From positions 3,348,001 through 3,412,000 of the forward strand of contig NZ_CP043808.1 in assembly GCF_008386315.1 (NCBI RefSeq): a DNA stretch of 64,000 nucleotides, in the 5' to 3' direction. Positions 1 to 64,000 of this stretch are shown here, piece after piece. The notes below the pieces were generated by a model. It did no database searches, was not told the origin of the DNA, and was given only the letters and a program-made list of their open reading frames with translations. Numbering within the stretch: the first letter of the stretch is position 1; each line of letters starts with the position of its first letter. Made by a program: the position numbers and the translations under genes. Origin of the DNA: Serinicoccus marinus DSM 15273 (GTDB taxonomy: Bacteria; Actinomycetota; Actinomycetes; Actinomycetales; Dermatophilaceae).

Positions 1-1188
1 GACCAGTTCGAGTTCGACGTACTCGACTCGACCAAGATCATCCCCGAGGAGCAGGTGCCGCTGCGCGTCATCGGGACCATGCGCCTGGAGCGGGTGGTCG
101 ACAACGTCTTCAGCGAGACCGAGCAGGTCGCCTTCTGCACCCAGAACATCGTGCGTGGCCTCGACTTCACCAACGACCCGCTGCTGCAGGGCCGCAACTT
201 CTCCTACCTGGACACCCAGCTCAAGCGGCTGGGCAGCCCCAACTTCACCCAGCTGCCCATCAACGCGCCCCGGTGCCCGGTGGCGCACTTCCAGCGGGAC
301 GGGCACATGCAGACCGGCGCGCAGTCCGGCCGCGCCACCTACGAGCCCAACTCCTTCACCGGGGCGGCGGCCGGCCCGCGGGCCGACGCCGAGCGGGGCT
401 ACCGCAGCGTGCCCCGGCACGAGAGCGGCGACACCCGTCGCGTCCGCCCGGAGTCCTTCGCCGACCACTACTCCCAGGCGGGGCAGTTCTGGCGCAGCCA
501 GAGCGCGACCGAGCAGCAGCACATCCGGATGGCCTTCGTCTTCGAGCTCTCCAAGTGCGAGATCCCGCAGATCCGGACCCGCGTGGTGGCCAACCTGCGC
601 AACGTCGACGAGGGACTCGCCGCCGCGGTCGCCGACGGCCTGGGGATGGACCTGCCGGAGGCGACGCCGCCGCACGTGCAGCCGAACCACGACCTGCCCG
701 ACTCGCCGGCGCTGAGCATGATGTCGCGGGCACCGCAGAGCTTCGCCGGGCGCAAGCTCGGCATCCTCGTCACCGACGGCGTGGACGCTGAGGTCCTGGA
801 CGGCCTGCGCGAGACCTTCGAGCAGGGCGGTGCCCTCGTCGAGACGATCGGCCTCAAGGTCGGCGGGGTCACCCTCGCCGACGGCGAGCGCCGACCGGTG
901 GACCACAAGATCGACGGAGCACCCTCGGTCCTCTTCGACGCCGTGGCGCTGCTCGGCGCGGACGGTGCCGCCGACGAGCTCGCCGGGCACCCCGCCACCC
1001 GTGACTTCGTCTCGGACGCCTTCAGCCACTACAAGGTCATCGGCCACCTGCCCGGCGCGCAGGCGCTGCTGCGGGCCGGGGGCATCGACGGCAGCCTCGA
1101 CGAGGCCTGCCACGACCTGGGGACCGCCACCCCCCAGGACTTCCTCGAGGCCTGCGGCGCGCTGCGCCACTGGGCCCGCGACGTCTGA
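1..1188 (+). CDS. katE: Large-subunit catalase (HPII/KatE type), 5' end outside window
   Basis: Heme catalase that dismutates hydrogen peroxide to water and oxygen in the cytoplasm. The reading frame is open from base 1, so only the C-terminal 395 residues are present. Near residues 64-73 the motif [10 protein letters not shown] holds the proximal heme-ligand tyrosine (about residue 69) in the usual RxFxYxDTQ setting. From about residue 252 the protein continues into a DJ-1/PfpI-like domain (KLGILVTDG...), the extra domain that distinguishes large-subunit HPII catalases from small ones. An SDR gene follows 43 bp downstream with its own ribosome binding site, so the two may form a general-stress pair. 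The family assignment is firm; the E versus other large-subunit naming is by domain architecture only. Confidence 0.93.
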
Positions 1189-1231
1189 GCCGACCACCCG
1201 TCCGTCAGCACCTCACCGCAAGGAGAGCAGC

Positions 1232-2092
1232 ATGACCAGAGCAGACCTGTCCTCGCTCCCCGGCCAGCACCAGGACTGGCCCGGCACAGTCGCCGACCTC
1301 GACCCGCAGCCCGACCACGGCGAGCAGTCCTGGACGGGTCGGGACCGCCTCCCGGGGCGACGTGCGCTCATCACCGGCGGAGACTCCGGGATCGGGCGTG
1401 CCGTCGCCCTCACCTTCGCCAAGGAGGGCGCCGCCGTCGCCGTGGCGCACCTGCCGCAGGAGCAGGCGGACGCCGAGCGCACCCGGCAGCTGGTCGAGGA
1501 GACCGGGGGCACCTGCCACCTGTTCGCCGTCGACCTGCGGGACCGGGAGACCAACGAGCAGGTCGCCCGGGACGCCGTCGACGCCCTCGGCGGGCTGGAC
1601 GTGCTGGTCGCCAACGCGGCCTACCAGATGACCCACGACCTGCTCGAGGAGTTCCCTCCCGAGCAGGTCGAGCGGACCTTCGCGACCAACGTCTTCTCGC
1701 CGTTCTGGCTGGTGCGGGCGCTGGCCGACGAGCTGAGCCCGGGTGGGTCGGTCATCGTCACGACCTCGATCCAGGCCTACTCGCCCTCGGACCACCTGCT
1801 CGACTACGCGGCCACCAAGGCTGCGCTCAACAACCTCGTGGTCAACCTGGCCGCCGAGCTGGGGCAGCGCGGCGTACGGGTGAACGCCGTGGCACCAGGC
1901 CCGATCTGGACCCCGCTCATCCCCTCGACGATGGCCGCGGACAAGGTCGAGGGCTTCGGGTCGGACACCCCGCTCGGTCGGGCCGGCCATCCGGTCGAGG
2001 TCGCGGCGGCCTATGTCTTCCTGGCCTCCGACGAGGCGAGCTACGTCTCCGGCACCGTGCTCGGGGTGACGGGCGGCAAGCCGGTCTTCTGA
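1232..2092 (+). CDS. SDR-family oxidoreductase, general-stress type
   Basis: A 286-residue short-chain dehydrogenase/reductase expected to use NAD(P)H in the cytoplasm. The ATG at 1232 follows an AAGGAG box about 8 bases upstream. After a 40-residue N-terminal extension typical of the YdaD/YhdF/GsiB-like stress subgroup, the cofactor motif GGDSGIGRA is followed by NAA, the catalytic serine in TTSIQAYS and the YAATK active-site Tyr-Lys. The C-terminus ends in the G-x-V-L-G-V-T-G-G pattern of classical SDRs. The substrate cannot be read from sequence. Its position directly after a catalase suggests an oxidative or osmotic stress role (inference). Confidence 0.88.
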   Translation: MTRADLSSLPGQHQDWPGTVADLDPQPDHGEQSWTGRDRLPGRRALITGGDSGIGRAVALTFAKEGAAVAVAHLPQEQADAERTRQLVEETGGTCHLFAVDLRDRETNEQVARDAVDALGGLDVLVANAAYQMTHDLLEEFPPEQVERTFATNVFSPFWLVRALADELSPGGSVIVTTSIQAYSPSDHLLDYAATKAALNNLVVNLAAELGQRGVRVNAVAPGPIWTPLIPSTMAADKVEGFGSDTPLGRAGHPVEVAAAYVFLASDEASYVSGTVLGVTGGKPVF

Positions 2093-2186
2093 GCCCGGCG
2101 GCCGCGGTCGCCGGCGCGAGGGGCGTCGATCCCGACCGCCCCTGGATGAGAAGGTGGGGCGACCGGGACACGAAGGAGGCGCAGCG

Positions 2187-2708
2187 ATGGTGGCGGACGG
2201 GCTCGACCCAGGAGAGCGCGAGCAGCTGACCTACACCCTCGACTCGCGCCTCGGACCGCACCTGGAGGCAGCCACCGCCGCGGTGCGCGAGGCCGAGCGT
2301 GGTCTGACCGACGCCCGGGAGCGGCTGGCCGCCGCCGAGCGGGCGGTGCAGGAGGCGGCCTACACCTCGGACCCGTTGCCGTTCATGCGACAGGGGATGC
2401 AGGAGGAGGTCGACGGCCTCGCGCGCAAGACCACGGAGAAGAAGGTGCGGGCGTCCTACCGTTTCCTCGTCGACCGGGCCGTCGACCTGGCGGCGGCGGA
2501 GGTCCAGCGCTACCACGACGACCGGTCCGCCGACCGGCGCGAGCGGGAGCAGGGCGTCGAGGCCTGTCGGGAGGCCGAGCGGCGCGCCGTCCTGGCGCTC
2601 GAGGCGGCTCGCCAGATGCACGAGCGGGTCCGGCAGGCCGAGCTGGCGGCCCGGCAGGGACTCGACATCATGGTCACCCGGCTGAACGAGCCGCAGCAGG
2701 ACGGCTGA
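2187..2708 (+). CDS. Hypothetical coiled-coil protein
   Basis: A 173-residue protein of unknown function, very rich in Ala, Glu and Arg with long heptad-like stretches (about residues 25-60 and 100-160) that predict coiled coil. It has no signal peptide and no membrane segment. The ATG at 2187 is chosen because AAGGAGG lies 7 bases upstream; a longer in-frame start at 2154 has no such site. It follows the SDR gene by 94 bp in the same direction and faces the alcohol dehydrogenase gene on the other strand. No enzymatic motif is visible. Confidence 0.7.
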   Translation: MVADGLDPGEREQLTYTLDSRLGPHLEAATAAVREAERGLTDARERLAAAERAVQEAAYTSDPLPFMRQGMQEEVDGLARKTTEKKVRASYRFLVDRAVDLAAAEVQRYHDDRSADRREREQGVEACREAERRAVLALEAARQMHERVRQAELAARQGLDIMVTRLNEPQQDG

Positions 2709-2762
2709 CCACGCACCGTCCTCCGGCAGCGGGCCGAGGGGTCGGCGGGTCAGCGGCGCGGG

Positions 2763-3800
2763 TCAGCGGCGCGGGTCGACGAGCGTCATCCCGGCGACGA
2801 CGGCGCGGTCGAACACCGGGAGGAGGTCCGCCGCCTCCTGCAGCCCGACCGTGCGCTCGACGAGCCGCTCGGGCGCGAGCGAGCCCTGCTCGATGAGAGC
2901 CAGCATCGCCGGGTAGTCGACGGCCGGCATGCCGTGGCTGCCCAGCAGGTCAGCTCCCACCCGATGACCCGCTCCAGCGGGACCCGAGGGTGGCCGACCG
3001 CCCCCGGCAGCAGCCCGACCTGGACGTGGCGCCCGCCGCCGACGCAGCCCGAGCAGGGCGTCGCGGCAGGTCTGCTCGCCGCCGACGGCGTCCACGGCCA
3101 CGTGGCTGCCGCCGCCGGTCAGGTCGTGGATGGCCGCGGGGACGTCGGTGCCGTCGGCGAGGACGGTGTGCTCGGCCCCCAGCCCGGCGGCGACGGCGAG
3201 CGCCTGGGGGTTGCGGTCGACGGCGACCACGCGGGCCCCCCGCGCCCGGGCCACCATCACGACGCTGAGGCCGACACCTCCGGCGCCGACGACGCTCACC
3301 CACTCCTCGGGCGCCACCCGGGCCCGGTCGACGACGGCCCGGTATGCCGTGGCGAACCGGCACCCCAGGCTCGCCGCCGTGGTGAGCTCGATCGTCGGTG
3401 GGACGGCCACGAGGTTGGTGTCGGCCGCGTGCAGGGCCACCTGCTCGGCGAACGACCCGTCGTGGGTGAACCCAGGCTGCTGCTGGTCCGGGCAGACCTG
3501 GGCCTGGCCCGTGCGGCACCAGTGGCACCGGCCGCACCCGCAGACGAAGGGCACCGTGACCCGGTCCCCCTCCCGCCACCGTCGCACCTGCGCACCCACG
3601 TCGGTGACGACCCCGGCGAGCTCGTGACCGGGCACATGCGGGAAGGCGATGTCGTCGTGGCCGGCCCAGGCGTGCCAGTCGCTGCGGCACAGCCCGGTCG
3701 CGTGCACCTGCACGACGACACCGTCCGGCGGGGGGACCGGCTCCGGGATCTCCCGCACCTCCGGCGTCGCACGGGCCGAGGACAGGACGATGGCGCGCAT
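2763..3800 (-). CDS. Zinc-dependent alcohol dehydrogenase with two compensating frameshifts
   Basis: Medium-chain zinc alcohol dehydrogenase of about 345 residues. Visible are the catalytic-zinc ligands (GLCRSD, GHE), the structural-zinc lobe CGCGRCHWCRTGQAQVC and the nucleotide-binding GAGGVG turn. Between about 2949 and 3046 the annotated frame reads an Arg/Pro/Gly-rich segment foreign to the family, whereas the next frame reads GRHVQVGLLP...GHPRVPLERVIGWEL, the expected sequence. An extra base near 3043-3048 and a missing base near 2949-2952 would explain this. Both ends of the protein are in the same frame, so the gene is probably intact and the sequence locally wrong. Substrate unknown. 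Confidence 0.85.
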   Translation of the reverse strand: MRAIVLSSARATPEVREIPEPVPPPDGVVVQVHATGLCRSDWHAWAGHDDIAFPHVPGHELAGVVTDVGAQVRRWREGDRVTVPFVCGCGRCHWCRTGQAQVCPDQQQPGFTHDGSFAEQVALHAADTNLVAVPPTIELTTAASLGCRFATAYRAVVDRARVAPEEWVSVVGAGGVGLSVVMVARARGARVVAVDRNPQALAVAAGLGAEHTVLADGTDVPAAIHDLTGGGSHVAVDAVGGEQTCRDALLGLRRRRAPRPGRAAAGGGRPPSGPAGAGHRVGADLLGSHGMPAVDYPAMLALIEQGSLAPERLVERTVGLQEAADLLPVFDRAVVAGMTLVDPRR

Positions 3801-3819
3801 GCCGCCAGTCTGGCAGCGC

Positions 3820-4815
3820 TCAACCGGTGAGCCGCGCCAGCCTGGCAGTCAGCAGGTCGTGGCGGTGGGCGTTGCCGTGCAGCCCGACGTATCGCTCCCC
3901 GTAGACCGAGAGCAGCGAGTCGTCGAGCCGGCGCACCGCACCCGGGGGGTAGCGGTAGCCCATCCGGGCGTCGATCGCGTTGTCGTCGACGTCGCGGAGC
4001 ACGTCGCGCAGCTCGGCCAGCGAGGTGACGCCGAGCTCGAGCAGCAGGCCGCTGATCCACGTGTAGTGGTCGGTGCGCGACCACCCGGCCTCGGTGAACT
4101 GGCCGGCGAGGAAGGCGGCGAGGTCGGTGGCGCCGATCCGCGGGTCGTCGTCCGCGACGTCCGGGGGCGACGTCAGCTCGCGGCGGTGCCGGTCGCGGAT
4201 CGCGGAGAACTGCTGGTCGGCGAGCTCCAGCAGCCCGGCCGCGAGGGTGAACCGCCGGTCGAAGTCGTGGGCGTGCTCCTGCGGCACCGACCCCTTGTAG
4301 CGGATGTCGTGCTCGAACTCGGCCCAGGCGTGCTGGAGCACGGTGCGGATCTGGACCGACGCCGGCCGCCCCGCGGGTATGCCGGCCGCCCGGGCCCGCT
4401 CGTCGTCCAGGGCGACGAGCAGGTGGCGGCTGGCGTAGCCGAAGCGGCCCTCGGCCGCGGTCTCCTGGCCCATGTCACGGTCGTCGCGGACCTCGAGCTG
4501 AGCGTCGAGCAGCTGGGCCACCGCGTCGACGTCGTCCTGCACGTAGGTCACCACGCGCACGCCGATCTGGTCGGTGATGTCGGTGAGCGGCTTGGGGAAG
4601 GCCAGCCGCCCGGTGCTGGTGCGCCGGGCGGCCTTGCCGGCGAAGGACTCCACCGACTTGGTCCGACCGGTCACCGCCAGGTAGTTGATGCCGGCGTCGT
4701 CGAGCAGCTGGGTGACCAGCGAGACGTAGGAGTCGGTGGCGGCGCGCAGGGCCTCGTGCCCCGCGGCATACCGCGTCACAGCCCTGCGGATCCGGACCGA
4801 CTGGTTGCTCGACAC
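3820..4815 (-). CDS. RelA/SpoT-domain protein (stand-alone alarmone synthetase-like)
   Basis: A 331-residue cytoplasmic protein with a (p)ppGpp-synthetase-type fold but none of the HD hydrolase, TGS or ACT domains of long Rel enzymes. Family blocks visible: GRTKSVESFAGK (about residues 50-61), the metal-site block DQIGVRVVTYVQDD, GYASRHL and VQIRTVLQHAWAEFEHDIRYKG. The last 110 residues form an extension of unknown role. It starts at GTG 4815. Likely activity is pyrophosphate transfer from ATP to GDP/GTP; some relatives are toxins that modify other nucleotides or tRNA, and no antitoxin-like partner is adjacent. Confidence 0.78.
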   Translation of the reverse strand: MSSNQSVRIRRAVTRYAAGHEALRAATDSYVSLVTQLLDDAGINYLAVTGRTKSVESFAGKAARRTSTGRLAFPKPLTDITDQIGVRVVTYVQDDVDAVAQLLDAQLEVRDDRDMGQETAAEGRFGYASRHLLVALDDERARAAGIPAGRPASVQIRTVLQHAWAEFEHDIRYKGSVPQEHAHDFDRRFTLAAGLLELADQQFSAIRDRHRRELTSPPDVADDDPRIGATDLAAFLAGQFTEAGWSRTDHYTWISGLLLELGVTSLAELRDVLRDVDDNAIDARMGYRYPPGAVRRLDDSLLSVYGERYVGLHGNAHRHDLLTARLARLTG

Positions 4816-4850
4816 GGGGCCCAGCCTGCCGCATGCGCGGTGCGGACGCC

Positions 4851-5073
4851 CAGGGGTGGGTGCGACCTGCCGGCTGCGGGGACCCGGTCACACGGACCGT
4901 CGGCGGGCTGACGCTGACCCAGACGCTGGTGCAGACGGTGCTGCACGTGGGTCTGCGCCGGGGTGACGCGGCCGCGGTCGACCCGACGCTGGGCCGGCTG
5001 CTCGGTCGCCGGCCCCGCACGGTGGCCGACGTCATCGCCGACCACACCCCCTCTGGCGACCGGAGGGCTGACC
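4851..5073 (+). other. Possible 3' gene remnant, NmrA/Rossmann-type tail
   Basis: The 271-bp gap between the RelA-like gene and the MFS gene has strongly coding-like third-position GC on the plus strand. It reads ...LTQTLVQTVLHVGLRRGDA... then ...LGRLLGRRPRTVADVIADH, a tail resembling the end of NmrA-type NAD(P)-binding proteins (LxGRPPRTxADFxxDH). There is no upstream portion and no clear start. The frame continues into the antisense of the MFS gene unless one base is added in the CCCC run near 5046-5050, which would give a stop at about 5071. It is best treated as a decayed fragment; the family match is tentative. Confidence 0.3.
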
Positions 5074-5086
5074 CGCGACGGGACCC

Positions 5087-6286
5087 TCAGGCCAGGATGC
5101 GGGGTCGTGAACCGTGGCGGCGCTCGCGCGCCATCGCCAGCAACCCCAGGACCGGGAACGGCAGCAGCAGCCACGCGACCGCGGCGCCGAGGCCCGCATA
5201 CGTGGTGGAGACCAGCAGGATCGACCCGGCGCTGAGGGCGAAGCCGAGGCTGTTCTGGATCGCCAGGGCACTGCCGACGAGGTCCTGCGGGCAGGTGCGG
5301 GCGCTGAGCGCCGAGAACTGCGGGGAGTCGGTGATCACCGCGACGCCCCAGAGCAGCAGCACCGCCAGCACCAGCCAGGTCGGTCCGTCCGAGAGCAGCG
5401 GGTATGCCGCACACACCAGCCCGGAGGCGGCGAGCGCCGTCGCCGCGACCCGCCCGCTGCCCCAGGTGGACGACAGCCGGCCGCCGACCACGCAGCCGAC
5501 CGCGCCGACCGCGATGACGGCGAAGGACCAGCCGGGGACGAGGCCGCCGACGGACGACGCGTCGGCCAGCGCGTCGGCGACGAGCAGCGGCACGAGGGTC
5601 CAGAAGGCGTAGAGCTCCCACATGTGGCCGAAGTAGCCGAGCGAGGCGAAGCGGTAGTCGGACACCGTGAAGGCGCGCAGCACGGCGCCCCAGCGCAACC
5701 CGCCGGGCGCCCCCCGCGGCAGGTGCGGGCCGTCCCCGAGATGCAGGACCAGCGCCGCCGCGACGAGGGCGAGGACCGAGGACGTGAGCATCACCTGGGC
5801 CCAGTCCAGGCCCACGCCGGCGGCGCGGATGCCGTGCGGCAGCGCCGTGCCGAGGGTGAGCATCCCGACGAGCCACCCGAGCGTCGCCCCGGCCCGGCCC
5901 GGGTCCCAGGAGACGACCATCTTCATCCCGAGCGGGTAGACCCCCGCCAGGGTCACGCCGGTGAGGAAGCGCCACACCATGCCCTCGGTGAGGTCCGAGG
6001 CCAGCAGCGCGAACCCGGCGTTGGTCAGGCCGGCCGCCAGCGCCGACACCGCGAAGACCCGGCTGGCGCGGAACCGGTCGGCCAGGCTGGACACCGCCAT
6101 GAGGATGGTGCCGAGCGCGAACCCCAGCTGCACCGCCAGGGTCAGCCTCCCGATGCCCACCGCGTCCAGGCCCCACTCGACCCGCAGCCCGTCGGCGGCG
6201 CTGTTGGCGCTGAACCACACCGAGGTCCCGAGCAGCATCGCCAGGACGATCGTGGCGACGGCGCGCCGTGGGGAGGTGTGGGCCAT
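5087..6286 (-). CDS. MFS transporter
   Basis: A 399-residue integral membrane protein of the major facilitator superfamily with about twelve hydrophobic segments. The first helix begins at about residue 9 ([17 protein letters not shown]), and between helices 2 and 3 is the family loop [11 protein letters not shown], equivalent to the GxLaDRxGrr signature. The length is normal for the family. The ATG at 6286 is the first in frame and starts an N-terminus of the expected type. It lies 156 bp from the divergent dehydrogenase gene. The substrate (drug, sugar or metabolite) cannot be told from the sequence. Confidence 0.88.
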
Positions 6287-6442
6287 GGGGCGACCCTAGG
6301 TGGTGGCCGGGCACGGTCGCCCCGTGACGGGGGCCCGTCGGACGGCACCGCCGAGGCGTCTGAGGTACGGTCCACCACGGTCGGCCGGCACCCGCCGGAC
6401 CGCCCGGGACGAGCAGCACGGACCAGCAGCACAGGAGGAAGC

Positions 6443-7459
6443 ATGCGCGGAGCAGTCATCCACGGACCGGGGGACATCCGGGTGGAGGACCGGGAGGACC
6501 CCACCGTGACCGAGCCCACCGACGCCGTCGTCCGCACGGTCGCCGCCTGCGTCTGCGGGTCCGACCTGTGGCCCTACCGCGGGATCTCGCAGGTGGCCGA
6601 GCCCCGGCCCATCGGCCACGAGTTCGTCGGTGTCGTCGAGGAGACCGGGTCGCAGGTGTCGACCGTGCAGGCGGGGGACTTCGTGGTCGGTGGCTTCCTG
6701 CACAGCGACAACACCTGCCCGGTCTGCCGGGTCGGCCAGCACGCCAACTGTCAGAACGGCGGCGGGTATGCCGGGTGCCAGGCCGAGCGCATCCGCATCC
6801 CGAACGCCGACGGGACGCTCCTGGCCACCCCCGGTCGGCCCGACGACGACCTGGTCCCGAGCCTGCTGGCCCTCTCCGACGTCATGGGGACCGGCTGGCA
6901 CGCCGCGGTCTGCGCTGGGGTGCGCGAGGGCGGGAGCGTGGTCGTCGTGGGTGACGGCGCGGTGGGCCTGTGCGGCGTGCTCGCGGCGCGCGTCATGGGC
7001 GCCGAGCGGATCATCGCCATGAGCAGGTACGAGGACCGGCAGCGGCTGACCCGGGAGTTCGGGGCCACCGACGTCGTCGCCGAGCGCGGCGACGAGGGGG
7101 TGGCCGCCGTCCGCGAGCTGACCGACGGGATCGGCGCTGACGCCGTGCTCGAGTGCGTCGGCACCCAGGACTCGGTCGTGCAGGCGCTGCAGTCCGCGCG
7201 GCCGGGCGGGATGGTCGGCTGGGTCGGCGTCCCGCACGTGACCGACATCCCGCAGGAGCACATGTTCTACCGCAACGTGGGGCTGCGCGGCGGCATCGCA
7301 CCGGTGCGCGCCTACCTCCCCGACCTGCTGCGTCTGGTGCTGGACCGGGAGATCGACCCGGGCCGGGTCTTCGACCTGGAGCTGCCCCTGGAGCAGGCCG
7401 CCGAGGGGTATGCCGCGATGGACGAGCGGAGGGCGATCAAGGCGTTGCTGCGGCCCTGA
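6443..7459 (+). CDS. Zinc-dependent alcohol dehydrogenase (MDR family)
   Basis: A 338-residue medium-chain dehydrogenase/reductase. The ATG at 6443 has AGGAGG 6-7 bases upstream. The catalytic-zinc site reads CVCGSD and GHEFVG. The structural-zinc lobe has only three of the usual four cysteines (CPVCRVGQHANC), a variant also seen in related MDR enzymes, so the second zinc may be absent or differently held. The Rossmann turn is VVVGDGAVGLCG. It oxidises an unidentified alcohol or polyol. Its last 23 bases overlap the convergent end of the flavoenzyme-methyltransferase gene. Confidence 0.87.
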   Translation: MRGAVIHGPGDIRVEDREDPTVTEPTDAVVRTVAACVCGSDLWPYRGISQVAEPRPIGHEFVGVVEETGSQVSTVQAGDFVVGGFLHSDNTCPVCRVGQHANCQNGGGYAGCQAERIRIPNADGTLLATPGRPDDDLVPSLLALSDVMGTGWHAAVCAGVREGGSVVVVGDGAVGLCGVLAARVMGAERIIAMSRYEDRQRLTREFGATDVVAERGDEGVAAVRELTDGIGADAVLECVGTQDSVVQALQSARPGGMVGWVGVPHVTDIPQEHMFYRNVGLRGGIAPVRAYLPDLLRLVLDREIDPGRVFDLELPLEQAAEGYAAMDERRAIKALLRP

Positions 7460-9059
7460 CCGCCCGCAGGACCACGTCGTCGACGTGGTGCGTCGACACC
7501 GCGCCGGACGGGCGGGGACGGGTCGCGTGCACCTGCACGGTCCACCCGCCCTGCGTCGCGAGCGCTGCGGCGACCTCCTCGACACCGACATAGGCCTCGG
7601 GGTCGAACATGCGGGTCTGCTCGGCGGGGTCCACGGGCTCGCGCATCGGGGACAGGTCGTGGCCGACCACGAGGAGCGTCCCGCCCGGGGCGACGGCACC
7701 CAGCAGGGTGCGCAGGCCTCGTTGCTCCGGGGTCCGCAGGAACGAGCCGTACTGGAGCGAGACGAGGTCGTAGGTGGCGCCACCGACGGCGTCAGGAGCG
7801 TTGACGTCCCGGTGCAGCAGGCTCACCGCGAGCCCACGGCGCTCCGCCTCCGCCCCGACGTGCTCCAGCGCCGCACCGGAGATGTCGGCAGCCGTGACGT
7901 CCCACCCCTGCTCGGCCAGCCACAACGAGTCGCCACCCTCACCGGCACCGACGTCGAGAGCCCGGCCGGGCGGCATACCCCTGACCTCGGTGACGAGGGT
8001 GCCGTTGGGGTTGCCGCTCCACATCCGCTCCCCGGTGCCGTAGCGCGCGTCCCAGTCACCCTCCTCGCCCGCGGTGCGCTGCGCCGAGCGTATGTCCTCG
8101 TCGGCGAGGCTGAAGGCGATGATGGCGCCGACCCGGCTCCCGTGGGCGGCCGACGGCAGCACCTGCAAGGACGGGTCGGTGAGATTGCCCGCGCCGTACA
8201 CCCCGGGCACCGTGGTCTCCCCGGTCATCGGGTCCACCTGCAGCACCTCACCCAGACCGCTCGGGTGCGCGGTCGCCTCGATCCCGAGCGACGCCAGCGC
8301 CTCGACGCGGGCGTGGAAGCGGGTGCCGACGAGGACCGCGTCGGCCTCCAGCAGCGCCCCGTCGACCAGCTCCACGCCGGTCACGGCGCCGTCCGACCCG
8401 GTGACCACGCGCCGCACGCCGGTGCGCACGACGGACACGCCGGCGACCTCGAGCGCGGTGAGAACAGCCTCGTCGACGCCCGCCACGTCGTGCAGGACGA
8501 CCGTGAGCCGGTCGGTCAGGTGGCGGAGCAGCGCGGTCGGGTGCAGGCCATCGTGTGTGACGATCTGGACGAGGCGCTGGTCGCGGACCTCGTAGCCGTG
8601 GCAGAACGGGCAATGGATGACGTCCTGCCCCCAGCGGGGCGCGAGCCCCTCGATGTCGGGGAGGTCGTCTCGGATGCCGGTGGCAGCGAGGACCCGCCGG
8701 GCCAGGAGGGTATGCCCGCCGCTGAGCTCGACGCGGAAGCGACCGTCCTCCCCTGGTCGGACGGCGAGCACGCGACCGGTGAGGATCTCACCCCCGTAGC
8801 CGCGGACCTCCTCGCGACCGACCGCCAGCAGCTCGGAGGGCGCCGCGGCCTCCCGACCGAGGTAGCCGTGCATGTGGGCGGCCGGGGCGTTGCGCGGGGT
8901 CCCGTCGTCGACGGCGACCACGGTGCGCCGCTGCCGCGCGAGCTGCAGGGCGGCGGTCAGGCCGGCGGCCGACCCGCCAATGACCGCGACGTCGCACTGA
9001 CGCTCGACGGGAGGGCGGTCGGCGTGGTCGTGCTGCTCGGGGTGTGCGTGCATCGTCAT
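7437..9059 (-). CDS. Thioredoxin-reductase-like flavoenzyme fused to SAM methyltransferase
   Basis: A 540-residue two-domain protein. Residues about 20-325 are a thioredoxin-reductase-like FAD domain: dinucleotide motif IGGSAAG near 27-33, redox pair CPFC at 150-153 within HCPFCHGYE, and the C-terminal FAD motif GVYGAGN. The GxGxxA NADPH-binding motif expected just after the CxxC is not visible, a feature that with the CPFCHGYE context recalls dithiol oxidases such as GliT more than true thioredoxin reductases. Residues about 335-540 are a class I methyltransferase, with a WDARY..GERMWSGNPN lead-in and motif I LDVGAGEGG. It is divergent from the XRE-cupin gene at 9135, probably its regulator. 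The substrate is unknown; a thiol is plausible. Confidence 0.88.
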   Translation of the reverse strand: MTMHAHPEQHDHADRPPVERQCDVAVIGGSAAGLTAALQLARQRRTVVAVDDGTPRNAPAAHMHGYLGREAAAPSELLAVGREEVRGYGGEILTGRVLAVRPGEDGRFRVELSGGHTLLARRVLAATGIRDDLPDIEGLAPRWGQDVIHCPFCHGYEVRDQRLVQIVTHDGLHPTALLRHLTDRLTVVLHDVAGVDEAVLTALEVAGVSVVRTGVRRVVTGSDGAVTGVELVDGALLEADAVLVGTRFHARVEALASLGIEATAHPSGLGEVLQVDPMTGETTVPGVYGAGNLTDPSLQVLPSAAHGSRVGAIIAFSLADEDIRSAQRTAGEEGDWDARYGTGERMWSGNPNGTLVTEVRGMPPGRALDVGAGEGGDSLWLAEQGWDVTAADISGAALEHVGAEAERRGLAVSLLHRDVNAPDAVGGATYDLVSLQYGSFLRTPEQRGLRTLLGAVAPGGTLLVVGHDLSPMREPVDPAEQTRMFDPEAYVGVEEVAAALATQGGWTVQVHATRPRPSGAVSTHHVDDVVLRAVRAAATP

Positions 9060-9100
9060 GACTCCACCGTAGACGCGTCATGCGGCATGCGGGAACCCTT

Positions 9101-9115
9101 TTGCGGTATTCGCAA
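9101..9115. promoter_or_regulatory. Palindromic operator candidate between divergent genes
   Basis: TTGCG-GTATT-CGCAA is a perfect 5-bp-arm inverted repeat in the 75-bp gap between the flavoenzyme-methyltransferase gene and the XRE-cupin regulator. A CATAAT hexamer at 9126-9131 lies just before the regulator ATG, so the palindrome covers the likely upstream promoter region. Binding by the XRE protein (autoregulation plus control of the fusion gene) is an inference from position. Confidence 0.5.
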
Positions 9116-9134
9116 GTTCTGACATCATAATTCC

Positions 9135-9692
9135 ATGCCCACCGCCACCGACGTCGAGACCTTGGCCCGCACCCGGCTGCGCAGCCTGCGCAGCACCCTG
9201 GGGTACTCGCTCGAGGAGCTGGCGGAGCGCACCCACCTCAGCCCCTCGACCATCAGCCGGATCGAGACCGGCAAACGCACGCTCGGGTTGGACGTGCTCG
9301 TGCCGCTGGCTCAGGCGCTCGGCGTCAGCCTGGACGCGCTCTTCGAGACCCCGGGCGACGAGGACGTCGTCATCCGCCCGTCCCCGCACAGCTCCGGCGA
9401 CCACACGACGTGGCCCCTGAGCCGACCCGACGGACGCACGGTGGCCATCAAGATGCGCCTGGAGCCGACCACGTCTGCGCCGGCCCAGCGGGTGCACCCC
9501 GGGCACGACTGGTTCGTGGTCATCGAGGGACGGGTCCGCCTCCTCCTCGGGGAGCGGGAGATCGAGATCGGCACCGGCGAGGCGGCCGAGTTCTCCACGA
9601 TGACGCCGCACGCGATCCGTGCGATCGGCGGGCCCGCCGAGGTCGTCATGATCTTCGACCGGGAGGGGCAGCGGGCGCACGTGCATCAGTGA
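9135..9692 (+). CDS. XRE-family transcriptional regulator with cupin domain
   Basis: A 185-residue DNA-binding regulator. Residues about 12-67 form an XRE helix-turn-helix (LGYSLEELAERTHLSPSTISRIETGKRTLGL). Residues about 105-180 form a cupin barrel with HPGHDWFVVIEGRVRLLLG and the later TPHAI histidine motif, likely the ligand or metal sensing part. The ATG at 9135 is preceded only about 3 bases after a CATAAT -10-like box, so the mRNA may be leaderless. It is divergent from the flavoenzyme-methyltransferase fusion with a palindrome between them, so it probably controls that gene and itself. Confidence 0.9.
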   Translation: MPTATDVETLARTRLRSLRSTLGYSLEELAERTHLSPSTISRIETGKRTLGLDVLVPLAQALGVSLDALFETPGDEDVVIRPSPHSSGDHTTWPLSRPDGRTVAIKMRLEPTTSAPAQRVHPGHDWFVVIEGRVRLLLGEREIEIGTGEAAEFSTMTPHAIRAIGGPAEVVMIFDREGQRAHVHQ

Positions 9693-9701
9693 CGTGCTGC
9701 T

Positions 9702-9718
9702 CGACCACGTCGTGGTCG
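9702..9718. terminator. Perfect palindrome between convergent genes, terminator-like
   Basis: CGACCACG-T-CGTGGTCG, arms of 8 bp, lies 9 bp past the XRE-cupin stop and 61 bp before the end of the convergent CPBP gene. No T-run follows, as is common in high-GC Actinobacteria. Either a bidirectional terminator hairpin or a binding site. Confidence 0.4.
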
Positions 9719-9779
9719 GTGGGGACCACCCCGGGCGATCTGTGGGCTTGCGTCTTTCCCGGTCGCCCCGTTCTCGCAC

Positions 9780-10753
9780 CTACACACAGGGTGTGACCTC
9801 AGATCCGCGGCCTCGGTGTGTCACCCGGTGGTGGTAGGTGATCGCCAGGGCGGTGAAGGCGATGATGATGCCGTTGGAGAACCAGAACGCCGCCACGGAG
9901 ACCTCGTGCGTCGTGGCGTGCGAGAACCCGATGACGTCACCGATCAGGACCACCAGGTTGTTGACGACGTGCAGCGCGATCGCCGCCTCCAGACCACCTG
10001 TGCGCCACACGAGGATGCCCATGGCGAGGGCGAAGACGCCGATGTTGACCTGCCCGTAGAGGTCGTAGGTGTGGCCGAGGACGAAGAACGGGATCGGGAT
10101 GAGAATGCCCCACCACGGGCTCTTCAGCCACGCTCCGAGTACCTGCTGCGGCAGCCCCCGGAAGACGTACTCCTCGGCTGCGGCCTGAAAGGGGACGACG
10201 AGCAGAGCCAGGGTGATCATCAGCAGGGCGCGGTTGGTGATGCTGATGTCGAGGCTGCCCTGGTGCCATTGGACGAGAGCATCGATTGCCACGTACGGGG
10301 TGAAGACAAGGGCGGCCAGGCCGAGCATCGGCACCAGCAGCGCACCACGGAGGTGACCGGCCACGGAGGAGAGCCTGCCCAACGACTGCTTCTCGGCCAG
10401 TCGCAGGCCGATAGCCACGGCCGGGATCATCAGGGCGAGCATCCCGCAGCCCAGGACCAGACCGAGGGGGTGTCGAGGTCGAACGTGTCCGTTTCCGCCC
10501 ACACCGTCATGGCGGGCTCCAGGTAGGGGACGAAGTAGATGACGATCATTGTCAGGATGCCGGTTGCGAAAACCAGCACGGCGTAAGCGACCCCCGAGAA
10601 CACGACGGTCAGCAACGGGCGCCACCAACGAGGGCGGGCGTGGGTCAGTGCCACACGGTGGTACGACAGGTCGTTCTGGGTCGCGTCCCGGTCTTCGTCG
10701 GAAACCGATGATGGAGCGTCGGGGGAGGTCGTCGGGAGGATCTGAGTCGTCAT
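9780..10753 (-). CDS. CPBP-family intramembrane metalloprotease, frameshifted near residue 95
   Basis: Polytopic membrane protein of the CPBP (Abi/CAAX-protease-like) family, about 324 residues when the break is repaired. The three family motifs are present: AEEYVFRG (glutamate pair), FFVLGHTYD and HVVNN. The N-terminal part (MTTQILPTTS... to ...DTFDLDTP) and the C-terminal part (LGLVLGCGMLALMIP...) are in different frames. The switch is at the G5 run 10466-10470, where one more G restores continuity. The ATG at 10753 is inferred. The gene is divergent from the histidine kinase gene. Roles in the family include CAAX-like processing and bacteriocin immunity; none is shown here. Confidence 0.75.
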
Positions 10754-10812
10754 TCTTCGATCATGGGATTGTCGTGGTCGTCCCGGTATCAGGCAGGAGT
10801 ACACCAGCCGGC

Positions 10813-10845
10813 GCCGATGGGATCAACGAAGTTCATCCCATCGGC
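10813..10845. promoter_or_regulatory. 11-bp-arm inverted repeat between CPBP gene and sensor kinase
   Basis: GCCGATGGGAT, an 11-base spacer, then ATCCCATCGGC: a perfect inverted repeat in the 130-bp divergent gap. It is placed to act on both the CPBP gene (start 10753) and the kinase gene (start 10884). Probable operator for the adjacent response regulator or a regulatory hairpin; there is no T-tract to suggest a terminator. Confidence 0.55.
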
Positions 10846-10883
10846 TGACACTCGGCAGAGCTCCGGTCGCTTACGTTGAGCGC

Positions 10884-12217
10884 GTGTCCCAGCCCGAGCA
10901 TCCTCAGACTCAACCCGGACAGCATCAGTCCCCTCACGGTGACAGCCCGGACTCATGGGCAGCGCCGAGCACTGAACCCGTGATGATGCCGGCACCGCTC
11001 ATGGGGCAGCTGAACACCCCACACGCTCGTGACGAAGGCGCGCGGCGACGGCTCCTGCTGATGGTCGGGTCGTCGTGGCCGCGCCACTGGCAACCCTCGT
11101 GTCGTGGGGAACCGTGATCGACCGAGGACTGTCGGATGACCTGACGGTGCTCTTGATGCTCGTGGACATCGTCCTCGGTGTCGTCGCACTGGTCGTGCTG
11201 CCCCGAGTCCTGCACCGCGACAGCGGCCCGCCGCAGTGGCTGCTCGATCCGCGGCGGGAGCGTAGGGCGTTGCGCTGGGGCCTGCTGGTGATCGCCTGCT
11301 CGGCCTTCTCGGGGGGAGCGTTCCTGCCAGCCCTCATCGCGGTCAGCTCGCTGTCGGCTCGGCGTCGCCCGACGTGGATCGCCGCAGCCGTCCTGGCCCT
11401 GATGGGCGTCCTCGTCGTGGGTCTTCTCCTCGAGAGCCAGGCATATCCACGTGGTGACCTTCTGCTGGTCACCTTCGCCGGGGTGGGACTGGCCACCGTC
11501 CTCGTGGTGACCGGCCTCTATCAGGGCAGCCGTCGGGCGTTGCTGCACTCGCTGCGACGTGAGGCGGCGACCGCACGCGCCGGCCAGCAGGCCCGCGCCG
11601 AGCAGGCCAGAACGGCAGAGCGAACCAGGATCGCCCGGGAGATGCATGACACGGTCTCCCACCGACTCGCCCTCGTCGCGCTGCATGCGGGTGGGCTGGA
11701 GTACCGCGACGATCTGACTCCGGAACAGGTCAGGGTGACCATGGGCACGATCCGCCGAGCAGTCCAGGAGGCCTCGGAGGAGCTGGCCAATACCCTCACG
11801 GTCCTGCGCAGCGACGGCGCCGATGCGCTGCCCGCTCCCACCATGGTCGACATCCAGCGAGTGCTCGAGGAGGTCGTCGAGGCCGGAGCCCAGATCGAGA
11901 CAGACCTCTCCATGCCTGTTCAGGAGCCGCCCGCGACGCTGACGTCCCACCTGCACCGGGTCGTCCAGGAGTGCCTGACGAACGCGCTCAAACATGCACC
12001 GGGCCAGCCGATATCGGTGCGCGTCGACGGAGCCGTCGATGACGGCATCCACGTGGTGATCAGCAACCCGCTGCCTGACCGGGACGTTGCGGCGAGGGGA
12101 TCACGGGTCGGTCTGGTCGGCCTCAACGAACGGGTGGCGTTGGCTGGTGGCAGGTTCCGGGCAGAGGCACAGGGTCGGAGCTTCGTCGTGCGAGCATGGT
12201 TGCCGTGGCAGAGTTGA
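10884..12217 (+). CDS. Two-component sensor histidine kinase (HisKA_3), frameshifted near 11070
   Basis: Membrane sensor kinase of the NarL-partner type. A polar N-terminus (MSQPEHPQTQ...) leads to membrane segments, but the first helix is split: frame one ends in RRRLLLMVG, frame two resumes AAPLATLVSWG. One extra G in the GGG run at about 11068-11070 would join them as LLLMVGVVVAAPL. Further helices follow to about base 11525, then a coiled linker, the phosphoacceptor block RIAREMHDTVSHRLALV and an HATPase_c domain with N-box ECLTNALKHAPG and the glycine-rich VGLVGLNERV. Its end overlaps the response regulator gene by 22 bases, so the two are co-translated. The likely target is the divergent CPBP gene. 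Confidence 0.83.
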
Positions 12218-12840
12218 GGGTCCTTCTCGTCGACGATGAGGCGCTCATCCGGGCGGGGCTTCGGCTCGTGCTGGAGGGGTCGCAGGAGATCACCATCGCG
12301 GGGGAAGCGCGGGACGGGATCGAGGCAGAGCAGCTGGCACGCGAGTTGCGTCCCGACGTCGTCCTCATGGACGTGCGGATGCCGCGCCGAGACGGGGTGG
12401 CGGCGACCGCAGCGGTCCGGGCCCTGCCCGACGCTCCCGCCGTGGTCGTGTTGACAGCTTTCGCGACCGATGAGTTCGTCCTCGGGGCACTGCGCGCGGG
12501 AGCCGCCGGCTTCTTGCTCAAACATACGTCCCCCGGGCAACTGGTCAATGCGATCAGGCAGGCCGCTGCAGGGACGATGACCTTCTCGCCCGAAGCGCTC
12601 AACCGGTTGCTCTCGGCCGCAGGGTCTCCCGCGCCAGGGACGGAGCGGGTGGCGAGATTGTCCGAGCGGGAAGCTCAGATCGCCGAACGGGTCGCACAGG
12701 GCCTGACCAATGCGGACATCGCCGAGCAGCTCCACCTCTCGTTGCCCACGGTGAAGACCCACCTGGCGCGCATCTTCGACAAACTGGCGGTGACCAACCG
12801 GGTGCAGGTCGCGCTCCTGGTGCGCGAAGCGGGGCGCTGA
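12196..12840 (+). CDS. NarL/FixJ-family response regulator
   Basis: A 214-residue DNA-binding response regulator. The receiver domain has the acidic pair LLVDDEA and phosphoacceptor Asp at about residue 59 (VVLMDVRMP), and the conserved Lys in FLLKHTSP. The C-terminal LuxR-type helix-turn-helix (LSEREAQIAERVAQGLTN...LSLPTVKTHLARIFDKL) ends near the terminus. It overlaps the kinase gene and is surely its partner. The inverted repeat at 10813-10845 is the best candidate binding site. The gene belongs to a 3-kb patch of lower GC than its surroundings. Confidence 0.92.
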   Translation: MVAVAELRVLLVDDEALIRAGLRLVLEGSQEITIAGEARDGIEAEQLARELRPDVVLMDVRMPRRDGVAATAAVRALPDAPAVVVLTAFATDEFVLGALRAGAAGFLLKHTSPGQLVNAIRQAAAGTMTFSPEALNRLLSAAGSPAPGTERVARLSEREAQIAERVAQGLTNADIAEQLHLSLPTVKTHLARIFDKLAVTNRVQVALLVREAGR

Positions 12841-12863
12841 CCGTCCGTCGCCATGCATGAGGC

Positions 12864-15209
12864 TCAGAAGTTGCTGGCCATATTCGTGAATCGGCTGTAG
12901 TGGCCCTGGAATGCGACAACCACAGTGTCAGTCGGGCCGTTCCTGTGCTTGGCAACAATGACGTCCGCCTCGCCCTCGCGAGGCGACTCCCGCTCGTAGA
13001 GCGACTCGCGGTGCAGCAGGATCACGACGTCGGCGTCCTGCTCGATCGAGTTGTGAACCGCGATGCCGTTGGCGACGAAGTTGTGGCCACCGAGCACGGT
13101 GGCGTCGTAGACCTCCTCGATGCCCACCAGCTCCACCGACTGGATCTGCCCGAAGAGCACGTCGTTGACGGCTGCGAGGTCCAGCTCCTCCTTGTCCAGC
13201 ACATCGACCACCGAGCTCAACGAGCCAGCATCCTCACGCCTCATGACCTTGCCCACCTCGGCCCACAGCGGAGAAGGCTCCGACAGCCGAGGCGCGGCGG
13301 CGTGGCCTGCACCGTTTCGCACCAGCGCGAGAGCCCCCGCCACGTCTGGCCCCAGGTCGCCATGAGGCGCGACCTCCTGGAGGAAGCGGCGCTGGTCGTC
13401 CCGCTCCACAACGCCCAGGACGGCGCCCGCCACTGAACTCCGCTGCTCCGTGCTGATTCCGAAGCGCAGCAACTGTCGGGCGATCTGATCGAGCACCGAC
13501 GGGTTCCCGGGAAGGGAGATCGTGGGTCGCTCCTCGTGCGGGCTCACACCCACCTGCCCCTCGCGGGACCACATCGCAGCGACGAGCACGGCGATCTGAC
13601 GCTTAGACATGAACCACGCCTCGTCCGGGAGCCGAGACGCCCGACCCTCGACGAGATCGTCGGCCAGGGAGACCACATCGGCGTCGTCGGCCCACGGCTC
13701 ATGCCGCTCCGGCGCAGGGACGTGGCGCGGCACGGCGATGCGGTCGCCGGCGTGCAGGTCGCCGAGGGCCTTCCAGCCGTCGTAGGCCAGGAAGGGGTGG
13801 TTCTCCGTCGCTGTCAGGGTCTTGCCCGAGGTGAGAGTGAGTCGGAACACCGGCCGCGTCCCGGTGGCGAAGACGTGGGTGAGATGACGCCGGACATACC
13901 GCAGGGACTCGTCGAGGGACCACACCGGCACGTCGGTCGCGCCCTGCTCGTGAAGCTCACCGAGCGTGACCTCGGCCCCAGTGTCGGCGCGCAGCACGCG
14001 CGTGTCAGCGGTGAGGCAGCCCGACTCACGAAGGTCGCTCATCTGCGGCTTCTTGTCCGTCCGCTGCTCCGGCCCTCGGTTGAGCTGCGACAGCGCGATG
14101 ACCGGCACCTCGAGCTCCTTGGCCAGCAGCTTGAGCGCGCGGGAGAACTCCGCGACCTCTTGCTGGCGCGACTCGACCCGCTTGCCCGAGCTCATGAGCT
14201 GCAGGTAGTCGATGATCACGAGCTTGAGGTTGTTGCGCTGCTTGAGCCGGCGACACTTGGCGCGGATCTCCATGAGCGACATGTTGGGGCTGTCGTCGAT
14301 GAAGAGCGGGGCGTCGGTGATGCGGCCCTGGGTCTCGGCCAGCCGGGTCCAGTCGCGGTCGCGCATGTTGCCCTTGCGCATGTTCTGCAGCGGGATCTCC
14401 GACTCCGCCGACAGCAGGCGCATGGTGATCTCGGTCCGGCTCATCTCCAGGGAGAAGACGACCGTCGCCATCTGATGCTTGATCGCCGCGGCCCGGGCGA
14501 AATCCAGGGCGATGGTCGACTTCCCGACAGCAGGCCTGGCCGCGATGATGACCATCTGCCCGGGGTGCAGGCCGTTGGTGAGCTCGTCGAGCTCGGTGAA
14601 CCCCGTCGGCACACCGGTCATCTCCCCCGAGGACCCGGCCGCGTGCTCGATCTCGTCCATCGTGGGCTCGATGAGCATGCCGAGCGCCTGGTAGTCCTCG
14701 CCCCCGCGCTTGTCGGCGACGGCATACACCTCGGCCTGCGCGGCGTTGACGATGTCCTCGACGTCGCCCCCCTGGTAGCCGATCTGCACGATCCGGGTGC
14801 CGGCGTCCACGAGCCGCCGCAGCACCGCGCGCTCGGCGACGATCTCGGCGTAGAACGCGGCGTTGGCGGCGGTCGGGACCTCGGCGATGAGCTGGTGCAG
14901 GTATGCCGTCCCGCCGATCCGCTGCAGGTCGCCGCGCTTGGTCAGCTCGTCACCGACCGTGATCGCGTCGACCGGCTCGCCGCGGGAGTAGAGGTCCACG
15001 CAGGCCTCGAAGATGCCCTCGTGCGCCGGGCGGTAGAAGTCCTGGGCCTTGACCATCTCCGAGCACTCGGCGATGGCGTCCTTGGACAGCATCATGGAGC
15101 CCAGCGCGCTGCGCTCGGCGGCGACATCCTGAGGAGGAAGACGGTCCTCCGGGCCGCTCGGCGCACCCTGGTCCGGCGGTCCGTAGACGTCCATCTCGCT
15201 CAGCGTCAT
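12864..15209 (-). CDS. dnaB: Replicative DNA helicase DnaB with in-frame intein
   Basis: Hexameric 5'-3' replicative helicase. The mature protein of about 458 residues is split by an intein. The N-terminal domain (residues about 25-130) is followed by the RecA-like motor with Walker A AARPAVGKST (about 223-232), Walker B LVIIDYLQLM and LSQLNRGPEQR. The C-terminal 61 residues (SIEQDADVVILLHRES...) resume the helicase after the intein. ATG 15209. It is the first gene to the left of CIRCE/hsp20 and has DnaA-box-like sequences in its upstream region. The order rplI...dnaB matches other Actinobacteria, but here hsp20, a MATE gene and an AbiEi/DUF559 gene lie between. Confidence 0.96.
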   Translation of the reverse strand: MTLSEMDVYGPPDQGAPSGPEDRLPPQDVAAERSALGSMMLSKDAIAECSEMVKAQDFYRPAHEGIFEACVDLYSRGEPVDAITVGDELTKRGDLQRIGGTAYLHQLIAEVPTAANAAFYAEIVAERAVLRRLVDAGTRIVQIGYQGGDVEDIVNAAQAEVYAVADKRGGEDYQALGMLIEPTMDEIEHAAGSSGEMTGVPTGFTELDELTNGLHPGQMVIIAARPAVGKSTIALDFARAAAIKHQMATVVFSLEMSRTEITMRLLSAESEIPLQNMRKGNMRDRDWTRLAETQGRITDAPLFIDDSPNMSLMEIRAKCRRLKQRNNLKLVIIDYLQLMSSGKRVESRQQEVAEFSRALKLLAKELEVPVIALSQLNRGPEQRTDKKPQMSDLRESGCLTADTRVLRADTGAEVTLGELHEQGATDVPVWSLDESLRYVRRHLTHVFATGTRPVFRLTLTSGKTLTATENHPFLAYDGWKALGDLHAGDRIAVPRHVPAPERHEPWADDADVVSLADDLVEGRASRLPDEAWFMSKRQIAVLVAAMWSREGQVGVSPHEERPTISLPGNPSVLDQIARQLLRFGISTEQRSSVAGAVLGVVERDDQRRFLQEVAPHGDLGPDVAGALALVRNGAGHAAAPRLSEPSPLWAEVGKVMRREDAGSLSSVVDVLDKEELDLAAVNDVLFGQIQSVELVGIEEVYDATVLGGHNFVANGIAVHNSIEQDADVVILLHRESLYERESPREGEADVIVAKHRNGPTDTVVVAFQGHYSRFTNMASNF
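13050..14018 (-). mobile_element. DnaB intein (323 residues)
   Basis: Protein-splicing element at residues 398-720 of the DnaB precursor, inserted between SDLRESG and SIEQDAD. Block A begins CLTADTRVLRADTG (Cys1); block B is TATENHPFLA with the TxxH histidine; block F is VYDATVLGGHNFVANG and block G ends VHN with Ser as the +1 residue, so splicing chemistry looks complete. The middle 200 residues keep the outline of a LAGLIDADG endonuclease domain (LPDEAWFMSKRQIAVLVAAMWSREG, where active relatives usually have LWATDG) but acidic catalytic residues appear lost, so homing is probably inactive. Confidence 0.9.
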
Positions 15210-15329
15210 ACCGCCTCCTCGCCCGTCGTCAGCACGTGCTCAACCTGTGCGAGAAGTCCAGCACCCACCGCCGACAGACCCGCAATCGGCCTACCGTACG
15301 GCCGAGGTCACCGACCCGCAGCATCCCCG

Positions 15330-15480
15330 TGTGGACGACCTGGGGACACGGTGTGGAGGCCGTGGGGACAACCCACCCCACGTCCCAGCACGGCGTGTGG
15401 ACAACACTGTGGAAACTCACGGAACTTTCGTCACATCAGGGCTGTGACCTGCGGCGACGCGGCACCCCGGTTGTGGATCA
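15330..15480. promoter_or_regulatory. Cluster of DnaA-box-like sequences upstream of dnaB
   Basis: The 380-bp gap between dnaB and hsp20 holds TGTGGACAA (15396-15404, exact complement of the actinobacterial box TTGTCCACA), plus near matches TGTGGACGA (15330-15338), TGTGGAAAC (15408-15416) and TGTGGATCA (15472-15480), all in the same orientation. This could mark DnaA control of dnaB or a DnaA-binding locus near the origin. No AT-rich unwinding region is evident, so it is not called an origin. Confidence 0.45.
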
Positions 15481-15528
15481 AAATTGGTGGACCCGCACGC
15501 CGCACGGACTTGACGAAACGTCCCGGCG

Positions 15529-15555
15529 TTAGCACTCTATTACTGAGAGTGCTAA
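15529..15555. promoter_or_regulatory. CIRCE element (HrcA operator)
   Basis: TTAGCACTC, 9 bases, GAGTGCTAA: an exact match to the CIRCE inverted repeat bound by the heat-shock repressor HrcA. It lies 34 bp upstream of the hsp20 ATG and overlaps or follows its promoter, so hsp20 should be heat-inducible. Confidence 0.97.
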
Positions 15556-15589
15556 CGCACCTCGACAGAACTGGACAAGGGAGGACACA

Positions 15590-16046
15590 ATGACCCGCTT
15601 TGACCCGCTGCGCGAGATGGACCGTCTGATGTCCGAGATGCGCACCCCCGCCCACGGCCGCCGCCGCGATGCCGATGGACCTCTACCGCACCGGCGAGCG
15701 CTACGTCGCCCGCGTCGACCTGCCCGGAGTCGATCCGTCGTCCATCGACATCGACGTCGAGGACCGGACCCTCACGTTGCGTGCCGAGCGCAGCGAGGAG
15801 AGGGACGTCGAGCAGTGGCTCTCGCACGAGCGCCCTGCCGGCACCTTCGCCCGGCAACTAACCCTCGGATACGGCGTCGCCCTCGACCGGATCGAGGCCG
15901 ACTACAGCGACGGCGTGCTGACCCTGACCTTCCCGGTCGCCGAGGAGGCCAAGCCGCGCAAGATCCAGGTCTCGCACGGCGGACAGCACAGCATCGAGGG
16001 CCAGACGGTCGAGCAGGGCGGCCACGACCAGGAGGCAGCGAGCTGA
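15590..16046 (+). CDS. Small heat-shock protein Hsp20/alpha-crystallin, frameshifted near 15660
   Basis: ATP-independent chaperone of about 150 residues. A GGGAGG box lies 8 bases before the ATG at 15590, and the N-terminus MTRFDPLREMDRLMSEM is typical. At the CGC-repeat around 15655-15668 the frame changes: from 15669 the next frame reads MPMDLYRTGERYVARVDLPGV and the whole alpha-crystallin domain to VAEEAKPRKIQV. Removing one base joins them as in homologues, so this is probably a sequence error. Control by HrcA is clear from the CIRCE element upstream. The MATE gene begins 32 bp downstream. Confidence 0.88.
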
Positions 16047-16077
16047 CCATCGACCACCGCCTCACGTCCCGGCTCTC

Positions 16078-17418
16078 GTGACCGAGGACGGGGCGCACGG
16101 CGGGCACGGTCAGGCACGGGAGATCCTGCGCCTGGCCGTGCCCGCGTTCCTGGCCCTGGTCGCCGAGCCGCTCTTCCTGCTCGCCGACTCCGCGATCGTC
16201 GGCAACCTCGGCACCGCCGCGCTGGCCGGTCTCGGGGTCGCCAGCGCCGTGCTGCTCACTGCGGTCAACATCTTCATCTTCCTCGCCTACGGCACCACCG
16301 CGGTCGTCGCCCGCCGGCTCGGTGCCGGAGACGAACGGGGCGCGGTCAGCGCCGGCATCGACGGGGTCTGGCTCGCGCTGCTGCTCGGCGCGGTCGGCGC
16401 CGCCTTCACCGCTCTGCTCGCGCAGCCGCTGGTCCAGCTCTTCGGCGCCGGCGATGCGGTCGTGGCCGAGGCGGTGACCTACCTGCGCTGGTCGGCCCTC
16501 GGCATACCCTCCATGCTCGTCGTGCTCGCCGCGACCGGGGTGCTGCGAGGGCTGCAGGACACGCGGACCCCGCTCGTGGCCTCCGTCGTCGGCTTCACTG
16601 GCAACGCGGCGCTCTCGCTGATGCTCGTGCACGGGGTCGGGTGGGGCATCGCCGGCGCCGCGATCGGGACGGTCGTCGCGCAGACCGGTATGGCGCTCGG
16701 TCTCGTCCTCGTCGTCGTCCGCGGGGCCCGGCGGCTGGGGTCGTCCCTGACCTTCCACGGCGCGGGCGTGCTGCGGGCGGCGCGGGGGGGCATACCCCTG
16801 CTCGTGCGGACCATCGCGCTGCGCGCGGCGCTGCTGCTCACCACCTGGTCGGCCGCCGGGCTGGGCGACGAGCAGCTGGCGGCGCACCAGGTGGCGCTGA
16901 CGGTATGGTCCACGCTCGCCTTCGCCCTCGACGCGCTGGCCATCGCCGCCCAGGCGCTCACCGGCAAGACCCTGGGTGCCAGCGACGTCACGGGGACGCG
17001 GGAGGCGACAGCACTGATGGTGCGGTGGTCGGTGTGGTTCGGCGTGATCCTGGCCGTGCTCATCGTCGCGCTGCACCGCGTCATCCCGCTCGGCTTCAGC
17101 CAGGACGCCGACGTGCGGGCCGCCCTGGCCGCGGCCCTGCTCGTCGTGGCGGTCGGCCAGCCGATCGCCGGGATCGCCTTCATCCTGGATGGTGTGCTCA
17201 TCGGCGCCGGCGACACCCGGTGGTTGGCGTGGGCGCAGACCGCGGCGACCGTGGCCTACCTCCCGATGGTGCTGGGGGTCCGGCTCAGCGGTGTCGACGG
17301 CACGACCGGGCTGATCTGGCTGTGGGTCGCCTTCACCGGGTTCATGACCGTGCGCTCGATGCTCATGTGGCGGCGGGCGCGCGGCGAGGCGTGGATGGTG
17401 GTCGGCGCCGAGCGGTGA
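16078..17418 (+). CDS. MATE-family efflux transporter (DinF-like)
   Basis: A 446-residue polytopic membrane protein with about twelve hydrophobic segments in two similar halves. It begins REILRLAVPAFLALVAEPLFLLADSAIVGNLGTAALAGLGVA, the signature start of DinF-type MATE transporters, and the second half has QVALTVWSTLAFALDALAIAAQALTGK. It should exchange protons or sodium for organic cations or drugs. GTG 16078 is the first start in frame. Two copies of GGCATACC encode Gly-Ile-Pro with the rare ATA codon (16501, 16789). The palindrome pair at 17473 begins 55 bp after the stop. Confidence 0.92.
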   Translation: MTEDGAHGGHGQAREILRLAVPAFLALVAEPLFLLADSAIVGNLGTAALAGLGVASAVLLTAVNIFIFLAYGTTAVVARRLGAGDERGAVSAGIDGVWLALLLGAVGAAFTALLAQPLVQLFGAGDAVVAEAVTYLRWSALGIPSMLVVLAATGVLRGLQDTRTPLVASVVGFTGNAALSLMLVHGVGWGIAGAAIGTVVAQTGMALGLVLVVVRGARRLGSSLTFHGAGVLRAARGGIPLLVRTIALRAALLLTTWSAAGLGDEQLAAHQVALTVWSTLAFALDALAIAAQALTGKTLGASDVTGTREATALMVRWSVWFGVILAVLIVALHRVIPLGFSQDADVRAALAAALLVVAVGQPIAGIAFILDGVLIGAGDTRWLAWAQTAATVAYLPMVLGVRLSGVDGTTGLIWLWVAFTGFMTVRSMLMWRRARGEAWMVVGAER

Positions 17419-17472
17419 GCGGCAGGGGGCAGTGCCCCGGCGGGCTTGGCGCCGTTCCTCGAGGCCTAGGCC

Positions 17473-17572
17473 GACCGTGGAAGTGTCGCCCCGGCGGCGC
17501 ATCCACGGTCAGCAGCCGCTGTCAGCCCCCAGCCGACCGTGACACTGCTGCCGCGGCGACGCTTCGAGGGTC
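17473..17572. repeat. Two 38-bp palindromic repeat units, 62-bp period (upstream of DUF559 gene)
   Basis: Units at 17473-17510 and 17535-17572, separated by 24 bp. The first starts GACCGTGGAA and ends ATCCACGGTC and folds as an 18-2-18 hairpin in which inner T:G positions would pair as G-U in RNA. The spacer holds CCGCTGTC, also found in spacers of the larger array at 18598-18984. The rest of the 212-bp gap (17419-17630) shows nothing else. Confidence 0.8.
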
Positions 17573-17630
17573 CAGGAGTGGCCTGTGGATAGGTTCAGCG
17601 AGGCGTCGTCGGTGCGTCGCAGACTGGGGT

Positions 17631-18599
17631 ATGCCCACGACGCGCGCCGAGCGCAGGACAACCCAGCGGCTCGAACGTGCCCGGCGGCACCGGCTCGCGC
17701 GAGAGCTGGCCGAGCCGCACGACGGGGTGGTCACGAGGCGGATGCTCCTGGAAGCCGGGCTGACACCAGGGCAGATCGCCACGGAGATCGACCACGGCGC
17801 GTGGAGTCGGGCGGGAGCGCATACCCTCTGCATCACCTCGGACGTGCCGAGCGGCCGTGCCCTGTGGTGGTGGGCCGTCTGGGAGTCCGGCACCCACAGC
17901 GTCCTGGACGGCGCGACGGCGTTGCTGGCTGCCGGGCTGCAGCACTGGGAGGAGCCGGTCATCCACGTCGCCGTGCCCAACAACGCCACGGTCCGCCGAC
18001 TGGAAGGGGTCCGGCACCACCGCCTGCGCGACCTGGGGCCGCGCATCACCTCGGGTCTTCGGCGCACACCACCCGACGTCGCGGTGGTCCGCGCGGCGCG
18101 ATGGGCCAGGACCGACCGGCAGGCGGCCACCCTCGTGGCGATGACCGTGCAGCAGCGGCTCGTGGCGCCGGACGCTCTGCTCGTCCGCTGGCAGCAGATG
18201 AGGCGGACCTGGGAGACCTCAGTGCTCGACGAGGTCATCAGGGACGTCTGCGACGGGGCTCACTCGCTCAACGAGCTGGACTTCGCCGCCGAGTGCCGTC
18301 GCCGCGGTCTTCCCGAGCCGACCCGGCAGGCCGTGCGCACCGGGCGCAACGGCCGGGTCTATCTCGACGTGTTCTGGGATGAGCTCGGCATCCACGTGGA
18401 GATCCACGGCGCCCAACACTTCCAGGGCACGGCCGGCATCGACGACGCCCTCCGGCACAACGACCTGCAGGTCCGCGACCGCACGCTGGTCAGCCTGCAG
18501 ATCCCGGTGCTGGGGCTGCGGACGACCCCGGAACCGTTCTTCCGGCAGCTCGGAGCCGCCCTCGAGGCGGCCCGACGACGGCTCGGACAGGCCGGCTGA
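17631..18599 (+). CDS. AbiEi-type HTH plus DUF559 (Vsr-like nuclease fold) protein
   Basis: A 322-residue protein of a common but uncharacterised actinobacterial family. Residues about 25-60 (DGVVTRRMLLEAGLTPGQIATEI) match the winged-helix start of AbiEi-type antitoxin proteins. Residues about 205-310 (NELDFAAECRRRGLPEPTRQ...RVYLDVFWDELGIHVEIHG) match DUF559, which shares the Vsr/PD-(D/E)XK endonuclease fold, with a plausible D..E.E core in YLDVFW...HVEIHG. There is no AbiEii partner next to it. It is bracketed on both sides by 38-bp palindrome arrays, and its start codon lies inside a GGTATGCC octamer. Function unknown. Confidence 0.8.
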   Translation: MPTTRAERRTTQRLERARRHRLARELAEPHDGVVTRRMLLEAGLTPGQIATEIDHGAWSRAGAHTLCITSDVPSGRALWWWAVWESGTHSVLDGATALLAAGLQHWEEPVIHVAVPNNATVRRLEGVRHHRLRDLGPRITSGLRRTPPDVAVVRAARWARTDRQAATLVAMTVQQRLVAPDALLVRWQQMRRTWETSVLDEVIRDVCDGAHSLNELDFAAECRRRGLPEPTRQAVRTGRNGRVYLDVFWDELGIHVEIHGAQHFQGTAGIDDALRHNDLQVRDRTLVSLQIPVLGLRTTPEPFFRQLGAALEAARRRLGQAG

Positions 18600-18984
18600 C
18601 CGGGAAAGGTGCGCCCCGGCGAGACTTCCACGGTCGGCACCACGTCAGAGGGCCGGGTGACCGGGGAATGCGCGCCGGGGCAGCACTTCCACGGTCGCAC
18701 CCGCCCGTCGACCGCTACCCGACCGGGGAAAAGGCGCCATGGCGAGACTTCCACGGTCACCCGCCCCCCCTTGCCGCGCCGGGGCAGCACTTCCACGGTC
18801 ACAAGCGCTGTCGAGGCAACGCCGACCGGCGAAAGCGCGCCGCGGCAGCATTTCCACGGTCACAACCGCTGTCGAGGGCAACGCCGACCGGCAAAGGCGC
18901 GCCGCGGCAGCATTTCCACGGTCGCACCCGCCCGCCGACCGCTACCCGACCGGGGAAAGGCGCCATGGCGAGACTTCCACGGTC
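18598..18984. repeat. Array of seven 38-bp palindromic units at 62-bp period
   Basis: Units at 18598-18635, 18659-18696, 18721-18758, a left-truncated copy ending 18800, 18824-18861, 18886-18923 and 18948-18984. Each starts GACCGG(G/C)GAA-like and ends (A/C)(T/C)TTCCACGGTC-like, with a GC-rich centre of CGCC/GGCG type. Spacers are 23-24 bp and fall into two recurring types (one with CGCTGTCGAGG, one with CCGACCGCTACCC), so the true unit is 62 bp in tandem. The array starts at the stop codon of the DUF559 gene and lies between convergent genes. It has REP/BIME character, not CRISPR. Confidence 0.88.
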
Positions 18985-19029
18985 ACGGGGCGGCGATCAG
19001 CGAGCGGCGCCTCGACGGGCGGACGCGGA

Positions 19030-19061
19030 ACGGCCCCGCCTCCCGGGGGAGACGGGGCCGT
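19030..19061 (-). terminator. Intrinsic-type hairpin after rplI
   Basis: ACGGCCCCG..CTCCC pairs with GGGAG..CGGGGCCGT (one mismatch, short loop), 31 bp beyond the rplI stop on the minus strand. It is a very stable GC-rich stem without a U-tract, and is the likely end of the rpsF-ssb-rpsR-rplI transcript. Confidence 0.7.
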
Positions 19062-19091
19062 ACGGCGTGTGCTGCGCGTGCAGCCGGCCGC

Positions 19092-19541
19092 TCAGGCGGA
19101 GGCGACGACGCTGACGGTGACGTCGGCGGCGAGGTCTTCGTGCAGGCGGACGTGCACGGCGTGGTCGCCGACGCTGCGGATCGGGGTGCGGACCTCGATC
19201 CGGCGCTTGTCGACCTCGGGGCCACCGCTGGCGGCGATCGCCTCGGCGATCTCGCCCGGGGTGACGGCACCGAAGAGGCGGCCACCGGACCCGGCGCGGG
19301 CCTCGACGGTGATCTCGGCGCCCTCGAGCCGGGCCTTGGCGGCGGCGGCGTCCTCGGCGCTCTTCACGGCCCGCTTGTCGCGGGCCGCCTTGATCGAGTC
19401 GACCTGCTTCTGGCCGCCCTTGGTCCAGGCGGTCGCCACCTTGCGGGGCAGCAGGTAGTTGCGGGCGTAGCCGTCCTTGACGTCGACGACGTCACCGGCG
19501 TCACCGAGGCCGGTGACAGGCTGGGTGAGGATGATCTTCAT
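19092..19541 (-). CDS. rplI: 50S ribosomal protein L9
   Basis: A 149-residue ribosomal protein that binds 23S rRNA at the base of the L1 stalk. The N-terminal globular domain MKIILTQPVTGLGDAGDVVDVKDGYARNYLLP is the family signature; a long connecting helix (about residues 42-75) leads to the C-terminal RNA-binding domain. It is the last gene of the rpsF-ssb-rpsR-rplI operon, 24 bp after rpsR, and is followed by a strong hairpin. Confidence 0.98.
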   Translation of the reverse strand: MKIILTQPVTGLGDAGDVVDVKDGYARNYLLPRKVATAWTKGGQKQVDSIKAARDKRAVKSAEDAAAAKARLEGAEITVEARAGSGGRLFGAVTPGEIAEAIAASGGPEVDKRRIEVRTPIRSVGDHAVHVRLHEDLAADVTVSVVASA

Positions 19542-19565
19542 GATGCGCTCCTGATGCGACCGGGC

Positions 19566-19802
19566 TCAGCGGGCGGAGCTGCTGTAGGGCAGCAGCGCCA
19601 TCTCGCGGGCATTCTTCACGGCACCGGCGATCCGGCGCTGCTCCTGCACGGAGACGCCGGTCACCCGACGGGCACGGATCTTGCCGCGGTCGGAGATGAA
19701 CTTGCGCAGCAGCGCGGTGTCCTTGTAGTCGATCGACTCGATCTTGGCGGACTTGAGCGGGTTCGCCTTCTTCTTCGGCTTGCGCATGACGGGCTTGGCC
19801 AT
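19566..19802 (-). CDS. rpsR: 30S ribosomal protein S18
   Basis: A 78-residue small-subunit protein that binds with S6 to the central domain of 16S rRNA. Recognisable by [31 protein letters not shown] sequence and the basic N-terminus [15 protein letters not shown]. No CxxC zinc pair is present, so this is the zinc-free (C-minus) form. It lies between ssb and rplI, the standard order. Confidence 0.98.
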
Positions 19803-19888
19803 CGTGGTGCTCTCCCCTTTCGTGAGAGCCCGAGCTCATCGCTCGGGATGGTGGGTGTGTTCGTGGTGGTGCTGTGGAGGGTGGCCGA

Positions 19889-20509
19889 TCAGAACGGCGG
19901 CTCGTCGTAGGACGGCGCGCCGCCCCAGCCCGAGCCCCCGCCGGAGTTGCCGGCGTTGCCGCCGGTGCTGCTGGCGCCGCCGGTCGCCCAGGGGTCGTTG
20001 GCCGGGGCCTGCTGGCCCCCGGACTGCTGCCCGCCGGCGTTGCCGCCGCCGGAGTAGCCGCCCTGCTGACCACCCTGTCCGCCCTGGCCCTGACCGCCCT
20101 GCTGGCCGCCACCCTGCCAGCCGCCGCCGGAGCCACCCTGGCCGCGCTGGGCCTTGGTGACCTGGGCGGTGGCATACCGCATGGACGGACCGACCTCGTC
20201 GACCTGCATCTCCATGACCGTGCGGTTCTCGCCCTCCTGGGTCTGCCAGGAGCGGGAGACCAGCCGGCCGGTCGCGATGACGCGGTCGCCGCGGTGCAGC
20301 GACTCCGACGCGTGCTCGGCCGCCTCGCGCCACACCGAGCACCGCATGAACAGCGTCTCGCCGTCCTTGAACTCGTTGGTCTGGCGGTCGAACTGCCGCG
20401 GGGTGGACGCCACCGTGAAGTTGGCGACGGCCGCACCGCTGGGGGTGAAGCGCAGCTCGGGGTCGGCGGTCAGGTTGCCGACGACGGTGATCGGAGTCTC
20501 TCCGGCCAT
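19889..20509 (-). CDS. ssb: Single-stranded DNA-binding protein
   Basis: A 206-residue SSB. The OB-fold covers about residues 1-112 ([31 protein letters not shown], then [18 protein letters not shown]). Residues about 118-190 are a Gly/Gln-rich low-complexity linker, and the protein ends in the acidic tip SYDEPPF that recruits replication and repair partners. It sits between rpsF and rpsR as in most bacteria and is co-transcribed with them. Confidence 0.98.
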
Positions 20510-20571
20510 GTCAGGTGCTCCTCGCGTTGCTGTCGGTCAGGTCAGGGGTTCGGGGTGTGCCGGGTCGCGAC

Positions 20572-20859
20572 TCAGGCGTCGCGGCGCAGCAGCTTGGTCC
20601 GCAGGACGGACTCGTTGAGGCCCAGCTGGCGGTCTAGCTCCTGGGCGGTGGCGGGCTCGGCGGTGAGGTTGACCACCGCGTAGATGCCCTCGGCCTGCTT
20701 CTTGATCTCGTAGGCCAGCCGGCGGCGGCCCATGACGTCGATCTCGTCGACGGAGCCACCGTCCTTGCCGACGACGGCGAGCATCTTCTCCAGCGTGGGC
20801 TGGAGCGTGCGCTCGTCGGTCTCGGGGTCGAGGATGATCATGAGTTCGTACTGACGCAT
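20572..20859 (-). CDS. rpsF: 30S ribosomal protein S6
   Basis: A 95-residue small-subunit protein ([27 protein letters not shown]...) that pairs with S18. The start at 20859 is chosen because it gives the conserved MRQYE N-terminus, with AAGGAGG about 12 bases upstream; an upstream in-frame start would add a non-conserved 12-residue tail. First gene of the rpsF-ssb-rpsR-rplI operon. Confidence 0.97.
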
Positions 20860-20890
20860 GCGGAAGACCCACCTCCTTCGGTCTGTAGCG

Positions 20891-20909
20891 GTCACGGTCT
20901 CTCCGTGAC
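20891..20909 (-). promoter_or_regulatory. Leader hairpin upstream of rpsF
   Basis: GTCACGG, five bases, CCGTGAC is a perfect 7-bp stem about 32 bp before the rpsF start. Its position fits a 5' leader structure, perhaps related to the known S6:S18-binding leaders of rpsF operons, but the diagnostic bulge of that motif was not established. Confidence 0.35.
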
Positions 20910-20973
20910 AGGAGGGTCATACGTCGCACCGCTGCCCTGCCAGCATGCCACCGAGCGGTGAGCCGTGCAGGAG

Positions 20974-20982
20974 TTGTCCACA
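20974..20982 (+). promoter_or_regulatory. DnaA box in the rpsF-ugd gap
   Basis: TTGTCCACA is an exact match to the actinobacterial DnaA box. It lies in the 319-bp divergent gap 20860-21178 that must hold the promoters of the rpsF operon and of the polysaccharide gene at 21179. A single box may be chance; apart from this site and the hairpin at 20891, nothing else was seen in the gap. Confidence 0.35.
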
Positions 20983-21178
20983 GCCGCAGGGCTCGCCGAG
21001 CGACGCGGACCGCGGTGAACCCGACCACGATACCGGGCGCCGCCGCGCGCCGCCTAATCCGCACCTCGTCTCCTGCCTCGTCCCGGGCGGCTCCTGCGCG
21101 ACGCCGCACCGGGCGCCGCCTCATCGGCTTCTCACCCGCGCCACGACATACTGTGCCGGACCGAGCAGAGGGAGAAGC

Positions 21179-22345
21179 ATGAAGATCGCGATCGCCGGCA
21201 CCGGCTACGTGGGGCTCTCGTTGGCCGTCGTCCTGGCCCAGCACCACGAGGTGTGCGCGCTGGACATCGACACCGCCAAGGTGGCCGAGATCAACGCGCG
21301 CCGCAGCCCGATCCACGACCCCGAGATCAGTGACTACCTCGCGACGCGCGAGCTGGACCTGCGGGCGACCACCGACCCCGAGGAGGCCTACGCGAGTGCG
21401 CAGTGGGTGGTGGTGGCGACCCCCACCGACTACGACACGGTGACCAACTTCTTCGACACCCGCAGCGTCGAGGCGGTCGTCGCGGACGTCCGCCGGATCA
21501 ACCCCGGCGCCGCGATCGTCATCAAGTCCACGATCCCCGTCGGCTACACCGAGGGCCTCCGCGAGCAGCACCCCGGCGCCACCATCCTGTTCAGCCCGGA
21601 GTTCCTGCGCGAGGGCCGCGCGCTGCACGACAACCTGCACCCGTCCCGGATCATCGTCGGCGACACCACCGAGCGCGGTCAGGAGTTCGCCGACCTGCTC
21701 CTGGAGGGTTCCCTGCACGACGACGTGCCGGTGCTGCTCACCGGCTCCACCGAGGCCGAGGCGATCAAGCTCTTCGCCAACACCTACCTGGCGATGCGCG
21801 TCGCCTACTTCAACGAGCTCGACACGTATGCCGTGACCCGCCAGCTCGACACCCGCCAGATCATCGAGGGCGTGGGTCTGGACCCGCGCATCGGGGCGCA
21901 CTACAACAACCCGAGCTTCGGCTACGGCGGCTACTGCCTGCCCAAGGACACCCGGCAGCTGCTCGCCAACTACGGCACCGTGCCGCAGACCCTCATCACC
22001 GCGGTCGTGGACGCCAACACGACCCGGATGGACTTCATCGCCGCCGACATCCTCGACCGGCACCCGCGACGCGTCGGGATCTACCGCCTCATCATGAAGG
22101 CCGGGTCCGACAACTTCCGCGCCTCGAGCGTCCAGGGCGTCATGTCGCGGCTCCAGGCGCGCGGGGTCGAGATCGTCATCTACGAGCCCTCCTTCGAGGG
22201 CGAGACCTTCCAGGGCTGCCGCGTGCTGCGCGACCTGCCGGCGTTCACCGAGGCGGCCGACGTCATCATCGCCAACCGGCTGGACGAGCACAGCGACGAC
22301 TTCGGCGACAAGCTCTACACCCGGGACCTCTACGGCCGGGACTGA
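21179..22345 (+). CDS. ugd: UDP-glucose 6-dehydrogenase (short Ugd type)
   Basis: A 388-residue cytoplasmic enzyme that oxidises UDP-glucose to UDP-glucuronate with two NAD+. The N-terminal Rossmann motif is GTGYVG (residues 7-12), and the catalytic cysteine is at about 253 in [11 protein letters not shown]. Other signatures: [18 protein letters not shown] and [19 protein letters not shown]. The length matches the short Gram-negative/streptococcal Ugd class (UDP-GlcDH of the HasB/KfiD kind). The ATG at 21179 has AGAGGGAGAAG upstream. It opens the polysaccharide locus and supplies one of its two acidic sugar precursors. Confidence 0.92.
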
Positions 22346-22381
22346 CCTGCTCGACCTGGACCCCCGGCGGTCCCTGGCACG

Positions 22382-24454
22382 ATGGGCGGCATGCCGCGAT
22401 CGGGTGGTTCAACGGGCCAGGACCGTCGTCGCGACATCGAGGGGTTGCGGGCGATCGCGGTCCTGGCGGTCCTGCTCTACCACCTGCGCGTGCCCGGCCT
22501 CGGCGGCGGCTTCGCCGGGGTCGACGTCTTCTTCGTCATCTCCGGCTTCCTCATCACCGGGCTGCTGCTGCGGGAGGTCGAGCGCACCGGCCGGGTCTCG
22601 CTGCGCGAGTTCTACGCCCGGCGCGCGCGCCGCCTCCTCCCGGCCGCCCTGGTGGTCATCGCCCTGACCTTCGCCGCCTCCTGGGTGGTGCTGTCCCCGA
22701 CCACCCGTCCGGACCTGGTCGCCGACGTCCTCGGCTCCACCCTCTACGTCGTCAACTGGGTCCTGGCCGCCCGGTCCGTCGACTACCTCGCCGAGGGCGC
22801 CGGGGTCTCCCCGCTGCAGCACTACTGGTCGCTGGCCGTCGAGGAGCAGTTCTACTTCGTCTGGCCGCTGCTCGTCCTGTTCGGGCTGACGCTCGCCGCA
22901 CGCAGCCGGTATGCCCCCCGCCGGGTCCTGCTCGCGCTGCTCGCCACCCTGACCGTCGCCTCCCTCGTCTGGTCCGTGGTGGCGACCGCGCAGAGCCCGA
23001 CGACGGCATACTTCGTCACCCCGACGCGGCTGTGGCAACTGGGTGCCGGGGCGCTGCTCGCCTTCGCCGTCCCCGCGCTGCGCCGGTGGCCGCCCGGGGT
23101 GGCCCAGGTGATGGCCCTGCTGGGGCTCGCCCTCGTCGTGACGACCGTCCTCGCGGTGGACAGCTCGACACCCTGGCCGGGCTCGGCCGCCCTCCTCCCG
23201 GTGCTCGGCAGCGCCATGGTCCTCGCGGCCGGCTCGACGGGACACCCCACCCTGGTGTCTCGGGTGCTGGGCCTGCCGCCGATGGTGCTGCTCGGCGGCC
23301 TGTCCTACAGCATCTACCTCATCCACTGGCCGCTGCTCGTGCTGGTGGAGGAGCAGCGCGGGGCGCTCGGGCCGGTCGGCCTCACCCTCGTCGGCCTCGG
23401 CACGATCGGGCTCGCCGCGCTCATGCGGGTGCTGGTGGAGGACCCGGTCCGGTTCGGCTCCGGGCTCGCCGGCCGGCCCGGACGGACCCTCGTGGCCGCC
23501 GGCACGGGCATGGCCGTGCTGTCAGTCGCCGCCGGTGTGGCCTGGGCGACCCGGCCCACGCTCGGCGAGACGACGACCGCCGGCCCCGCGGCCCTGGTCG
23601 CGGACCCGTGGGACTCGCGGTGGGAGCTGCGTGAGGACCCGCGCTCCGCCTACGACACCGAGGGCCCGCTGCAGCCCGATCCCGCGCTGGCTCGCGAGGA
23701 CGTGCCCACCTACTACGACCACGGCTGCCAGATCCAGGACGGCGTCGCGATGTTCGACACCAGCTGTGTCTACGGCGACCCCGACGCGGAGACGGTGGTC
23801 GCGCTGTGGGGCGACTCCAAGCTCGGGCAGTACGCCTCGGCCCTGGACGCCATCGCGCTGCGGGAGTCGTGGCGGCTGGAGTACTACCTCAAGAGCGCCT
23901 GCTCCCCGACGGTCCGCGGTGCGGTCGCCGAGGACTGCAACGCCTTCGGCCGCGCCACGGTCGAGGAGCTGATCGCCGACCCGCCGCACCTGGTCGTCAT
24001 CGGCTCCGGCGGCTTCGAGGAGCCGGAGCAGGAGGGCATGGTCGAAGGGGTGCGCACCCTGATCGATGCGGGGATCGACGTCGTCGTCGTGGACGACAAC
24101 CCGCACCCCGACCAGGCGGCCTATGAGTGCGCGGCCGAGCACCCGCGCGACCTGCTGGCGTGCGAGCGCCGGCCGAAGGACACCAGCGGGCGGCCCTTCC
24201 TCGCGCTTGTGCACGAGGCCACGGGGGCACCGGTGATCGACCCGAACCCGTGGATCTGCCCCGAGGAGGACACCTGCCCGGTGGCGATCGGCGGGCAGCT
24301 GGTCTACCGGCAGGGCAGCCACATCACCGACACCTACGCCCGCTCGCTCACCCCCTTCCTCTACCGCGGGCTCGCCGAGCTGGGCCTCACCGCGGCCTCC
24401 GCCCGGGACATCGCGCTCGACGACGTTCCGGCACGGCCGGGGGATGCGCGGTGA
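22382..24454 (+). CDS. Acyltransferase 3 (OafA/YrhL) with SGNH domain
   Basis: A 690-residue membrane acyltransferase that O-acylates surface polysaccharides. Residues about 20-385 are the ten-helix acyltransferase-3 domain with the RDIEGLRAIAVLAVLLYH motif, FFVISGFLITGLLL, and PLQHYWSLAVEEQFYFVWPL. The C-terminal 300 residues are an external SGNH esterase-like domain with GDS in ALWGDSKLGQ, the VVIGSGG block and the late catalytic histidine in GSHITDTYARSL. ATG 22382 or 22391 could be the start; neither has a strong RBS. It lies 36 bp after ugd and probably decorates the polymer made by this locus. Confidence 0.9.
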   Translation: MGGMPRSGGSTGQDRRRDIEGLRAIAVLAVLLYHLRVPGLGGGFAGVDVFFVISGFLITGLLLREVERTGRVSLREFYARRARRLLPAALVVIALTFAASWVVLSPTTRPDLVADVLGSTLYVVNWVLAARSVDYLAEGAGVSPLQHYWSLAVEEQFYFVWPLLVLFGLTLAARSRYAPRRVLLALLATLTVASLVWSVVATAQSPTTAYFVTPTRLWQLGAGALLAFAVPALRRWPPGVAQVMALLGLALVVTTVLAVDSSTPWPGSAALLPVLGSAMVLAAGSTGHPTLVSRVLGLPPMVLLGGLSYSIYLIHWPLLVLVEEQRGALGPVGLTLVGLGTIGLAALMRVLVEDPVRFGSGLAGRPGRTLVAAGTGMAVLSVAAGVAWATRPTLGETTTAGPAALVADPWDSRWELREDPRSAYDTEGPLQPDPALAREDVPTYYDHGCQIQDGVAMFDTSCVYGDPDAETVVALWGDSKLGQYASALDAIALRESWRLEYYLKSACSPTVRGAVAEDCNAFGRATVEELIADPPHLVVIGSGGFEEPEQEGMVEGVRTLIDAGIDVVVVDDNPHPDQAAYECAAEHPRDLLACERRPKDTSGRPFLALVHEATGAPVIDPNPWICPEEDTCPVAIGGQLVYRQGSHITDTYARSLTPFLYRGLAELGLTAASARDIALDDVPARPGDAR

Positions 24455-24474
24455 CCGCCGGCACCGCCACCGCG

Positions 24475-25611
24475 TCAGCCCCGCCCCGGGCCGCACCACT
24501 GCGCGCACGGCACGATGCGCGGCGCCCAGGCACCCGGTTCCGCCGAGCGCGACACGTGCCCCTGCGGGTAGAGCTCGGGCATCGGGTGCTGCCCGTGGAG
24601 GATCCCCGGCGGACGGCCGGCCACGAGGTCGAGCTCGAGCCGGTTCGCGGCGTGCTCCCAGCCGCGACCCATCGCGTCGTCATGATGGGGCTTGAAGGGC
24701 TGTCGACCGCCAGGTGTCCGGGTCAGCTCGCCCAGCACCACCCCGCGCTCGGTGCCGTAGAGGTCGACCCGCACGAAGGGCAGCCCGACGGCGCGGGAGA
24801 GGTGACGCGCGATCCCGACCATCTCGGGCAGGTCGTCGGGCGGCGCAATGCTGTCGTCGGAGTCCCGGCCGATCATCACCGCGCCGAGGTCGGCGCCCTC
24901 GGCGTCGACGTAGCGGAACCCCATCGACCGCAGGTGCCCGTGGCGCGGCACGCGGCGCAGCATCACGTGCTGCACCTCGCCGTAGCTGACGTTGATCTTC
25001 ACGTCGTCCGGGATCGGACCCCCGCCGGGCTGCCGCAGCACCTCCTCGGCGAAGAAGGGGCCGCTGATCCGACCGCGGGAGGCCCGGTCCACGAAGTGCA
25101 CGCGCACCTCGTCACCGGTCAGGCGCCGGACGCCGTCGATGGTCTCGTAGCGGCCCTCCGCGAGCCGCCGCAGCGGGAGCACGCCGTGGCTGCCGGCCCC
25201 GCCGTCGGACTTCAGTACGACCTCCTCCGGCAGCTCGGCGAGGTCGATCTGCGCGGCATCCTCCCAGACCGCGAGGACCTGCGGCACCGGGATGCCGTGG
25301 CTGGCCGCAAGTCGGTAGTTGCGCAGCTTGAACGGCAGGTGCCGCAGCGGGTGCCGCCGCTCGGGGTCGAGCTGGCGCAGGTCCTCCGTCATCCTTCGGA
25401 GCGTGATGAGGTGCTGCGTGAAGCTCGAGCGCTGCGCCAGCTCGTCCGGGTCGACGAGCTTCGCGGCGCGGTCCCGCTCGTCCGCGAGCTGCTGCTCCAG
25501 GGCGTCACGGGTGCGCTCCAGCTCCCGGATGCGGCGGTTGCGGGCGCGCAGCTCGGCGTCCCGCTTCGCCAGGGGTGGGACGCGCTTGACGACCTCGCGG
25601 CGCAGGTTCAT
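24475..25611 (-). CDS. TupA-like ATP-grasp protein
   Basis: A 378-residue cytoplasmic enzyme of the ATPgrasp_TupA family, named after the teichuronopeptide gene tupA. After a basic coiled-coil N-terminus (residues about 20-75), the ATP-grasp core shows VLKSDGGAGSHGV, FFAEEVL, PDDVKINVSYGEVQHV and, near the end, VRVDLYGTERGVVLGELTRTPGGRQPF, the family hallmark. ATP-grasp enzymes form amide or ester bonds through acyl-phosphates, so it may attach amino acids or peptides to an acidic polymer (inference). Its ATG overlaps the stop of the upstream glycosyltransferase gene (ATGA). It is convergent with the acyltransferase gene, 20 bp away. Confidence 0.82.
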   Translation of the reverse strand: MNLRREVVKRVPPLAKRDAELRARNRRIRELERTRDALEQQLADERDRAAKLVDPDELAQRSSFTQHLITLRRMTEDLRQLDPERRHPLRHLPFKLRNYRLAASHGIPVPQVLAVWEDAAQIDLAELPEEVVLKSDGGAGSHGVLPLRRLAEGRYETIDGVRRLTGDEVRVHFVDRASRGRISGPFFAEEVLRQPGGGPIPDDVKINVSYGEVQHVMLRRVPRHGHLRSMGFRYVDAEGADLGAVMIGRDSDDSIAPPDDLPEMVGIARHLSRAVGLPFVRVDLYGTERGVVLGELTRTPGGRQPFKPHHDDAMGRGWEHAANRLELDLVAGRPPGILHGQHPMPELYPQGHVSRSAEPGAWAPRIVPCAQWCGPGRG

Positions 25612-28600
25612 GGGCTCTCCTCGCGGACGGGTGCCGGGGCGTGGTCGACCGCCCCGTCGGTGTCGGGATGGTCGGCGGTGTGCTGGTCGTCGAGGCCGTC
25701 GGGGCGCTGCGCCCAGCGGGGCCGGGCCGTCCAGGTCCAGCCCGGCGGTGGCTCGCCCCAGGCCCGGTATGCCCGGTCCCGGGGGCCTTCGTCCGCCCTC
25801 TCCTCGTCGGTGGCGCCGGTGCCTGGGGAGCCGTCGTCGAGGCTCGCGGCACCGCTGCCCGGGTGCCGATCGGGGCTCCCCCGGTCCCGGGTGGCCTCCA
25901 GGACGAGACCGCCCTGCTCCAGCCGCACCCGGCGGACCCCGTCCGGAGCCCCGTCGAGGACCCCGGCCGGCGACCAGTCCGGGCCCGGTGGGTCGGGCAC
26001 CCTCTCGACCAGCCACGCGGCGAGCACGTCGGACGACAGCGCGTCGTGCTCCACCCGGAGCGCGTCGGCACGGGTGGCGTCACCCGCGCTGCGCAGCGGG
26101 AGGGTGAGCGGCGAGGGTGCCGCCGGACCGGATGCCGGGGGAGCGTCCTGCAGCAGCGGCCGGATCCGGTCCACGAAGCCCGAGCGGCCGTAGCGCTCCC
26201 GCACCAGCGCGAGCGTGCGCTCCACCCGGGCGCGGTAGGCGGCCGGGTCGGCGGCATACCGCGCCACCAGGGCCTGGGCCTCGCCGGGCGCCGCGTAGTC
26301 GACGAGGTCGCCGAAGGTGGGCCGGTGCTTGGGGTCGGCGATGGTGAGGACGCCGCTGGCGGCGGCCTCGAGCAGGGTGCGGCCGAAGGCCTCGTGCGCG
26401 TCCGGGTTGTCCAGGTAGACGTAGAAGTCGAGGTCGGCCAGGAAGGGGCGCACGTCCTCGGTCGTGGCCGGCAGCACCCGCCACCCCGCGGGCAGCTGCG
26501 GCGGCTCGCCCCGGTCGGCCGCCGCCGCACGCAGCGCCTCCACCGTCTGCTCCCCGCCGAGGATGCGGATCTCGTGCCCCGGGCCGAAGGCATACCCCCG
26601 CTCCAGCGCGGCCCAGGAGGTGGGGAACTTGATCCGGTCGTCGCGCGAGTGGCGTCCGACGACGACCGTCCCGCCGGCACCGGGTGCCCGGGCGGTCGGT
26701 CGGACCGCCCAGGCGTCGGCGTCGATGAGGCCCGGGTTGTCCCAGTCGGTGAGCGGGACCGAGGGGTCCTGCTCACGCAGCACGCGTCGGATGGTCGGGC
26801 TCTGCGGCACCCAGGTCACCGGGGCGCCGAAGAGCTCGCGGGCGCGCCCGGTGACGTCCGCGACGACGTAGCGCTGGTCGGTGCCGTCGGGCTCGACCGG
26901 TCCCTGGTTGGCCATGACCAGCACCTGGCGGACCCGGGCGACGCGGCTCAGGCGAGGCGGGTACTGCAGGATCGGGGGGTAGCGCACGAGCAGCACGTCG
27001 ATGTCGACGTCGTCGTCCGGCTGCACCCAGCTCACCGCGCCGGAGCGCACCAGCTCGGTGAACGGCGCGACCAGCGGCTGGTCCTGCGCCGACATGAAGC
27101 GCAGCGCCTCCAGGTGCATGACCCCGACCCGCAGCCCCGCGTCGAGGGCGGCCCGGATCTCCTCCATCATCGAGCGCTGCGGTCCGCCGAACTTGCGCCA
27201 GTCACCAGCGATCACCAGGTCCAGCGTCTCCGGCGTGGTCCGCAGCAGCGGGTGCGTGGGGCGGCTCCAGCGGTGCGGCTCGGGGAAGCGCCGCGGCTGC
27301 TCCGGGTCGAGGTATGCCCGCTGCGCCCCGGCCGTGACGGCCTCGTGCCAGGGGGTGTAGAGCGCCTTGTACTGCTGCCGCGCCGGGTGGCGGTAGCCGT
27401 TGGCGAACTCCTCCGAGGACAACGTGCTGCCGCCGCCGCGCAGGATGGTCGTGGTCTCCTCGATGTCCCGGATCACCGGTCCGCAGGCCGCCTCCAGGCG
27501 GCGGGCGAACTCGGTGTCGGCGCCCTTGCGGGTCGGGTCGAAGAAGCCGATCCGGGAGAGCACCGGGCGCAGCCGGAAGCACACCGTCGCGGCCGAGGCG
27601 AAGCGCGGCTGGTAGCCCGGGCGGGTGAGCACGAGATCGGGGCTGACCCGCACCCCCTGGGCGCGCGTGGCCAGCAGGCCGGGATCGGCGAGCAGCGGCC
27701 CCAGGCAGGTCTCCAGCGTCTGCGGGTGCCACCAGTCGTCGGAGTCCACGACGATCGCGAACTCCCCGCGCGCCTGCCGAAGCGCGGTGTTGCGCGCCCG
27801 GTAGGTGCCGCCGTTGACGGCCTTGCGGATCACGCGGACGCGCGGGTCGAGGGCCTCGACCTGGGCGAGCAGCGCCGCGTGACCGGGGCTCGGCCCCGAG
27901 GCGTCGTCGACGACGAGCAGCTCGAGGTCGGCCCAGGTCTGCGCCAGGACCGAGCGCACCGCGGTGAGCAGCGCCGGGCCGGGGCGGTAGCTGCTCATGA
28001 GCACGGTGACCAGGCCGGAGTCGCGCACCGGCTCGGTCCCGCTCACCGCGAGCCGGTCCAGGTCCGGCGCCGATCCCGGAGGGGGCGGGAGGACCGGGGC
28101 CAGCCGTCCGCTGCCCAGGGCGGCGGAGAAGGCCCGCGCCCAGTCCTGGCCCCGGTCCGCGGCGGCCGGGTTCAGCCGCGGGTGCAGGGCGTCGGCGCGC
28201 ACCGAGGAGGCCACGCCAGGGCGGACCCGGCGGTCGGCCACCAGCCGGACGGCCCCCTCCGGGTCGCCGCCGAGCACCCGCAGCTGGGCGAGCATCTCGA
28301 CGTGCTCACGGCGCAACCCGCCCATGACCGTCGATCCGGGCGCGAACAGCTGCTCCAGCAGCCCCCGGGCGACGGCGACGTCGTCCGCCTCCCCGGTCTG
28401 GACCGCCAGCACCCGCGCGTGGTCGGCCACGCCGAGCGGGTCCGCGCCGGGTGGCGGGCCGGCGTCCGAGGGCCGGGTCGCCCAGTCGGCCAGGTCGGCC
28501 GGGGTGTGCCCGGGCCAGGCGAGCTCGGCCAGCACCTCCCGGGCGTGGACCGACCGGGTCCGCAGCGCGGTCGCGGCCAGCGCCCGCGAGCGCCGCCGGG

Positions 28601-28655
28601 CGATCCGCCCGTGGTCGGCCGCCACCCCCTGCGTGGTGGACCGGGGCGAGGTCAC
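25608..28655 (-). CDS. Two-domain glycosyltransferase (GT2 + GT4-like)
   Basis: A 1015-residue glycosyltransferase. Residues about 215-420 are a GT-A fold GT2 domain: LVTVLMSSYRPGPALLTAVRSVLAQTW, VDDASG and the metal-binding VDSDDWW. Residues about 490-860 form a GT-B-like unit with VVVGRHSRDDRIKFPTSW and the sugar-nucleotide site EAFGRTLLEAAASGVLTI. The first 210 residues are helical and the last 150 are Pro/Asp-rich and poorly ordered. Such dual enzymes can add two sugars in turn. It overlaps tupA-like and the small membrane gene by 4 bases each. The GT2 half is a paralogue of the divergent gene at 29182. Confidence 0.85.
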   Translation of the reverse strand: MTSPRSTTQGVAADHGRIARRRSRALAATALRTRSVHAREVLAELAWPGHTPADLADWATRPSDAGPPPGADPLGVADHARVLAVQTGEADDVAVARGLLEQLFAPGSTVMGGLRREHVEMLAQLRVLGGDPEGAVRLVADRRVRPGVASSVRADALHPRLNPAAADRGQDWARAFSAALGSGRLAPVLPPPPGSAPDLDRLAVSGTEPVRDSGLVTVLMSSYRPGPALLTAVRSVLAQTWADLELLVVDDASGPSPGHAALLAQVEALDPRVRVIRKAVNGGTYRARNTALRQARGEFAIVVDSDDWWHPQTLETCLGPLLADPGLLATRAQGVRVSPDLVLTRPGYQPRFASAATVCFRLRPVLSRIGFFDPTRKGADTEFARRLEAACGPVIRDIEETTTILRGGGSTLSSEEFANGYRHPARQQYKALYTPWHEAVTAGAQRAYLDPEQPRRFPEPHRWSRPTHPLLRTTPETLDLVIAGDWRKFGGPQRSMMEEIRAALDAGLRVGVMHLEALRFMSAQDQPLVAPFTELVRSGAVSWVQPDDDVDIDVLLVRYPPILQYPPRLSRVARVRQVLVMANQGPVEPDGTDQRYVVADVTGRARELFGAPVTWVPQSPTIRRVLREQDPSVPLTDWDNPGLIDADAWAVRPTARAPGAGGTVVVGRHSRDDRIKFPTSWAALERGYAFGPGHEIRILGGEQTVEALRAAAADRGEPPQLPAGWRVLPATTEDVRPFLADLDFYVYLDNPDAHEAFGRTLLEAAASGVLTIADPKHRPTFGDLVDYAAPGEAQALVARYAADPAAYRARVERTLALVRERYGRSGFVDRIRPLLQDAPPASGPAAPSPLTLPLRSAGDATRADALRVEHDALSSDVLAAWLVERVPDPPGPDWSPAGVLDGAPDGVRRVRLEQGGLVLEATRDRGSPDRHPGSGAASLDDGSPGTGATDEERADEGPRDRAYRAWGEPPPGWTWTARPRWAQRPDGLDDQHTADHPDTDGAVDHAPAPVREESP

Positions 28656-29050
28656 CGGGGGTCGTGGTCGTGTGCTGGGCGACCGGCGGCGAGCCGGGCC
28701 AGGGCCTCGTCCAGCGTGACCTGCATCCGGTCCAACCGGCCGGTGTACTGCGCCTGCAGCACCTGCACGGCGCCGAGCACGTCGGCCGGTGCGGCCTGCT
28801 GGACGGGGACGGGGCTCGCGGCAGACCCCTGCCCGGAGCCGGCCGCCCGACGGATCTCGTCACGCAGGTAGTTGCGCATCGACCGCACCCGGCGCCAGGA
28901 GTCCAGCTGGACCGCGAGGATGGCGGCGCCGAGGAGCCCTCCGGCGGCCGCCGCCAGCACCGGCAGCTCCAGCGCCACCCCGAGCACGAGGACCAGAGCC
29001 AGGGCGATCCCGGCTGCACTGCCGACGAGAGGGACGAGGCGAGCGGGCAC
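28652..29050 (-). CDS. Small two-helix membrane protein
   Basis: A 132-residue protein of unknown function. Two adjoining hydrophobic segments (about residues 5-25 and 28-48, LVGSAAGIALALVLVLGVALELPVLAAAAGGLLGAAILAV) are followed by a soluble helical tail with the coiled-coil-like VLGAVQVLQAQYTGRLDRMQVTLDEALARL. The GTG at 29050 is preferred because GGAAGG lies about 8 bases upstream; a longer frame extends to 29413 but would antisense the next gene. It overlaps the start of the glycosyltransferase gene (GTGA) and may anchor or organise it. Confidence 0.65.
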   Translation of the reverse strand: MPARLVPLVGSAAGIALALVLVLGVALELPVLAAAAGGLLGAAILAVQLDSWRRVRSMRNYLRDEIRRAAGSGQGSAASPVPVQQAAPADVLGAVQVLQAQYTGRLDRMQVTLDEALARLAAGRPAHDHDPR

Positions 29051-29181
29051 GCGGCCGACCTTCCTGCGCGGGTTGGGGGTGTCGGTGCTCGGGCACCGGT
29101 CGAGACGGTGTTCACTGTACCCGGGGCCGGGCGCTGCGGTCCGGCACCACGCACTGCCGTGAGAAAGAGCATCAGACCCTC

Positions 29182-31179
29182 GTGACCAGCCAGAGCAACG
29201 ACCCGTCCCAGGCGTGGCTCGCCTGGCAGCTGCGGCACGGCGCAGGGGCGGTCGACCCCGTCCCGCTCTTCCACCAGACGCTGCGCACCCGGTCGGGGGC
29301 CGGGCTGGACGCCCTCGCCGAGCTCGCGACCGGCGGCCGGCAGTCCCCGCAGGGCCTGCTCGCGGAGGTGCTCGCCAAGGGTGCTCCTCCGGGGGACTCG
29401 CTGCGCCCGGCACGGCGACGCGCGCTGGCAGGGGTCGCCTTCGCCTGGGCCGGGATGCTGCGCACCCCTGAGGAGCTACTGGCCTCCGCCCTGGTCTTCG
29501 AGGCGCTCTGGCCCGGCGACGGCCTGACCTGGCTCGGGCCGCAGCTACGGCTCACCGGGCTGCAGACGCTCTTCCTCGCCGGGCGGCACGAGCAGCTCGC
29601 GGCGCTGCTCCCCGCGGTGCGGGACCTCCACCCGGACGCGGAGCACTACCTGCGGGTGGACCTCGCCAACCCGCACGGTCCGGCCACGGCCACCGCCGAC
29701 GAGCAGCGGTGGGACGAGCTGCTCGCGCAGCGCTTCACCGAGCGCGGGCTGGCCGCCCCCAGCCTCCAGGCCGACGGCCAGGCCGCGGGAGCGGAGGCCC
29801 GCAGCCCGTTCGACCGGCTCGAGGCCCCGGGGGCACGACCGGGGACCGCGAGTGGGGAGCTCGTGACCGTCATCATGCCGAGCTGGCGGCCGGACGAGGG
29901 CCTGGTCACCGCGGTCCGGTCCATCTGCGCGCAGACGTATGCCGACCTCGAGATCGTCGTCGTGGACGACTGCTCGGGTCCCGAGCACGCCGAGACCTAC
30001 GCCCGGGTCGCCGCCCTCGACCCCCGGGTCCGGGTGCTGACGATGGACCGCAACGGCGGCTCCTACCTCGGTCGTGCGGCGGCGATCGAGGCCTCCCGCG
30101 GCAGCCTCATCACCTTCCAGGACGCCGACGACTGGTCCCACCCGTCCCGCGTCGAGCTCCAGGTGGCGGCGCTGGAGGAGGCCGGACCGGACACCCCGAT
30201 GACCCGTAGCCGCGCGGTGCGCGCCAAGGACGACCTCACCCACCAGTGGCTCGGCTACCGCGCGGTCCGCGAGAACGCCTCCTCGCTGCTGCTGCGCCGC
30301 AGCATCCTGGCTCGCACCGGCGGCTTCGCGCCGATCCGCAAGGGCGCGGACTCGGAGTTCGCGGAGCGGGTCGCCCGGCTGCACGGGGCGATCGTCGACG
30401 TCCGGGAGCCGCTGGCGGTGACGCGGCTGCGCTCGGGTTCGCTCTCCCGGGGTGACTTCACCTTCTCCTGGACCGCACCGGAGCGCCGTGCCTTCCGCTC
30501 CAGCTTCATGGCCTGGCACCGGCGGCTCGCCCGGCGCCGCCGGCAGGAGCCCGGCGAGCTGCGGGTGCAGGACGCCGAGCTGGCCACCCTGCCCTTCCCC
30601 GTCCCGGCCGCGTGGGTGCGGGATCTCCCTGCCGCCGACCACGTCCCCGACCGGCTGGGCACCGCCTACCTCGGCTCCTTCTCCCAGCCGCACGGCAGCC
30701 GCGGCGGGGACTGGCTGATGCGGGCCTTGCGCGAGGGGGCCCCCGGTGCCCCCGCCGGGGTGTGGCACCAGGACCTGCGCGCCACGACCGAGCTGCGCCG
30801 GCCCGAGCTCGACCGCGCCCTCGACGACCCGCTGCTCGACGGGCAGGCCTGGCTTGTCTCGCGACTGGACCGGATCACTGCCGGACGGCTGGTTGTGCTC
30901 GATCCCTCGGTGCTCTCCCTCATGCGCGACCAGGAGGTCCGGGTGCGCGCCGATGACGTCGAGGTCTGGCTCGCACCGGAGGACGTCACCCCGGGCTCCG
31001 CAGGGCTGCCGGAGGATCTCCTCGGGGCCTCCGACCTGCTCTCGTCGTGGTTCGGCCTCCGTCCCCGCTGGGTGCTGGCCCCGTGGCTGGACGAGCGGGA
31101 GCAGACGATGGTCCGGGAGGCGCTGCCCGGGCTCGACGTGATGGCGGCGCAGGCCGGTGAGGTCACCGGTGCCCGCTGA
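29182..31179 (+). CDS. GT2-family glycosyltransferase
   Basis: A 665-residue enzyme. The first 220 residues are helical; residues about 225-425 are a GT2 domain with LVTVIMPSWRPDEGLVTAVRSICAQTY, VVDDCSG and the DXD-type FQDADDWSHPSR. The C-terminal 220 residues have no clear family match. The segment before and through the GT2 domain closely parallels the divergent gene at 25608-28655 (LLTAVRSVLAQTW against LVTAVRSICAQTY), so the two arose by duplication. GTG 29182 is the first plausible start after the 131-bp divergent gap. The sugar transferred is unknown. Confidence 0.82.
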   Translation: MTSQSNDPSQAWLAWQLRHGAGAVDPVPLFHQTLRTRSGAGLDALAELATGGRQSPQGLLAEVLAKGAPPGDSLRPARRRALAGVAFAWAGMLRTPEELLASALVFEALWPGDGLTWLGPQLRLTGLQTLFLAGRHEQLAALLPAVRDLHPDAEHYLRVDLANPHGPATATADEQRWDELLAQRFTERGLAAPSLQADGQAAGAEARSPFDRLEAPGARPGTASGELVTVIMPSWRPDEGLVTAVRSICAQTYADLEIVVVDDCSGPEHAETYARVAALDPRVRVLTMDRNGGSYLGRAAAIEASRGSLITFQDADDWSHPSRVELQVAALEEAGPDTPMTRSRAVRAKDDLTHQWLGYRAVRENASSLLLRRSILARTGGFAPIRKGADSEFAERVARLHGAIVDVREPLAVTRLRSGSLSRGDFTFSWTAPERRAFRSSFMAWHRRLARRRRQEPGELRVQDAELATLPFPVPAAWVRDLPAADHVPDRLGTAYLGSFSQPHGSRGGDWLMRALREGAPGAPAGVWHQDLRATTELRRPELDRALDDPLLDGQAWLVSRLDRITAGRLVVLDPSVLSLMRDQEVRVRADDVEVWLAPEDVTPGSAGLPEDLLGASDLLSSWFGLRPRWVLAPWLDEREQTMVREALPGLDVMAAQAGEVTGAR

Positions 31180-34100
31180 CCCGGCGACCGACGGTCGCGA
31201 CGTCAGCTCGGCCCTGGTGCTCGTCACCGGCCGGCCCAGCCCCGGGACGCGCGAGGCCCTGGACCTGCTGCGGGGTCTGCTGCCGGGAGCCGTGCTGCTG
31301 CGGACCGGGCCGGCCGCCCCCGACCTGGTGGAGGGTCACGAGCTGCGTGCCAGCCGCACGCGTTCGTCGTGGCGGCGCCCGCTGCTGGCCGGCGCCGAGC
31401 GCGTGGTCCCGCGCGGGCTCCGGGCCGGCCTCGCCACCCGCTTCGACCCCCGCTTCCGCGAAGGTCTCCGGGAGACCGACGTCCTCGTCGTGCTGGGTCC
31501 CGGCGGGCGCGCCGTCGCCCGGACCGCGCACCAGTTCGCGGCCGAGGTCCCGGTCCTCGAGGGCACGCCCGCTCTCCGGAGGCTGTGCACCGAGCTGGCG
31601 CTGGGCACCCTGCCGCAGCTCGGTGCCGCGCCACGACCGGTGCTGCCGACCGGGACGCTCGACCGGCTGATGACCGCGATCGCGGTGCTCGCGGGGCCCG
31701 CCCGGCCCCAGGGGCCGGTGCGGCAGCGGTTGCGGGCGACCCCGTGGCTGACCCGCGACACCGACCAGCGCGACGCGCTGCTCAGCGTCCTGGCGCCGGC
31801 GCTCGGCGCGGAGGACCCGGTGCTGCGGGCGTGGACCCTGCACCGGGAGGTCCTGGCGGGAGGCGGGGAGGTGCCTGCCGACGCCCAGCGGCTCGCGGCC
31901 GCGGCCGACCTGCTCCTGGCGGCCGACCAGGTGCTGGACGCCGAGCCGCAGACCGCCGCGCGGTGGGCCGCGCTGGCGCTGCGCCTGCGACCCCCCGGTC
32001 ACGACGCCTCCGTCGGCACACCCGAGGAGCACCCCGCCCCGACGGGCAGCCGCACCTGGAGCCTCCTCACCGACCCGCCCCCCTGCGTCGCGACCTCGCC
32101 CGAGGCCGGGACGACCCCGACCGACGCAGGGTCGGACGGCGAGGAGCGGGCGCAGGGCCGGGGCGCGGCCCGCCGCGTGCTGCTGCTGCCCGCCGGGGCA
32201 TCGGGCCCGTCCCTGCGGGCGCTCCTCAACCTGTCCCCCGCGGTCCGCGTGCTGTCGCCGAGCAGCGGTGACATCCCCTCCTCGCTGCGCGGTGACACCG
32301 TCCCGGACGCCCTGGTCGAGGCGCGGCTGCGCGCCGGGCTGGGCCTGCCCTGGACCGGCTACCCCGGTCCCACCGCGGCGCTGCGGGACCAGGACCCGGA
32401 GGTCGCGCTCGTCGACGGTGCCGACCAGCGGGCGGTGCTGGCCTCGCTCGCCCTGCCCCGCTCCTGCCGCCTGGTCGCCCTCGTGCGGCCCGCCGACCTC
32501 GACGCGCCGTGGCTCGACCTGCTCGATGCGAGACGCTGGCACGCGCTGCTGGTCGAGGACGACGACACGGGCGCCCGGGTCCGGAACCGCCTCGAGCGGC
32601 ACGACGCACAGCTCCCGCCGGTGAGGGTCGTGCCCGGACTGGGCAGCCTGCGCACCGAGGCCCCGGACGCGTCGGCGCGCGAGGCCCTGCGGTCCACCGT
32701 CCTCGGGGACCTCGGTCGCCTCGGGGAGCTGAGCGCGACCGGCCGGCACGACGGGGCGATGTCCCTCGTGCGGCACGCCCTGGACGAGGCGGAGAGCTCC
32801 GGGCGCCCCGATGCCGCCCTGCTCCAGCAGGCGGCCCTGACCACCACCCGCGCCGGGGAGCCCACGCTGCGGCTGGAGGTGCTGCGACGATGGGCCGCGA
32901 TCGACCCCCGTCCGCACGTGCGTGCCCTGGTCACCGAGCAGGAGGGGAGGCTGCGCGAGTTCTCTCCCGGCTGGCTGCCCGGCGACCTGCCCCCCACCCC
33001 CGTGGATCCCGAGCCCGGCCGGGTGCTGCACCTGCTCAAGGTGTCCCTGCCCCAGCGCACGAGTGGCTATGCCGTGCGCTCGGCCTACCTGCTGGGCGAG
33101 CGCGCCCGGGGCGGCGAGGACGTCCTCGCCGCGACCGCGCTGGACTTCCCAGGCGAGCCGGCGCCCCCGGTGGAGACCGTGGCGGGGGTCCGGCACCTGC
33201 GGCTCACCCGGGAGGAGGTCCCGGCCCGCGAGGGCGCGGACGCCTACCTGGACGCCTTCGCGCGACGGCTGCTGGCGGAGGTCGTGCGGCACCGCCCCGC
33301 GCTCCTGCACGCGCACTCCGGCCACCGGGGCTACGAGCTGGCGCTCGTGGCGCTCGCCGTCGGCCGGGCCACCGGCATACCCGTCGTCTACGAGGTGCGG
33401 GGGCTGTTCGAGGGGGTGTGGACCTCGGACGTCGAGCGTGCCACCGACAGCGAGCTCTACCGGTTACGGCGTGCGCTGGAGACGAGGGTCCTCGGCGAGG
33501 CGGCAGCGGTGGTCACGCTCAGCGAGTCGATGCGCCAGGACATCCTCGACCGCCCGGGGCAGGGCGGGCGGATCGACCCGGCGCGGGTCGTGGTGGTGCC
33601 CAACGGCGTCGACGACCAGGCCATCGCCCCCCGGACGCCGCGGGCCGACCTGCGCCGACGGCTCGGGCTCGACGACGCCTTCGTGGTCGGCTACGTCAGC
33701 AACCTGGACCACCCGCGGGAGGGCCAGGAGGTGCTGGTCGAGGCGGTCGCGCAGCTGCGCCGGCGGGGCATCCCGGTGACCGCCGTGCTGGTCGGCGGGG
33801 GTGAGCGAGCGGAGTCCCTGCGGCAGCGCGCCGCGGACCTCGGGGTCGCCGAGCACGTCGTGCTCACCGGGCAGGTGCCGCACGCGGAGGTCGGTGACTA
33901 CTACGCGCTGCTCGACGTCTTCGTCGTGCCGCGCATCGACGAACGGGCGGCCCGCCTCGTGACCCCGCTCAAGCCCTACGAGGCGATGGCGATGGGGCTG
34001 CCGGTGGTGGTCTCCGCGCTGCCCGCGCTGCTGGAGATCGTCGGCGACGCCGAGCGGGGCGTGGCCTTCCCCGCAGGCGACGCCGCCGCCCTGGCCGAGG

Positions 34101-34789
34101 TGCTCGACCGGCTCCGGCAGGATCCCGCGCGGCGTGCCGAGCTCGCCGCCGCGGGCCGCTCGTGGGTGCGCGAGCACCGCACCTGGCGGGCGCTGGCGGC
34201 CCGCTACGACGAGGCGTACGCCCTCGCGACCGAGGGTCAGCGGGAGGCGCCAGCGAGCCGCTCCATGGCGGTGACGAACTCCGCTGAGTGGACCCCCCAG
34301 TCGAGCTCGCGGCGTGCGAGGTCGTGCCCGCGCCGTCCGAGCTCCGCCGCGGCCGCCGGGTCCGCCACCCAGGCCAGCAGCTGCTCGACGGTCTGCTCGA
34401 CGTCGTGGAAGGGGACGACCGTGCCGGCACCGCTGCGGTCGACGAGGTCCACCGCCCGGGGCAGCGGGGTGCTGATGACCGGGACGGCGTGCGCGAGGTA
34501 CTCCACCACCTTGGTCGGCATGCTCGGCCGGAAGTTCTCCACGTCGTGGAGCAGCGAGAGCCCGGCGAGCGCCCCGTCGAGCCGGTCCAGGGCCCGGTCG
34601 GCAGGCAGGAACCCGGACCACTCCAGATGGCCCGCGCGTTGCGCCGCCTGCAGCTGCTCGGTGGTGGCCGACCCGTGCGCCGGACCGACGATCTCCAGCA
34701 CCGCGCGGCCCTCGGTGCGGGCGGCCAGCTGCTCACCCACCCGCACGAGCTCACCCACGCCGCGCTCCCGCGTCAGGCTGCCGAGGTAG
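31169..34789 (+). CDS. Large GT4-family glycosyltransferase; reading frame overruns its expected end
   Basis: A protein of about 1030 meaningful residues. The first 600 are Ala/Leu-rich with no clear family. From about base 33020 it is a GT4 GT-B enzyme: LHLLKVSLPQRTSGYAVRSAYL, HSGHRGYELALVALA, VVVPNGVDD, GYVSNLDHPREGQEVLVEA and the acidic EAMAMGLPVVVS site. Homology-like sequence stops near 34245 (YDEAYALATEG), but the frame has no stop there and runs 550 bp antisense to the next gene, giving Ser/Arg-rich sequence. A one-base shift near 34245 would give a stop at about 34275 or 34291. The GTG at 31169 has GGTGAGG upstream; GTG 31157 is an alternative. Confidence 0.8.
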   Translation: MPADPATDGRDVSSALVLVTGRPSPGTREALDLLRGLLPGAVLLRTGPAAPDLVEGHELRASRTRSSWRRPLLAGAERVVPRGLRAGLATRFDPRFREGLRETDVLVVLGPGGRAVARTAHQFAAEVPVLEGTPALRRLCTELALGTLPQLGAAPRPVLPTGTLDRLMTAIAVLAGPARPQGPVRQRLRATPWLTRDTDQRDALLSVLAPALGAEDPVLRAWTLHREVLAGGGEVPADAQRLAAAADLLLAADQVLDAEPQTAARWAALALRLRPPGHDASVGTPEEHPAPTGSRTWSLLTDPPPCVATSPEAGTTPTDAGSDGEERAQGRGAARRVLLLPAGASGPSLRALLNLSPAVRVLSPSSGDIPSSLRGDTVPDALVEARLRAGLGLPWTGYPGPTAALRDQDPEVALVDGADQRAVLASLALPRSCRLVALVRPADLDAPWLDLLDARRWHALLVEDDDTGARVRNRLERHDAQLPPVRVVPGLGSLRTEAPDASAREALRSTVLGDLGRLGELSATGRHDGAMSLVRHALDEAESSGRPDAALLQQAALTTTRAGEPTLRLEVLRRWAAIDPRPHVRALVTEQEGRLREFSPGWLPGDLPPTPVDPEPGRVLHLLKVSLPQRTSGYAVRSAYLLGERARGGEDVLAATALDFPGEPAPPVETVAGVRHLRLTREEVPAREGADAYLDAFARRLLAEVVRHRPALLHAHSGHRGYELALVALAVGRATGIPVVYEVRGLFEGVWTSDVERATDSELYRLRRALETRVLGEAAAVVTLSESMRQDILDRPGQGGRIDPARVVVVPNGVDDQAIAPRTPRADLRRRLGLDDAFVVGYVSNLDHPREGQEVLVEAVAQLRRRGIPVTAVLVGGGERAESLRQRAADLGVAEHVVLTGQVPHAEVGDYYALLDVFVVPRIDERAARLVTPLKPYEAMAMGLPVVVSALPALLEIVGDAERGVAFPAGDAAALAEVLDRLRQDPARRAELAAAGRSWVREHRTWRALAARYDEAYALATEGQREAPASRSMAVTNSAEWTPQSSSRRARSCPRRPSSAAAAGSATQASSCSTVCSTSWKGTTVPAPLRSTRSTARGSGVLMTGTACARYSTTLVGMLGRKFSTSWSSESPASAPSSRSRARSAGRNPDHSRWPARCAACSCSVVADPCAGPTISSTARPSVRAASCSPTRTSSPTPRSRVRLPR

Positions 34790-35376
34790 ACCACGCGCAG
34801 CCGCCCCTGCTCGTCCGGCGTCCCGGCAGGCGGGGGGTCAGGGGGCACCGGGGTGGTGTTGGGCACCACCAGGTGCGGCTGGGCGAAGCGCTGGGCGTAG
34901 TCCTCGTCGGCGAGGATGAGGACCATCCGACGCTCGGCGCTGCGCTCCATCGTCGAGGCCAGCGAGCGCAGCGGCCCGCGCAGCCGGGCCGGCACCCAGG
35001 ACCGCAGGTCGACCACCGCCGCGGTGTCCTCGTGCACGTCCCACACCGTGAGCGGCAGCGAGATGCCGAGGGTGCTCGGCACGAGCTCGGGGTCGTGCAG
35101 CAGCACCACGTCGTGCCGGGGGCCGTGCTCGCGCATCACCCGGCGGGCATCCCGCTGCGCGGCGAACCGTCGGCGTCCGCTGGAGCGCGTCAGGTCGAGC
35201 GCCGTCAGCCCCGGCACCGTCCCGTCGTCGGGGGGCTGCGCGCCGTGCCCGGCCCAGGGCGCCGCGAAGGTGACCTCCCACCCCGCGGCGAGGAGGCTGG
35301 CGATCTGGCGGTGCCGGATGCGTGCGTCCTCCGGGTGATGGACGACGGTGACGACGAGGATCCGGCGGGAGGTCAC
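34237..35376 (-). CDS. GT4-family glycosyltransferase
   Basis: A 379-residue GT-B enzyme. The N-terminus RRILVVTVVHHPEDARIRHRQIASLLAAGWEVTFAAPW resembles enzymes that build O-antigen and capsule. The C-terminal donor domain shows LRVVYLGSLTRERGVGELV and PSMPTKVVEYLAHAVPVISTPLP, where the EYLAHAVPVI segment stands for the usual E-x7-E. GTG 35376 is chosen because it overlaps the stop of the ABC ATPase gene (GTGA). Upstream genes encode the exporter ATPase and permease, so this enzyme belongs to the export operon. The donor sugar is unknown. Confidence 0.87.
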   Translation of the reverse strand: MTSRRILVVTVVHHPEDARIRHRQIASLLAAGWEVTFAAPWAGHGAQPPDDGTVPGLTALDLTRSSGRRRFAAQRDARRVMREHGPRHDVVLLHDPELVPSTLGISLPLTVWDVHEDTAAVVDLRSWVPARLRGPLRSLASTMERSAERRMVLILADEDYAQRFAQPHLVVPNTTPVPPDPPPAGTPDEQGRLRVVYLGSLTRERGVGELVRVGEQLAARTEGRAVLEIVGPAHGSATTEQLQAAQRAGHLEWSGFLPADRALDRLDGALAGLSLLHDVENFRPSMPTKVVEYLAHAVPVISTPLPRAVDLVDRSGAGTVVPFHDVEQTVEQLLAWVADPAAAAELGRRGHDLARRELDWGVHSAEFVTAMERLAGASR

Positions 35377-36308
35377 CAGTTGCCCTCCGGCTCCCACTTG
35401 CGCAGCAGGTCCCGGGCGGCGTCGGCCCCCTGCTCCTGCATGACCCGGTTGATCTCCTCGTAACGCTCGCGCCACACCTGGCGGTGCTTGCCGTACTTAC
35501 GACCGTACAGGCCGTTGATCACCGACGGCCGGCCGTCGCCGAGCAGCCGCCCGTCGTCCATCCACAGGACCCGGGTGCAGAGCTGGTTGATGCGACGTCG
35601 GCTGTGGGCCACGAGGAAGACGGTGCCCGCCTGCTCCCGGATCTGCTCGATCCGCTCGGTGGCCCGGGCGCGGAAGTGCTCGTCGCCGGTGGCCAGCGCC
35701 TCGTCCACGATGAGGATGTCGGGCACGACAGCGGTGGAGATGGCGAAGCGCAACCGGGCCGCCATCCCGCTGGAGTAGCTGCTCATCGGGAGGTCGATGA
35801 AGTCGCCGATGTCGGCGAACTCGATGATGTCGTCCATCCGGCGTCGCACCTGGGCCGGGGTGAGACCGAGCGCCTGGGCACCGATCCAGATGTTGTCGCG
35901 GCCGCTGAGCTTGCGCTGCAGGACGGCGTTGACCCCGAGCAGCGCCGCCTTGCCACCCAACCAGATCGTGCCGTTGGTCGGAGGCACCAGCCCGGCGACC
36001 GCGCGCAGCAGGGTCGACTTGCCTGACCCGTTGCGCCCGATGATGCCGATCGACTCCCCGCGGTAGGCGACGAAGGACACGTCCTTGACCGCATGCACCT
36101 CCTGGACGCCCAGGCCGGGGGTGCTGCGGCTGAACAGCCGCCGCAGGGCGGACTCCGCCTCGTCCTCGGGCTGGTCCTGCTTCTTCGGGCTGCCGTAGAT
36201 GCGGTACTTGATGTCGACGTGCGAGACGACGACCGAGGGGATCCGCTCTCCCTCGACGGACACCTGCTCGGCCCCGCCGGGCGGCTGCCTCTGCTCAGGC
36301 GCGGCCAT
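35373..36308 (-). CDS. Polysaccharide ABC exporter, ATP-binding subunit (Wzt/TagH type)
   Basis: A 311-residue ATPase that powers export of a completed glycan across the membrane. It shows Walker A GRNGSGKST, signature SSYSSGMAARLRFA, Walker B ILIVDEALATGDEHF and the switch histidine VAHSRRR, typical of the TagH/Wzt subfamily (HVDIKYRIYG start, VHAVKDVSFVAYRGESIGIIG). It lacks the extra C-terminal carbohydrate-binding domain of some Wzt proteins. As sequenced its frame is continuous with the permease, but ATG 36308 and family lengths indicate a separate protein. It is the partner of the gene at 36295-37208. Confidence 0.9.
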   Translation of the reverse strand: MAAPEQRQPPGGAEQVSVEGERIPSVVVSHVDIKYRIYGSPKKQDQPEDEAESALRRLFSRSTPGLGVQEVHAVKDVSFVAYRGESIGIIGRNGSGKSTLLRAVAGLVPPTNGTIWLGGKAALLGVNAVLQRKLSGRDNIWIGAQALGLTPAQVRRRMDDIIEFADIGDFIDLPMSSYSSGMAARLRFAISTAVVPDILIVDEALATGDEHFRARATERIEQIREQAGTVFLVAHSRRRINQLCTRVLWMDDGRLLGDGRPSVINGLYGRKYGKHRQVWRERYEEINRVMQEQGADAARDLLRKWEPEGNW

Positions 36309-37208
36309 ACGTGCCCTCCCCCCCCAGAAGACGACGAAGCCGACGCCGAGGAGCAGCACCGCCCAGGCCCCGGCGACCGCCCACGTCTCCCACCGGACCG
36401 GGAAGCCCTCCATGAGCGTCTCGCGCACCAGCGTCAGGCTCACCGCGACGGGTTGGTAGGCGAGCACCGCCCCGACCCAGTCGGGGACGCCGTCGAGGTC
36501 GCCGAAGCGGGCGTCGATCGAGAAGAAGACCCCGGAGACGTAGCGCATGAGCCGGACGACGAGGGGGACCATGTTGCTGAGGTCGCGCACGGCGTGCACC
36601 AGCCGGGAGATGAGCATGGCCAGCCCCAGGCCCATCATCACCACCACCAGCAGGGCCACCGGGAAGAGCAACCACTCCCACGTGATCGGCTCACCGCTGA
36701 TGAGCGCGATGACCACGAGCACGAGGAAGGCGGGGATGTTGTTGACGAACTCGGAGACCACGACGACCACCGGCAGCAGCACCCGGGGGAAGGCCAGCGA
36801 GCGCATCATGCCCACCTTGCCCATGAGCGCCCGGGCGCCGGAGGTGAGCGTCGCCGAGATGAAGGTGAAGGTGAACAGCCCGATGGTGAGGAAGCTGACG
36901 AAGTTGTCGACGTCCCGCTCCAGGCCGAGCAGCTTGCCGAAGATGAGGTAGTAGGCGACGCCCAGCATGATCGGGTTGATGACCGACCAGAGGATGCCCA
37001 GGTAGTTGTCCCGGTGCTGGCTGATCACCTCGCCCTTGGCCAGCGACCACATGAGGTGCCGGTAGCGCCAGATCTCGCCGACGTACTCCCGCAGCGTGGG
37101 CCGGGTGGCGACCTGCTCCATGCCGTGGCGGCGCGCGAGGTCGGCCGCGGCGTCGTGATCCAGCGCGAGCGGCTGGTGGTGCGGCTCGGGCCCGAGGTCG
37201 GCGCTCAC
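36295..37208 (-). CDS. Polysaccharide ABC exporter, permease subunit (Wzm/TagG type), frameshifted at its 3' end
   Basis: A membrane protein of about 304 residues of the ABC-2 family with six hydrophobic segments, beginning with the amphipathic LREYVGEIWRYRHLMWSLAKGEVISQHRDNYLGILWSVINPIMLGVAYYL-type region of TagG/Wzm proteins. Family members end in FxxxExxYGR; here that ending (FWGGEGTYGRA, stop at 36295) appears only if a ninth G is added to the G8 run at 36318-36325. Without it the frame fuses into the ATPase. GTG 37208 overlaps the stop of the dehydrogenase gene (GTGA). Confidence 0.87.
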
Positions 37209-38470
37209 AGCCGGACGACCTTCTCTCCCCCGGCGGCGGCGCCGCGGGTGTCGAAGAAGGCCTGCGAGGCGGCGGCGAGGGCGTCCACGTCGTAGCCCCG
37301 GTGGTTCTGCACCAGGATCGTCAGGTCCGCCTCGCCGGCCGCGGTCGCCGGGTCCTCGACCCGACCGGACACCGAGTCGCCCGCCGCGTGCCACTCCTGC
37401 ACGTGCGGGTCGTGGTAGAGCACGGAGGCGCCCTTGGCGGCCAGCAGCCGGGCCAGCGGCACCGCCGGCGACTCGCGCTGGTCGGCGATGTTCGGCTTGT
37501 AGGTCACGCCGAGCAGGAGCACGGTCGAGCCGTTGAGCGGCTTGCCCGCGGAGTTGAGGATGTCCTGGGCCCGCCCGACGACGTAGGCCGGCATACCTGC
37601 GTTGATCTCCTGGGCCAGCTCGACGAAGCGGAACGGGTAGCCCAGCCGGGCCCGGACGTTGTGGGAGAGGTAGTTGGGGTCGATCGGGATGCAGTGCCCC
37701 CCGACGCCCGGACCGGGGTAGAACGCCTGGAAGCCGAACGGCTTGGAGCTGGCGGCCCCGATGACGTCCCAGAGGTCGATGCCGAGCTCGTGGCAGAACC
37801 GGGTCATCTCGTTGACCAGCGCGATGTTGATGTGCCGGTAGGTGTTCTCCAGCAGCTTGGCGGTCTCCGCCTCCCGGGTGCCCTTGGTCCGGACCACGGT
37901 GTCGACGAAGCGGCCGTAGAAGTCGGCCGCCGCGTCGCTGCAGGACGGCGTGTGCCCGCCGACCACCTTCGGGGTGTTCTTGGCACCGAAGCGCTCGTTG
38001 CCGGGGTCGATCCGCTCCGGCGAGAAGGCCAGGTGGAAGTCCTCGCCCGCGACCAGCCCGCCGGCCTCCAGGACGGGCCGCACCACCTCGTCGGTCGTGC
38101 CGGGGTAGGTCGTGGACTCCAGGATCACGAGCATGCCGGGAGCCAGGTTGCGGGCCACGGCGGCGACCGCCGACTCCACCGCCCGCAGGTCCGGACCGCC
38201 CTCCGGCGACAGCGGCGTCGGCACGCAGATGACGGCGGTCCCCGCCTCCGCGATCCGCGCCTCGTCCGTCGTGGCCTCGAAGCCCCCGTCACGCATCTGC
38301 GCGATGTCGTCGTCGGCGAGGTCGTCGACGTGCGACCGGCCCTCGTTGAGGGCGTCCACCACCCCCTGGTGGATGTCGAATCCCAGCACGCGCATCCCCG
38401 CCCGCGTCGCTTCCTGCGCCAGCGGGAGGCCGACGTATCCCAGGCCGATGATGACAGCGTCGACAGCCAC
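37205..38470 (-). CDS. wecC: UDP-N-acetylhexosamine 6-dehydrogenase (WecC/WbpA type)
   Basis: A 421-residue NAD-dependent four-electron dehydrogenase. The Rossmann motif IGLGYVGLPLA is at residues 8-18, and the catalytic cysteine is about 260 in FYPGPGVGGHCIPIDP, the wording typical of enzymes on UDP-GlcNAc or UDP-ManNAc, not UDP-glucose. The C-terminal domain has LLLGVTYKPNIADQRESPA. The GTG at 38470 has GAAGGAG about 9 bases upstream. With the 2-epimerase at 40239 it would give UDP-ManNAcA (inference); a UDP-GlcNAc-specific (WbpA-like) enzyme is the alternative. Confidence 0.88.
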   Translation of the reverse strand: MAVDAVIIGLGYVGLPLAQEATRAGMRVLGFDIHQGVVDALNEGRSHVDDLADDDIAQMRDGGFEATTDEARIAEAGTAVICVPTPLSPEGGPDLRAVESAVAAVARNLAPGMLVILESTTYPGTTDEVVRPVLEAGGLVAGEDFHLAFSPERIDPGNERFGAKNTPKVVGGHTPSCSDAAADFYGRFVDTVVRTKGTREAETAKLLENTYRHINIALVNEMTRFCHELGIDLWDVIGAASSKPFGFQAFYPGPGVGGHCIPIDPNYLSHNVRARLGYPFRFVELAQEINAGMPAYVVGRAQDILNSAGKPLNGSTVLLLGVTYKPNIADQRESPAVPLARLLAAKGASVLYHDPHVQEWHAAGDSVSGRVEDPATAAGEADLTILVQNHRGYDVDALAAASQAFFDTRGAAAGGEKVVRL

Positions 38471-38551
38471 GGTGGCAGGACTCCTTCGAGACGGGGGTGG
38501 GGTGCGAACGCGCGCGCCCTGAGCATATCGCGCTGTGCCATGATCGCCGGT

Positions 38552-39616
38552 ATGTCGTCGGTGCTCCTGCTGTCCAGCAACGGCGCGGGGATGGGGCACC
38601 TGACTCGACTGCTGGCGTACGGCCGACGGATGCCCGACGACGTCCACCGTCACGTCGTGTCGCTGTCGCAGGCGGTGCCGGTCGTCAGCGCCGAGGGGCT
38701 GCCCTGGGAGTACCTCGTCTCGCAGGGGTCCTCCGGGCTCCGACCGGCCGCCTGGCGCCGGCTCTTCGCCGACCAGCTCGCCGAGATCCTGGACCGGGTC
38801 GACCCCGACGTGCTGGTCTTCGACGGGACCCACCCCTACTCCGGGCTGGACGCGGCCCTGGCGAGCCATCCGCGCACCCGCGCCGTCTGGTCGCGGCGCG
38901 GGATGTGGCGGCCCGGGCGCAACACCGACCAGCTGGAGAAGGGCGCCTGGTTCGACGCGGTCCTCGAGCCCGGCGACCTGTGCGCGGCGGCCGACCGCGG
39001 CGCGACCGCGCAGGTGCCGGACACCGAGGTGGTCCGGGTGCCGCCGGTGACGCTCGTCGACGCCCACCAGCTGCAGGAGCGCGATGCCGCGCGGGCCGCG
39101 CTGGGGCTACCGGAACACGGCCCGCTGGCGCTGGTCTCGCTCGGCGCCGGCAACATCAACGACACCGGTGACGAGGTCGGGGCGGCGGCCGCGGCGCTGA
39201 CCGAGCGCGGGATCGGGGTCTGCGTCACCGCCCCCGCCATCGCCGAGAACGCCTACTCCGGGGACGTGCACCTCGTGCGGCACTTCCCGCTCTCCGAGCA
39301 CTACCGCGCCTTCGACCTGGTCATCGCTGCGGCGGGCTACAACTCGGTCCACGAGTCGCTGCGGCTCGGCGTGCCGACGATCCTCGTCCCGAACCGCCAC
39401 ACCTCGCTGGACGACCAGGAGGGGCGTGCGGACGAGGCGGCCCGCCGCGGCTGGGCCCTGAGCGCCCCGACGCTCACCGGCGGCCGAGCGGGCGCACTGG
39501 TCGGCGAGCTCCTGGACCACGGGACGGAGCTGGCAAAGGCCGCGAGGGCGGCCGATCCCGGCAACGGTGCGGCGGCCGCGGCGGCGGCCATCCTCGACGT
39601 GGCGAGCGCGGCATGA
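38552..39616 (+). CDS. MurG/GT28-like glycosyltransferase
   Basis: A 354-residue GT-B protein. It begins MSSVLLLSSNGAGMGHLTRLLAYGRRMP, where the NGxGMGH loop resembles GT28 and related enzymes, and has LALVSLGAGNINDT at the start of the donor domain, then VIAAAGYNSVHESLRLGVPTILVPN, the acceptor of the nucleotide sugar in MurG-like proteins. ATG 38552 is chosen over 38540 because it gives the shorter hydrophobic start. It is divergent from wecC by 81 bp and overlaps the next gene by 4 bases. The donor is probably a UDP-sugar. Confidence 0.8.
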   Translation: MSSVLLLSSNGAGMGHLTRLLAYGRRMPDDVHRHVVSLSQAVPVVSAEGLPWEYLVSQGSSGLRPAAWRRLFADQLAEILDRVDPDVLVFDGTHPYSGLDAALASHPRTRAVWSRRGMWRPGRNTDQLEKGAWFDAVLEPGDLCAAADRGATAQVPDTEVVRVPPVTLVDAHQLQERDAARAALGLPEHGPLALVSLGAGNINDTGDEVGAAAAALTERGIGVCVTAPAIAENAYSGDVHLVRHFPLSEHYRAFDLVIAAAGYNSVHESLRLGVPTILVPNRHTSLDDQEGRADEAARRGWALSAPTLTGGRAGALVGELLDHGTELAKAARAADPGNGAAAAAAAILDVASAA

Positions 39617-40242
39617 CCGCGGCGACGGACGCGCAGCGTCGGCAGCAGCAGCGCATGGCCCGGTTGGCGGGCCTGCTCCGACGCGCCCCCGGCTACCGAC
39701 TGGCGCTGGAGGAGGTGCTGCCCCGGGTGCGGCGCAGCCCGACGCTCACCGACCTCGCGTGGCGCGTCTTCGCCCCCCGGCACGGCGCCGGGCACGTCGA
39801 CGTCCCGCTGCGGGGCGGCCGGCACGTCACGGGTCCCGACGTCTCGCGGCTGCCCGTGGTCGGGGTGCTGGCGACCGGTCTGGAGGAGGCCGAGGCGGAG
39901 GGGCTGATCGAGCGGGTCGCCGCGCTGCAGGCCGAGCTGGCGACCTTCCGGCCGCTGTTCGTCCTCGACCGGCCGGTCTTCGCCGCGGCGCGGCGTCACG
40001 ACGTCGTCCTCGAGCTGCTCGTGCCGCGCGCCGCCTTCGCGGGTGGTGGCCACGGCGGGCCGGCGGGCTGGGAGGATCACGTCGCCCGGCGGGTCGCGGG
40101 CATCGTCGACCATTACCAGCTGTGGCACCTCGCGCGGGCGGGGGCAGACGGATTGGACCCGCTCGACGAGCGCCTGGTGCGCGCCATCGGTGCCCGGCTG
40201 CCGGAGGACCTCCGGGCGGGACCGGTCGGGGAGCACCGGTGA
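39613..40242 (+). CDS. Hypothetical protein in polysaccharide operon
   Basis: A 209-residue soluble protein of unrecognised family. It is Arg/Ala/Leu-rich with an alternating helix/strand look (SRLPVVGVLATGLEEAEAEGLIERVAALQAELATFRPLFVLDRPVFAAARRHDVVLELLVP) that could be a Rossmann-like fold similar to the N-terminal half of a glycosyltransferase. No metal or nucleotide motif is visible. It overlaps both neighbours (ATGA with the GT28-like gene, GTGA with wecB), so it is translationally coupled and likely works with them. Confidence 0.65.
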   Translation: MTAATDAQRRQQQRMARLAGLLRRAPGYRLALEEVLPRVRRSPTLTDLAWRVFAPRHGAGHVDVPLRGGRHVTGPDVSRLPVVGVLATGLEEAEAEGLIERVAALQAELATFRPLFVLDRPVFAAARRHDVVLELLVPRAAFAGGGHGGPAGWEDHVARRVAGIVDHYQLWHLARAGADGLDPLDERLVRAIGARLPEDLRAGPVGEHR

Positions 40243-41348
40243 GCACGAGCCGGCCGCGGCCGCTCGTCGTCCACGTCACCGGCGCGCGACCGAACTTCCC
40301 CAAGGCGGCGCCGGTGATCGAGGGGCTCGGCGCACACGACGTCGACCAGCTCCTGGTGCATACCGGTCAGCACTACGACGACCGGATGAGCACGGTCTTC
40401 TTCACCGAGCTCGGCCTGCCCCGCCCGGACGTCGACCTCGGGGTGGGGTCCGGACCTCACGGTGCCCAGACCGCCGCCGCCATGGTGGGCCTGGAGCAGG
40501 TGCTGACGCAGCGGCGTCCCGACCTCGTGGTCGTCTACGGCGACGTCAACTCCACGGTGGCCGCCGCGCTCGTAGCCACCAAGCTGCACGTCCCCGTCGC
40601 CCACGTCGAGGCGGGTCTGCGCTCCTTCGACCGGCGCATGCCGGAGGAGATCAACCGGATGGTCACCGACCGGATCAGCGATCTGCTCCTCGTGACCTGC
40701 CAGGACGCCGCGGACAACCTGGCGGCCGAGGGCGTGGACGCCGCCGCGGTCCACCTCGTGGGCAACCCCATGATCGACACCCTGCTGCGTCACCGGCACC
40801 GGCTCGACCCCGCCCGGGTCGCCGACGCGATCGGCCTGGACGCGTCGTCCTACGTCGCCGCGACCCTGCACCGTCCGGGGAACGTGGACGAGGAGGCCTA
40901 CGCCCGCACCGTCGTGGCGTCGCTGCACGCTGTGGCCGACCAGTGCCCGGTCGTGCTCCCGCTGCACCCTCGCAGCCGTCCCAAGCTGGCCGCCGCCGGG
41001 CTGACCGACCACCCCGCGGTGCGGGCCGTGGACCCGTTGGGCTACCTCGACTTCCTCTCGCTCGTGCAGGGCTCCGCGGTCGTCGTGACCGACTCCGGGG
41101 GGGTCCAGGAGGAGACCACGGTGCTCGGCGTGCCCTGCCTGACCCTGCGCCCCAACACCGAGCGACCGGTGACGATCACCCACGGCACCAACACGTTGAC
41201 CACCCACGACGAGCTGCCCGCCGCGGTCGCGGGCACCCTGGCGGCCGGCCGACCGGCGCCCGGGTCCACGCCCGTGCCGCCGCTCTGGGACGGTCAGGCG
41301 GGGCCGCGCATCGCCGCCGTCCTCGCCCGTTCCCTGGAGCTGGCCTGA
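40239..41348 (+). CDS. wecB: UDP-N-acetylglucosamine 2-epimerase (non-hydrolysing)
   Basis: A 369-residue cytoplasmic enzyme that interconverts UDP-GlcNAc and UDP-ManNAc. Hallmarks: VVHVTGARPNFPKAAPVIE near the start, HTGQHYDDRMS, VVVYGDVNSTVAAAL, HVEAGLRSFDRRMPEEINR, TLHRPGNVD and VVTDSGGVQEETTVLGVPCLTLR. GTG 40239 overlaps the previous stop. Together with the dehydrogenase at 37205 it supplies UDP-ManNAcA to the locus (inference from the well-known WecB-WecC pathway). Confidence 0.95.
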   Translation: MSTSRPRPLVVHVTGARPNFPKAAPVIEGLGAHDVDQLLVHTGQHYDDRMSTVFFTELGLPRPDVDLGVGSGPHGAQTAAAMVGLEQVLTQRRPDLVVVYGDVNSTVAAALVATKLHVPVAHVEAGLRSFDRRMPEEINRMVTDRISDLLLVTCQDAADNLAAEGVDAAAVHLVGNPMIDTLLRHRHRLDPARVADAIGLDASSYVAATLHRPGNVDEEAYARTVVASLHAVADQCPVVLPLHPRSRPKLAAAGLTDHPAVRAVDPLGYLDFLSLVQGSAVVVTDSGGVQEETTVLGVPCLTLRPNTERPVTITHGTNTLTTHDELPAAVAGTLAAGRPAPGSTPVPPLWDGQAGPRIAAVLARSLELA

Positions 41349-44036
41349 GTGGACGTCGACCCTGCCGCGGTCCTCGCGGGCACCCACCCGCACGGCTACC
41401 TGCTCCTCGTCGGAGCCGGCCGGGACGGTGCGCCGAGCGAGGTCGAGAGATGGCGCCGCGACACCGTGAGCCTGCCTGGAGCGACGCTCTGGCTGCAGCC
41501 CCGGACCGTCGCGGCGAGCGCGTCCTCGCACCGCGGGCACCTCATCCTCCTCGGCCACCCGGTCGACGTCGCCCGCGGCACGCACGACGGCCCCACCGTC
41601 GCGCGCCGGCTCGCCGACACCTGGGCGACCGGCGGCGAGCAGGCCCTGGTGCGGGAGACGGCATACCTCGGGGGCAGGTTCACCCTCGTGGCGCGGACCG
41701 CGGACCGCACCGGCGAGGAGGCGGTCGCGGGGCGCGGGCCGGACCCGGAGCTCCTCGTCGTCCCGGACACCATGGCGAGCCAGCCCGTCCTCGTCGGACG
41801 GACCGCCGACCGGGCCGCCGTCGGCAGCTCTCCCGTGCTGGTCGCCGATGCTCTCCGCTTCGAGGTGGATCCGGAGGCCGAGGCCCTGCTCGCCACGCTG
41901 CGGGAACGGATGGCGGGCCGGGTGAGCTATCTGCCGGGAGTCCGGACCGCCTACCGGGGAGTCCGGGCGGTGCTGCCCAACACGATGCTCCGGCTACGGG
42001 TGGGCGCGGACGGGCCGGTCACCGGCTACGAGCGCTTCTGGCCGTGGCAGCCCCGGGTGGAGAACCCGGACGTGGAGACGGTCCACGCCGAGTTCCGGGA
42101 GCGCCTCACCGCGCACCTCCGGCTGCTCGCCGACCTGGGTCGCCCCGCGGTCAGCCTCACCGGTGGGCTGGACAGCAGGGTGAGCGCCGCGGCAGCGGCA
42201 CCGGCACTGCGCGCGCGGGACGGGTTCGCCTTCACCTACGTCAACCCTCGCGAGGCGGTCGGCAGCGACTCCGCCGTGCAGGACGTGCTGGGCGCCCGCG
42301 ACGTCGCCGGGCAGCTCCGGCTGCCGCACCGCGTGCTGCGCTGGCGGCAGCCGCCGCGCGGGGGCACCTTCGACGTCGTGAGCCGGCGCACCTACGCCCC
42401 ACGGATCACCTCTCGGGGCGCCGCCCACGCGATGTGGGCGGACCTGCCCGCCGACCTCGTGCAGCTGCAGAGCAACGGCGCCGAGATCGCCACGACCTAC
42501 ACGAAGGCGGTGACCCGCCCGCCGCACGAGCTGGACGCCCGGTGGCTCACGCGGATCTTCGCCGGTGGGCGACCAGGGGCGCACGACGACCTTGCCGAGC
42601 AGCTCTACGGGGACTACCTGGAGCAGGCGCCGCTGTCGGAGGCCGACCTGCTCGGCCACGACGCCTACGACCTCGTCTACTGGGAGCAGCGGATGGGCCG
42701 CTGGGGATGGCAGAAGTTCTGCGACGGCGACTTCGGGCACCGGGTGCTGCTCCCCTTCAACGACCGGCGGCTGCTGGAGACGATGCTCTCGCTGCCCTAC
42801 CCGCTGCGTCGCGACAAGGTGCTCTTCCACCGGCTCCTGGACGACCTGGGTGTCCGCGAGCCCGCCCGAGGACCGGCGGCCCCGCAGCGCGCCTCGCCAG
42901 CCCGGCCGGGAGTGGCAGCCCCGACACCTCCGGGACCGACCCGGCTGCGACGCCTCACCGACCTGCTGCCGTGGCGCCGGACGCCGCGCCCAGCCGACCC
43001 GGCAGGGCCGCACGACGCCGACCCGACACCGCAGGGCCCCGGCCTGCCCTGGGGATACGCCCTCGTCGCCCGGAGATCGCCCAGCACCAGCATCCCGGAC
43101 GGCTTCCTGCACACCGAGCTGCCCGGATCACTCGGCCTGCACCGGCATCCGTCGCTCCCGGCGGCGCTCTCGGGCCGACAGGGCAGGTTCGCCCTGGTCC
43201 TGGGTGAGCCGTGCGACCTGCCGGACGGACGGGACGGACCGGCACCGGTCGCCGACCTCCTGCACCAGCTCGTCGTCGAGGACCCCTCGCTCGACCGCGC
43301 CGCCACGCGGGCCGCAGCCCTCACCGGTGCCTGGGCCGTGGTCCTGGGCGGACCTGACGGGTCCCTCGTGCTCGGCGACCCGGTGGGTGCGCTCGGCCCC
43401 TGGTTAAGCACGGACGGGACGACCCTGGCGAGCGGTGCCGCCCTCCTGCCGGACGGACCGTCGCCGCCCGAGACGCTGGGCGCGCGCTCGGCCCTGCTCT
43501 CCTCCGGGTCGGGCGGGCGCCGGACGTGGCGGCCTGGGCCGCTGCCCGAGCTCGACGCGTATGCGGAGCGGCTCGGCACCACCGCGCCGGAGCGCCTCCG
43601 CCGGCAGGTGGAGCTGCTGCTCCGCCGCGGTCCGGCGGTCCTGTGCGCCGGCCCGGAGGCCAGCCTGCTCGGCCCGGAGCCCGTGCCGGACAGCGCACCA
43701 GCGGTGACGTGCTGGGACCCCTCCACCCAGGCCGGCACCCTGACGATGCTGCACGCCACGGACCGGGCCTTCGCCGCACGGCGCGAGCTGCGGCTGCTCA
43801 GCCGCGCCGCAGGAGCGGACTGGAGCACCACGCTGGACCAGGAGATCGACCCGGGGGCCGTCCTGTGGCTCGGGCTGGGGTCCTCGCCGGATCCCGACCG
43901 GGAGGAGCCCGGCGCGCTGGACCTCGTCGCGGGGGTCCGCCCGGTGGCGCTGCCGTGGAGCGACCGCGTGCTCGACCTGCTGGGCGGCCCGGCCGCGGCG
44001 CTCGCGGACGCCAGTAGAGTGCGGGGCGATGGCTGA
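41349..44036 (+). CDS. Asparagine-synthase-like protein with a second amidotransferase-like half
   Basis: An 895-residue protein. Residues about 1-215 resemble the N-terminal domain of asparagine synthases (VVPDTMASQPVLVG...AVGSSPVLVADAL) but without the N-terminal catalytic Cys. Residues about 225-500 are the synthetase domain with the ATP pyrophosphatase loop VSLTGGLDSRVS. A Pro/Arg-rich linker (about 495-555) leads to a second region that again looks like a degenerate N-terminal domain (ALVARRSPSTSIPDGFLHTE, VLGDPVGALGPWLSTDGTTLASGAALL). Related enzymes amidate uronic acids or peptides in surface glycans. The GTG at 41349 directly follows the wecB stop. Confidence 0.78.
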   Translation: MDVDPAAVLAGTHPHGYLLLVGAGRDGAPSEVERWRRDTVSLPGATLWLQPRTVAASASSHRGHLILLGHPVDVARGTHDGPTVARRLADTWATGGEQALVRETAYLGGRFTLVARTADRTGEEAVAGRGPDPELLVVPDTMASQPVLVGRTADRAAVGSSPVLVADALRFEVDPEAEALLATLRERMAGRVSYLPGVRTAYRGVRAVLPNTMLRLRVGADGPVTGYERFWPWQPRVENPDVETVHAEFRERLTAHLRLLADLGRPAVSLTGGLDSRVSAAAAAPALRARDGFAFTYVNPREAVGSDSAVQDVLGARDVAGQLRLPHRVLRWRQPPRGGTFDVVSRRTYAPRITSRGAAHAMWADLPADLVQLQSNGAEIATTYTKAVTRPPHELDARWLTRIFAGGRPGAHDDLAEQLYGDYLEQAPLSEADLLGHDAYDLVYWEQRMGRWGWQKFCDGDFGHRVLLPFNDRRLLETMLSLPYPLRRDKVLFHRLLDDLGVREPARGPAAPQRASPARPGVAAPTPPGPTRLRRLTDLLPWRRTPRPADPAGPHDADPTPQGPGLPWGYALVARRSPSTSIPDGFLHTELPGSLGLHRHPSLPAALSGRQGRFALVLGEPCDLPDGRDGPAPVADLLHQLVVEDPSLDRAATRAAALTGAWAVVLGGPDGSLVLGDPVGALGPWLSTDGTTLASGAALLPDGPSPPETLGARSALLSSGSGGRRTWRPGPLPELDAYAERLGTTAPERLRRQVELLLRRGPAVLCAGPEASLLGPEPVPDSAPAVTCWDPSTQAGTLTMLHATDRAFAARRELRLLSRAAGADWSTTLDQEIDPGAVLWLGLGSSPDPDREEPGALDLVAGVRPVALPWSDRVLDLLGGPAAALADASRVRGDG

Positions 44037-45252
44037 GACGACCCCCGCGGCGCCCGACCCCGCCGACGAGCACCCCTCGTCGGGCCCCGCCGAGGACCTG
44101 GTCGTCTCCTACTGCTTCCCGCCCTACGTCGACACCTCGGCGATCGTCGCCGCCAAGCGGGTCCGCGAGGCGGGGCGGTCGGTCGACGTGCTGCAGAACA
44201 AGATGTCCAGCCAGCGCAGCACCGACCCCGGGCTGGCGAGCATCGCCGACCACCTCGTGGTCCGCCGCCACCAGCTGCCGTCCCCCACGCTGTTCTCCTC
44301 CTGGCGCGGCATCACCGGCTTCACCCAGCGCGGCCTCCAACGGGCCCTGCAGTGGGACCGGGAGGGTGCCGGGTACGCCCGCCTCTACAGCCGCGCGCAC
44401 TTCACCGCCAGCCACGTCCTCGCCGCGCGACTGGCGCTGCTCCGCCCGGGGATGCGCTGGACAGCGGAGTTCTCCGACCCGTTGTCCCGGGACGTCACCG
44501 GGGCGGTGCGGCACGCGCCCGCGCAGGACGGGCCGCTGCTGGAGGTGCTCGGCGGGGGCATCTCGCGCGCCGGCTTCCGGCCACCGACGACCGGCAACTC
44601 CTTCCAGTGGGCCGAGCAGCTCGCCTTCGCCCTCGCCGACACACTCGTCTTCACCAACGAGCACCAGCGCGAGCTGATGCTCGAGACGGTCGAGGACGAC
44701 CAGCTCGTGGAACGGGTCCGGGGGCGCAGCGAGGTCTCACCGCACCCGACGCTGCCCCCGTCGTTCTACACGATGGCCGACCCCGACTACCCGCTCGACC
44801 CGGACCGTCGGCACCTGGGCTACTTCGGCAACTTCTACGCCACCCGCGGGATGGGCAGCGTGCTCGCCGCGCTGGAGGCGCTGCCGGGCCGGCTCCGGTC
44901 GCAGGTCTGCCTGCACGTCTTCGCCGGGCGGCGCGAGGAGGTCGAGCGGGAGGTGGAGCGCCGCGGTCTCGGCGACTGCGTGCGCGTCGGGCCGTTCGTG
45001 GGCTACCTCGACTTCCTCGCCCTCTGCACCCGGATGGACGTGCTCCTCGTCAGCGACGCGGTGACCGACGGGCTGCTCGCGACCAACCCCTTCCTGCCGA
45101 GCAAGTGGAGCGACTACCGCGGCAGCGGCACCTCCGTGTGGGGCATGGTGGAGCCCGGCTCCGTGCTCGACGCCCAGCCGCTGCAGCACCGCTCGCCGGT
45201 GGAGCACACCTCGGCCGCGGTGCAGGTGCTGGCCGAGATCGCCCGCGGCTGA
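44029..45252 (+). CDS. GT4-like glycosyltransferase
   Basis: A 407-residue protein with a GT-B outline. The N-terminal part LVVSYCFPPYVDTSAIVAAKRVREAGRSVDVLQNKM resembles enzymes with a PP-x-DTSG-type acceptor loop. The donor half begins RRHLGYFGNFYATRGMGSVLAALEALPGRLRSQVCLHVFAG and ends KWSDYRGSGTSVWGMVEPGSVLDAQ, which replaces the usual ExxxxG site. It overlaps the preceding gene by 8 bases, and a TAGAGT -10-like hexamer sits just before its ATG, so a second internal promoter is possible. It is the last gene of the plus-strand operon; the palindrome pair at 45258 follows. Confidence 0.78.
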   Translation: MAETTPAAPDPADEHPSSGPAEDLVVSYCFPPYVDTSAIVAAKRVREAGRSVDVLQNKMSSQRSTDPGLASIADHLVVRRHQLPSPTLFSSWRGITGFTQRGLQRALQWDREGAGYARLYSRAHFTASHVLAARLALLRPGMRWTAEFSDPLSRDVTGAVRHAPAQDGPLLEVLGGGISRAGFRPPTTGNSFQWAEQLAFALADTLVFTNEHQRELMLETVEDDQLVERVRGRSEVSPHPTLPPSFYTMADPDYPLDPDRRHLGYFGNFYATRGMGSVLAALEALPGRLRSQVCLHVFAGRREEVEREVERRGLGDCVRVGPFVGYLDFLALCTRMDVLLVSDAVTDGLLATNPFLPSKWSDYRGSGTSVWGMVEPGSVLDAQPLQHRSPVEHTSAAVQVLAEIARG

Positions 45253-45257
45253 CCACC

Positions 45258-45358
45258 GACCGGCGACGTCAGGCCCCGGCACGACTTTCTACGGTCGGTG
45301 ACCAGCACCCGAGCAGCACCGACCGGGGAAGTCCCGCCCCGGCGCGATCTCCCCGGTC
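45258..45358. repeat. Two 38-39-bp palindromic repeat units, 24-bp spacer
   Basis: Units at 45258-45296 and 45321-45358 start GACCGG(C/G)GA and end ACGGTC/CCGGTC with a GC-rich centre, matching the family at 17473 and 18598-18984 with the same 24-bp spacer. They fill the 104-bp gap between two convergent glycosyltransferase genes; the stop codon of the minus-strand gene (45357-45359) lies on the end of the second unit. Possibly serves as the bidirectional terminator. Confidence 0.8.
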
Positions 45359-47487
45359 AGGAGCCCAGGATCAGGTCGACGAGCTCGGAGCCGGCCGCTC
45401 CTGCCGTGAAGCGTCGCTCGACGAGTGCGCGGGCCTGCTCCGAGGCCGCGGACCACCCCGGCTCCTCGGCGACCGACCGGATCCGGGCGACGGCCTCGTC
45501 GACGGTGTCGACGACCCAGTCGCCGAACAGCCCCCGGGCCCCGCCCAGCGGGGCGAAGACCGGCCAGTCGCGGACGACCGGCACGGCGCCGGAGGCGGCA
45601 CCCTCGACCAGCGCCAGGCCGAAGGACTCACGCCGGCTCGTCGACAGCACGACACCCGACGCCGCCAGGTGCGGCGCCAGATCCCGGGTGCGAGCCGACG
45701 AAGCGCACCGCGCCGCGCACGTCCTCGTGGGTGATCCGGTCGCGGAACGCCCGGGCATACTCCTGCTGCGAGGCGATCGTGCCGTCCGGGAAGTCGGTGC
45801 CGACGAGCGTCAGCGTCCACGCGGGGTCGTCCTCCCGGAGCCGGGCCAGGACCTCCAGGGCCCAGAGCGGATCCTTGACCCGCTGGGCCCAGCCGACCAT
45901 GAGGAGCCGGCGGCGATGGCCCTCGACCTTCTCGGTGGGGATGCGCGCCGGGTCCAGGAGGTTGGGCAAGACCCGCACCTGCGTGTCCCGCAACCGCTCG
46001 CCGAGGAGGGTCTGCACCATCCGCCGCAGGTGGTCGCTGACGAGGACCAGGACATCGACCCTGCTCCAGTCGAGCAGGTGGATCCACGGGGAGAAGGCGT
46101 CCATGCTGTGGATGCGCAGGGTCACCCGGACCCCGGCGGGCGCGCTCATGACCGCCGCCATCGACCCGCGGTCGGCCCAGTCGACGAAGAGGGCGTGGGC
46201 CGCCTCCAGCTCCTCCAGCAGCTCGTAGTCCGGCACCCACTCCTCCCCCAGGGCCTGGCCCAGCCGGGCGCGGACCAGCTCACGGCGCGTGCCCAGCCCC
46301 CGCAGCTGGTCCCGGGTCCGCAGCTCGGTGAGATGCACCTGCGCGCGGTCCTCCAGGGCGCGGCGGACCGGGACGGCGAACTGCGGGTACGAACCGGGCA
46401 CCACCACCACCCGCGGCCCGACCCTGAAGGAGTCCCGGGTCGCCGCGGTCCGTCCGGCGGCCCGGTGCAGGACCGGGGCCCGGGGGACCGGGGCGGCCAG
46501 GAGCCGGCCGACGCGCGAGGCGCGCCAGTCGGCGAGGTAGGCGTCCGGCTCGGTCACCAGCGCGGAGGAGACCCCGTCGGCGTGCAGCTCGCGGTGGAAG
46601 AGCAGCTGCAGCGCCAGGCCGGCCAGCCGCGCGACGGTCTCGACGTCCGGTGACGCGGTGCTCAGCTCCTCGTCGGCGGCCGCGAGCAGCGACCGGACGG
46701 CGTCGGCCGTGCCGGGCTGGTCCCGCCCGGAGCGGGAGATCTCGACCAGCTGCCGCAGACCACGGCGCACCGACTCCTCCGAGGGATCACCGCCGGGCGC
46801 GGCCTCGGGCAGGAAGCCGACGACCCGGTGGGCGAGCGCATACTCCCCGGTTGCGTGCAGGGCCTCCACGAGCGGGACGAGCAGCGGCTGGTGCCGTGCC
46901 GGCACGCGACCACCCGTGCGCCCGACGTGGTCGAGCAGCTCGGTCGCCAGCTCGGGGTCCAGGCGGTGGGCCCCCGCGCGGACCCGCCGCCGGAGCCCCA
47001 CCCAGACCTCGTCCTGCCGCTTCGTGGCCTCCAGCTCGGCGTGCGTGAGGAGCGTGACCGGCGCGGCACCGGGCCGACCGAAGAGGCGGAGTGCCTCTGC
47101 CCCCACGGGCAGCAAAAGGTCGGCGTCGTGCAGGGTGCGTCGGGCGCGCAGGTCGCCGCGCAGCCGCCGGGCCAGGACCCCGCGGTCACGCCACCACGCA
47201 GCCGGAGCGGGTCGCAGCACACGGCGCAACGCCTGTCGCGCACCGCCTGCGTCGGCCGCGCCGACGCGCACCCGGCCGCGGAAGGAACGCAACGACGGTC
47301 CCGGCTCCCCCTCGGCCCACACCAGCACGACCCGGTGCCCGTGGTCGGTCAGGGAACGCAGCCGGGACGCCGCCTCGTCCAGCTCGGCGGCATACCGGGC
47401 GACGGCGACGATGCGACGTGGACCCGCGTGCGGTCCGGTCAGCACGCCGGGCGGGCTGGAGCGGGGATCGGGCGGCTCGGCGGGCAC
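45357..47487 (-). CDS. GT4-family glycosyltransferase, frameshifted near 45685
   Basis: A protein of about 710 residues. The first 350 are helical and of no clear family; the rest is a GT-B donor domain (VVVVPGSYPQFAVPVRRALE, VLPNLLDPARIPTEKVEGHRRRLLMVGWAQRVKDPLWALEVLARL, TLVGTDFPDG). At about 45681-45690 the frame leaves family sequence after VRFVGS; the next frame resumes DLAPHLAASGVVLSTSRRESFGLALVEGAASGAVPVV, containing the E-x7-E sugar-nucleotide site. Removing one G from the CCCGGG there restores continuity. It is the only minus-strand gene between the plus-strand operon and ino1, 22 bp from the latter. Confidence 0.8.
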
Positions 47488-47509
47488 TCCCCGACCCTAC
47501 CCACGTCCA

Positions 47510-48576
47510 TCAGCCGCGGATGAAGGCCTCGACCTCGGCCCGGCCCTGGTCGTCGGGCAGCTGCACCGGCGGGCTCTTCATGAGGTAGGCGGAGGCGCCG
47601 ACGACCGGGCCCCCCTCCCCGCGGTCCAGGGCGATCTTGGCCGCCCGGATCGCGTCGATGATGATGCCTGCCGAGTTCGGGCTGTCCCAGACCTCGAGCT
47701 TGTACTCCAGGTTGAGGGGGACGTCACCGAAGGCACGGCCCTCGAGCCGGACGTAGGCCCACTTGCGGTCGTCCAGCCACTGGACGTAGTCGGACGGGCC
47801 GATGTGCACGTCCCGGTCCGCGAGCGCGGTGGAGATGTTGGAGGTCACCGCCTGGGTCTTGGAGACCTTCTTGCTCTCCAGCCGCTCCCGCTCCAGCATG
47901 TTCTTGAAGTCCATGTTGCCGCCGACGTTGAGCTGGTAGGTCCGGTCCAGCGCCACCCCGCGCTCCTCGAACAGCCGGGCGAGGACCCGGTGGGTGATCG
48001 TGGCCCCCACCTGGCTCTTGATGTCGTCCCCCACGATGGGGACCCCCGCCTCGGTGAACTTCGCCGCCCACTCCGGGTCGCTCGCGATGAAGACGGGCAG
48101 CGCGTTGACGAAGGCCACCCCGGCGTCGAGGGCGCACTGGGCGTAGAACTTGTCCGCCTCCTCACTGCCGACCGGGAGGTAGGACACGAGCACGTCGGCC
48201 CGTGCGTCGCGCAGCGCCTGCACGACGTCCACCGGCTCCTCCAGCGACTCCTCGACCGTGAGGGCGTAGTACTTGCCCAGGCCGTCAGCGTCGGACCCCG
48301 CTGCACCATGACCCCGGTGTCCGGGACCTGCGCGAAGGTGACCGTGTTGTTCTCCCCGGCCTGGATCGCCTTGGACAGCTCCTGACCCACCTTGGCGGCG
48401 TCGACGTCGAAGGCGGCGACGAACTCCAGGTCACCGACGTGGTAGTCGCCGAAGCGCACGTGCATCAGGCCGGGCACGGAGGCGTCCGGGTCGGCGTCCC
48501 GGTAGTACTCCACTCCCTGCACGAGCGAGCTGGCGCAGTTGCCCACGCCCACGACCGCCACTCTCACCGACGACAT
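47510..48576 (-). CDS. ino1: Inositol-3-phosphate synthase, one-base deletion near 48286
   Basis: NAD-dependent enzyme that converts glucose 6-phosphate to myo-inositol 3-phosphate for phosphatidylinositol and mycothiol. About 355 residues when repaired. The N-terminus [30 protein letters not shown] and the core [28 protein letters not shown] are diagnostic of the actinobacterial class. The frame breaks after [10 protein letters not shown]; adding one base at about 48286 gives DGLGKYY and continuity. Because the enzyme is needed for mycothiol, a sequencing indel is more likely than a true null. ATG 48576 has AAGGAGT upstream. Confidence 0.93.
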
Positions 48577-48698
48577 GAGGACTCCTTGCTGACACGGCAC
48601 GGGCGGCCCACCTGGGCCACCCCTTCTCGTGACCTGCCAACGCCGCCGACCGCACGGGCATTCCGGGGCGGCCGCAGGCACCGGGGCACAATGGGGGC

Positions 48699-50900
48699 GT
48701 GAGCAGCTCCAGCACCACACCCCGTTCCCGCCGCCCGTCCGGCACCCGGAAGCGCCGCGCGGGTCGCCGTGGCGTGCTCCGCCGCGTCCTGCTGTGGATC
48801 ACCGGCCTGGGTCTGCTGGCGATCCTGCTGGCGGTGGGGGTCTTCGCGTGGGCGTATGCCCGGACCGACGTCCCCGAGCCCAACGACTTCGCCGAGGCGC
48901 AGAGCTCGATCCTCTACTACGCGGACGGCGAGACCGAGCTGGCGCGGTTCACCGGGGGCTACGACCGCGAGTCGGTCCCGCTGTCCGAGGTGCCCGAGCA
49001 CGTGCGCTACGCCATGCTGTCGGCCGAGGACCGTTCCTTCTACGAGAACGAGGGGGTCTCGATCACCGGTACCGCACGGGGGGCCTGGCGCACGCTGACC
49101 GGCGACGGCCTGCAGGGCGGCTCGACGATCACCCAGCAGTACGTCAAGAACTACTACCTCACCGCGGACCAGACGCTGCAGCGCAAGTTCACCGAGATGA
49201 TCATCGCGATCAAGATCGACAACGAGCTGGCCAAGGACGAGGTCCTGGAGAACTACCTCAACACGATCTACTTCGGGCGGGGCGCCTACGGCATCCAGAC
49301 CGCGAGCCGCGCCTACTTCGACAAGGACGTGTCCGAGCTCGACGTGGAGGAGGGTGCCTTCCTCACCGGGGTCACCAACGCGCCGTCGCTGTTCGACCCG
49401 GACTACGCCGAGGGCAACGACGAGCGCGCGCAGGAGCGGGTGGCCTACGTCCTGGACGGGATGGTCGAGGAGGGCTGGCTGGACGCCTCGGAGCGCGACG
49501 GGCTGGGCCTGCCCGAGATCCAGGAGCCGCAGCCCTCGACCGCGGCCCAGGGCGTCGAGGGCTACATCGCCCAGGAGGCGCGTGACGAGCTCAAGGAGGT
49601 GCTGGGCGTCGACGACGCCGAGATCGACGGTGGCGGGCTCCGGGTGACGACCACCATCGAGCAGGACCACCAGGAGGCGGCCGCGGAGGCGGTAGAGCTC
49701 TACCGCCCCACCGGTGAGGGCACCGACGACATCACCGTCGCGCTGACGTCGGTCCGCCCCGGGGACGGTGCCGTCACCGCGATGTACGGCGGCGAGGACT
49801 ACCAGGAGACGCAGCTCAACTCCGCGACCGACGCCCAGGTCCAGGCCGGCTCGCTGTTCAAGCCGGTCACGCTGCTGGCCGCCGTGCAGGAGGGCGTGGA
49901 CACGCTCCAGACCTTCGAGGGGCCGACGCCGATGTCCTTCGGCGACACCGGCGACCTCGAGGTCAACAACTTCCGCGACCTCAGCTTCGGCGTGATCGAC
50001 CTGCGGATCGCCCTGGCGGAGTCGGTCAACACGATCTACGTGCAGCTCAACGAGCAGATCGGCCCGGAGGCGACCCGGCAGGCAGCGGTCGACCTCGGGC
50101 TGCCGGAGGACACCCCGGGGCTGGACACCGACCTGACCAACGTGCTCGGCACGGCCTCACCGACACTCCTGCAGATGACGAACGCCTACGCCACCCTCGC
50201 CGCCGAGGGAGAGCGGGCCACGCCCTACCTCGTCTCCCGGGTGGAGACCGTCGCCGGCGACACGACCTACGAGGCCGAGCCGGAGACCACCAAGGCCGTC
50301 GACCGTGACGCCGCGGTCGACGTCACCGACGCCATGACCTACGTGGTCAAGCAAGGCTCGGGCATGTCGGCCGGTGATCTCGGCCGGCCGGCCGCCGGCA
50401 AGTCCGGCACCAGCGAGCGCAACGTGTCGGCCTGGTTCGACGGCTTCGTCCCGCAGCTGGCGGCCGGGGTCGTGATGTACAAGGGCGACGGCACGGTGCC
50501 GATGCAGGACGTGGCCGGGATCGACCAGATCACCGGTGGCACCTTCCCCGCCCAGGTCTGGGGCGAGTTCATGCGCCAGGCCATGGAGGGCGAGGAGATC
50601 CAGGAGTTCTCCCCGCGGGTGGGGACCAGCGGACCGACCGGCACCCCCGCCCCCACCACGCAGGCACCGGCCCCGGAGCCGACGACCTCCGAGGAGACGA
50701 CCGAGCCCACCGAGACGACGTCGGAGGAGCCGACCGAGACGACCTCGGAGGAGCCGACCGAGACGACCTCGGAGGAGCCGACGACCACCGAGCCGACCGA
50801 GTCGAGCCCGGCGCCGACCACCCCCGCACCCACCAGCCCGGCGCCCACCCCCACGAGCCCCGACCCGACCGAGGGGTCGTCCCCCTCGCCGACCGGGTGA
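48699..50900 (+). CDS. ponA: Class A penicillin-binding protein (PonA type)
   Basis: A 733-residue bifunctional peptidoglycan synthase anchored by one N-terminal helix (about residues 27-50, [22 protein letters not shown]). Glycosyltransferase-51 motifs: [40 protein letters not shown]. Transpeptidase motifs: the serine in AGSLFKP, SVN in [10 protein letters not shown] and KSGTS. The final 95 residues are a Thr/Pro/Glu-rich tail. GTG 48699. It is divergent from ino1 and overlaps the next membrane-protein gene by 4 bases, as in the mycobacterial ponA1-Rv0051 pair. Confidence 0.95.
50712..50783 (+). repeat. Three 24-bp tandem repeats in the ponA tail
   Basis: Three near-identical 24-bp units (GAGACGACSTCGGAGGAGCC-type) encode ETTSEEPT repeats in the extracytoplasmic Thr/Glu/Pro tail of the PBP. 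Copy number could vary between strains by slippage. Confidence 0.9.
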
Positions 50901-52252
50901 GCGACCGCTCGCCCTTCCCGGACCGCCGCCACGTCGATCCACCCTGGGACGTCCCGTCCTGGTCGGACCCGGTGGTCGCGCGGGCCACCGGGGCGCTGGG
51001 GGGCCCGCTCGGCCGGTTCGCCGTCGTGGGCGGAGCAGGTCTGGCCGGGGTGGCCGCCGCCCTGGTGGCGCTGGGGACGATCGCGCTGTCGCTCGGCGTG
51101 TGGCGATCCGGTCACTGCCTGATGAAGGGCTGGAACACGCCGGACCAGTTCTGGCGCGCCTGCTACTCCGACCTGCCGGTCGTGCACGTCAGCTCCCCGC
51201 TCGCCGAGCGCGCCCTGCCCTGGGTCGGCGAGGGGGCCGCGACCGGCACCGCCCCGCTCGCCGGGGCCGTCATGTGGCTCCTCGCCCGTGTCTCGCCCGT
51301 CGCCGGCGACGGCGTCGCCGCGCAGCAGTGGATCTTCACCCTCTGGGCACTCGTCTGCGTGCCGCTGGTGGCCGCGGCCGTCCTGGCCCTGGTGAGCCTG
51401 TCCCCCGGAGCGCCGTGGCGGGCGGCGCACCTGGCGGCGAGCCCGGTGCTGGTGCTCCTGGCGCACGTGTCGACGGACCTGCTCGGGGTCACCCTCATGG
51501 TCCTCGGGCTGTGGGCCTGGCGACGGGACCGCCCCTGGGTCTGCGGCCTGCTGCTGGGGGCGGCGCTGCTCGTCCGTCCCTTCCCGCTGCTGCTGCTGGC
51601 GGCCATCCTGCTGGTCGGGGTGCGCCGCGGGCAGACCCTGCCCGCCCTCCAGGCACTCGTCGGGACGGTGCTGGGGGCGTTGGTCGTGCTGCTCCCCCTC
51701 GTCACCCTGCAGCCCGAGTCGCTCTCCGCCGCCCAGCTGTGGTGGGGCCAGCCCGCCGGGTACGGCGCGCTGCAGATGATCCCCCGGCTGCTCGGGTCCA
51801 CCGTCCCCACCTGGGTGACGACAGCCGTGGCGGTGACGGGGTGGGTGGTCGCCCTGGTCGTAGGCTTCCGTGCGTCCCGGCGGCCCGAGCTCGACGTCGA
51901 GCAGGTCACCGCCCTGATGCTCCTCGTGGTAGCCCTGACCGCGGCCTCGGTGTCGGTCCAGAGCGGGCTGTGGGTGCTGCCCTTCCTCGCGACGGCCGCG
52001 ATCCGGTGGGCCGAGCACCTCCTCTGGGCGCTCGCGGAGGGCCTGGTCTTCCTCACCACCTGGCTGCACATCGCCTTCGCGAGCGACCCCGGACGTGGCC
52101 TCCCGGGGGACGCCTACGCCCTGACCGTCGTGCTGCGCGCGGCGGCCTGGGCCTGGATCCTGTGGCGGGTGGGCTCGCGTCCGGCGCCGCAGGTCGCTGC
52201 TCAGCGCCCGGTGCCGACCTCGACGCCGGCGCGGACCGTCTCCCCGAGCTGA
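50897..52252 (+). CDS. Polytopic membrane protein, GT87/DUF2029-like (Rv0051-type)
   Basis: A 451-residue integral membrane protein with about ten hydrophobic segments, first at residues about 40-65. The soluble loop after it (GHCLMKGWNTPDQFWRACYSDLPVVH) and the region around LVRPFPLLLLAAILLVGVRRG resemble the mycobacterial Rv0051 family, related to polyprenyl-phosphate-dependent mannosyltransferases. A sugar transferase role is possible but the catalytic aspartate was not located with certainty. It overlaps ponA by 4 bases and is convergent with the acyltransferase gene, overlapping it by 52 bases. Confidence 0.78.
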   Translation: MSDRSPFPDRRHVDPPWDVPSWSDPVVARATGALGGPLGRFAVVGGAGLAGVAAALVALGTIALSLGVWRSGHCLMKGWNTPDQFWRACYSDLPVVHVSSPLAERALPWVGEGAATGTAPLAGAVMWLLARVSPVAGDGVAAQQWIFTLWALVCVPLVAAAVLALVSLSPGAPWRAAHLAASPVLVLLAHVSTDLLGVTLMVLGLWAWRRDRPWVCGLLLGAALLVRPFPLLLLAAILLVGVRRGQTLPALQALVGTVLGALVVLLPLVTLQPESLSAAQLWWGQPAGYGALQMIPRLLGSTVPTWVTTAVAVTGWVVALVVGFRASRRPELDVEQVTALMLLVVALTAASVSVQSGLWVLPFLATAAIRWAEHLLWALAEGLVFLTTWLHIAFASDPGRGLPGDAYALTVVLRAAAWAWILWRVGSRPAPQVAAQRPVPTSTPARTVSPS

Positions 52253-54513
52253 TCGGTGCGCACGACCGGCATCACCTGCTCCTCCACGACGTCGCGCAGC
52301 GAGCGGACGTAGGTGGCCGAGAGGTGGTTGCTGTCGCGCCAGACCACGACCTCCCCCACGATCGGGCTGCAGGTGCGGCCCGGGCACACGGCAGCGGTGA
52401 GGTCCAGGACCGGTAGCCCGGGGCGCTGCTCGGCGAGCAGCTCGTGCCCGGTGCCGGAGGCGTCCAGACCGTCCTGCCGGTCGAAGGAGCACTGCGGCAC
52501 GTCCTCCTGGTTCTCCAGCAAGCAGGCCGGCACGTCGAAGGGCGCGCGGGGGACGTCCCGGATGAGCGCCGCGCGCATCCCGGCCTCGTCCAGCATGTCG
52601 ATCCGCCGACCCAGACCGGCAGCCACCTTCTCCGCCCCGGTGGTGCCGTAGGACGCGCTGGAGAGCAGCACGACATCCGGTGACTGCTCCAGGAGCACCT
52701 CGTCGAGGTTGTCCTGCCACGTGCTGCACTGCCGGTAGTCCCCGGCCTGCCCGGTGCGCTCGATGGTCAGCCCGCGCGCCGGGGGGCAGGACGACTTGGT
52801 CATGGCGATGACGCGCCAGCCGCGGTCGCGCCCGATCTGGTCCAGCGCCGTCATCCACATGCTCGCGTGGCTGTCACCGATGAGGGCCACGGTGCGTGTC
52901 CCGTCCGGGTCCCCGGCCTCGCACACCCCGACGCGGGTGCCGCTCAGCCCCACGAAGCAGTCCTCCGGCTCCAGCGCCGGGACGTCGTCGGGCACCTGCT
53001 CCAGCGGCACCGCAGGCTCACCCACCTCCTGGGGCACCTCGACCACGGCAGGTGGCTCGCCGAGCGCGCCCGACACCCCGCTGCCGGCCGCCGCGGCCTC
53101 GACCGGGACATCTGCCGGCGTCGTCGGCGCCGGCGTCGTCGCCGGGTCGTCGACCCCCACCGCGAGGGTGTCGGCCCCGACCGGGGACCGCATCTCGTCG
53201 ACCACGGCCGGGGTCCGCCACCGGGCGGCGCTCTCCGTCGGCGAGGGCGGCGCCACGGCGATCACGGCCACGCCCAGCGCGGCCCCCGCCAGGGTGCAGT
53301 TCAGCCCGAGGCGCAGGGTTCGCCACGTCGCCTGCCCGGGCGTGAGGCGGGCCGCGAGCAGCCGACCGTGCCGTCGCACCGGGTCCTCCACCAGCACGAA
53401 GGACAACCAGGCCGGCACCACGGCGAGCGCGAGCGCCAGCAGGCCCCAGCCCACCGGCAGCGTGTCCGGACCGCCCCGACCGACGTGGACGAGCTCGGCG
53501 GCCACCGCGATGAAGGGCCAGTGCCACAGGTAGAGGCTGTAGGACAGCCGCCCCAGCCACTGCAGCGGCGACCAGCGCAGCAGCAGGACCGGCCCCATGC
53601 GCCCGGCTGCGGGTCCGGCGAGCAGGACCAGCGCGGTGCCACCCGTCGGCAGCAGCGCCCAGAGGCCGGGGAAGAGCGTCTCCCGCGTGATGACGACGAG
53701 CGAGAGGACGATGAGCGACAGCCCGGTCCAGCCGGCCACCGCCGCCACCCACCGCGGCAACCGTGGCCAGGCACGGGCCCCGAGCGCGACGATCGCGCCC
53801 AGCATCAGCTCGTGCACCCTCGTCGGGGTGACGAAGTAGGCGGCCGGCTCCTCGAGCGTCCACCACCAGGACAGCGCGAGCGAGGCGCCGAACAGTGCCA
53901 GGGTGACGACCCAGGAGGCGGCGCGGAAGACGCGGGCCCGGCCCGCGGCATACACGAGGAGGCCGAGCAGGATCACCGGCCACAGGAGGTAGAACTGCTC
54001 CTCGACGGACAACGACCAGTAGTGCTGCAACGGGCTGGGGGCGCGCTCCAGGTCGAGGTAGTCCACCGAGCGCCACGCCATGCGCCAGTTGACGACGTAG
54101 GTCGCGGAGGCCACGAGGTCACCACCCACCTCAGCCCACCGGCCACGCGGGAGGAAGACCACCGTGAGCAGCGCCGTCCCGGCGAGCGCGGCGAGGGCGG
54201 CCGGCAGCAGTCGGCGGGCGCGGCGCGCGTAGAACCTGGCGAGGTCGATCCGCCCGCGGGCCCGCCCCTCCTCCAGCAGGAGGGAGGTCATGAGGAAACC
54301 GCTGACGACGAAGAAGACGTCCACCCCGGCGAAACCACCGGGCAGCAGTGTCACCCCAGCGTGCCAGAGCATGACCCCGAGCACCGCGAGCGCGCGCATG
54401 CCCTCGATGTCGGCGCGGAAGCCGCGAGGGACGGGTGGCACCCGCAGCGCGTGCCGCGCGGCGTGCAGCGCCCTGGCACGGGTCCGGGTGAGCGGTGCCT
54501 GGTCGGAGGTCAC
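52201..54513 (-). CDS. Acyltransferase 3 (OafA/YrhL) with SGNH domain
   Basis: A 770-residue membrane acyltransferase, second of its type in the window. The acyltransferase-3 domain covers about residues 25-390 (FRADIEGMRALAVLGVMLWHAG, FFVVSGFLMTSLLL, PLQHYWSLSVEEQFYLLWPV). A Pro/Ala/Thr-rich linker leads to the SGNH domain with ALIGDSHASMW and the late VWRDSNHLSATYVRSL histidine block, both classic. It O-acylates an exported glycan. GTG 54513 overlaps the stop of the upstream Wzz-like gene (GTGA), so the two act together. Confidence 0.93.
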   Translation of the reverse strand: MTSDQAPLTRTRARALHAARHALRVPPVPRGFRADIEGMRALAVLGVMLWHAGVTLLPGGFAGVDVFFVVSGFLMTSLLLEEGRARGRIDLARFYARRARRLLPAALAALAGTALLTVVFLPRGRWAEVGGDLVASATYVVNWRMAWRSVDYLDLERAPSPLQHYWSLSVEEQFYLLWPVILLGLLVYAAGRARVFRAASWVVTLALFGASLALSWWWTLEEPAAYFVTPTRVHELMLGAIVALGARAWPRLPRWVAAVAGWTGLSLIVLSLVVITRETLFPGLWALLPTGGTALVLLAGPAAGRMGPVLLLRWSPLQWLGRLSYSLYLWHWPFIAVAAELVHVGRGGPDTLPVGWGLLALALAVVPAWLSFVLVEDPVRRHGRLLAARLTPGQATWRTLRLGLNCTLAGAALGVAVIAVAPPSPTESAARWRTPAVVDEMRSPVGADTLAVGVDDPATTPAPTTPADVPVEAAAAGSGVSGALGEPPAVVEVPQEVGEPAVPLEQVPDDVPALEPEDCFVGLSGTRVGVCEAGDPDGTRTVALIGDSHASMWMTALDQIGRDRGWRVIAMTKSSCPPARGLTIERTGQAGDYRQCSTWQDNLDEVLLEQSPDVVLLSSASYGTTGAEKVAAGLGRRIDMLDEAGMRAALIRDVPRAPFDVPACLLENQEDVPQCSFDRQDGLDASGTGHELLAEQRPGLPVLDLTAAVCPGRTCSPIVGEVVVWRDSNHLSATYVRSLRDVVEEQVMPVVRTDQLGETVRAGVEVGTGR

Positions 54514-55094
54514 GGGGCACCCACCGGTCGCTCGGCACCTGCTCCGGCCACCGGATGACGCCGCCACGTCCGGTGGGTCCCCTCGGCCCACGCCGCCGCC
54601 AGCAGACCCAGCCCGGCCAGCACCAGCCAGCCCGCCCCCCCGGGGTCGACCGGGTCCGTGGGCACCTCGGCGGGCGCGACCAGCTCCAGCTCGTCCGGTT
54701 GCCCCTGCACGGTCATCGCGGCCGCGGTGTCCGCCGCCACGGCCGCCAGCCGCGGGTCGGGCGCCTCCGCGCGGACGTGGACGCGCAGGTCGCCCTGCTC
54801 GTGCCGGACCGTGAGCTGCACGCTCCCCCGCAGGTCGGGGCCCAGCTCGACGGCCCGCTCGACGTCCCGCTCCAGGTCGGGGTCGGTCATGCCGACGGAG
54901 ACCTGGTCGGCGACCCGCTCCTGGCCCGCGGCGACGGTGGCCTCCGCGGCATACGTCAGGGGACGCAGCAGGTCCCATCCCCCGACCAGGAGGGTGAGCA
55001 GCAGCACCGCGGTGATCCAGGGGATGCCGGACAGCCGCTGGGTCCACCGTGTCGGTGCGTCCTGGCCGTGCCGGGCGCGGCTGTGCCTACCCAC
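54510..55094 (-). CDS. Wzz-like chain-length-type membrane protein
   Basis: A 194-residue protein with two hydrophobic helices near its ends (about residues 27-45 and 155-172) and a soluble extracytoplasmic middle, the topology of polysaccharide co-polymerases (Wzz). The middle segment TYAAEATVAAGQERVADQVSVGMTDPDLERDVERAV resembles the start of capsule chain-length regulators, but there is no tyrosine-kinase domain. It is coupled to the acyltransferase by a 4-base overlap and overlaps the end of pcnA by 8 bases. Confidence 0.65.
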   Translation of the reverse strand: MGRHSRARHGQDAPTRWTQRLSGIPWITAVLLLTLLVGGWDLLRPLTYAAEATVAAGQERVADQVSVGMTDPDLERDVERAVELGPDLRGSVQLTVRHEQGDLRVHVRAEAPDPRLAAVAADTAAAMTVQGQPDELELVAPAEVPTDPVDPGGAGWLVLAGLGLLAAAWAEGTHRTWRRHPVAGAGAERPVGAP

Positions 55095-56562
55095 TGCTGC
55101 GCTCCTGCTCCGCCCACCACCTCAGCAGCTCGGCGCGCGCGCCGTCCTCACCCAGCAGCCCCTGGTCGAGCCGCACCGACAGCAGATGCTGGTAGGCGCG
55201 GCCCAGCTCCGGGCCCGGCCGGATCCCGAGGACCTCCCCGATCTGGTGACCGTCCAGCTCGGGTCGCACGGCGGCCAGCTCCTCCTCCTCGCGCAACCGG
55301 GAGATCCGCTGCTCCAGGTGGTCGTAGCTGGCAGCCAGCCGAGCCGCCTTGCGGCGGTTGCGGGTGGTGCAGTCCGAGCGCGTGAGCTTGTGCAGGCGAC
55401 CGAGCAGCGGGCCGGCGTCGGTGACGTAGCGGCGCACGGCGGAGTCGCTCCACTCGCCCGTGCCGTAGCCGTGGAACCGCAGGTGCAGCTCGACCAGGCG
55501 AGTGACCGCCTTCACCGTCTCCTTGTCGAAGCGCAGCGCCCGGAGCCGGGCCCGGGTCATCTTGGCCCCGACGACCTCGTGGTGGTGGAAGCTGACGCCT
55601 CCGCCCGGCTCGAACCGCCGGGTCGCCGGCTTGCCGATGTCATGCAGCAGCGCGGCCAGACGCAGCACCAGATCCGGACCGGGGACCGCGTCCTCGTCCT
55701 CCGCTCCCGGCGCGTCCTCGAGGTCGATGGCCTGCTGCAGGACCGTGAGGCTGTGCTCGTAGACGTCCTTGTGCCGGTGGTGCTCGTCGACCTCCAGCTG
55801 CAACGCCGGGAGCTCGGGGAGCACCTCGTCGGCCAGGCCGGTGGAGACCATGACCTCGAGCCCGGCACGCGGGTCCGCGCTCAGCATGAGCTTCACCAGC
55901 TCGTCACGCACCCGCTCGGCCGACACGATCCGGAGGCGCTGCGCCATGTCGGTCATCGCCTCCCGGACGTCGTCGTCGGGGACGAACCCGAGCTGCGCCG
56001 TGAAGCGCGCGGCGCGCATCATCCGCAGCGGGTCGTCGCTGAAGGAGACCTCGGGACGGTGCGGGGTGCGCAGCCGGCGGTGCGCCAGGTCCTCCAGCCC
56101 ACCGTGCGGGTCGACGAAGGTGAGGTCGGGGAGCCGCAGCGCCATCGCGTTGACCCGGAAGTCCCGACGGACGAGGTCCTCCTCCAACGACTCCCCGAAC
56201 GCCACGACCGGCTTGCGCGTCTGCCCGTCGTAGGCGTCGGCACGGTAGGTGGTGAACTCCAGGGTCGCCCCGGCCCGACGGGCCCCGATGGTCCCGAAGG
56301 CGCGCCCGACGTCCCAGGTCGTGTCGGCCCAGCCACCGAGCGTCCGCTCGATCTGGTCCGGGGTGGCGGACGTGGTGAAGTCGAGATCTGTCGAGGTCCG
56401 CCCGAGGAAGGCGTCCCGCACCGGGCCGCCGACCAGAGCGACGTCGTGGCCGGCGTCCGCGAAGAGCTCGCCGACCTCGGTGAGCAGCTCCCTCGACGGG
56501 GTCAGCTCACGCAGGGCGCGCAGGAGCAGCGCGCCGTCGCTCGTGATCTGGGTGGCGGACAT
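55087..56562 (-). CDS. pcnA: CCA tRNA nucleotidyltransferase
   Basis: A 491-residue enzyme that adds or repairs the 3' CCA of tRNAs. The nucleotidyltransferase head has VALVGGPVRDAFLGRTSTDLDFTT (GG and the DxD metal pair) and RRDFRVNAMAL. The C-terminal HD-type domain shows HRHKDVYEHSLTVL and LAALLHDIGKPATRRFE. ATG 56562. This is the first gene of the conserved pcnA-NUDIX-DUF6049-murJ-sigM block seen near the origin in many Actinobacteria. It is divergent from the NUDIX gene across an 81-bp promoter gap. Confidence 0.95.
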   Translation of the reverse strand: MSATQITSDGALLLRALRELTPSRELLTEVGELFADAGHDVALVGGPVRDAFLGRTSTDLDFTTSATPDQIERTLGGWADTTWDVGRAFGTIGARRAGATLEFTTYRADAYDGQTRKPVVAFGESLEEDLVRRDFRVNAMALRLPDLTFVDPHGGLEDLAHRRLRTPHRPEVSFSDDPLRMMRAARFTAQLGFVPDDDVREAMTDMAQRLRIVSAERVRDELVKLMLSADPRAGLEVMVSTGLADEVLPELPALQLEVDEHHRHKDVYEHSLTVLQQAIDLEDAPGAEDEDAVPGPDLVLRLAALLHDIGKPATRRFEPGGGVSFHHHEVVGAKMTRARLRALRFDKETVKAVTRLVELHLRFHGYGTGEWSDSAVRRYVTDAGPLLGRLHKLTRSDCTTRNRRKAARLAASYDHLEQRISRLREEEELAAVRPELDGHQIGEVLGIRPGPELGRAYQHLLSVRLDQGLLGEDGARAELLRWWAEQERSSG

Positions 56563-56643
56563 CGGATCCAGGGTAGTCGGCCGGTCGGTGCGCGGGTGCC
56601 GTCGCTCCCGTTCCGTGCCCGGCCCACTCGTTACAGTGGGTGG

Positions 56644-57129
56644 ATGACCACCACGCCGCCGCGCCAGCACCTGGGCGCGAGACGGTTGCCGTCGGTCAAC
56701 GAGACATCCGCAGGGGGCGTGGTCATCGATGTCGTGGACGGGCGGGCCCGTATCGCCATCATCGCGCGTCGCAACCGTTCGGGACGGGTGGAGTGGTGCC
56801 TGCCCAAGGGACACGTGGAGCCCGGCGAGACCCTGGTGCAGACGGCGGAGCGGGAGGTGGCCGAGGAGACCGGGATCGAGGGTCGCGTCCTCGTGACCCT
56901 GGGGACGATCGAGTACTGGTTCACCACACCGTCGCACCGCATCCACAAGATGGTGCACCACTATCTCCTGGAGGCGACGGGCGGGCATCTCACCATCGAG
57001 AACGACCCGGACCACGAGGCCATCGACGCGGTCTGGGCACCGCTGGACGAGGTGCACCGCACCCTGACCTTCCCCAACGAGCGGCGTATCGCCCGCGAGG
57101 CGTGGTCACGCCTCACCCGGAGCGCCTGA
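56644..57129 (+). CDS. NUDIX hydrolase
   Basis: A 161-residue pyrophosphohydrolase. The NUDIX box is complete: GHVEPGETLVQTAEREVAEETG (Gx5Ex7REUxEExGU) near residues 60-82, coordinating Mg2+. It matches the Rv3908/MutT4-like protein found beside pcnA in mycobacteria, thought to clean the nucleotide pool, though its substrate here is not shown. ATG 56644 is the first in frame. The next gene starts 8 bp after its stop. Confidence 0.93.
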   Translation: MTTTPPRQHLGARRLPSVNETSAGGVVIDVVDGRARIAIIARRNRSGRVEWCLPKGHVEPGETLVQTAEREVAEETGIEGRVLVTLGTIEYWFTTPSHRIHKMVHHYLLEATGGHLTIENDPDHEAIDAVWAPLDEVHRTLTFPNERRIAREAWSRLTRSA

Positions 57130-57136
57130 GACCTCC

Positions 57137-59560
57137 GTGACCAGAGTCCCCGCTCGCGCCCCGAGGGCGGTCCCTCCCCGGACCCTGCCCGTGCTCGCCC
57201 TGTGCACCGGGCTGCTCGCGGGCCCGCTGGGCTCCATACCGGCGGCAGCGAGCGGCCCGCGGCCCCCGTCCGCACTGCTGCCCGCCGACACCGGGGACGA
57301 CGTCGCGATCGTGCTCGACGAGATCGACCCGGTGGTGCTGACACCCGGCGAGCCGCTGACGCTCACCGGGCGGCTGGTCAACCAGGGTGCCGTCCCGCAC
57401 CGGGTGACCAGCCTCACCGCCACGGTGTCCGGTACGACGCTGACGTCCCGCAGCGAGGTCGACCGATGGCTCGACGACGAGCTCGATCTCGACCGGACGA
57501 CGACGCTCGGCGACGACACCGTGGGCCCGGTGGTCGCGGCGGCCGGAGCGGTCCCCTTCTCCGTGACGGTGCCCGCAGCGGTGACGAATGACCTGCCGGA
57601 GGGCCCGCAGGTGCTGCCGCTGGTCATCAGCGCGGGGGACGAGCGGGAGCCGGGCGGGGCCGCGGCCCACCCGGTCCGGCTGCGCAGCACCCTCGTCAGC
57701 GCGGGTGGCGAGGAGGTCGAGGAACCTCTCGACACCTCGTGGGTGGTCCCGCTCACCCTCCCCCCGGACCCCGATCTGCTCAGCCCGACCGAGCAGACCC
57801 ACGCGCAGGCCTGGGTCTCCGCCGTCGGTCCGGACTCGGCGATCAGCGGCTGGGTCACGGACCTAGCGGTTCCTGGCGTCACCTATGTCGTCGACCCATC
57901 GACGCTCGTCGGCGCTCGGCCGGCACCGGCGCTGCGCACGCCACCCGAGCAGGGGACGGATCCCGCCGACACCGGGCCCGACCCGCTCCCGGCACCGTCG
58001 CCGGACGCGGTCACCTCGACGACGGAGGCCCCGGACGGCGTCACCGACGCGGCGTCGGAGACGGTCCCGGCCCCCGTCCCGGACGACCCGGCCACGACGC
58101 AGTCCGCCAGTCCCCCTGCCCAGACCGAGGAGGCGGAGGCAGCCCCCGCCACCGCGGCCGAGGTCGACCAGGCGGTGGCGACCTTGCGGACCCAGCTGGC
58201 CGGGCTGCCGGACGACCAGGTGTGGTGGCTGCCGAGCGAGGACCCCGACGTCGTCCGGATGGTCGCGGACCGACCGCCCCAGGACCAGCTCGGCAGGCTG
58301 CTCTCGACCCCGCCCGCCGGGGCTCAGGACACCCTGGCGCCCCTGCTGAGCAGCGGTCGGCACGATGTGGCCTGGCCGGTGGACCCGGCACCGGACGCCG
58401 ACGCGGTGACCCAGATCTCCGACCTGTTCCGGAGCGCGAGGGACGAGGACGACACCGCCCCCGGTCTCGGCGTGGTGCTCCTCGCCCGCGAGAGCCTCAC
58501 GGCGGACAGCGGTGCTGCGCCGCGACGTGGCGCGGTCCCGCTGGAGGAGCCCGAGGACGTGGTGGGGCTGGGCGCCGACTCCTGGACCTCGGCGCTCGTC
58601 GCCCGGAGCCAGGCCGAGGCCGAGCAGAGCGGATCGGGCGCAGCCGCCCAGCAGGTGCTCGCGCACACCCTCGGCACCTACCTGGAGGACCCGGGTGCCG
58701 CTCGCGAGCTGGTCATCGCCCCGCCCCGCCTCACCCCCGCTCCTCCCGAGGTCCTCGCCCAGCTGAGCGAGGGGTGGCGCACCGCGCCCTGGTTGCGCTC
58801 GGTCACCGCCCAGGAGCTGGTGCAGCGGGCCGGGACCGGCGACACCGTCCAGCTCACCGGGGAGCACCCGCAGGAAGCCGTGCTGGGCGACCTCGCCGAG
58901 CTGCTCGCGCCCGGCCGCAGCCCGCTGGACCGGGAGCGCACTGCCGCCCTGGCCCGCAACGCCGGCGAGCTGGACGACCTCGAGGAGGTGGTCCGTGACA
59001 CGACGGCCACGCAGTCGTGGCGCGCCTCGCTCGCCGCGCTGTGGTCGAGCCGGTGGCGCTCGCACGAGGAGGAGTGGAGCACGGCCCGCGCCGTGGTGCG
59101 GGAGGACGTGCGCTCGGCGCTGCAGGGTGTCACCGTGACCCCGAGCACGGTCAACTTCCTCACCGACCAGGGCGAGATCAGCGTCACCGTCGTCAACGAC
59201 CTCGGTGTCGCGCTGGACGATCTCGTGCTCGAGGTGGTGGCCTCCAACGGGCGGCTGCAGGTGATCCGTCAGCCCGACCCCGTCAGCATCGGCGCGGACA
59301 GTCGCGCCTCGGTCTCCTTCGAGGCACGGTCGATCACCCGTGGGGAGACGCGGCTCACCGCGACGTTGCGCACCCCGGACGGGACGACCCTGGGGGAGCC
59401 CGCGCCGATCGAGGTGCGGGTGCAGCCCACGGGCATCTGGGTCTACTGGGTGCTCGGCGGGCTGGCCGGCGTCGTGCTCGTGCTGGGCCTGGCCCGCGCG
59501 GTCCGTCGCGGACCCCGTGCCTCCGGCCGCAGCGATACCCGGCCGGAGGAGGGACGATGA
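57137..59560 (+). CDS. DUF6049-family secreted/membrane protein (Rv3909-like)
   Basis: An 807-residue protein of unknown function conserved in this neighbourhood. A signal peptide is visible (TLPVLALCTGLLAGPLGSIPAAASG, cleavage about residue 38). The large extracytoplasmic part contains beta-rich, CARDB-like sequence (GEPLTLTGRLVNQGAVPHRVTSLTATV) and another beta domain near the end (INFLTDQGEISVTVVNDLGVALDD-like). A C-terminal helix (IWVYWVLGGLAGVVLVLGLA) and a basic tail anchor it. GTG 57137. It overlaps the murJ start by 4 bases, so it probably acts with the lipid II flippase in wall assembly. Confidence 0.88.
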   Translation: MTRVPARAPRAVPPRTLPVLALCTGLLAGPLGSIPAAASGPRPPSALLPADTGDDVAIVLDEIDPVVLTPGEPLTLTGRLVNQGAVPHRVTSLTATVSGTTLTSRSEVDRWLDDELDLDRTTTLGDDTVGPVVAAAGAVPFSVTVPAAVTNDLPEGPQVLPLVISAGDEREPGGAAAHPVRLRSTLVSAGGEEVEEPLDTSWVVPLTLPPDPDLLSPTEQTHAQAWVSAVGPDSAISGWVTDLAVPGVTYVVDPSTLVGARPAPALRTPPEQGTDPADTGPDPLPAPSPDAVTSTTEAPDGVTDAASETVPAPVPDDPATTQSASPPAQTEEAEAAPATAAEVDQAVATLRTQLAGLPDDQVWWLPSEDPDVVRMVADRPPQDQLGRLLSTPPAGAQDTLAPLLSSGRHDVAWPVDPAPDADAVTQISDLFRSARDEDDTAPGLGVVLLARESLTADSGAAPRRGAVPLEEPEDVVGLGADSWTSALVARSQAEAEQSGSGAAAQQVLAHTLGTYLEDPGAARELVIAPPRLTPAPPEVLAQLSEGWRTAPWLRSVTAQELVQRAGTGDTVQLTGEHPQEAVLGDLAELLAPGRSPLDRERTAALARNAGELDDLEEVVRDTTATQSWRASLAALWSSRWRSHEEEWSTARAVVREDVRSALQGVTVTPSTVNFLTDQGEISVTVVNDLGVALDDLVLEVVASNGRLQVIRQPDPVSIGADSRASVSFEARSITRGETRLTATLRTPDGTTLGEPAPIEVRVQPTGIWVYWVLGGLAGVVLVLGLARAVRRGPRASGRSDTRPEEGR

Positions 59561-62500
59561 GCCAGGACCGAGCCGCAGGCTCCTCCTCCGCCGGGTCGAG
59601 CTCGTCGCTGGCCCGCTCCAGCGCGGTCATGGCCGCCGGCACGCTCGCCTCGCGGCTGCTGGGCATGGCCCGGATGGCCCTGCTCGGGATCGCCATCGGT
59701 GTGCTCACGCCCGCCGGCAGCGTGTGGGAGACCGCCAACACCATCCCCAACACCATCTACCTGCTCCTCGCCGCAGGAGTCTTCAACGTCATGCTCCTGC
59801 CGCAGCTCACCCGGGCCATGACCCGCGGCCGGGAGGGTCAGGAGTACAGCGACCGGCTCATCACGCTGTCGGTGACGATCCTGGTGCTGGCCACGGTCCT
59901 CTTCGTGGCGGCGGCGCCGCTGGTGACCAAGCTCAACGCCCTCTCGTGGGCGTGGGACGACCCCAAGCTCCAGCTCGCGATCCTGTTCGCCTACCTCTGC
60001 ATCCCGCAGATGCTGTTCTACGGGCTCCACACGATCATGGGGCAGGTCCTGGCCGCCCACCACCGCTTCGCCGCCTTCATGTGGAGCCCGGCGATCGCCA
60101 ACATCATCGCGATCGTGGGCATCGGGGTCTTCATGCGGCGCTACCCGGACGCCGGGGTCATCCCGCTGCAGGAGTGGACCGCCGGCATGATCGGTCTGCT
60201 CGCCGGGTCCGCCACGCTCGGCATCGTCGTCCAGGCCCTCGTCCTCATCCCGGCCGTGCGCGCGACCGGGTTCAGCTGGCGGCCCCGGTGGGGTCTGCGC
60301 GGCGTGGGGCTCGGGACCGCGGCCGTCATGGCCGGGTGGGCGATCGCCGACATGGCTGTCTCCCAGGGCGGCATGCTCGTCGTCACCAACCTGCTCAGCG
60401 ACGTCATCGACCGGGTCCCTGACGCGCCGGGCAAGATCACGTATGCCTACGCCTTCTCGGTCTTCGTGCTGCCCCACTCCCTCATCGCGCTGTCGCTCCT
60501 GACCGCGATCTACCCCGTCCTGTCCAAGGACGCGGCTGCCGAGGACCTGGAGTCCATGGCCGACCACGCCAGCCGGGGGTTGCGGCTGCTCGGTGCCGCC
60601 ATGGTGCCGATCGCCCTGGGGATGATGCTGCTGGCCCCGCTCGTCGTCCGAGTCGTCTACTTCGGGAGCACCCCCGCCGAGCACCGCGCCGTGACGCTGA
60701 TCGTCCTGGCCATGGTCGTCGGCCTCGTCCCCTACGGCGTCTACCTGCTGTGCTCCCGCGTGTTCTACTCCTTCGAGGACGCGCGCACCCCCTTCCTCTT
60801 CCAGGTGTCGATCACCTCGGTGCTGCTGGTGGTCTGCCTACTGGCCACCCTCGCCCCACCGGCCTGGGTCGCCGTCGTGCTGGGCCTCGGTCAGGCCCTG
60901 GGCCAGACCACGGCGGCGGTGCTGGGGCTGCGGGCGGCTCGACGTCGGCTCCCGGCACTCGGGCTGCGCAGCACCGGGTCGACCTACCTGCGGGCGGCGG
61001 GAGCCTCGGCCCTCGCCCTGGTGCCGGCTTGGGTCGTGGTCCGGTTCCTCGACCCGGGGGCCCCGCCGGATCTCACCTCGATGGAGCCCCAGGGCGTCGG
61101 CGCCTTCCTCAGCGCAGCGCTCACCCTCGCCGTGGCCGGACTCGTCTTCCTCGCGGCGTATGCCTTGCTGGCCCACCGCTTCGGGGTGCGCGAGGTCGGC
61201 GAGGTGGCGGCGCCGGTCCTGCGGCGCCTCCCGGGTCTGCGTCGCTACGCCCCCGCGGCCGGGGCCGGCCTCGTGGACGACGGCCAAGCCGTCCCGGGCG
61301 GCGCCGCGGCGGCCGGCCCGGCGGACAGCACACCACCCACCGGCGCGGCGCCGCCGGACCAGGGCGCTGCTGGCGGCACACTAGGGTGGGACCGCGATCG
61401 CCCGCGCCCACAACCGCGACCACGGGAGGACAGCAGCATGGATCGGCTCGAGGTCGGCACCCGCCTGGGTGACCGCTACGTCCTCGACGAGCTGCTGGCC
61501 GAGCGTGAGGGCGGGGGGTTGGAGTACTGGTCCGCGCGGGACAGCACCCTCGGCCGCCTGGTCGCGGTCACGGTGCTGCCCTCGGAGGGGCCTGCCGCGG
61601 ACGTCGCGGGGGCGGTGCTCGACGGCGCCCGCCGCGTCGCCTCGGTCGACGACCCCCGGCTGGTCCGCGTCCTCGACGTCGGAGACCAGGACGGGCTGTG
61701 CTGGATCGTGGAGGAAGGACTCTCCGAGGCGGAGTCTCTCGCCTCCCTCGTCGAGCAGCACCCGCTCCCGGCCGAGGAGGCCCGACGGATCGTCGGCGAG
61801 AGCGCCGCAGCGCTGGAGTCGGCCCGACGCCGAGGGCTGCACCACCTCTACCTCAACCCCCACTCGGTCCTGCGGACGACCGATGGGACGGTCAAGGTGT
61901 CGGGCGTCGGGGTCGCCTCGGCGTTGGAGGGCACCGACGACGTCACCGCGGACGAGGCCTCCCTCATCGATGCCGCCGACCTCGTCTCGCTCCTCTACAC
62001 CGCGCTCACCGGCCGGTGGCCGGGCGAGGACCTGGCCGGCGTCCGGCCGGCCCGTCGGCTGGCCGACGGCACCCTGCCGGCGCCCTCGGAGCTGGTCTCC
62101 GGCGTCCCGGGTGACCTGGACGCCCTGTGCCGGTTGGCCCACGGGTCGGAGGCCGACCTGCAGTCCGCGCCGCACACCCCGGGGGAGCTGGTGCGCCAGC
62201 TCTCACCGTGGGCCTCGGAGATCGTGCGGGCCGCACGCCCGGGCGAGCTGGAGGCTCCCCGGTCGGGGCGGCCGGGTGACCATCGGGCCGAGGACGCCTT
62301 CCGGGGTGCGGCCGGGGCCTCCGCGGCCGCGACCGCCGCGCGCCCCAGCCACGCCGACGACGGGCCCTCGACGCCGTCCGGCGAGGCCACCGACGAGGTG
62401 CCCCAGCCGTACTACCGCACCGAGGCGCGCTCTGCCGACGACTCCGGGTCCGGCGCGGTGGCGGGGCCGGCAGGGGCCCCGACCGCCGGCCGTCAGGACG

Positions 62501-63291
62501 ACACGATGGGTGGGCTGCTGCGCAGCGGGGAGGCACGCCAGGCCAGGGCGGACGAGGCGCATGCCGGCCCCGCCACCGCACTCGCGACACGTCGTGACGA
62601 CGACGGGGGTCTGGCCGAGGAGCGCGGCACCGGCGCACAGACGGCCATGGTCACGGTGATCATCGTGGCGCTGCTCGGGATCGCGCTCTTCCTGGGCTGG
62701 CTGGCGCTGCGGGGCCTGGGGGGCGGCGAGGACGACCCCGCCGGTGCAGCGCCGACGAGCTCACCGAGCGCGAGCGAGCCCGCACCCGACGAGGACGCCT
62801 CGACCGCGAGCGCGGCCGCACCGACCGACGAGGGCAGCACCGAGCCGGCTCCGGAGCCCGCATCCGGGGTCGCCGTGGAGGGCATCACGTCCTTCGACCC
62901 CGAGGGCGACGGCGACGAGCGCAACGACCTGGCTCCCCTGGTGGTGGACGGGGACGAGGGGACCGAATGGACGTCGCACACCTACCTCTCCCCAGGCTGG
63001 GGCTCGCTGAAGAGCGGCACCGGCCTGGTCCTCGACCTGGGGGAGGACGCCACCGTCGGTGAGGTCGAGGTGGTCCTCGGCGAGGGCGACATGGGCGCCA
63101 CCGTCTATCTCGCCGACGAGCCGTCGCTGGACGGCGCGTCCGAGCTCGGCAGCGACGACGCCGCGGAGGGCACCTGGACCGTGACGCCGGACGAGCCCGC
63201 CACCGGGCGCTACCTCATCCTGTGGTTCACCCGGGCCTACACCGCGCCCGAGGGCGAGATCGTGCGGGTGGCCGAGATCACCGTGCGGTGA
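59557..63291 (+). CDS. murJ: MurJ (lipid II flippase) fused to a pseudokinase with external C-terminal domain
   Basis: A 1244-residue protein with the architecture of mycobacterial Rv3910. Residues about 20-545 are the MurJ/MviN flippase with about fourteen helices (ASRLLGMARMALLG at the start). A Pro/Ala-rich linker leads to a kinase-fold domain (about 630-890) that has lost the VAxK lysine (VAVTVL), the HRD motif (LHHLYLNPHSVL) and DFG, so it is a pseudokinase. A single helix (about 1030-1052) precedes an external beta domain resembling F5/8-type carbohydrate binding. An internal RBS and ATG at 61438 could give the pseudokinase alone. The ATG at 59557 overlaps the preceding stop. Confidence 0.92.
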   Translation: MSQDRAAGSSSAGSSSSLARSSAVMAAGTLASRLLGMARMALLGIAIGVLTPAGSVWETANTIPNTIYLLLAAGVFNVMLLPQLTRAMTRGREGQEYSDRLITLSVTILVLATVLFVAAAPLVTKLNALSWAWDDPKLQLAILFAYLCIPQMLFYGLHTIMGQVLAAHHRFAAFMWSPAIANIIAIVGIGVFMRRYPDAGVIPLQEWTAGMIGLLAGSATLGIVVQALVLIPAVRATGFSWRPRWGLRGVGLGTAAVMAGWAIADMAVSQGGMLVVTNLLSDVIDRVPDAPGKITYAYAFSVFVLPHSLIALSLLTAIYPVLSKDAAAEDLESMADHASRGLRLLGAAMVPIALGMMLLAPLVVRVVYFGSTPAEHRAVTLIVLAMVVGLVPYGVYLLCSRVFYSFEDARTPFLFQVSITSVLLVVCLLATLAPPAWVAVVLGLGQALGQTTAAVLGLRAARRRLPALGLRSTGSTYLRAAGASALALVPAWVVVRFLDPGAPPDLTSMEPQGVGAFLSAALTLAVAGLVFLAAYALLAHRFGVREVGEVAAPVLRRLPGLRRYAPAAGAGLVDDGQAVPGGAAAAGPADSTPPTGAAPPDQGAAGGTLGWDRDRPRPQPRPREDSSMDRLEVGTRLGDRYVLDELLAEREGGGLEYWSARDSTLGRLVAVTVLPSEGPAADVAGAVLDGARRVASVDDPRLVRVLDVGDQDGLCWIVEEGLSEAESLASLVEQHPLPAEEARRIVGESAAALESARRRGLHHLYLNPHSVLRTTDGTVKVSGVGVASALEGTDDVTADEASLIDAADLVSLLYTALTGRWPGEDLAGVRPARRLADGTLPAPSELVSGVPGDLDALCRLAHGSEADLQSAPHTPGELVRQLSPWASEIVRAARPGELEAPRSGRPGDHRAEDAFRGAAGASAAATAARPSHADDGPSTPSGEATDEVPQPYYRTEARSADDSGSGAVAGPAGAPTAGRQDDTMGGLLRSGEARQARADEAHAGPATALATRRDDDGGLAEERGTGAQTAMVTVIIVALLGIALFLGWLALRGLGGGEDDPAGAAPTSSPSASEPAPDEDASTASAAAPTDEGSTEPAPEPASGVAVEGITSFDPEGDGDERNDLAPLVVDGDEGTEWTSHTYLSPGWGSLKSGTGLVLDLGEDATVGEVEVVLGEGDMGATVYLADEPSLDGASELGSDDAAEGTWTVTPDEPATGRYLILWFTRAYTAPEGEIVRVAEITVR
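61382..61440 (+). promoter_or_regulatory. Internal promoter-like, RBS and start for the pseudokinase part
   Basis: Inside the linker of the murJ-pseudokinase frame there is TAGGGT (61382-61387, -10-like) and GGGAGGA (61424-61430) 7-8 bases before an in-frame ATG at 61438, which opens with MDRLEVGTRLGDRYVLDELL, a normal kinase N-terminus. The linker also reads TAG in the next frame at 61382. This looks like the junction of two formerly separate genes, now continuous either truly or because of an indel. Confidence 0.5.
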
Positions 63292-63851
63292 GCCCGGCGG
63301 ACATCGTGACGACGGCCGAGCTCGCGGAGCTGGACGACCTGGCCCTGCTGCGGCGGCACCAGGACGGCGACACCGAGGCCTTCGGCGAGATCTTCCGACG
63401 GCACCGGGACCGCATGTGGGCCGTGGCGCTGCGGACGTCGCGCGACCCGGAGGTGGCGGCGGACGCCGTGCAGGACGCCTTCCTCAACGCCTTCCGGCGC
63501 GCCGGCTCCTTCCGGGGTGACTCCCAGGTCACCACCTGGTTGCACCGCATCACGGTCAACGCCTGCCTGGACCGGCTGCGTCGGCAGCGTCCGACGGCGG
63601 ACCTCGAGGACCACGAGCCGGTCGAGCCGCGGGACCGGCACCGCTCGGTCGAGGTGCGGCTGGACGTGCGCGACGCCCTGGACCAGCTGCCCGAGGGGCA
63701 GCGGCTGGCGCTCGTGCTCGTGGACATGCACGGTCTGAGCGTGGCCGAGGCGGCCCAGGTCCTGGAGGTGGCCGAGGGGACGGTCAAGTCGCGCTGCTCC
63801 CGCGGCCGCGAGGCCATGGCCCAGATCCTGGGGCTCGGGGAGGACGCATGA
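63288..63851 (+). CDS. sigM: ECF sigma factor (SigM type)
   Basis: A 187-residue extracytoplasmic-function sigma factor. Region 2 is around DAVQDAFLNAFRRAGSFRGDSQVTTWLHRITVNACLDRLRR and region 4 around LPEGQRLALVLVDMHGLSVAEAAQVLEVAEGTVKSRCSRGREAM. GTG 63288 overlaps the murJ-pseudokinase stop by 3 bases, so it is translationally coupled. Its placement after the Rv3910-type gene and before a trxB-like start equals mycobacterial sigM. No complete anti-sigma gene follows. A GGAACC-N16-CGTC promoter 42 bp downstream may be its own target. Confidence 0.93.
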   Translation: MSPADIVTTAELAELDDLALLRRHQDGDTEAFGEIFRRHRDRMWAVALRTSRDPEVAADAVQDAFLNAFRRAGSFRGDSQVTTWLHRITVNACLDRLRRQRPTADLEDHEPVEPRDRHRSVEVRLDVRDALDQLPEGQRLALVLVDMHGLSVAEAAQVLEVAEGTVKSRCSRGREAMAQILGLGEDA

Positions 63852-63892
63852 CGCCTTCCGCTCACGCCCCCACGAGGGTCGCGCCAGGACGG

Positions 63893-63918
63893 GGAACCCG
63901 TCCGGCGTCCTGCTCGTC
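63893..63918 (+). promoter_or_regulatory. ECF-type promoter (GGAACC-N16-CGTC)
   Basis: GGAACC at 63893-63898 and CGTC at 63915-63918, spaced 16 bases, match the general -35/-10 pattern of ECF sigma factors. It lies between the sigM gene and the start codon at 63996, so sigM may drive the downstream redox gene and the stress response directly. Confidence 0.6.
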
Positions 63919-63995
63919 GTACTCCCGTGGGCCGTGCCGGGCGCGGCCGGCCCCCTCGGAGACCACCCGGACGACACGACGAAGGAGGACCCGGT

Positions 63996-64000
63996 ATGTC
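63996..64000 (+). CDS. Start of the next gene (probably thioredoxin reductase), cut by window end
   Basis: AAGGAGG sits 7 bases before an ATG at 63996 with two further bases visible. In related genomes the gene after sigM is trxB, so this is the likely identity; only the start signal is seen here. Confidence 0.4.

Follow-up and report, generated by a model that had tools for sequence, protein, structure and literature searches.

The window analysed here is a stretch of 64,000 nucleotides from Serinicoccus marinus DSM 15273, and at 18598-18984 it carries a tandem array of short palindromes, located between the convergent genes for a protein of 322 residues and for ribosomal protein L9 (rplI). 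The array is formed by six complete palindromes (five of 38 bp and one of 37 bp) and one truncated unit; beyond it, two more pairs of copies of the same family, here called family 1, are present in the window at 17473-17572 and 45258-45358. The features are the following, in window coordinates:

17473..17510, minus strand: extra family copy, upstream of the 322-aa gene; polarity weak
17535..17572, plus strand: extra family copy, 62 bp from the copy at 17473..17510
17631..18599, plus strand: gene of the 322-aa protein; TGA stop completed by unit 1
18598..18635, minus strand: unit 1, 38-bp palindrome; 18598-18599 double as the GA of the upstream gene's TGA stop (18597-18599)
18659..18696, minus strand: unit 2
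18697..18720, no strand: spacer type a; second instance at 18924-18947
18721..18758, minus strand: unit 3; has the family 2 (52-bp family) centre GCCATGGC
18763..18800, minus strand: unit 4, truncated by loss of one arm; 42 bp from unit 3
18801..18823, no strand: spacer type b; second instance at 18862-18885
18824..18861, minus strand: unit 5
18886..18923, minus strand: unit 6
18948..18984, minus strand: unit 7, 37 bp (short by one base)
19032..19059, minus strand: GC-rich hairpin between rplI and the array, seen by eye; no terminator call there
19092..19541, minus strand: rplI (ribosomal protein L9), convergent with the 322-aa gene
45258..45296, minus strand: degenerate 39-bp family copy
45321..45358, minus strand: extra family copy, 63 bp from the 45258 copy; locus L119; weak polarity; a stop codon is completed by its edge

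All units of the array have the same orientation and the form GACCG.GGAA...GCC..GGC...TTCCACGGTC; the motif TTCCACGGTC occurs seven times within 18598-18984 and eight times in the whole window, against 0.12 expected from shuffling. The seven units score 9.4 to 50.0 bits with a weight matrix, and the best score over three shuffled windows was -0.6. A previous sequence-only reading had described a tandem hairpin array of seven units, one of them truncated, with two recurring and conserved types of spacer, and both observations were confirmed: one spacer type, GCACCCGCCCG[T/C]CGACCGCTACCC, follows units 2 and 6, and the other, ACAA[C/G]CGCTGTCGAGG(G)CAACGCC, follows units 4 and 5. The strict 62-bp period that it also proposed does not hold. 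The units end at 18635, 18696, 18758, 18800, 18861, 18923 and 18984, i.e., in steps of 61, 62, 42, 61, 62 and 61 bp, which gives a period of 61-62 bp save for the 42 bp between units 3 and 4, and spacings of 51-52 bp form a second class in the family. Expansion by whole 62-bp units was correct with regard to whole units, since unit numbers at the rplI locus vary by species (7, 3 and 2), but the unit is not always 62 bp long.

The 322-aa protein has no family in Pfam (E<=0.001) or NCBIfam (E<=1), and neither of them confirms an identification as a DUF559 protein. Its gene is flanked on both sides by copies (17473-18984), and was considered as the cause or the cargo of these copies. Copies on both sides are found in the window's own genome (G000, with a 3.42-Mb chromosome) and in its relative G044, and the far copy of G043 reaches only 7 bits; the possibility was discarded because there is no homologue among the 335 proteins predicted in 52 family-1 stretches, except for the orthologues at the same locus in G000, G043 and G044. 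In the relatives G012, G042 and G011 another gene follows rplI, and palindrome copies are absent there too. Hairpins resembling that at 19032-19059 also follow rplI, as judged by eye, in relatives that are free of the array.

A covariance model built from 30 copies (E up to 1) located family-1 copies at 15 loci of G000; at these loci 40 units exceed 8 bits by the matrix, or 41 including one 39-bp copy, i.e., approximately 41 copies. A second model, built from 98 copies, gave strong matches in seven of 31 genomes of the genus (G000, G007, G012, G018, G042, G043 and G044; best E of 3.2e-8 or lower), weak matches only in 14 (9e-4 to 0.08), and no match at E 0.1 in the remaining 10. None of 27 genomes outside the genus was matched by the first model at E 0.05, and a scan of GTDB species genomes with the exact pattern, perhaps one that did not include the window's own record, found five matching stretches, all within three Serinicoccus genomes. 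Viral contigs had no match to the exact family-1 pattern and plasmids and phages had none to the window array, for which reason a phage or plasmid origin of the family was rejected; likewise, no Rfam RNA family matched the window at gathering scores. The suggestion that the array represents a family-specific REP-like element with copies elsewhere in the genome and in relatives was thus largely right, the family being clade-specific and extragenic. Nevertheless, the sister species G007, whose L9 is 96% identical, has one family-1 array where G000 has 15, from which it follows that these arrays are dispensable. For the counts given below, the matrix yielded 107 hits in 52 stretches fetched from the seven genomes; 51 stretches contain hits, and stretch L139, with no hit over 8 bits, was left out of the family-1 counts.

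The organization of the unit was deduced from 98 distinct copies with a score of 19 bits or more; duplicates and weaker copies were excluded, among the latter those of L118 and L111 that are truncated or measure 37 or 39 bp. These copies align without gaps at a single length, and they show four nearly invariant blocks, GACCGT, GCC, GGC and CGGTC, with variable stretches in between. Therefore, of the earlier statement that the outer arms are nearly invariant while the centre drifts, the first part stands, but the centre is not merely drifting; GCC..GGC is fixed there as strongly as the outer arms. The centre dinucleotide is mostly GG or CC; GC, CG and AT occur too. One column pair opposes T to C in most copies (61/98), and hence the copies have polarity. 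When the arm pairs were treated as a full stem, covariation was not above that of shuffles (0.143 versus 0.142, with 230 of 500 shuffles as high), and pair covariation was discarded as proof of a stem. The polar strand has more G-T than A-C mismatches (195 versus 80, or 128 versus 69 without two columns), an excess that was also set aside, given that by our own arithmetic it is approximately what base composition predicts. Invariant blocks separated by variable stretches, together with the absence of covariation, fit the recognition of a sequence and not of a stem. In orthologous copies (8 of 12 locus groups, using solely pairs with equal unit numbers) the blocks are identical at 565/578 positions (97.8%), the inner stretches at 583/714 (82%), the spacers at 157/195 (81%) and the flanks at 686/900 (76%); from these values selection seems to act on the sequence blocks, whose conservation is partly ascertained because the copies were found through those same blocks.

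With respect to gene ends, a point already raised by the sequence-only reading, 51 of 55 family-1 arrays face the 3' end of a gene: according to a home-made gene caller, not a published one, 28 lie between convergent genes, 23 between tandem and four between divergent genes. The stretches fetched for the two families contain 262 further gaps, of which 24 are convergent, 171 tandem and 67 divergent, so that the convergent class is in clear excess in family 1 (28/55) and in family 2, described below (25/44), as compared with 24/262 (p about 1e-11 each). The flanking genes are ordinary, e.g., those for DNA ligase, RuvB, thymidine kinase and L9; beside one array, the gene at 3233-4189 of L116 matches the aminoglycoside/hydroxyurea kinase family (PF04655). 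In 23 of the 55 arrays (8 of 24 locus groups), that of the window included, the second and third bases of a stop codon come from the edge of the element, the codon being TGA in 22 cases and TAA in one; gene calls blind to the elements gave the same 23 overlaps, and one more, visible by eye at L113, is outside this count. The base before the 107 copies is T in 77, C in 29 and G in one, and the base after is G in 77, A in 26, C in two and T in two. At L119 the element supplies the stop codon, since G007 has no stop there as judged by eye.

In place of the array that other species carry, G007 and G040 have a different palindrome, family 2, beside rplI, and G007 has it at the tRNA-Lys locus as well. 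Its unit is 52 bp long, with the majority sequence GAATTCGACCTCTCGAATCGTCGCCATGGCGACGATTCGAGAGGTCGAATTC and the centre GCCATGGC; a pattern for it matches 37 times in G007, 30 times in G040 and nowhere in the remaining 28 relatives, and with one mismatch it matches G000 twice, at window units 3 and 7. The family-2 arrays (L256-L293) amount to 23 in G007 and 21 in G040, their tandem spacing is 73 bp in nine cases and otherwise 62, 63 or 65 bp, and two copies are perfect palindromes across the 52 bp. The layout GACC, gap, GAA, 5 nt, GCC is common to both families, which may therefore be homologous.

Start-to-start distances below 130 bp in family 1 are far from random: 42 bp once (the truncated unit), 51-52 bp in 13 cases and 59-63 bp in 38, with none from 53 to 58 bp. 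Both families together give 64 spacings: 42 bp once, 51-52 bp 13 times, 59-63 bp 40 times, 65 bp once and 73 bp nine times; two of these spacings, of 51 and 62 bp, depend on weak second copies, that of L132 (half lost, 11 bits) and that of L138 (16 bits), respectively. The phase test was restricted to these spacings; the distances above 130 bp were 438 (twice), 676, 838, 876, 953, 1063, 1106, 1127 and 1171. Both distances of 438 bp are those of the group A locus of G012 and G018 (L131 2975-3512 and L137 3044-3581), where copies enclose a small gene that matches nothing in Pfam; in G042 (L150 2979-3016) a single copy bears both outer flanks, corresponding either to a deletion between copies or to the state before insertion. 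The spacing class is not tied to the locus, because species differ at the same site: at ruvB the family-1 spacing is 62 bp in G000, 52 and 52 bp in G044 and 51 bp (to a half-lost copy) in G012, with a single copy in G042 and G043, and at another locus it is 59 bp in G044 and 62 bp in G018.

As many as 61 of the 64 spacings deviate by at most 2 bp from a multiple of 10.5 bp, versus 47% of the integers from 42 to 75; those off the grid (59, 60 and 60 bp) are 3-4 bp away. Reduced by locus and class, 31 values remain, whose resultant at 10.5 bp is 0.88, compared with 0.60 at the 99.9% point under uniformity; this null assumes independent values, which the 31 may not be, as family-2 loci were not grouped by orthology. 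Their phase is -0.15 bp at 10.4, and the best-fitting period is 10.7 bp (10.8 bp for all 64), not exactly 10.5. If the spacings descend from three or four ancestral unit lengths, the phasing is far weaker evidence, and chance would then account for it in a few per cent of cases by our own estimate.

REPs are usually associated with RAYT transposases and RNA hairpins. The Y1 transposase domain of RAYT (TnpA-REP) proteins, PF01797, was found in none of the 31 genomes of the genus, while a positive control found it in five of 14 named genomes, and mobilisation of family 1 by a RAYT was rejected on this basis. As described in Di Nocera 2013 (PMC3733652), GTAG/CGTC REPs are palindromes of 20-40 bp that lie mostly between convergent or unidirectional genes, are often repeated in tandem with flanking DNA, and often provide TAG stops through their GTAG termini; most dimers have spacers of 20-100 bp. 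Family 1 resembles them in palindrome size, location, tandem reiteration and the supply of stops (TGA instead of TAG). It differs in that by inspection the flanks of the 107 copies have no GTAG/CGTC tag, in its approximately 41 copies mostly in one orientation, and in spacing classes about one helical turn apart, in contrast with the 20-100 bp reported in that paper, where the actinobacterial terms tried have no match. According to Nunvar 2010 (PMC2817692), several proteins, including DNA gyrase and IHF, bind to BIMEs and REPs, and REPs usually exceed 100 copies per genome. BIMEs and the RAYT-associated REPs described there are also extragenic palindromes with regular spacing; however, the proposal that the array is a BIME did not survive, given that the units do not alternate (27 of 37 multi-unit arrays run one way and 10 are mixed, orientation being weakly defined in near-perfect palindromes) and no RAYT gene was found in the 31 genomes of the genus. 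In the broad sense of REP, family 1 has the repeated palindrome of 20-40 bp and the extragenic position downstream of genes, but its copy number is below the 100 given in that paper, and the 52 bp of family 2 are outside the size range. Considering the absence of PF01797 and of tags, the low copy number and the mostly one-way arrays, family 1 falls outside the RAYT, tagged-REP and BIME classes; the 38-bp palindromes look like a lineage-specific REP-like family without the usual transposase, i.e., a new kind of REP repeat. Among titles and the first lines of abstracts, a scope with most subscription journals outside it, no treatment of family 1 or of REP helical phasing was recognised.

The fixed length, the fixed blocks, the lack of covariation and the helical spacing suggest that each copy, GACCGT ... 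GCC-NN-GGC ... CGGTC, could be a duplex site of fixed length for a putative dimeric protein, adjacent copies being occupied on the same side of the helix and the array serving as a boundary. Neighbours are mostly about five or six helical turns apart (seven in family 2), and with whole-turn spacing bound dimers would be oriented alike, which could allow cooperative binding; an array behind stop codons, often between convergent genes, would bound transcription or supercoiling. Arrays lengthen or shorten as whole units are gained or lost. The protein, its binding to the duplex, the cooperativity, the boundary function and a route of copies to new loci are what we infer from these comparisons, and given the near-absence of the family from G007, the off-grid spacings, the possible common descent of the spacings and the fact that an RNA role predicts the same 3'-end location, we propose the duplex site tentatively, at somewhat less than an even chance. 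A broader version seems rather unlikely: a rapidly evolving boundary system, in which a lineage-specific dimeric protein would co-evolve with its sites (38 bp in one set of species, 52 bp in G007 and G040), with selection for whole-turn spacing behind genes and assembly on one face between converging transcription units.

Alternatively, the copies could be a purely selfish miniature element, mobilised in trans by a transposase or recombinase that favours T-GA sites, with the spacing set by the geometry of cutting or copying and without any service to the host. The fast turnover (one array in G007 versus 15 in G000) is what such an element predicts, and so are the plain TGA stops seen by eye in orthologues without the element at three loci (ruvB in G007 and G011, L115 in G007 and L109 in G011, in a comparison covering 10 of the 15 G000 loci and three genomes). 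The resembling family at the rplI and tRNA-Lys loci, the presence of copies on both sides of a gene, and the single copy that replaces copy-gene-copy in one relative at the group A locus point in the same direction. Nevertheless, besides the lack of RAYT genes and of plasmid or phage matches, no transposase or recombinase family was detected among 28 flanking or intervening proteins from the G000 loci and two loci of relatives (10 of the 28 matched no family at all), no target-site duplication was established, and the blocks are intact in orthologous copies, so that we consider a purely selfish origin somewhat unlikely.

The location at gene 3' ends, the overlap with stop codons and the scarcity of divergent gaps (8/99 versus 67/262) would equally be expected of RNA hairpins of the 3' UTR that end transcription or protect the mRNA. 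Both strands of the window array fold better than shuffles (z of -3.0 and -4.9), and the mRNA corresponds to the polar strand in 18 of the 23 stop-overlapping arrays; however, this is so in just 9 of the 28 other arrays that face a 3' end, and in the window the polar strand is antisense to the overlapped 322-aa gene. Intrinsic terminators share with family 1 the potential to form GC-rich hairpins at gene ends, but the window array lacks a T-run, no terminator-like site was called in 17300-19200, which led us to reject this identity, and the arms are fixed in sequence and do not covary. A helical grid would have no evident meaning for RNA hairpins, and a role of this kind is rather unlikely. 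Serine recombinases bind imperfect palindromes with a centre dinucleotide, and the size of the 38-bp units, their conserved outer and inner half-site blocks, the mostly GG or CC centre and a group A locus readable as a deletion between copies are reminiscent of recombination sites, a very improbable identity since all of GG, CC, GC, CG and AT are present as centres, ordinary repeat recombination would account for the deletion, and no recombinase family is found among the 28 proteins scanned.

Whether or not the copies are duplex sites for a dimeric protein, the genus holds a REP-like family, with no RAYT found alongside it, that keeps sequence blocks rather than the pairing of a stem, and in both look-alike families the spacing is in step with the helix; this makes the old question of whether such palindromes are selfish, RNA signals or duplex protein sites accessible to experiment. 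With regard to the distribution of the family along the chromosome, seven of the 15 G000 loci are within 225 kb of the contig's first base (G000:C1 3251300-3396300 and 50800-226900), a radius that was chosen afterwards; in G012 one of five listed loci is so placed, and the clustering may be due to chance. Elsewhere in the window, at 12864-15209, the gene for a DnaB-type replicative helicase contains an intein, with matches to the N- and C-terminal splicing regions at residues 398-474 and 699-721.
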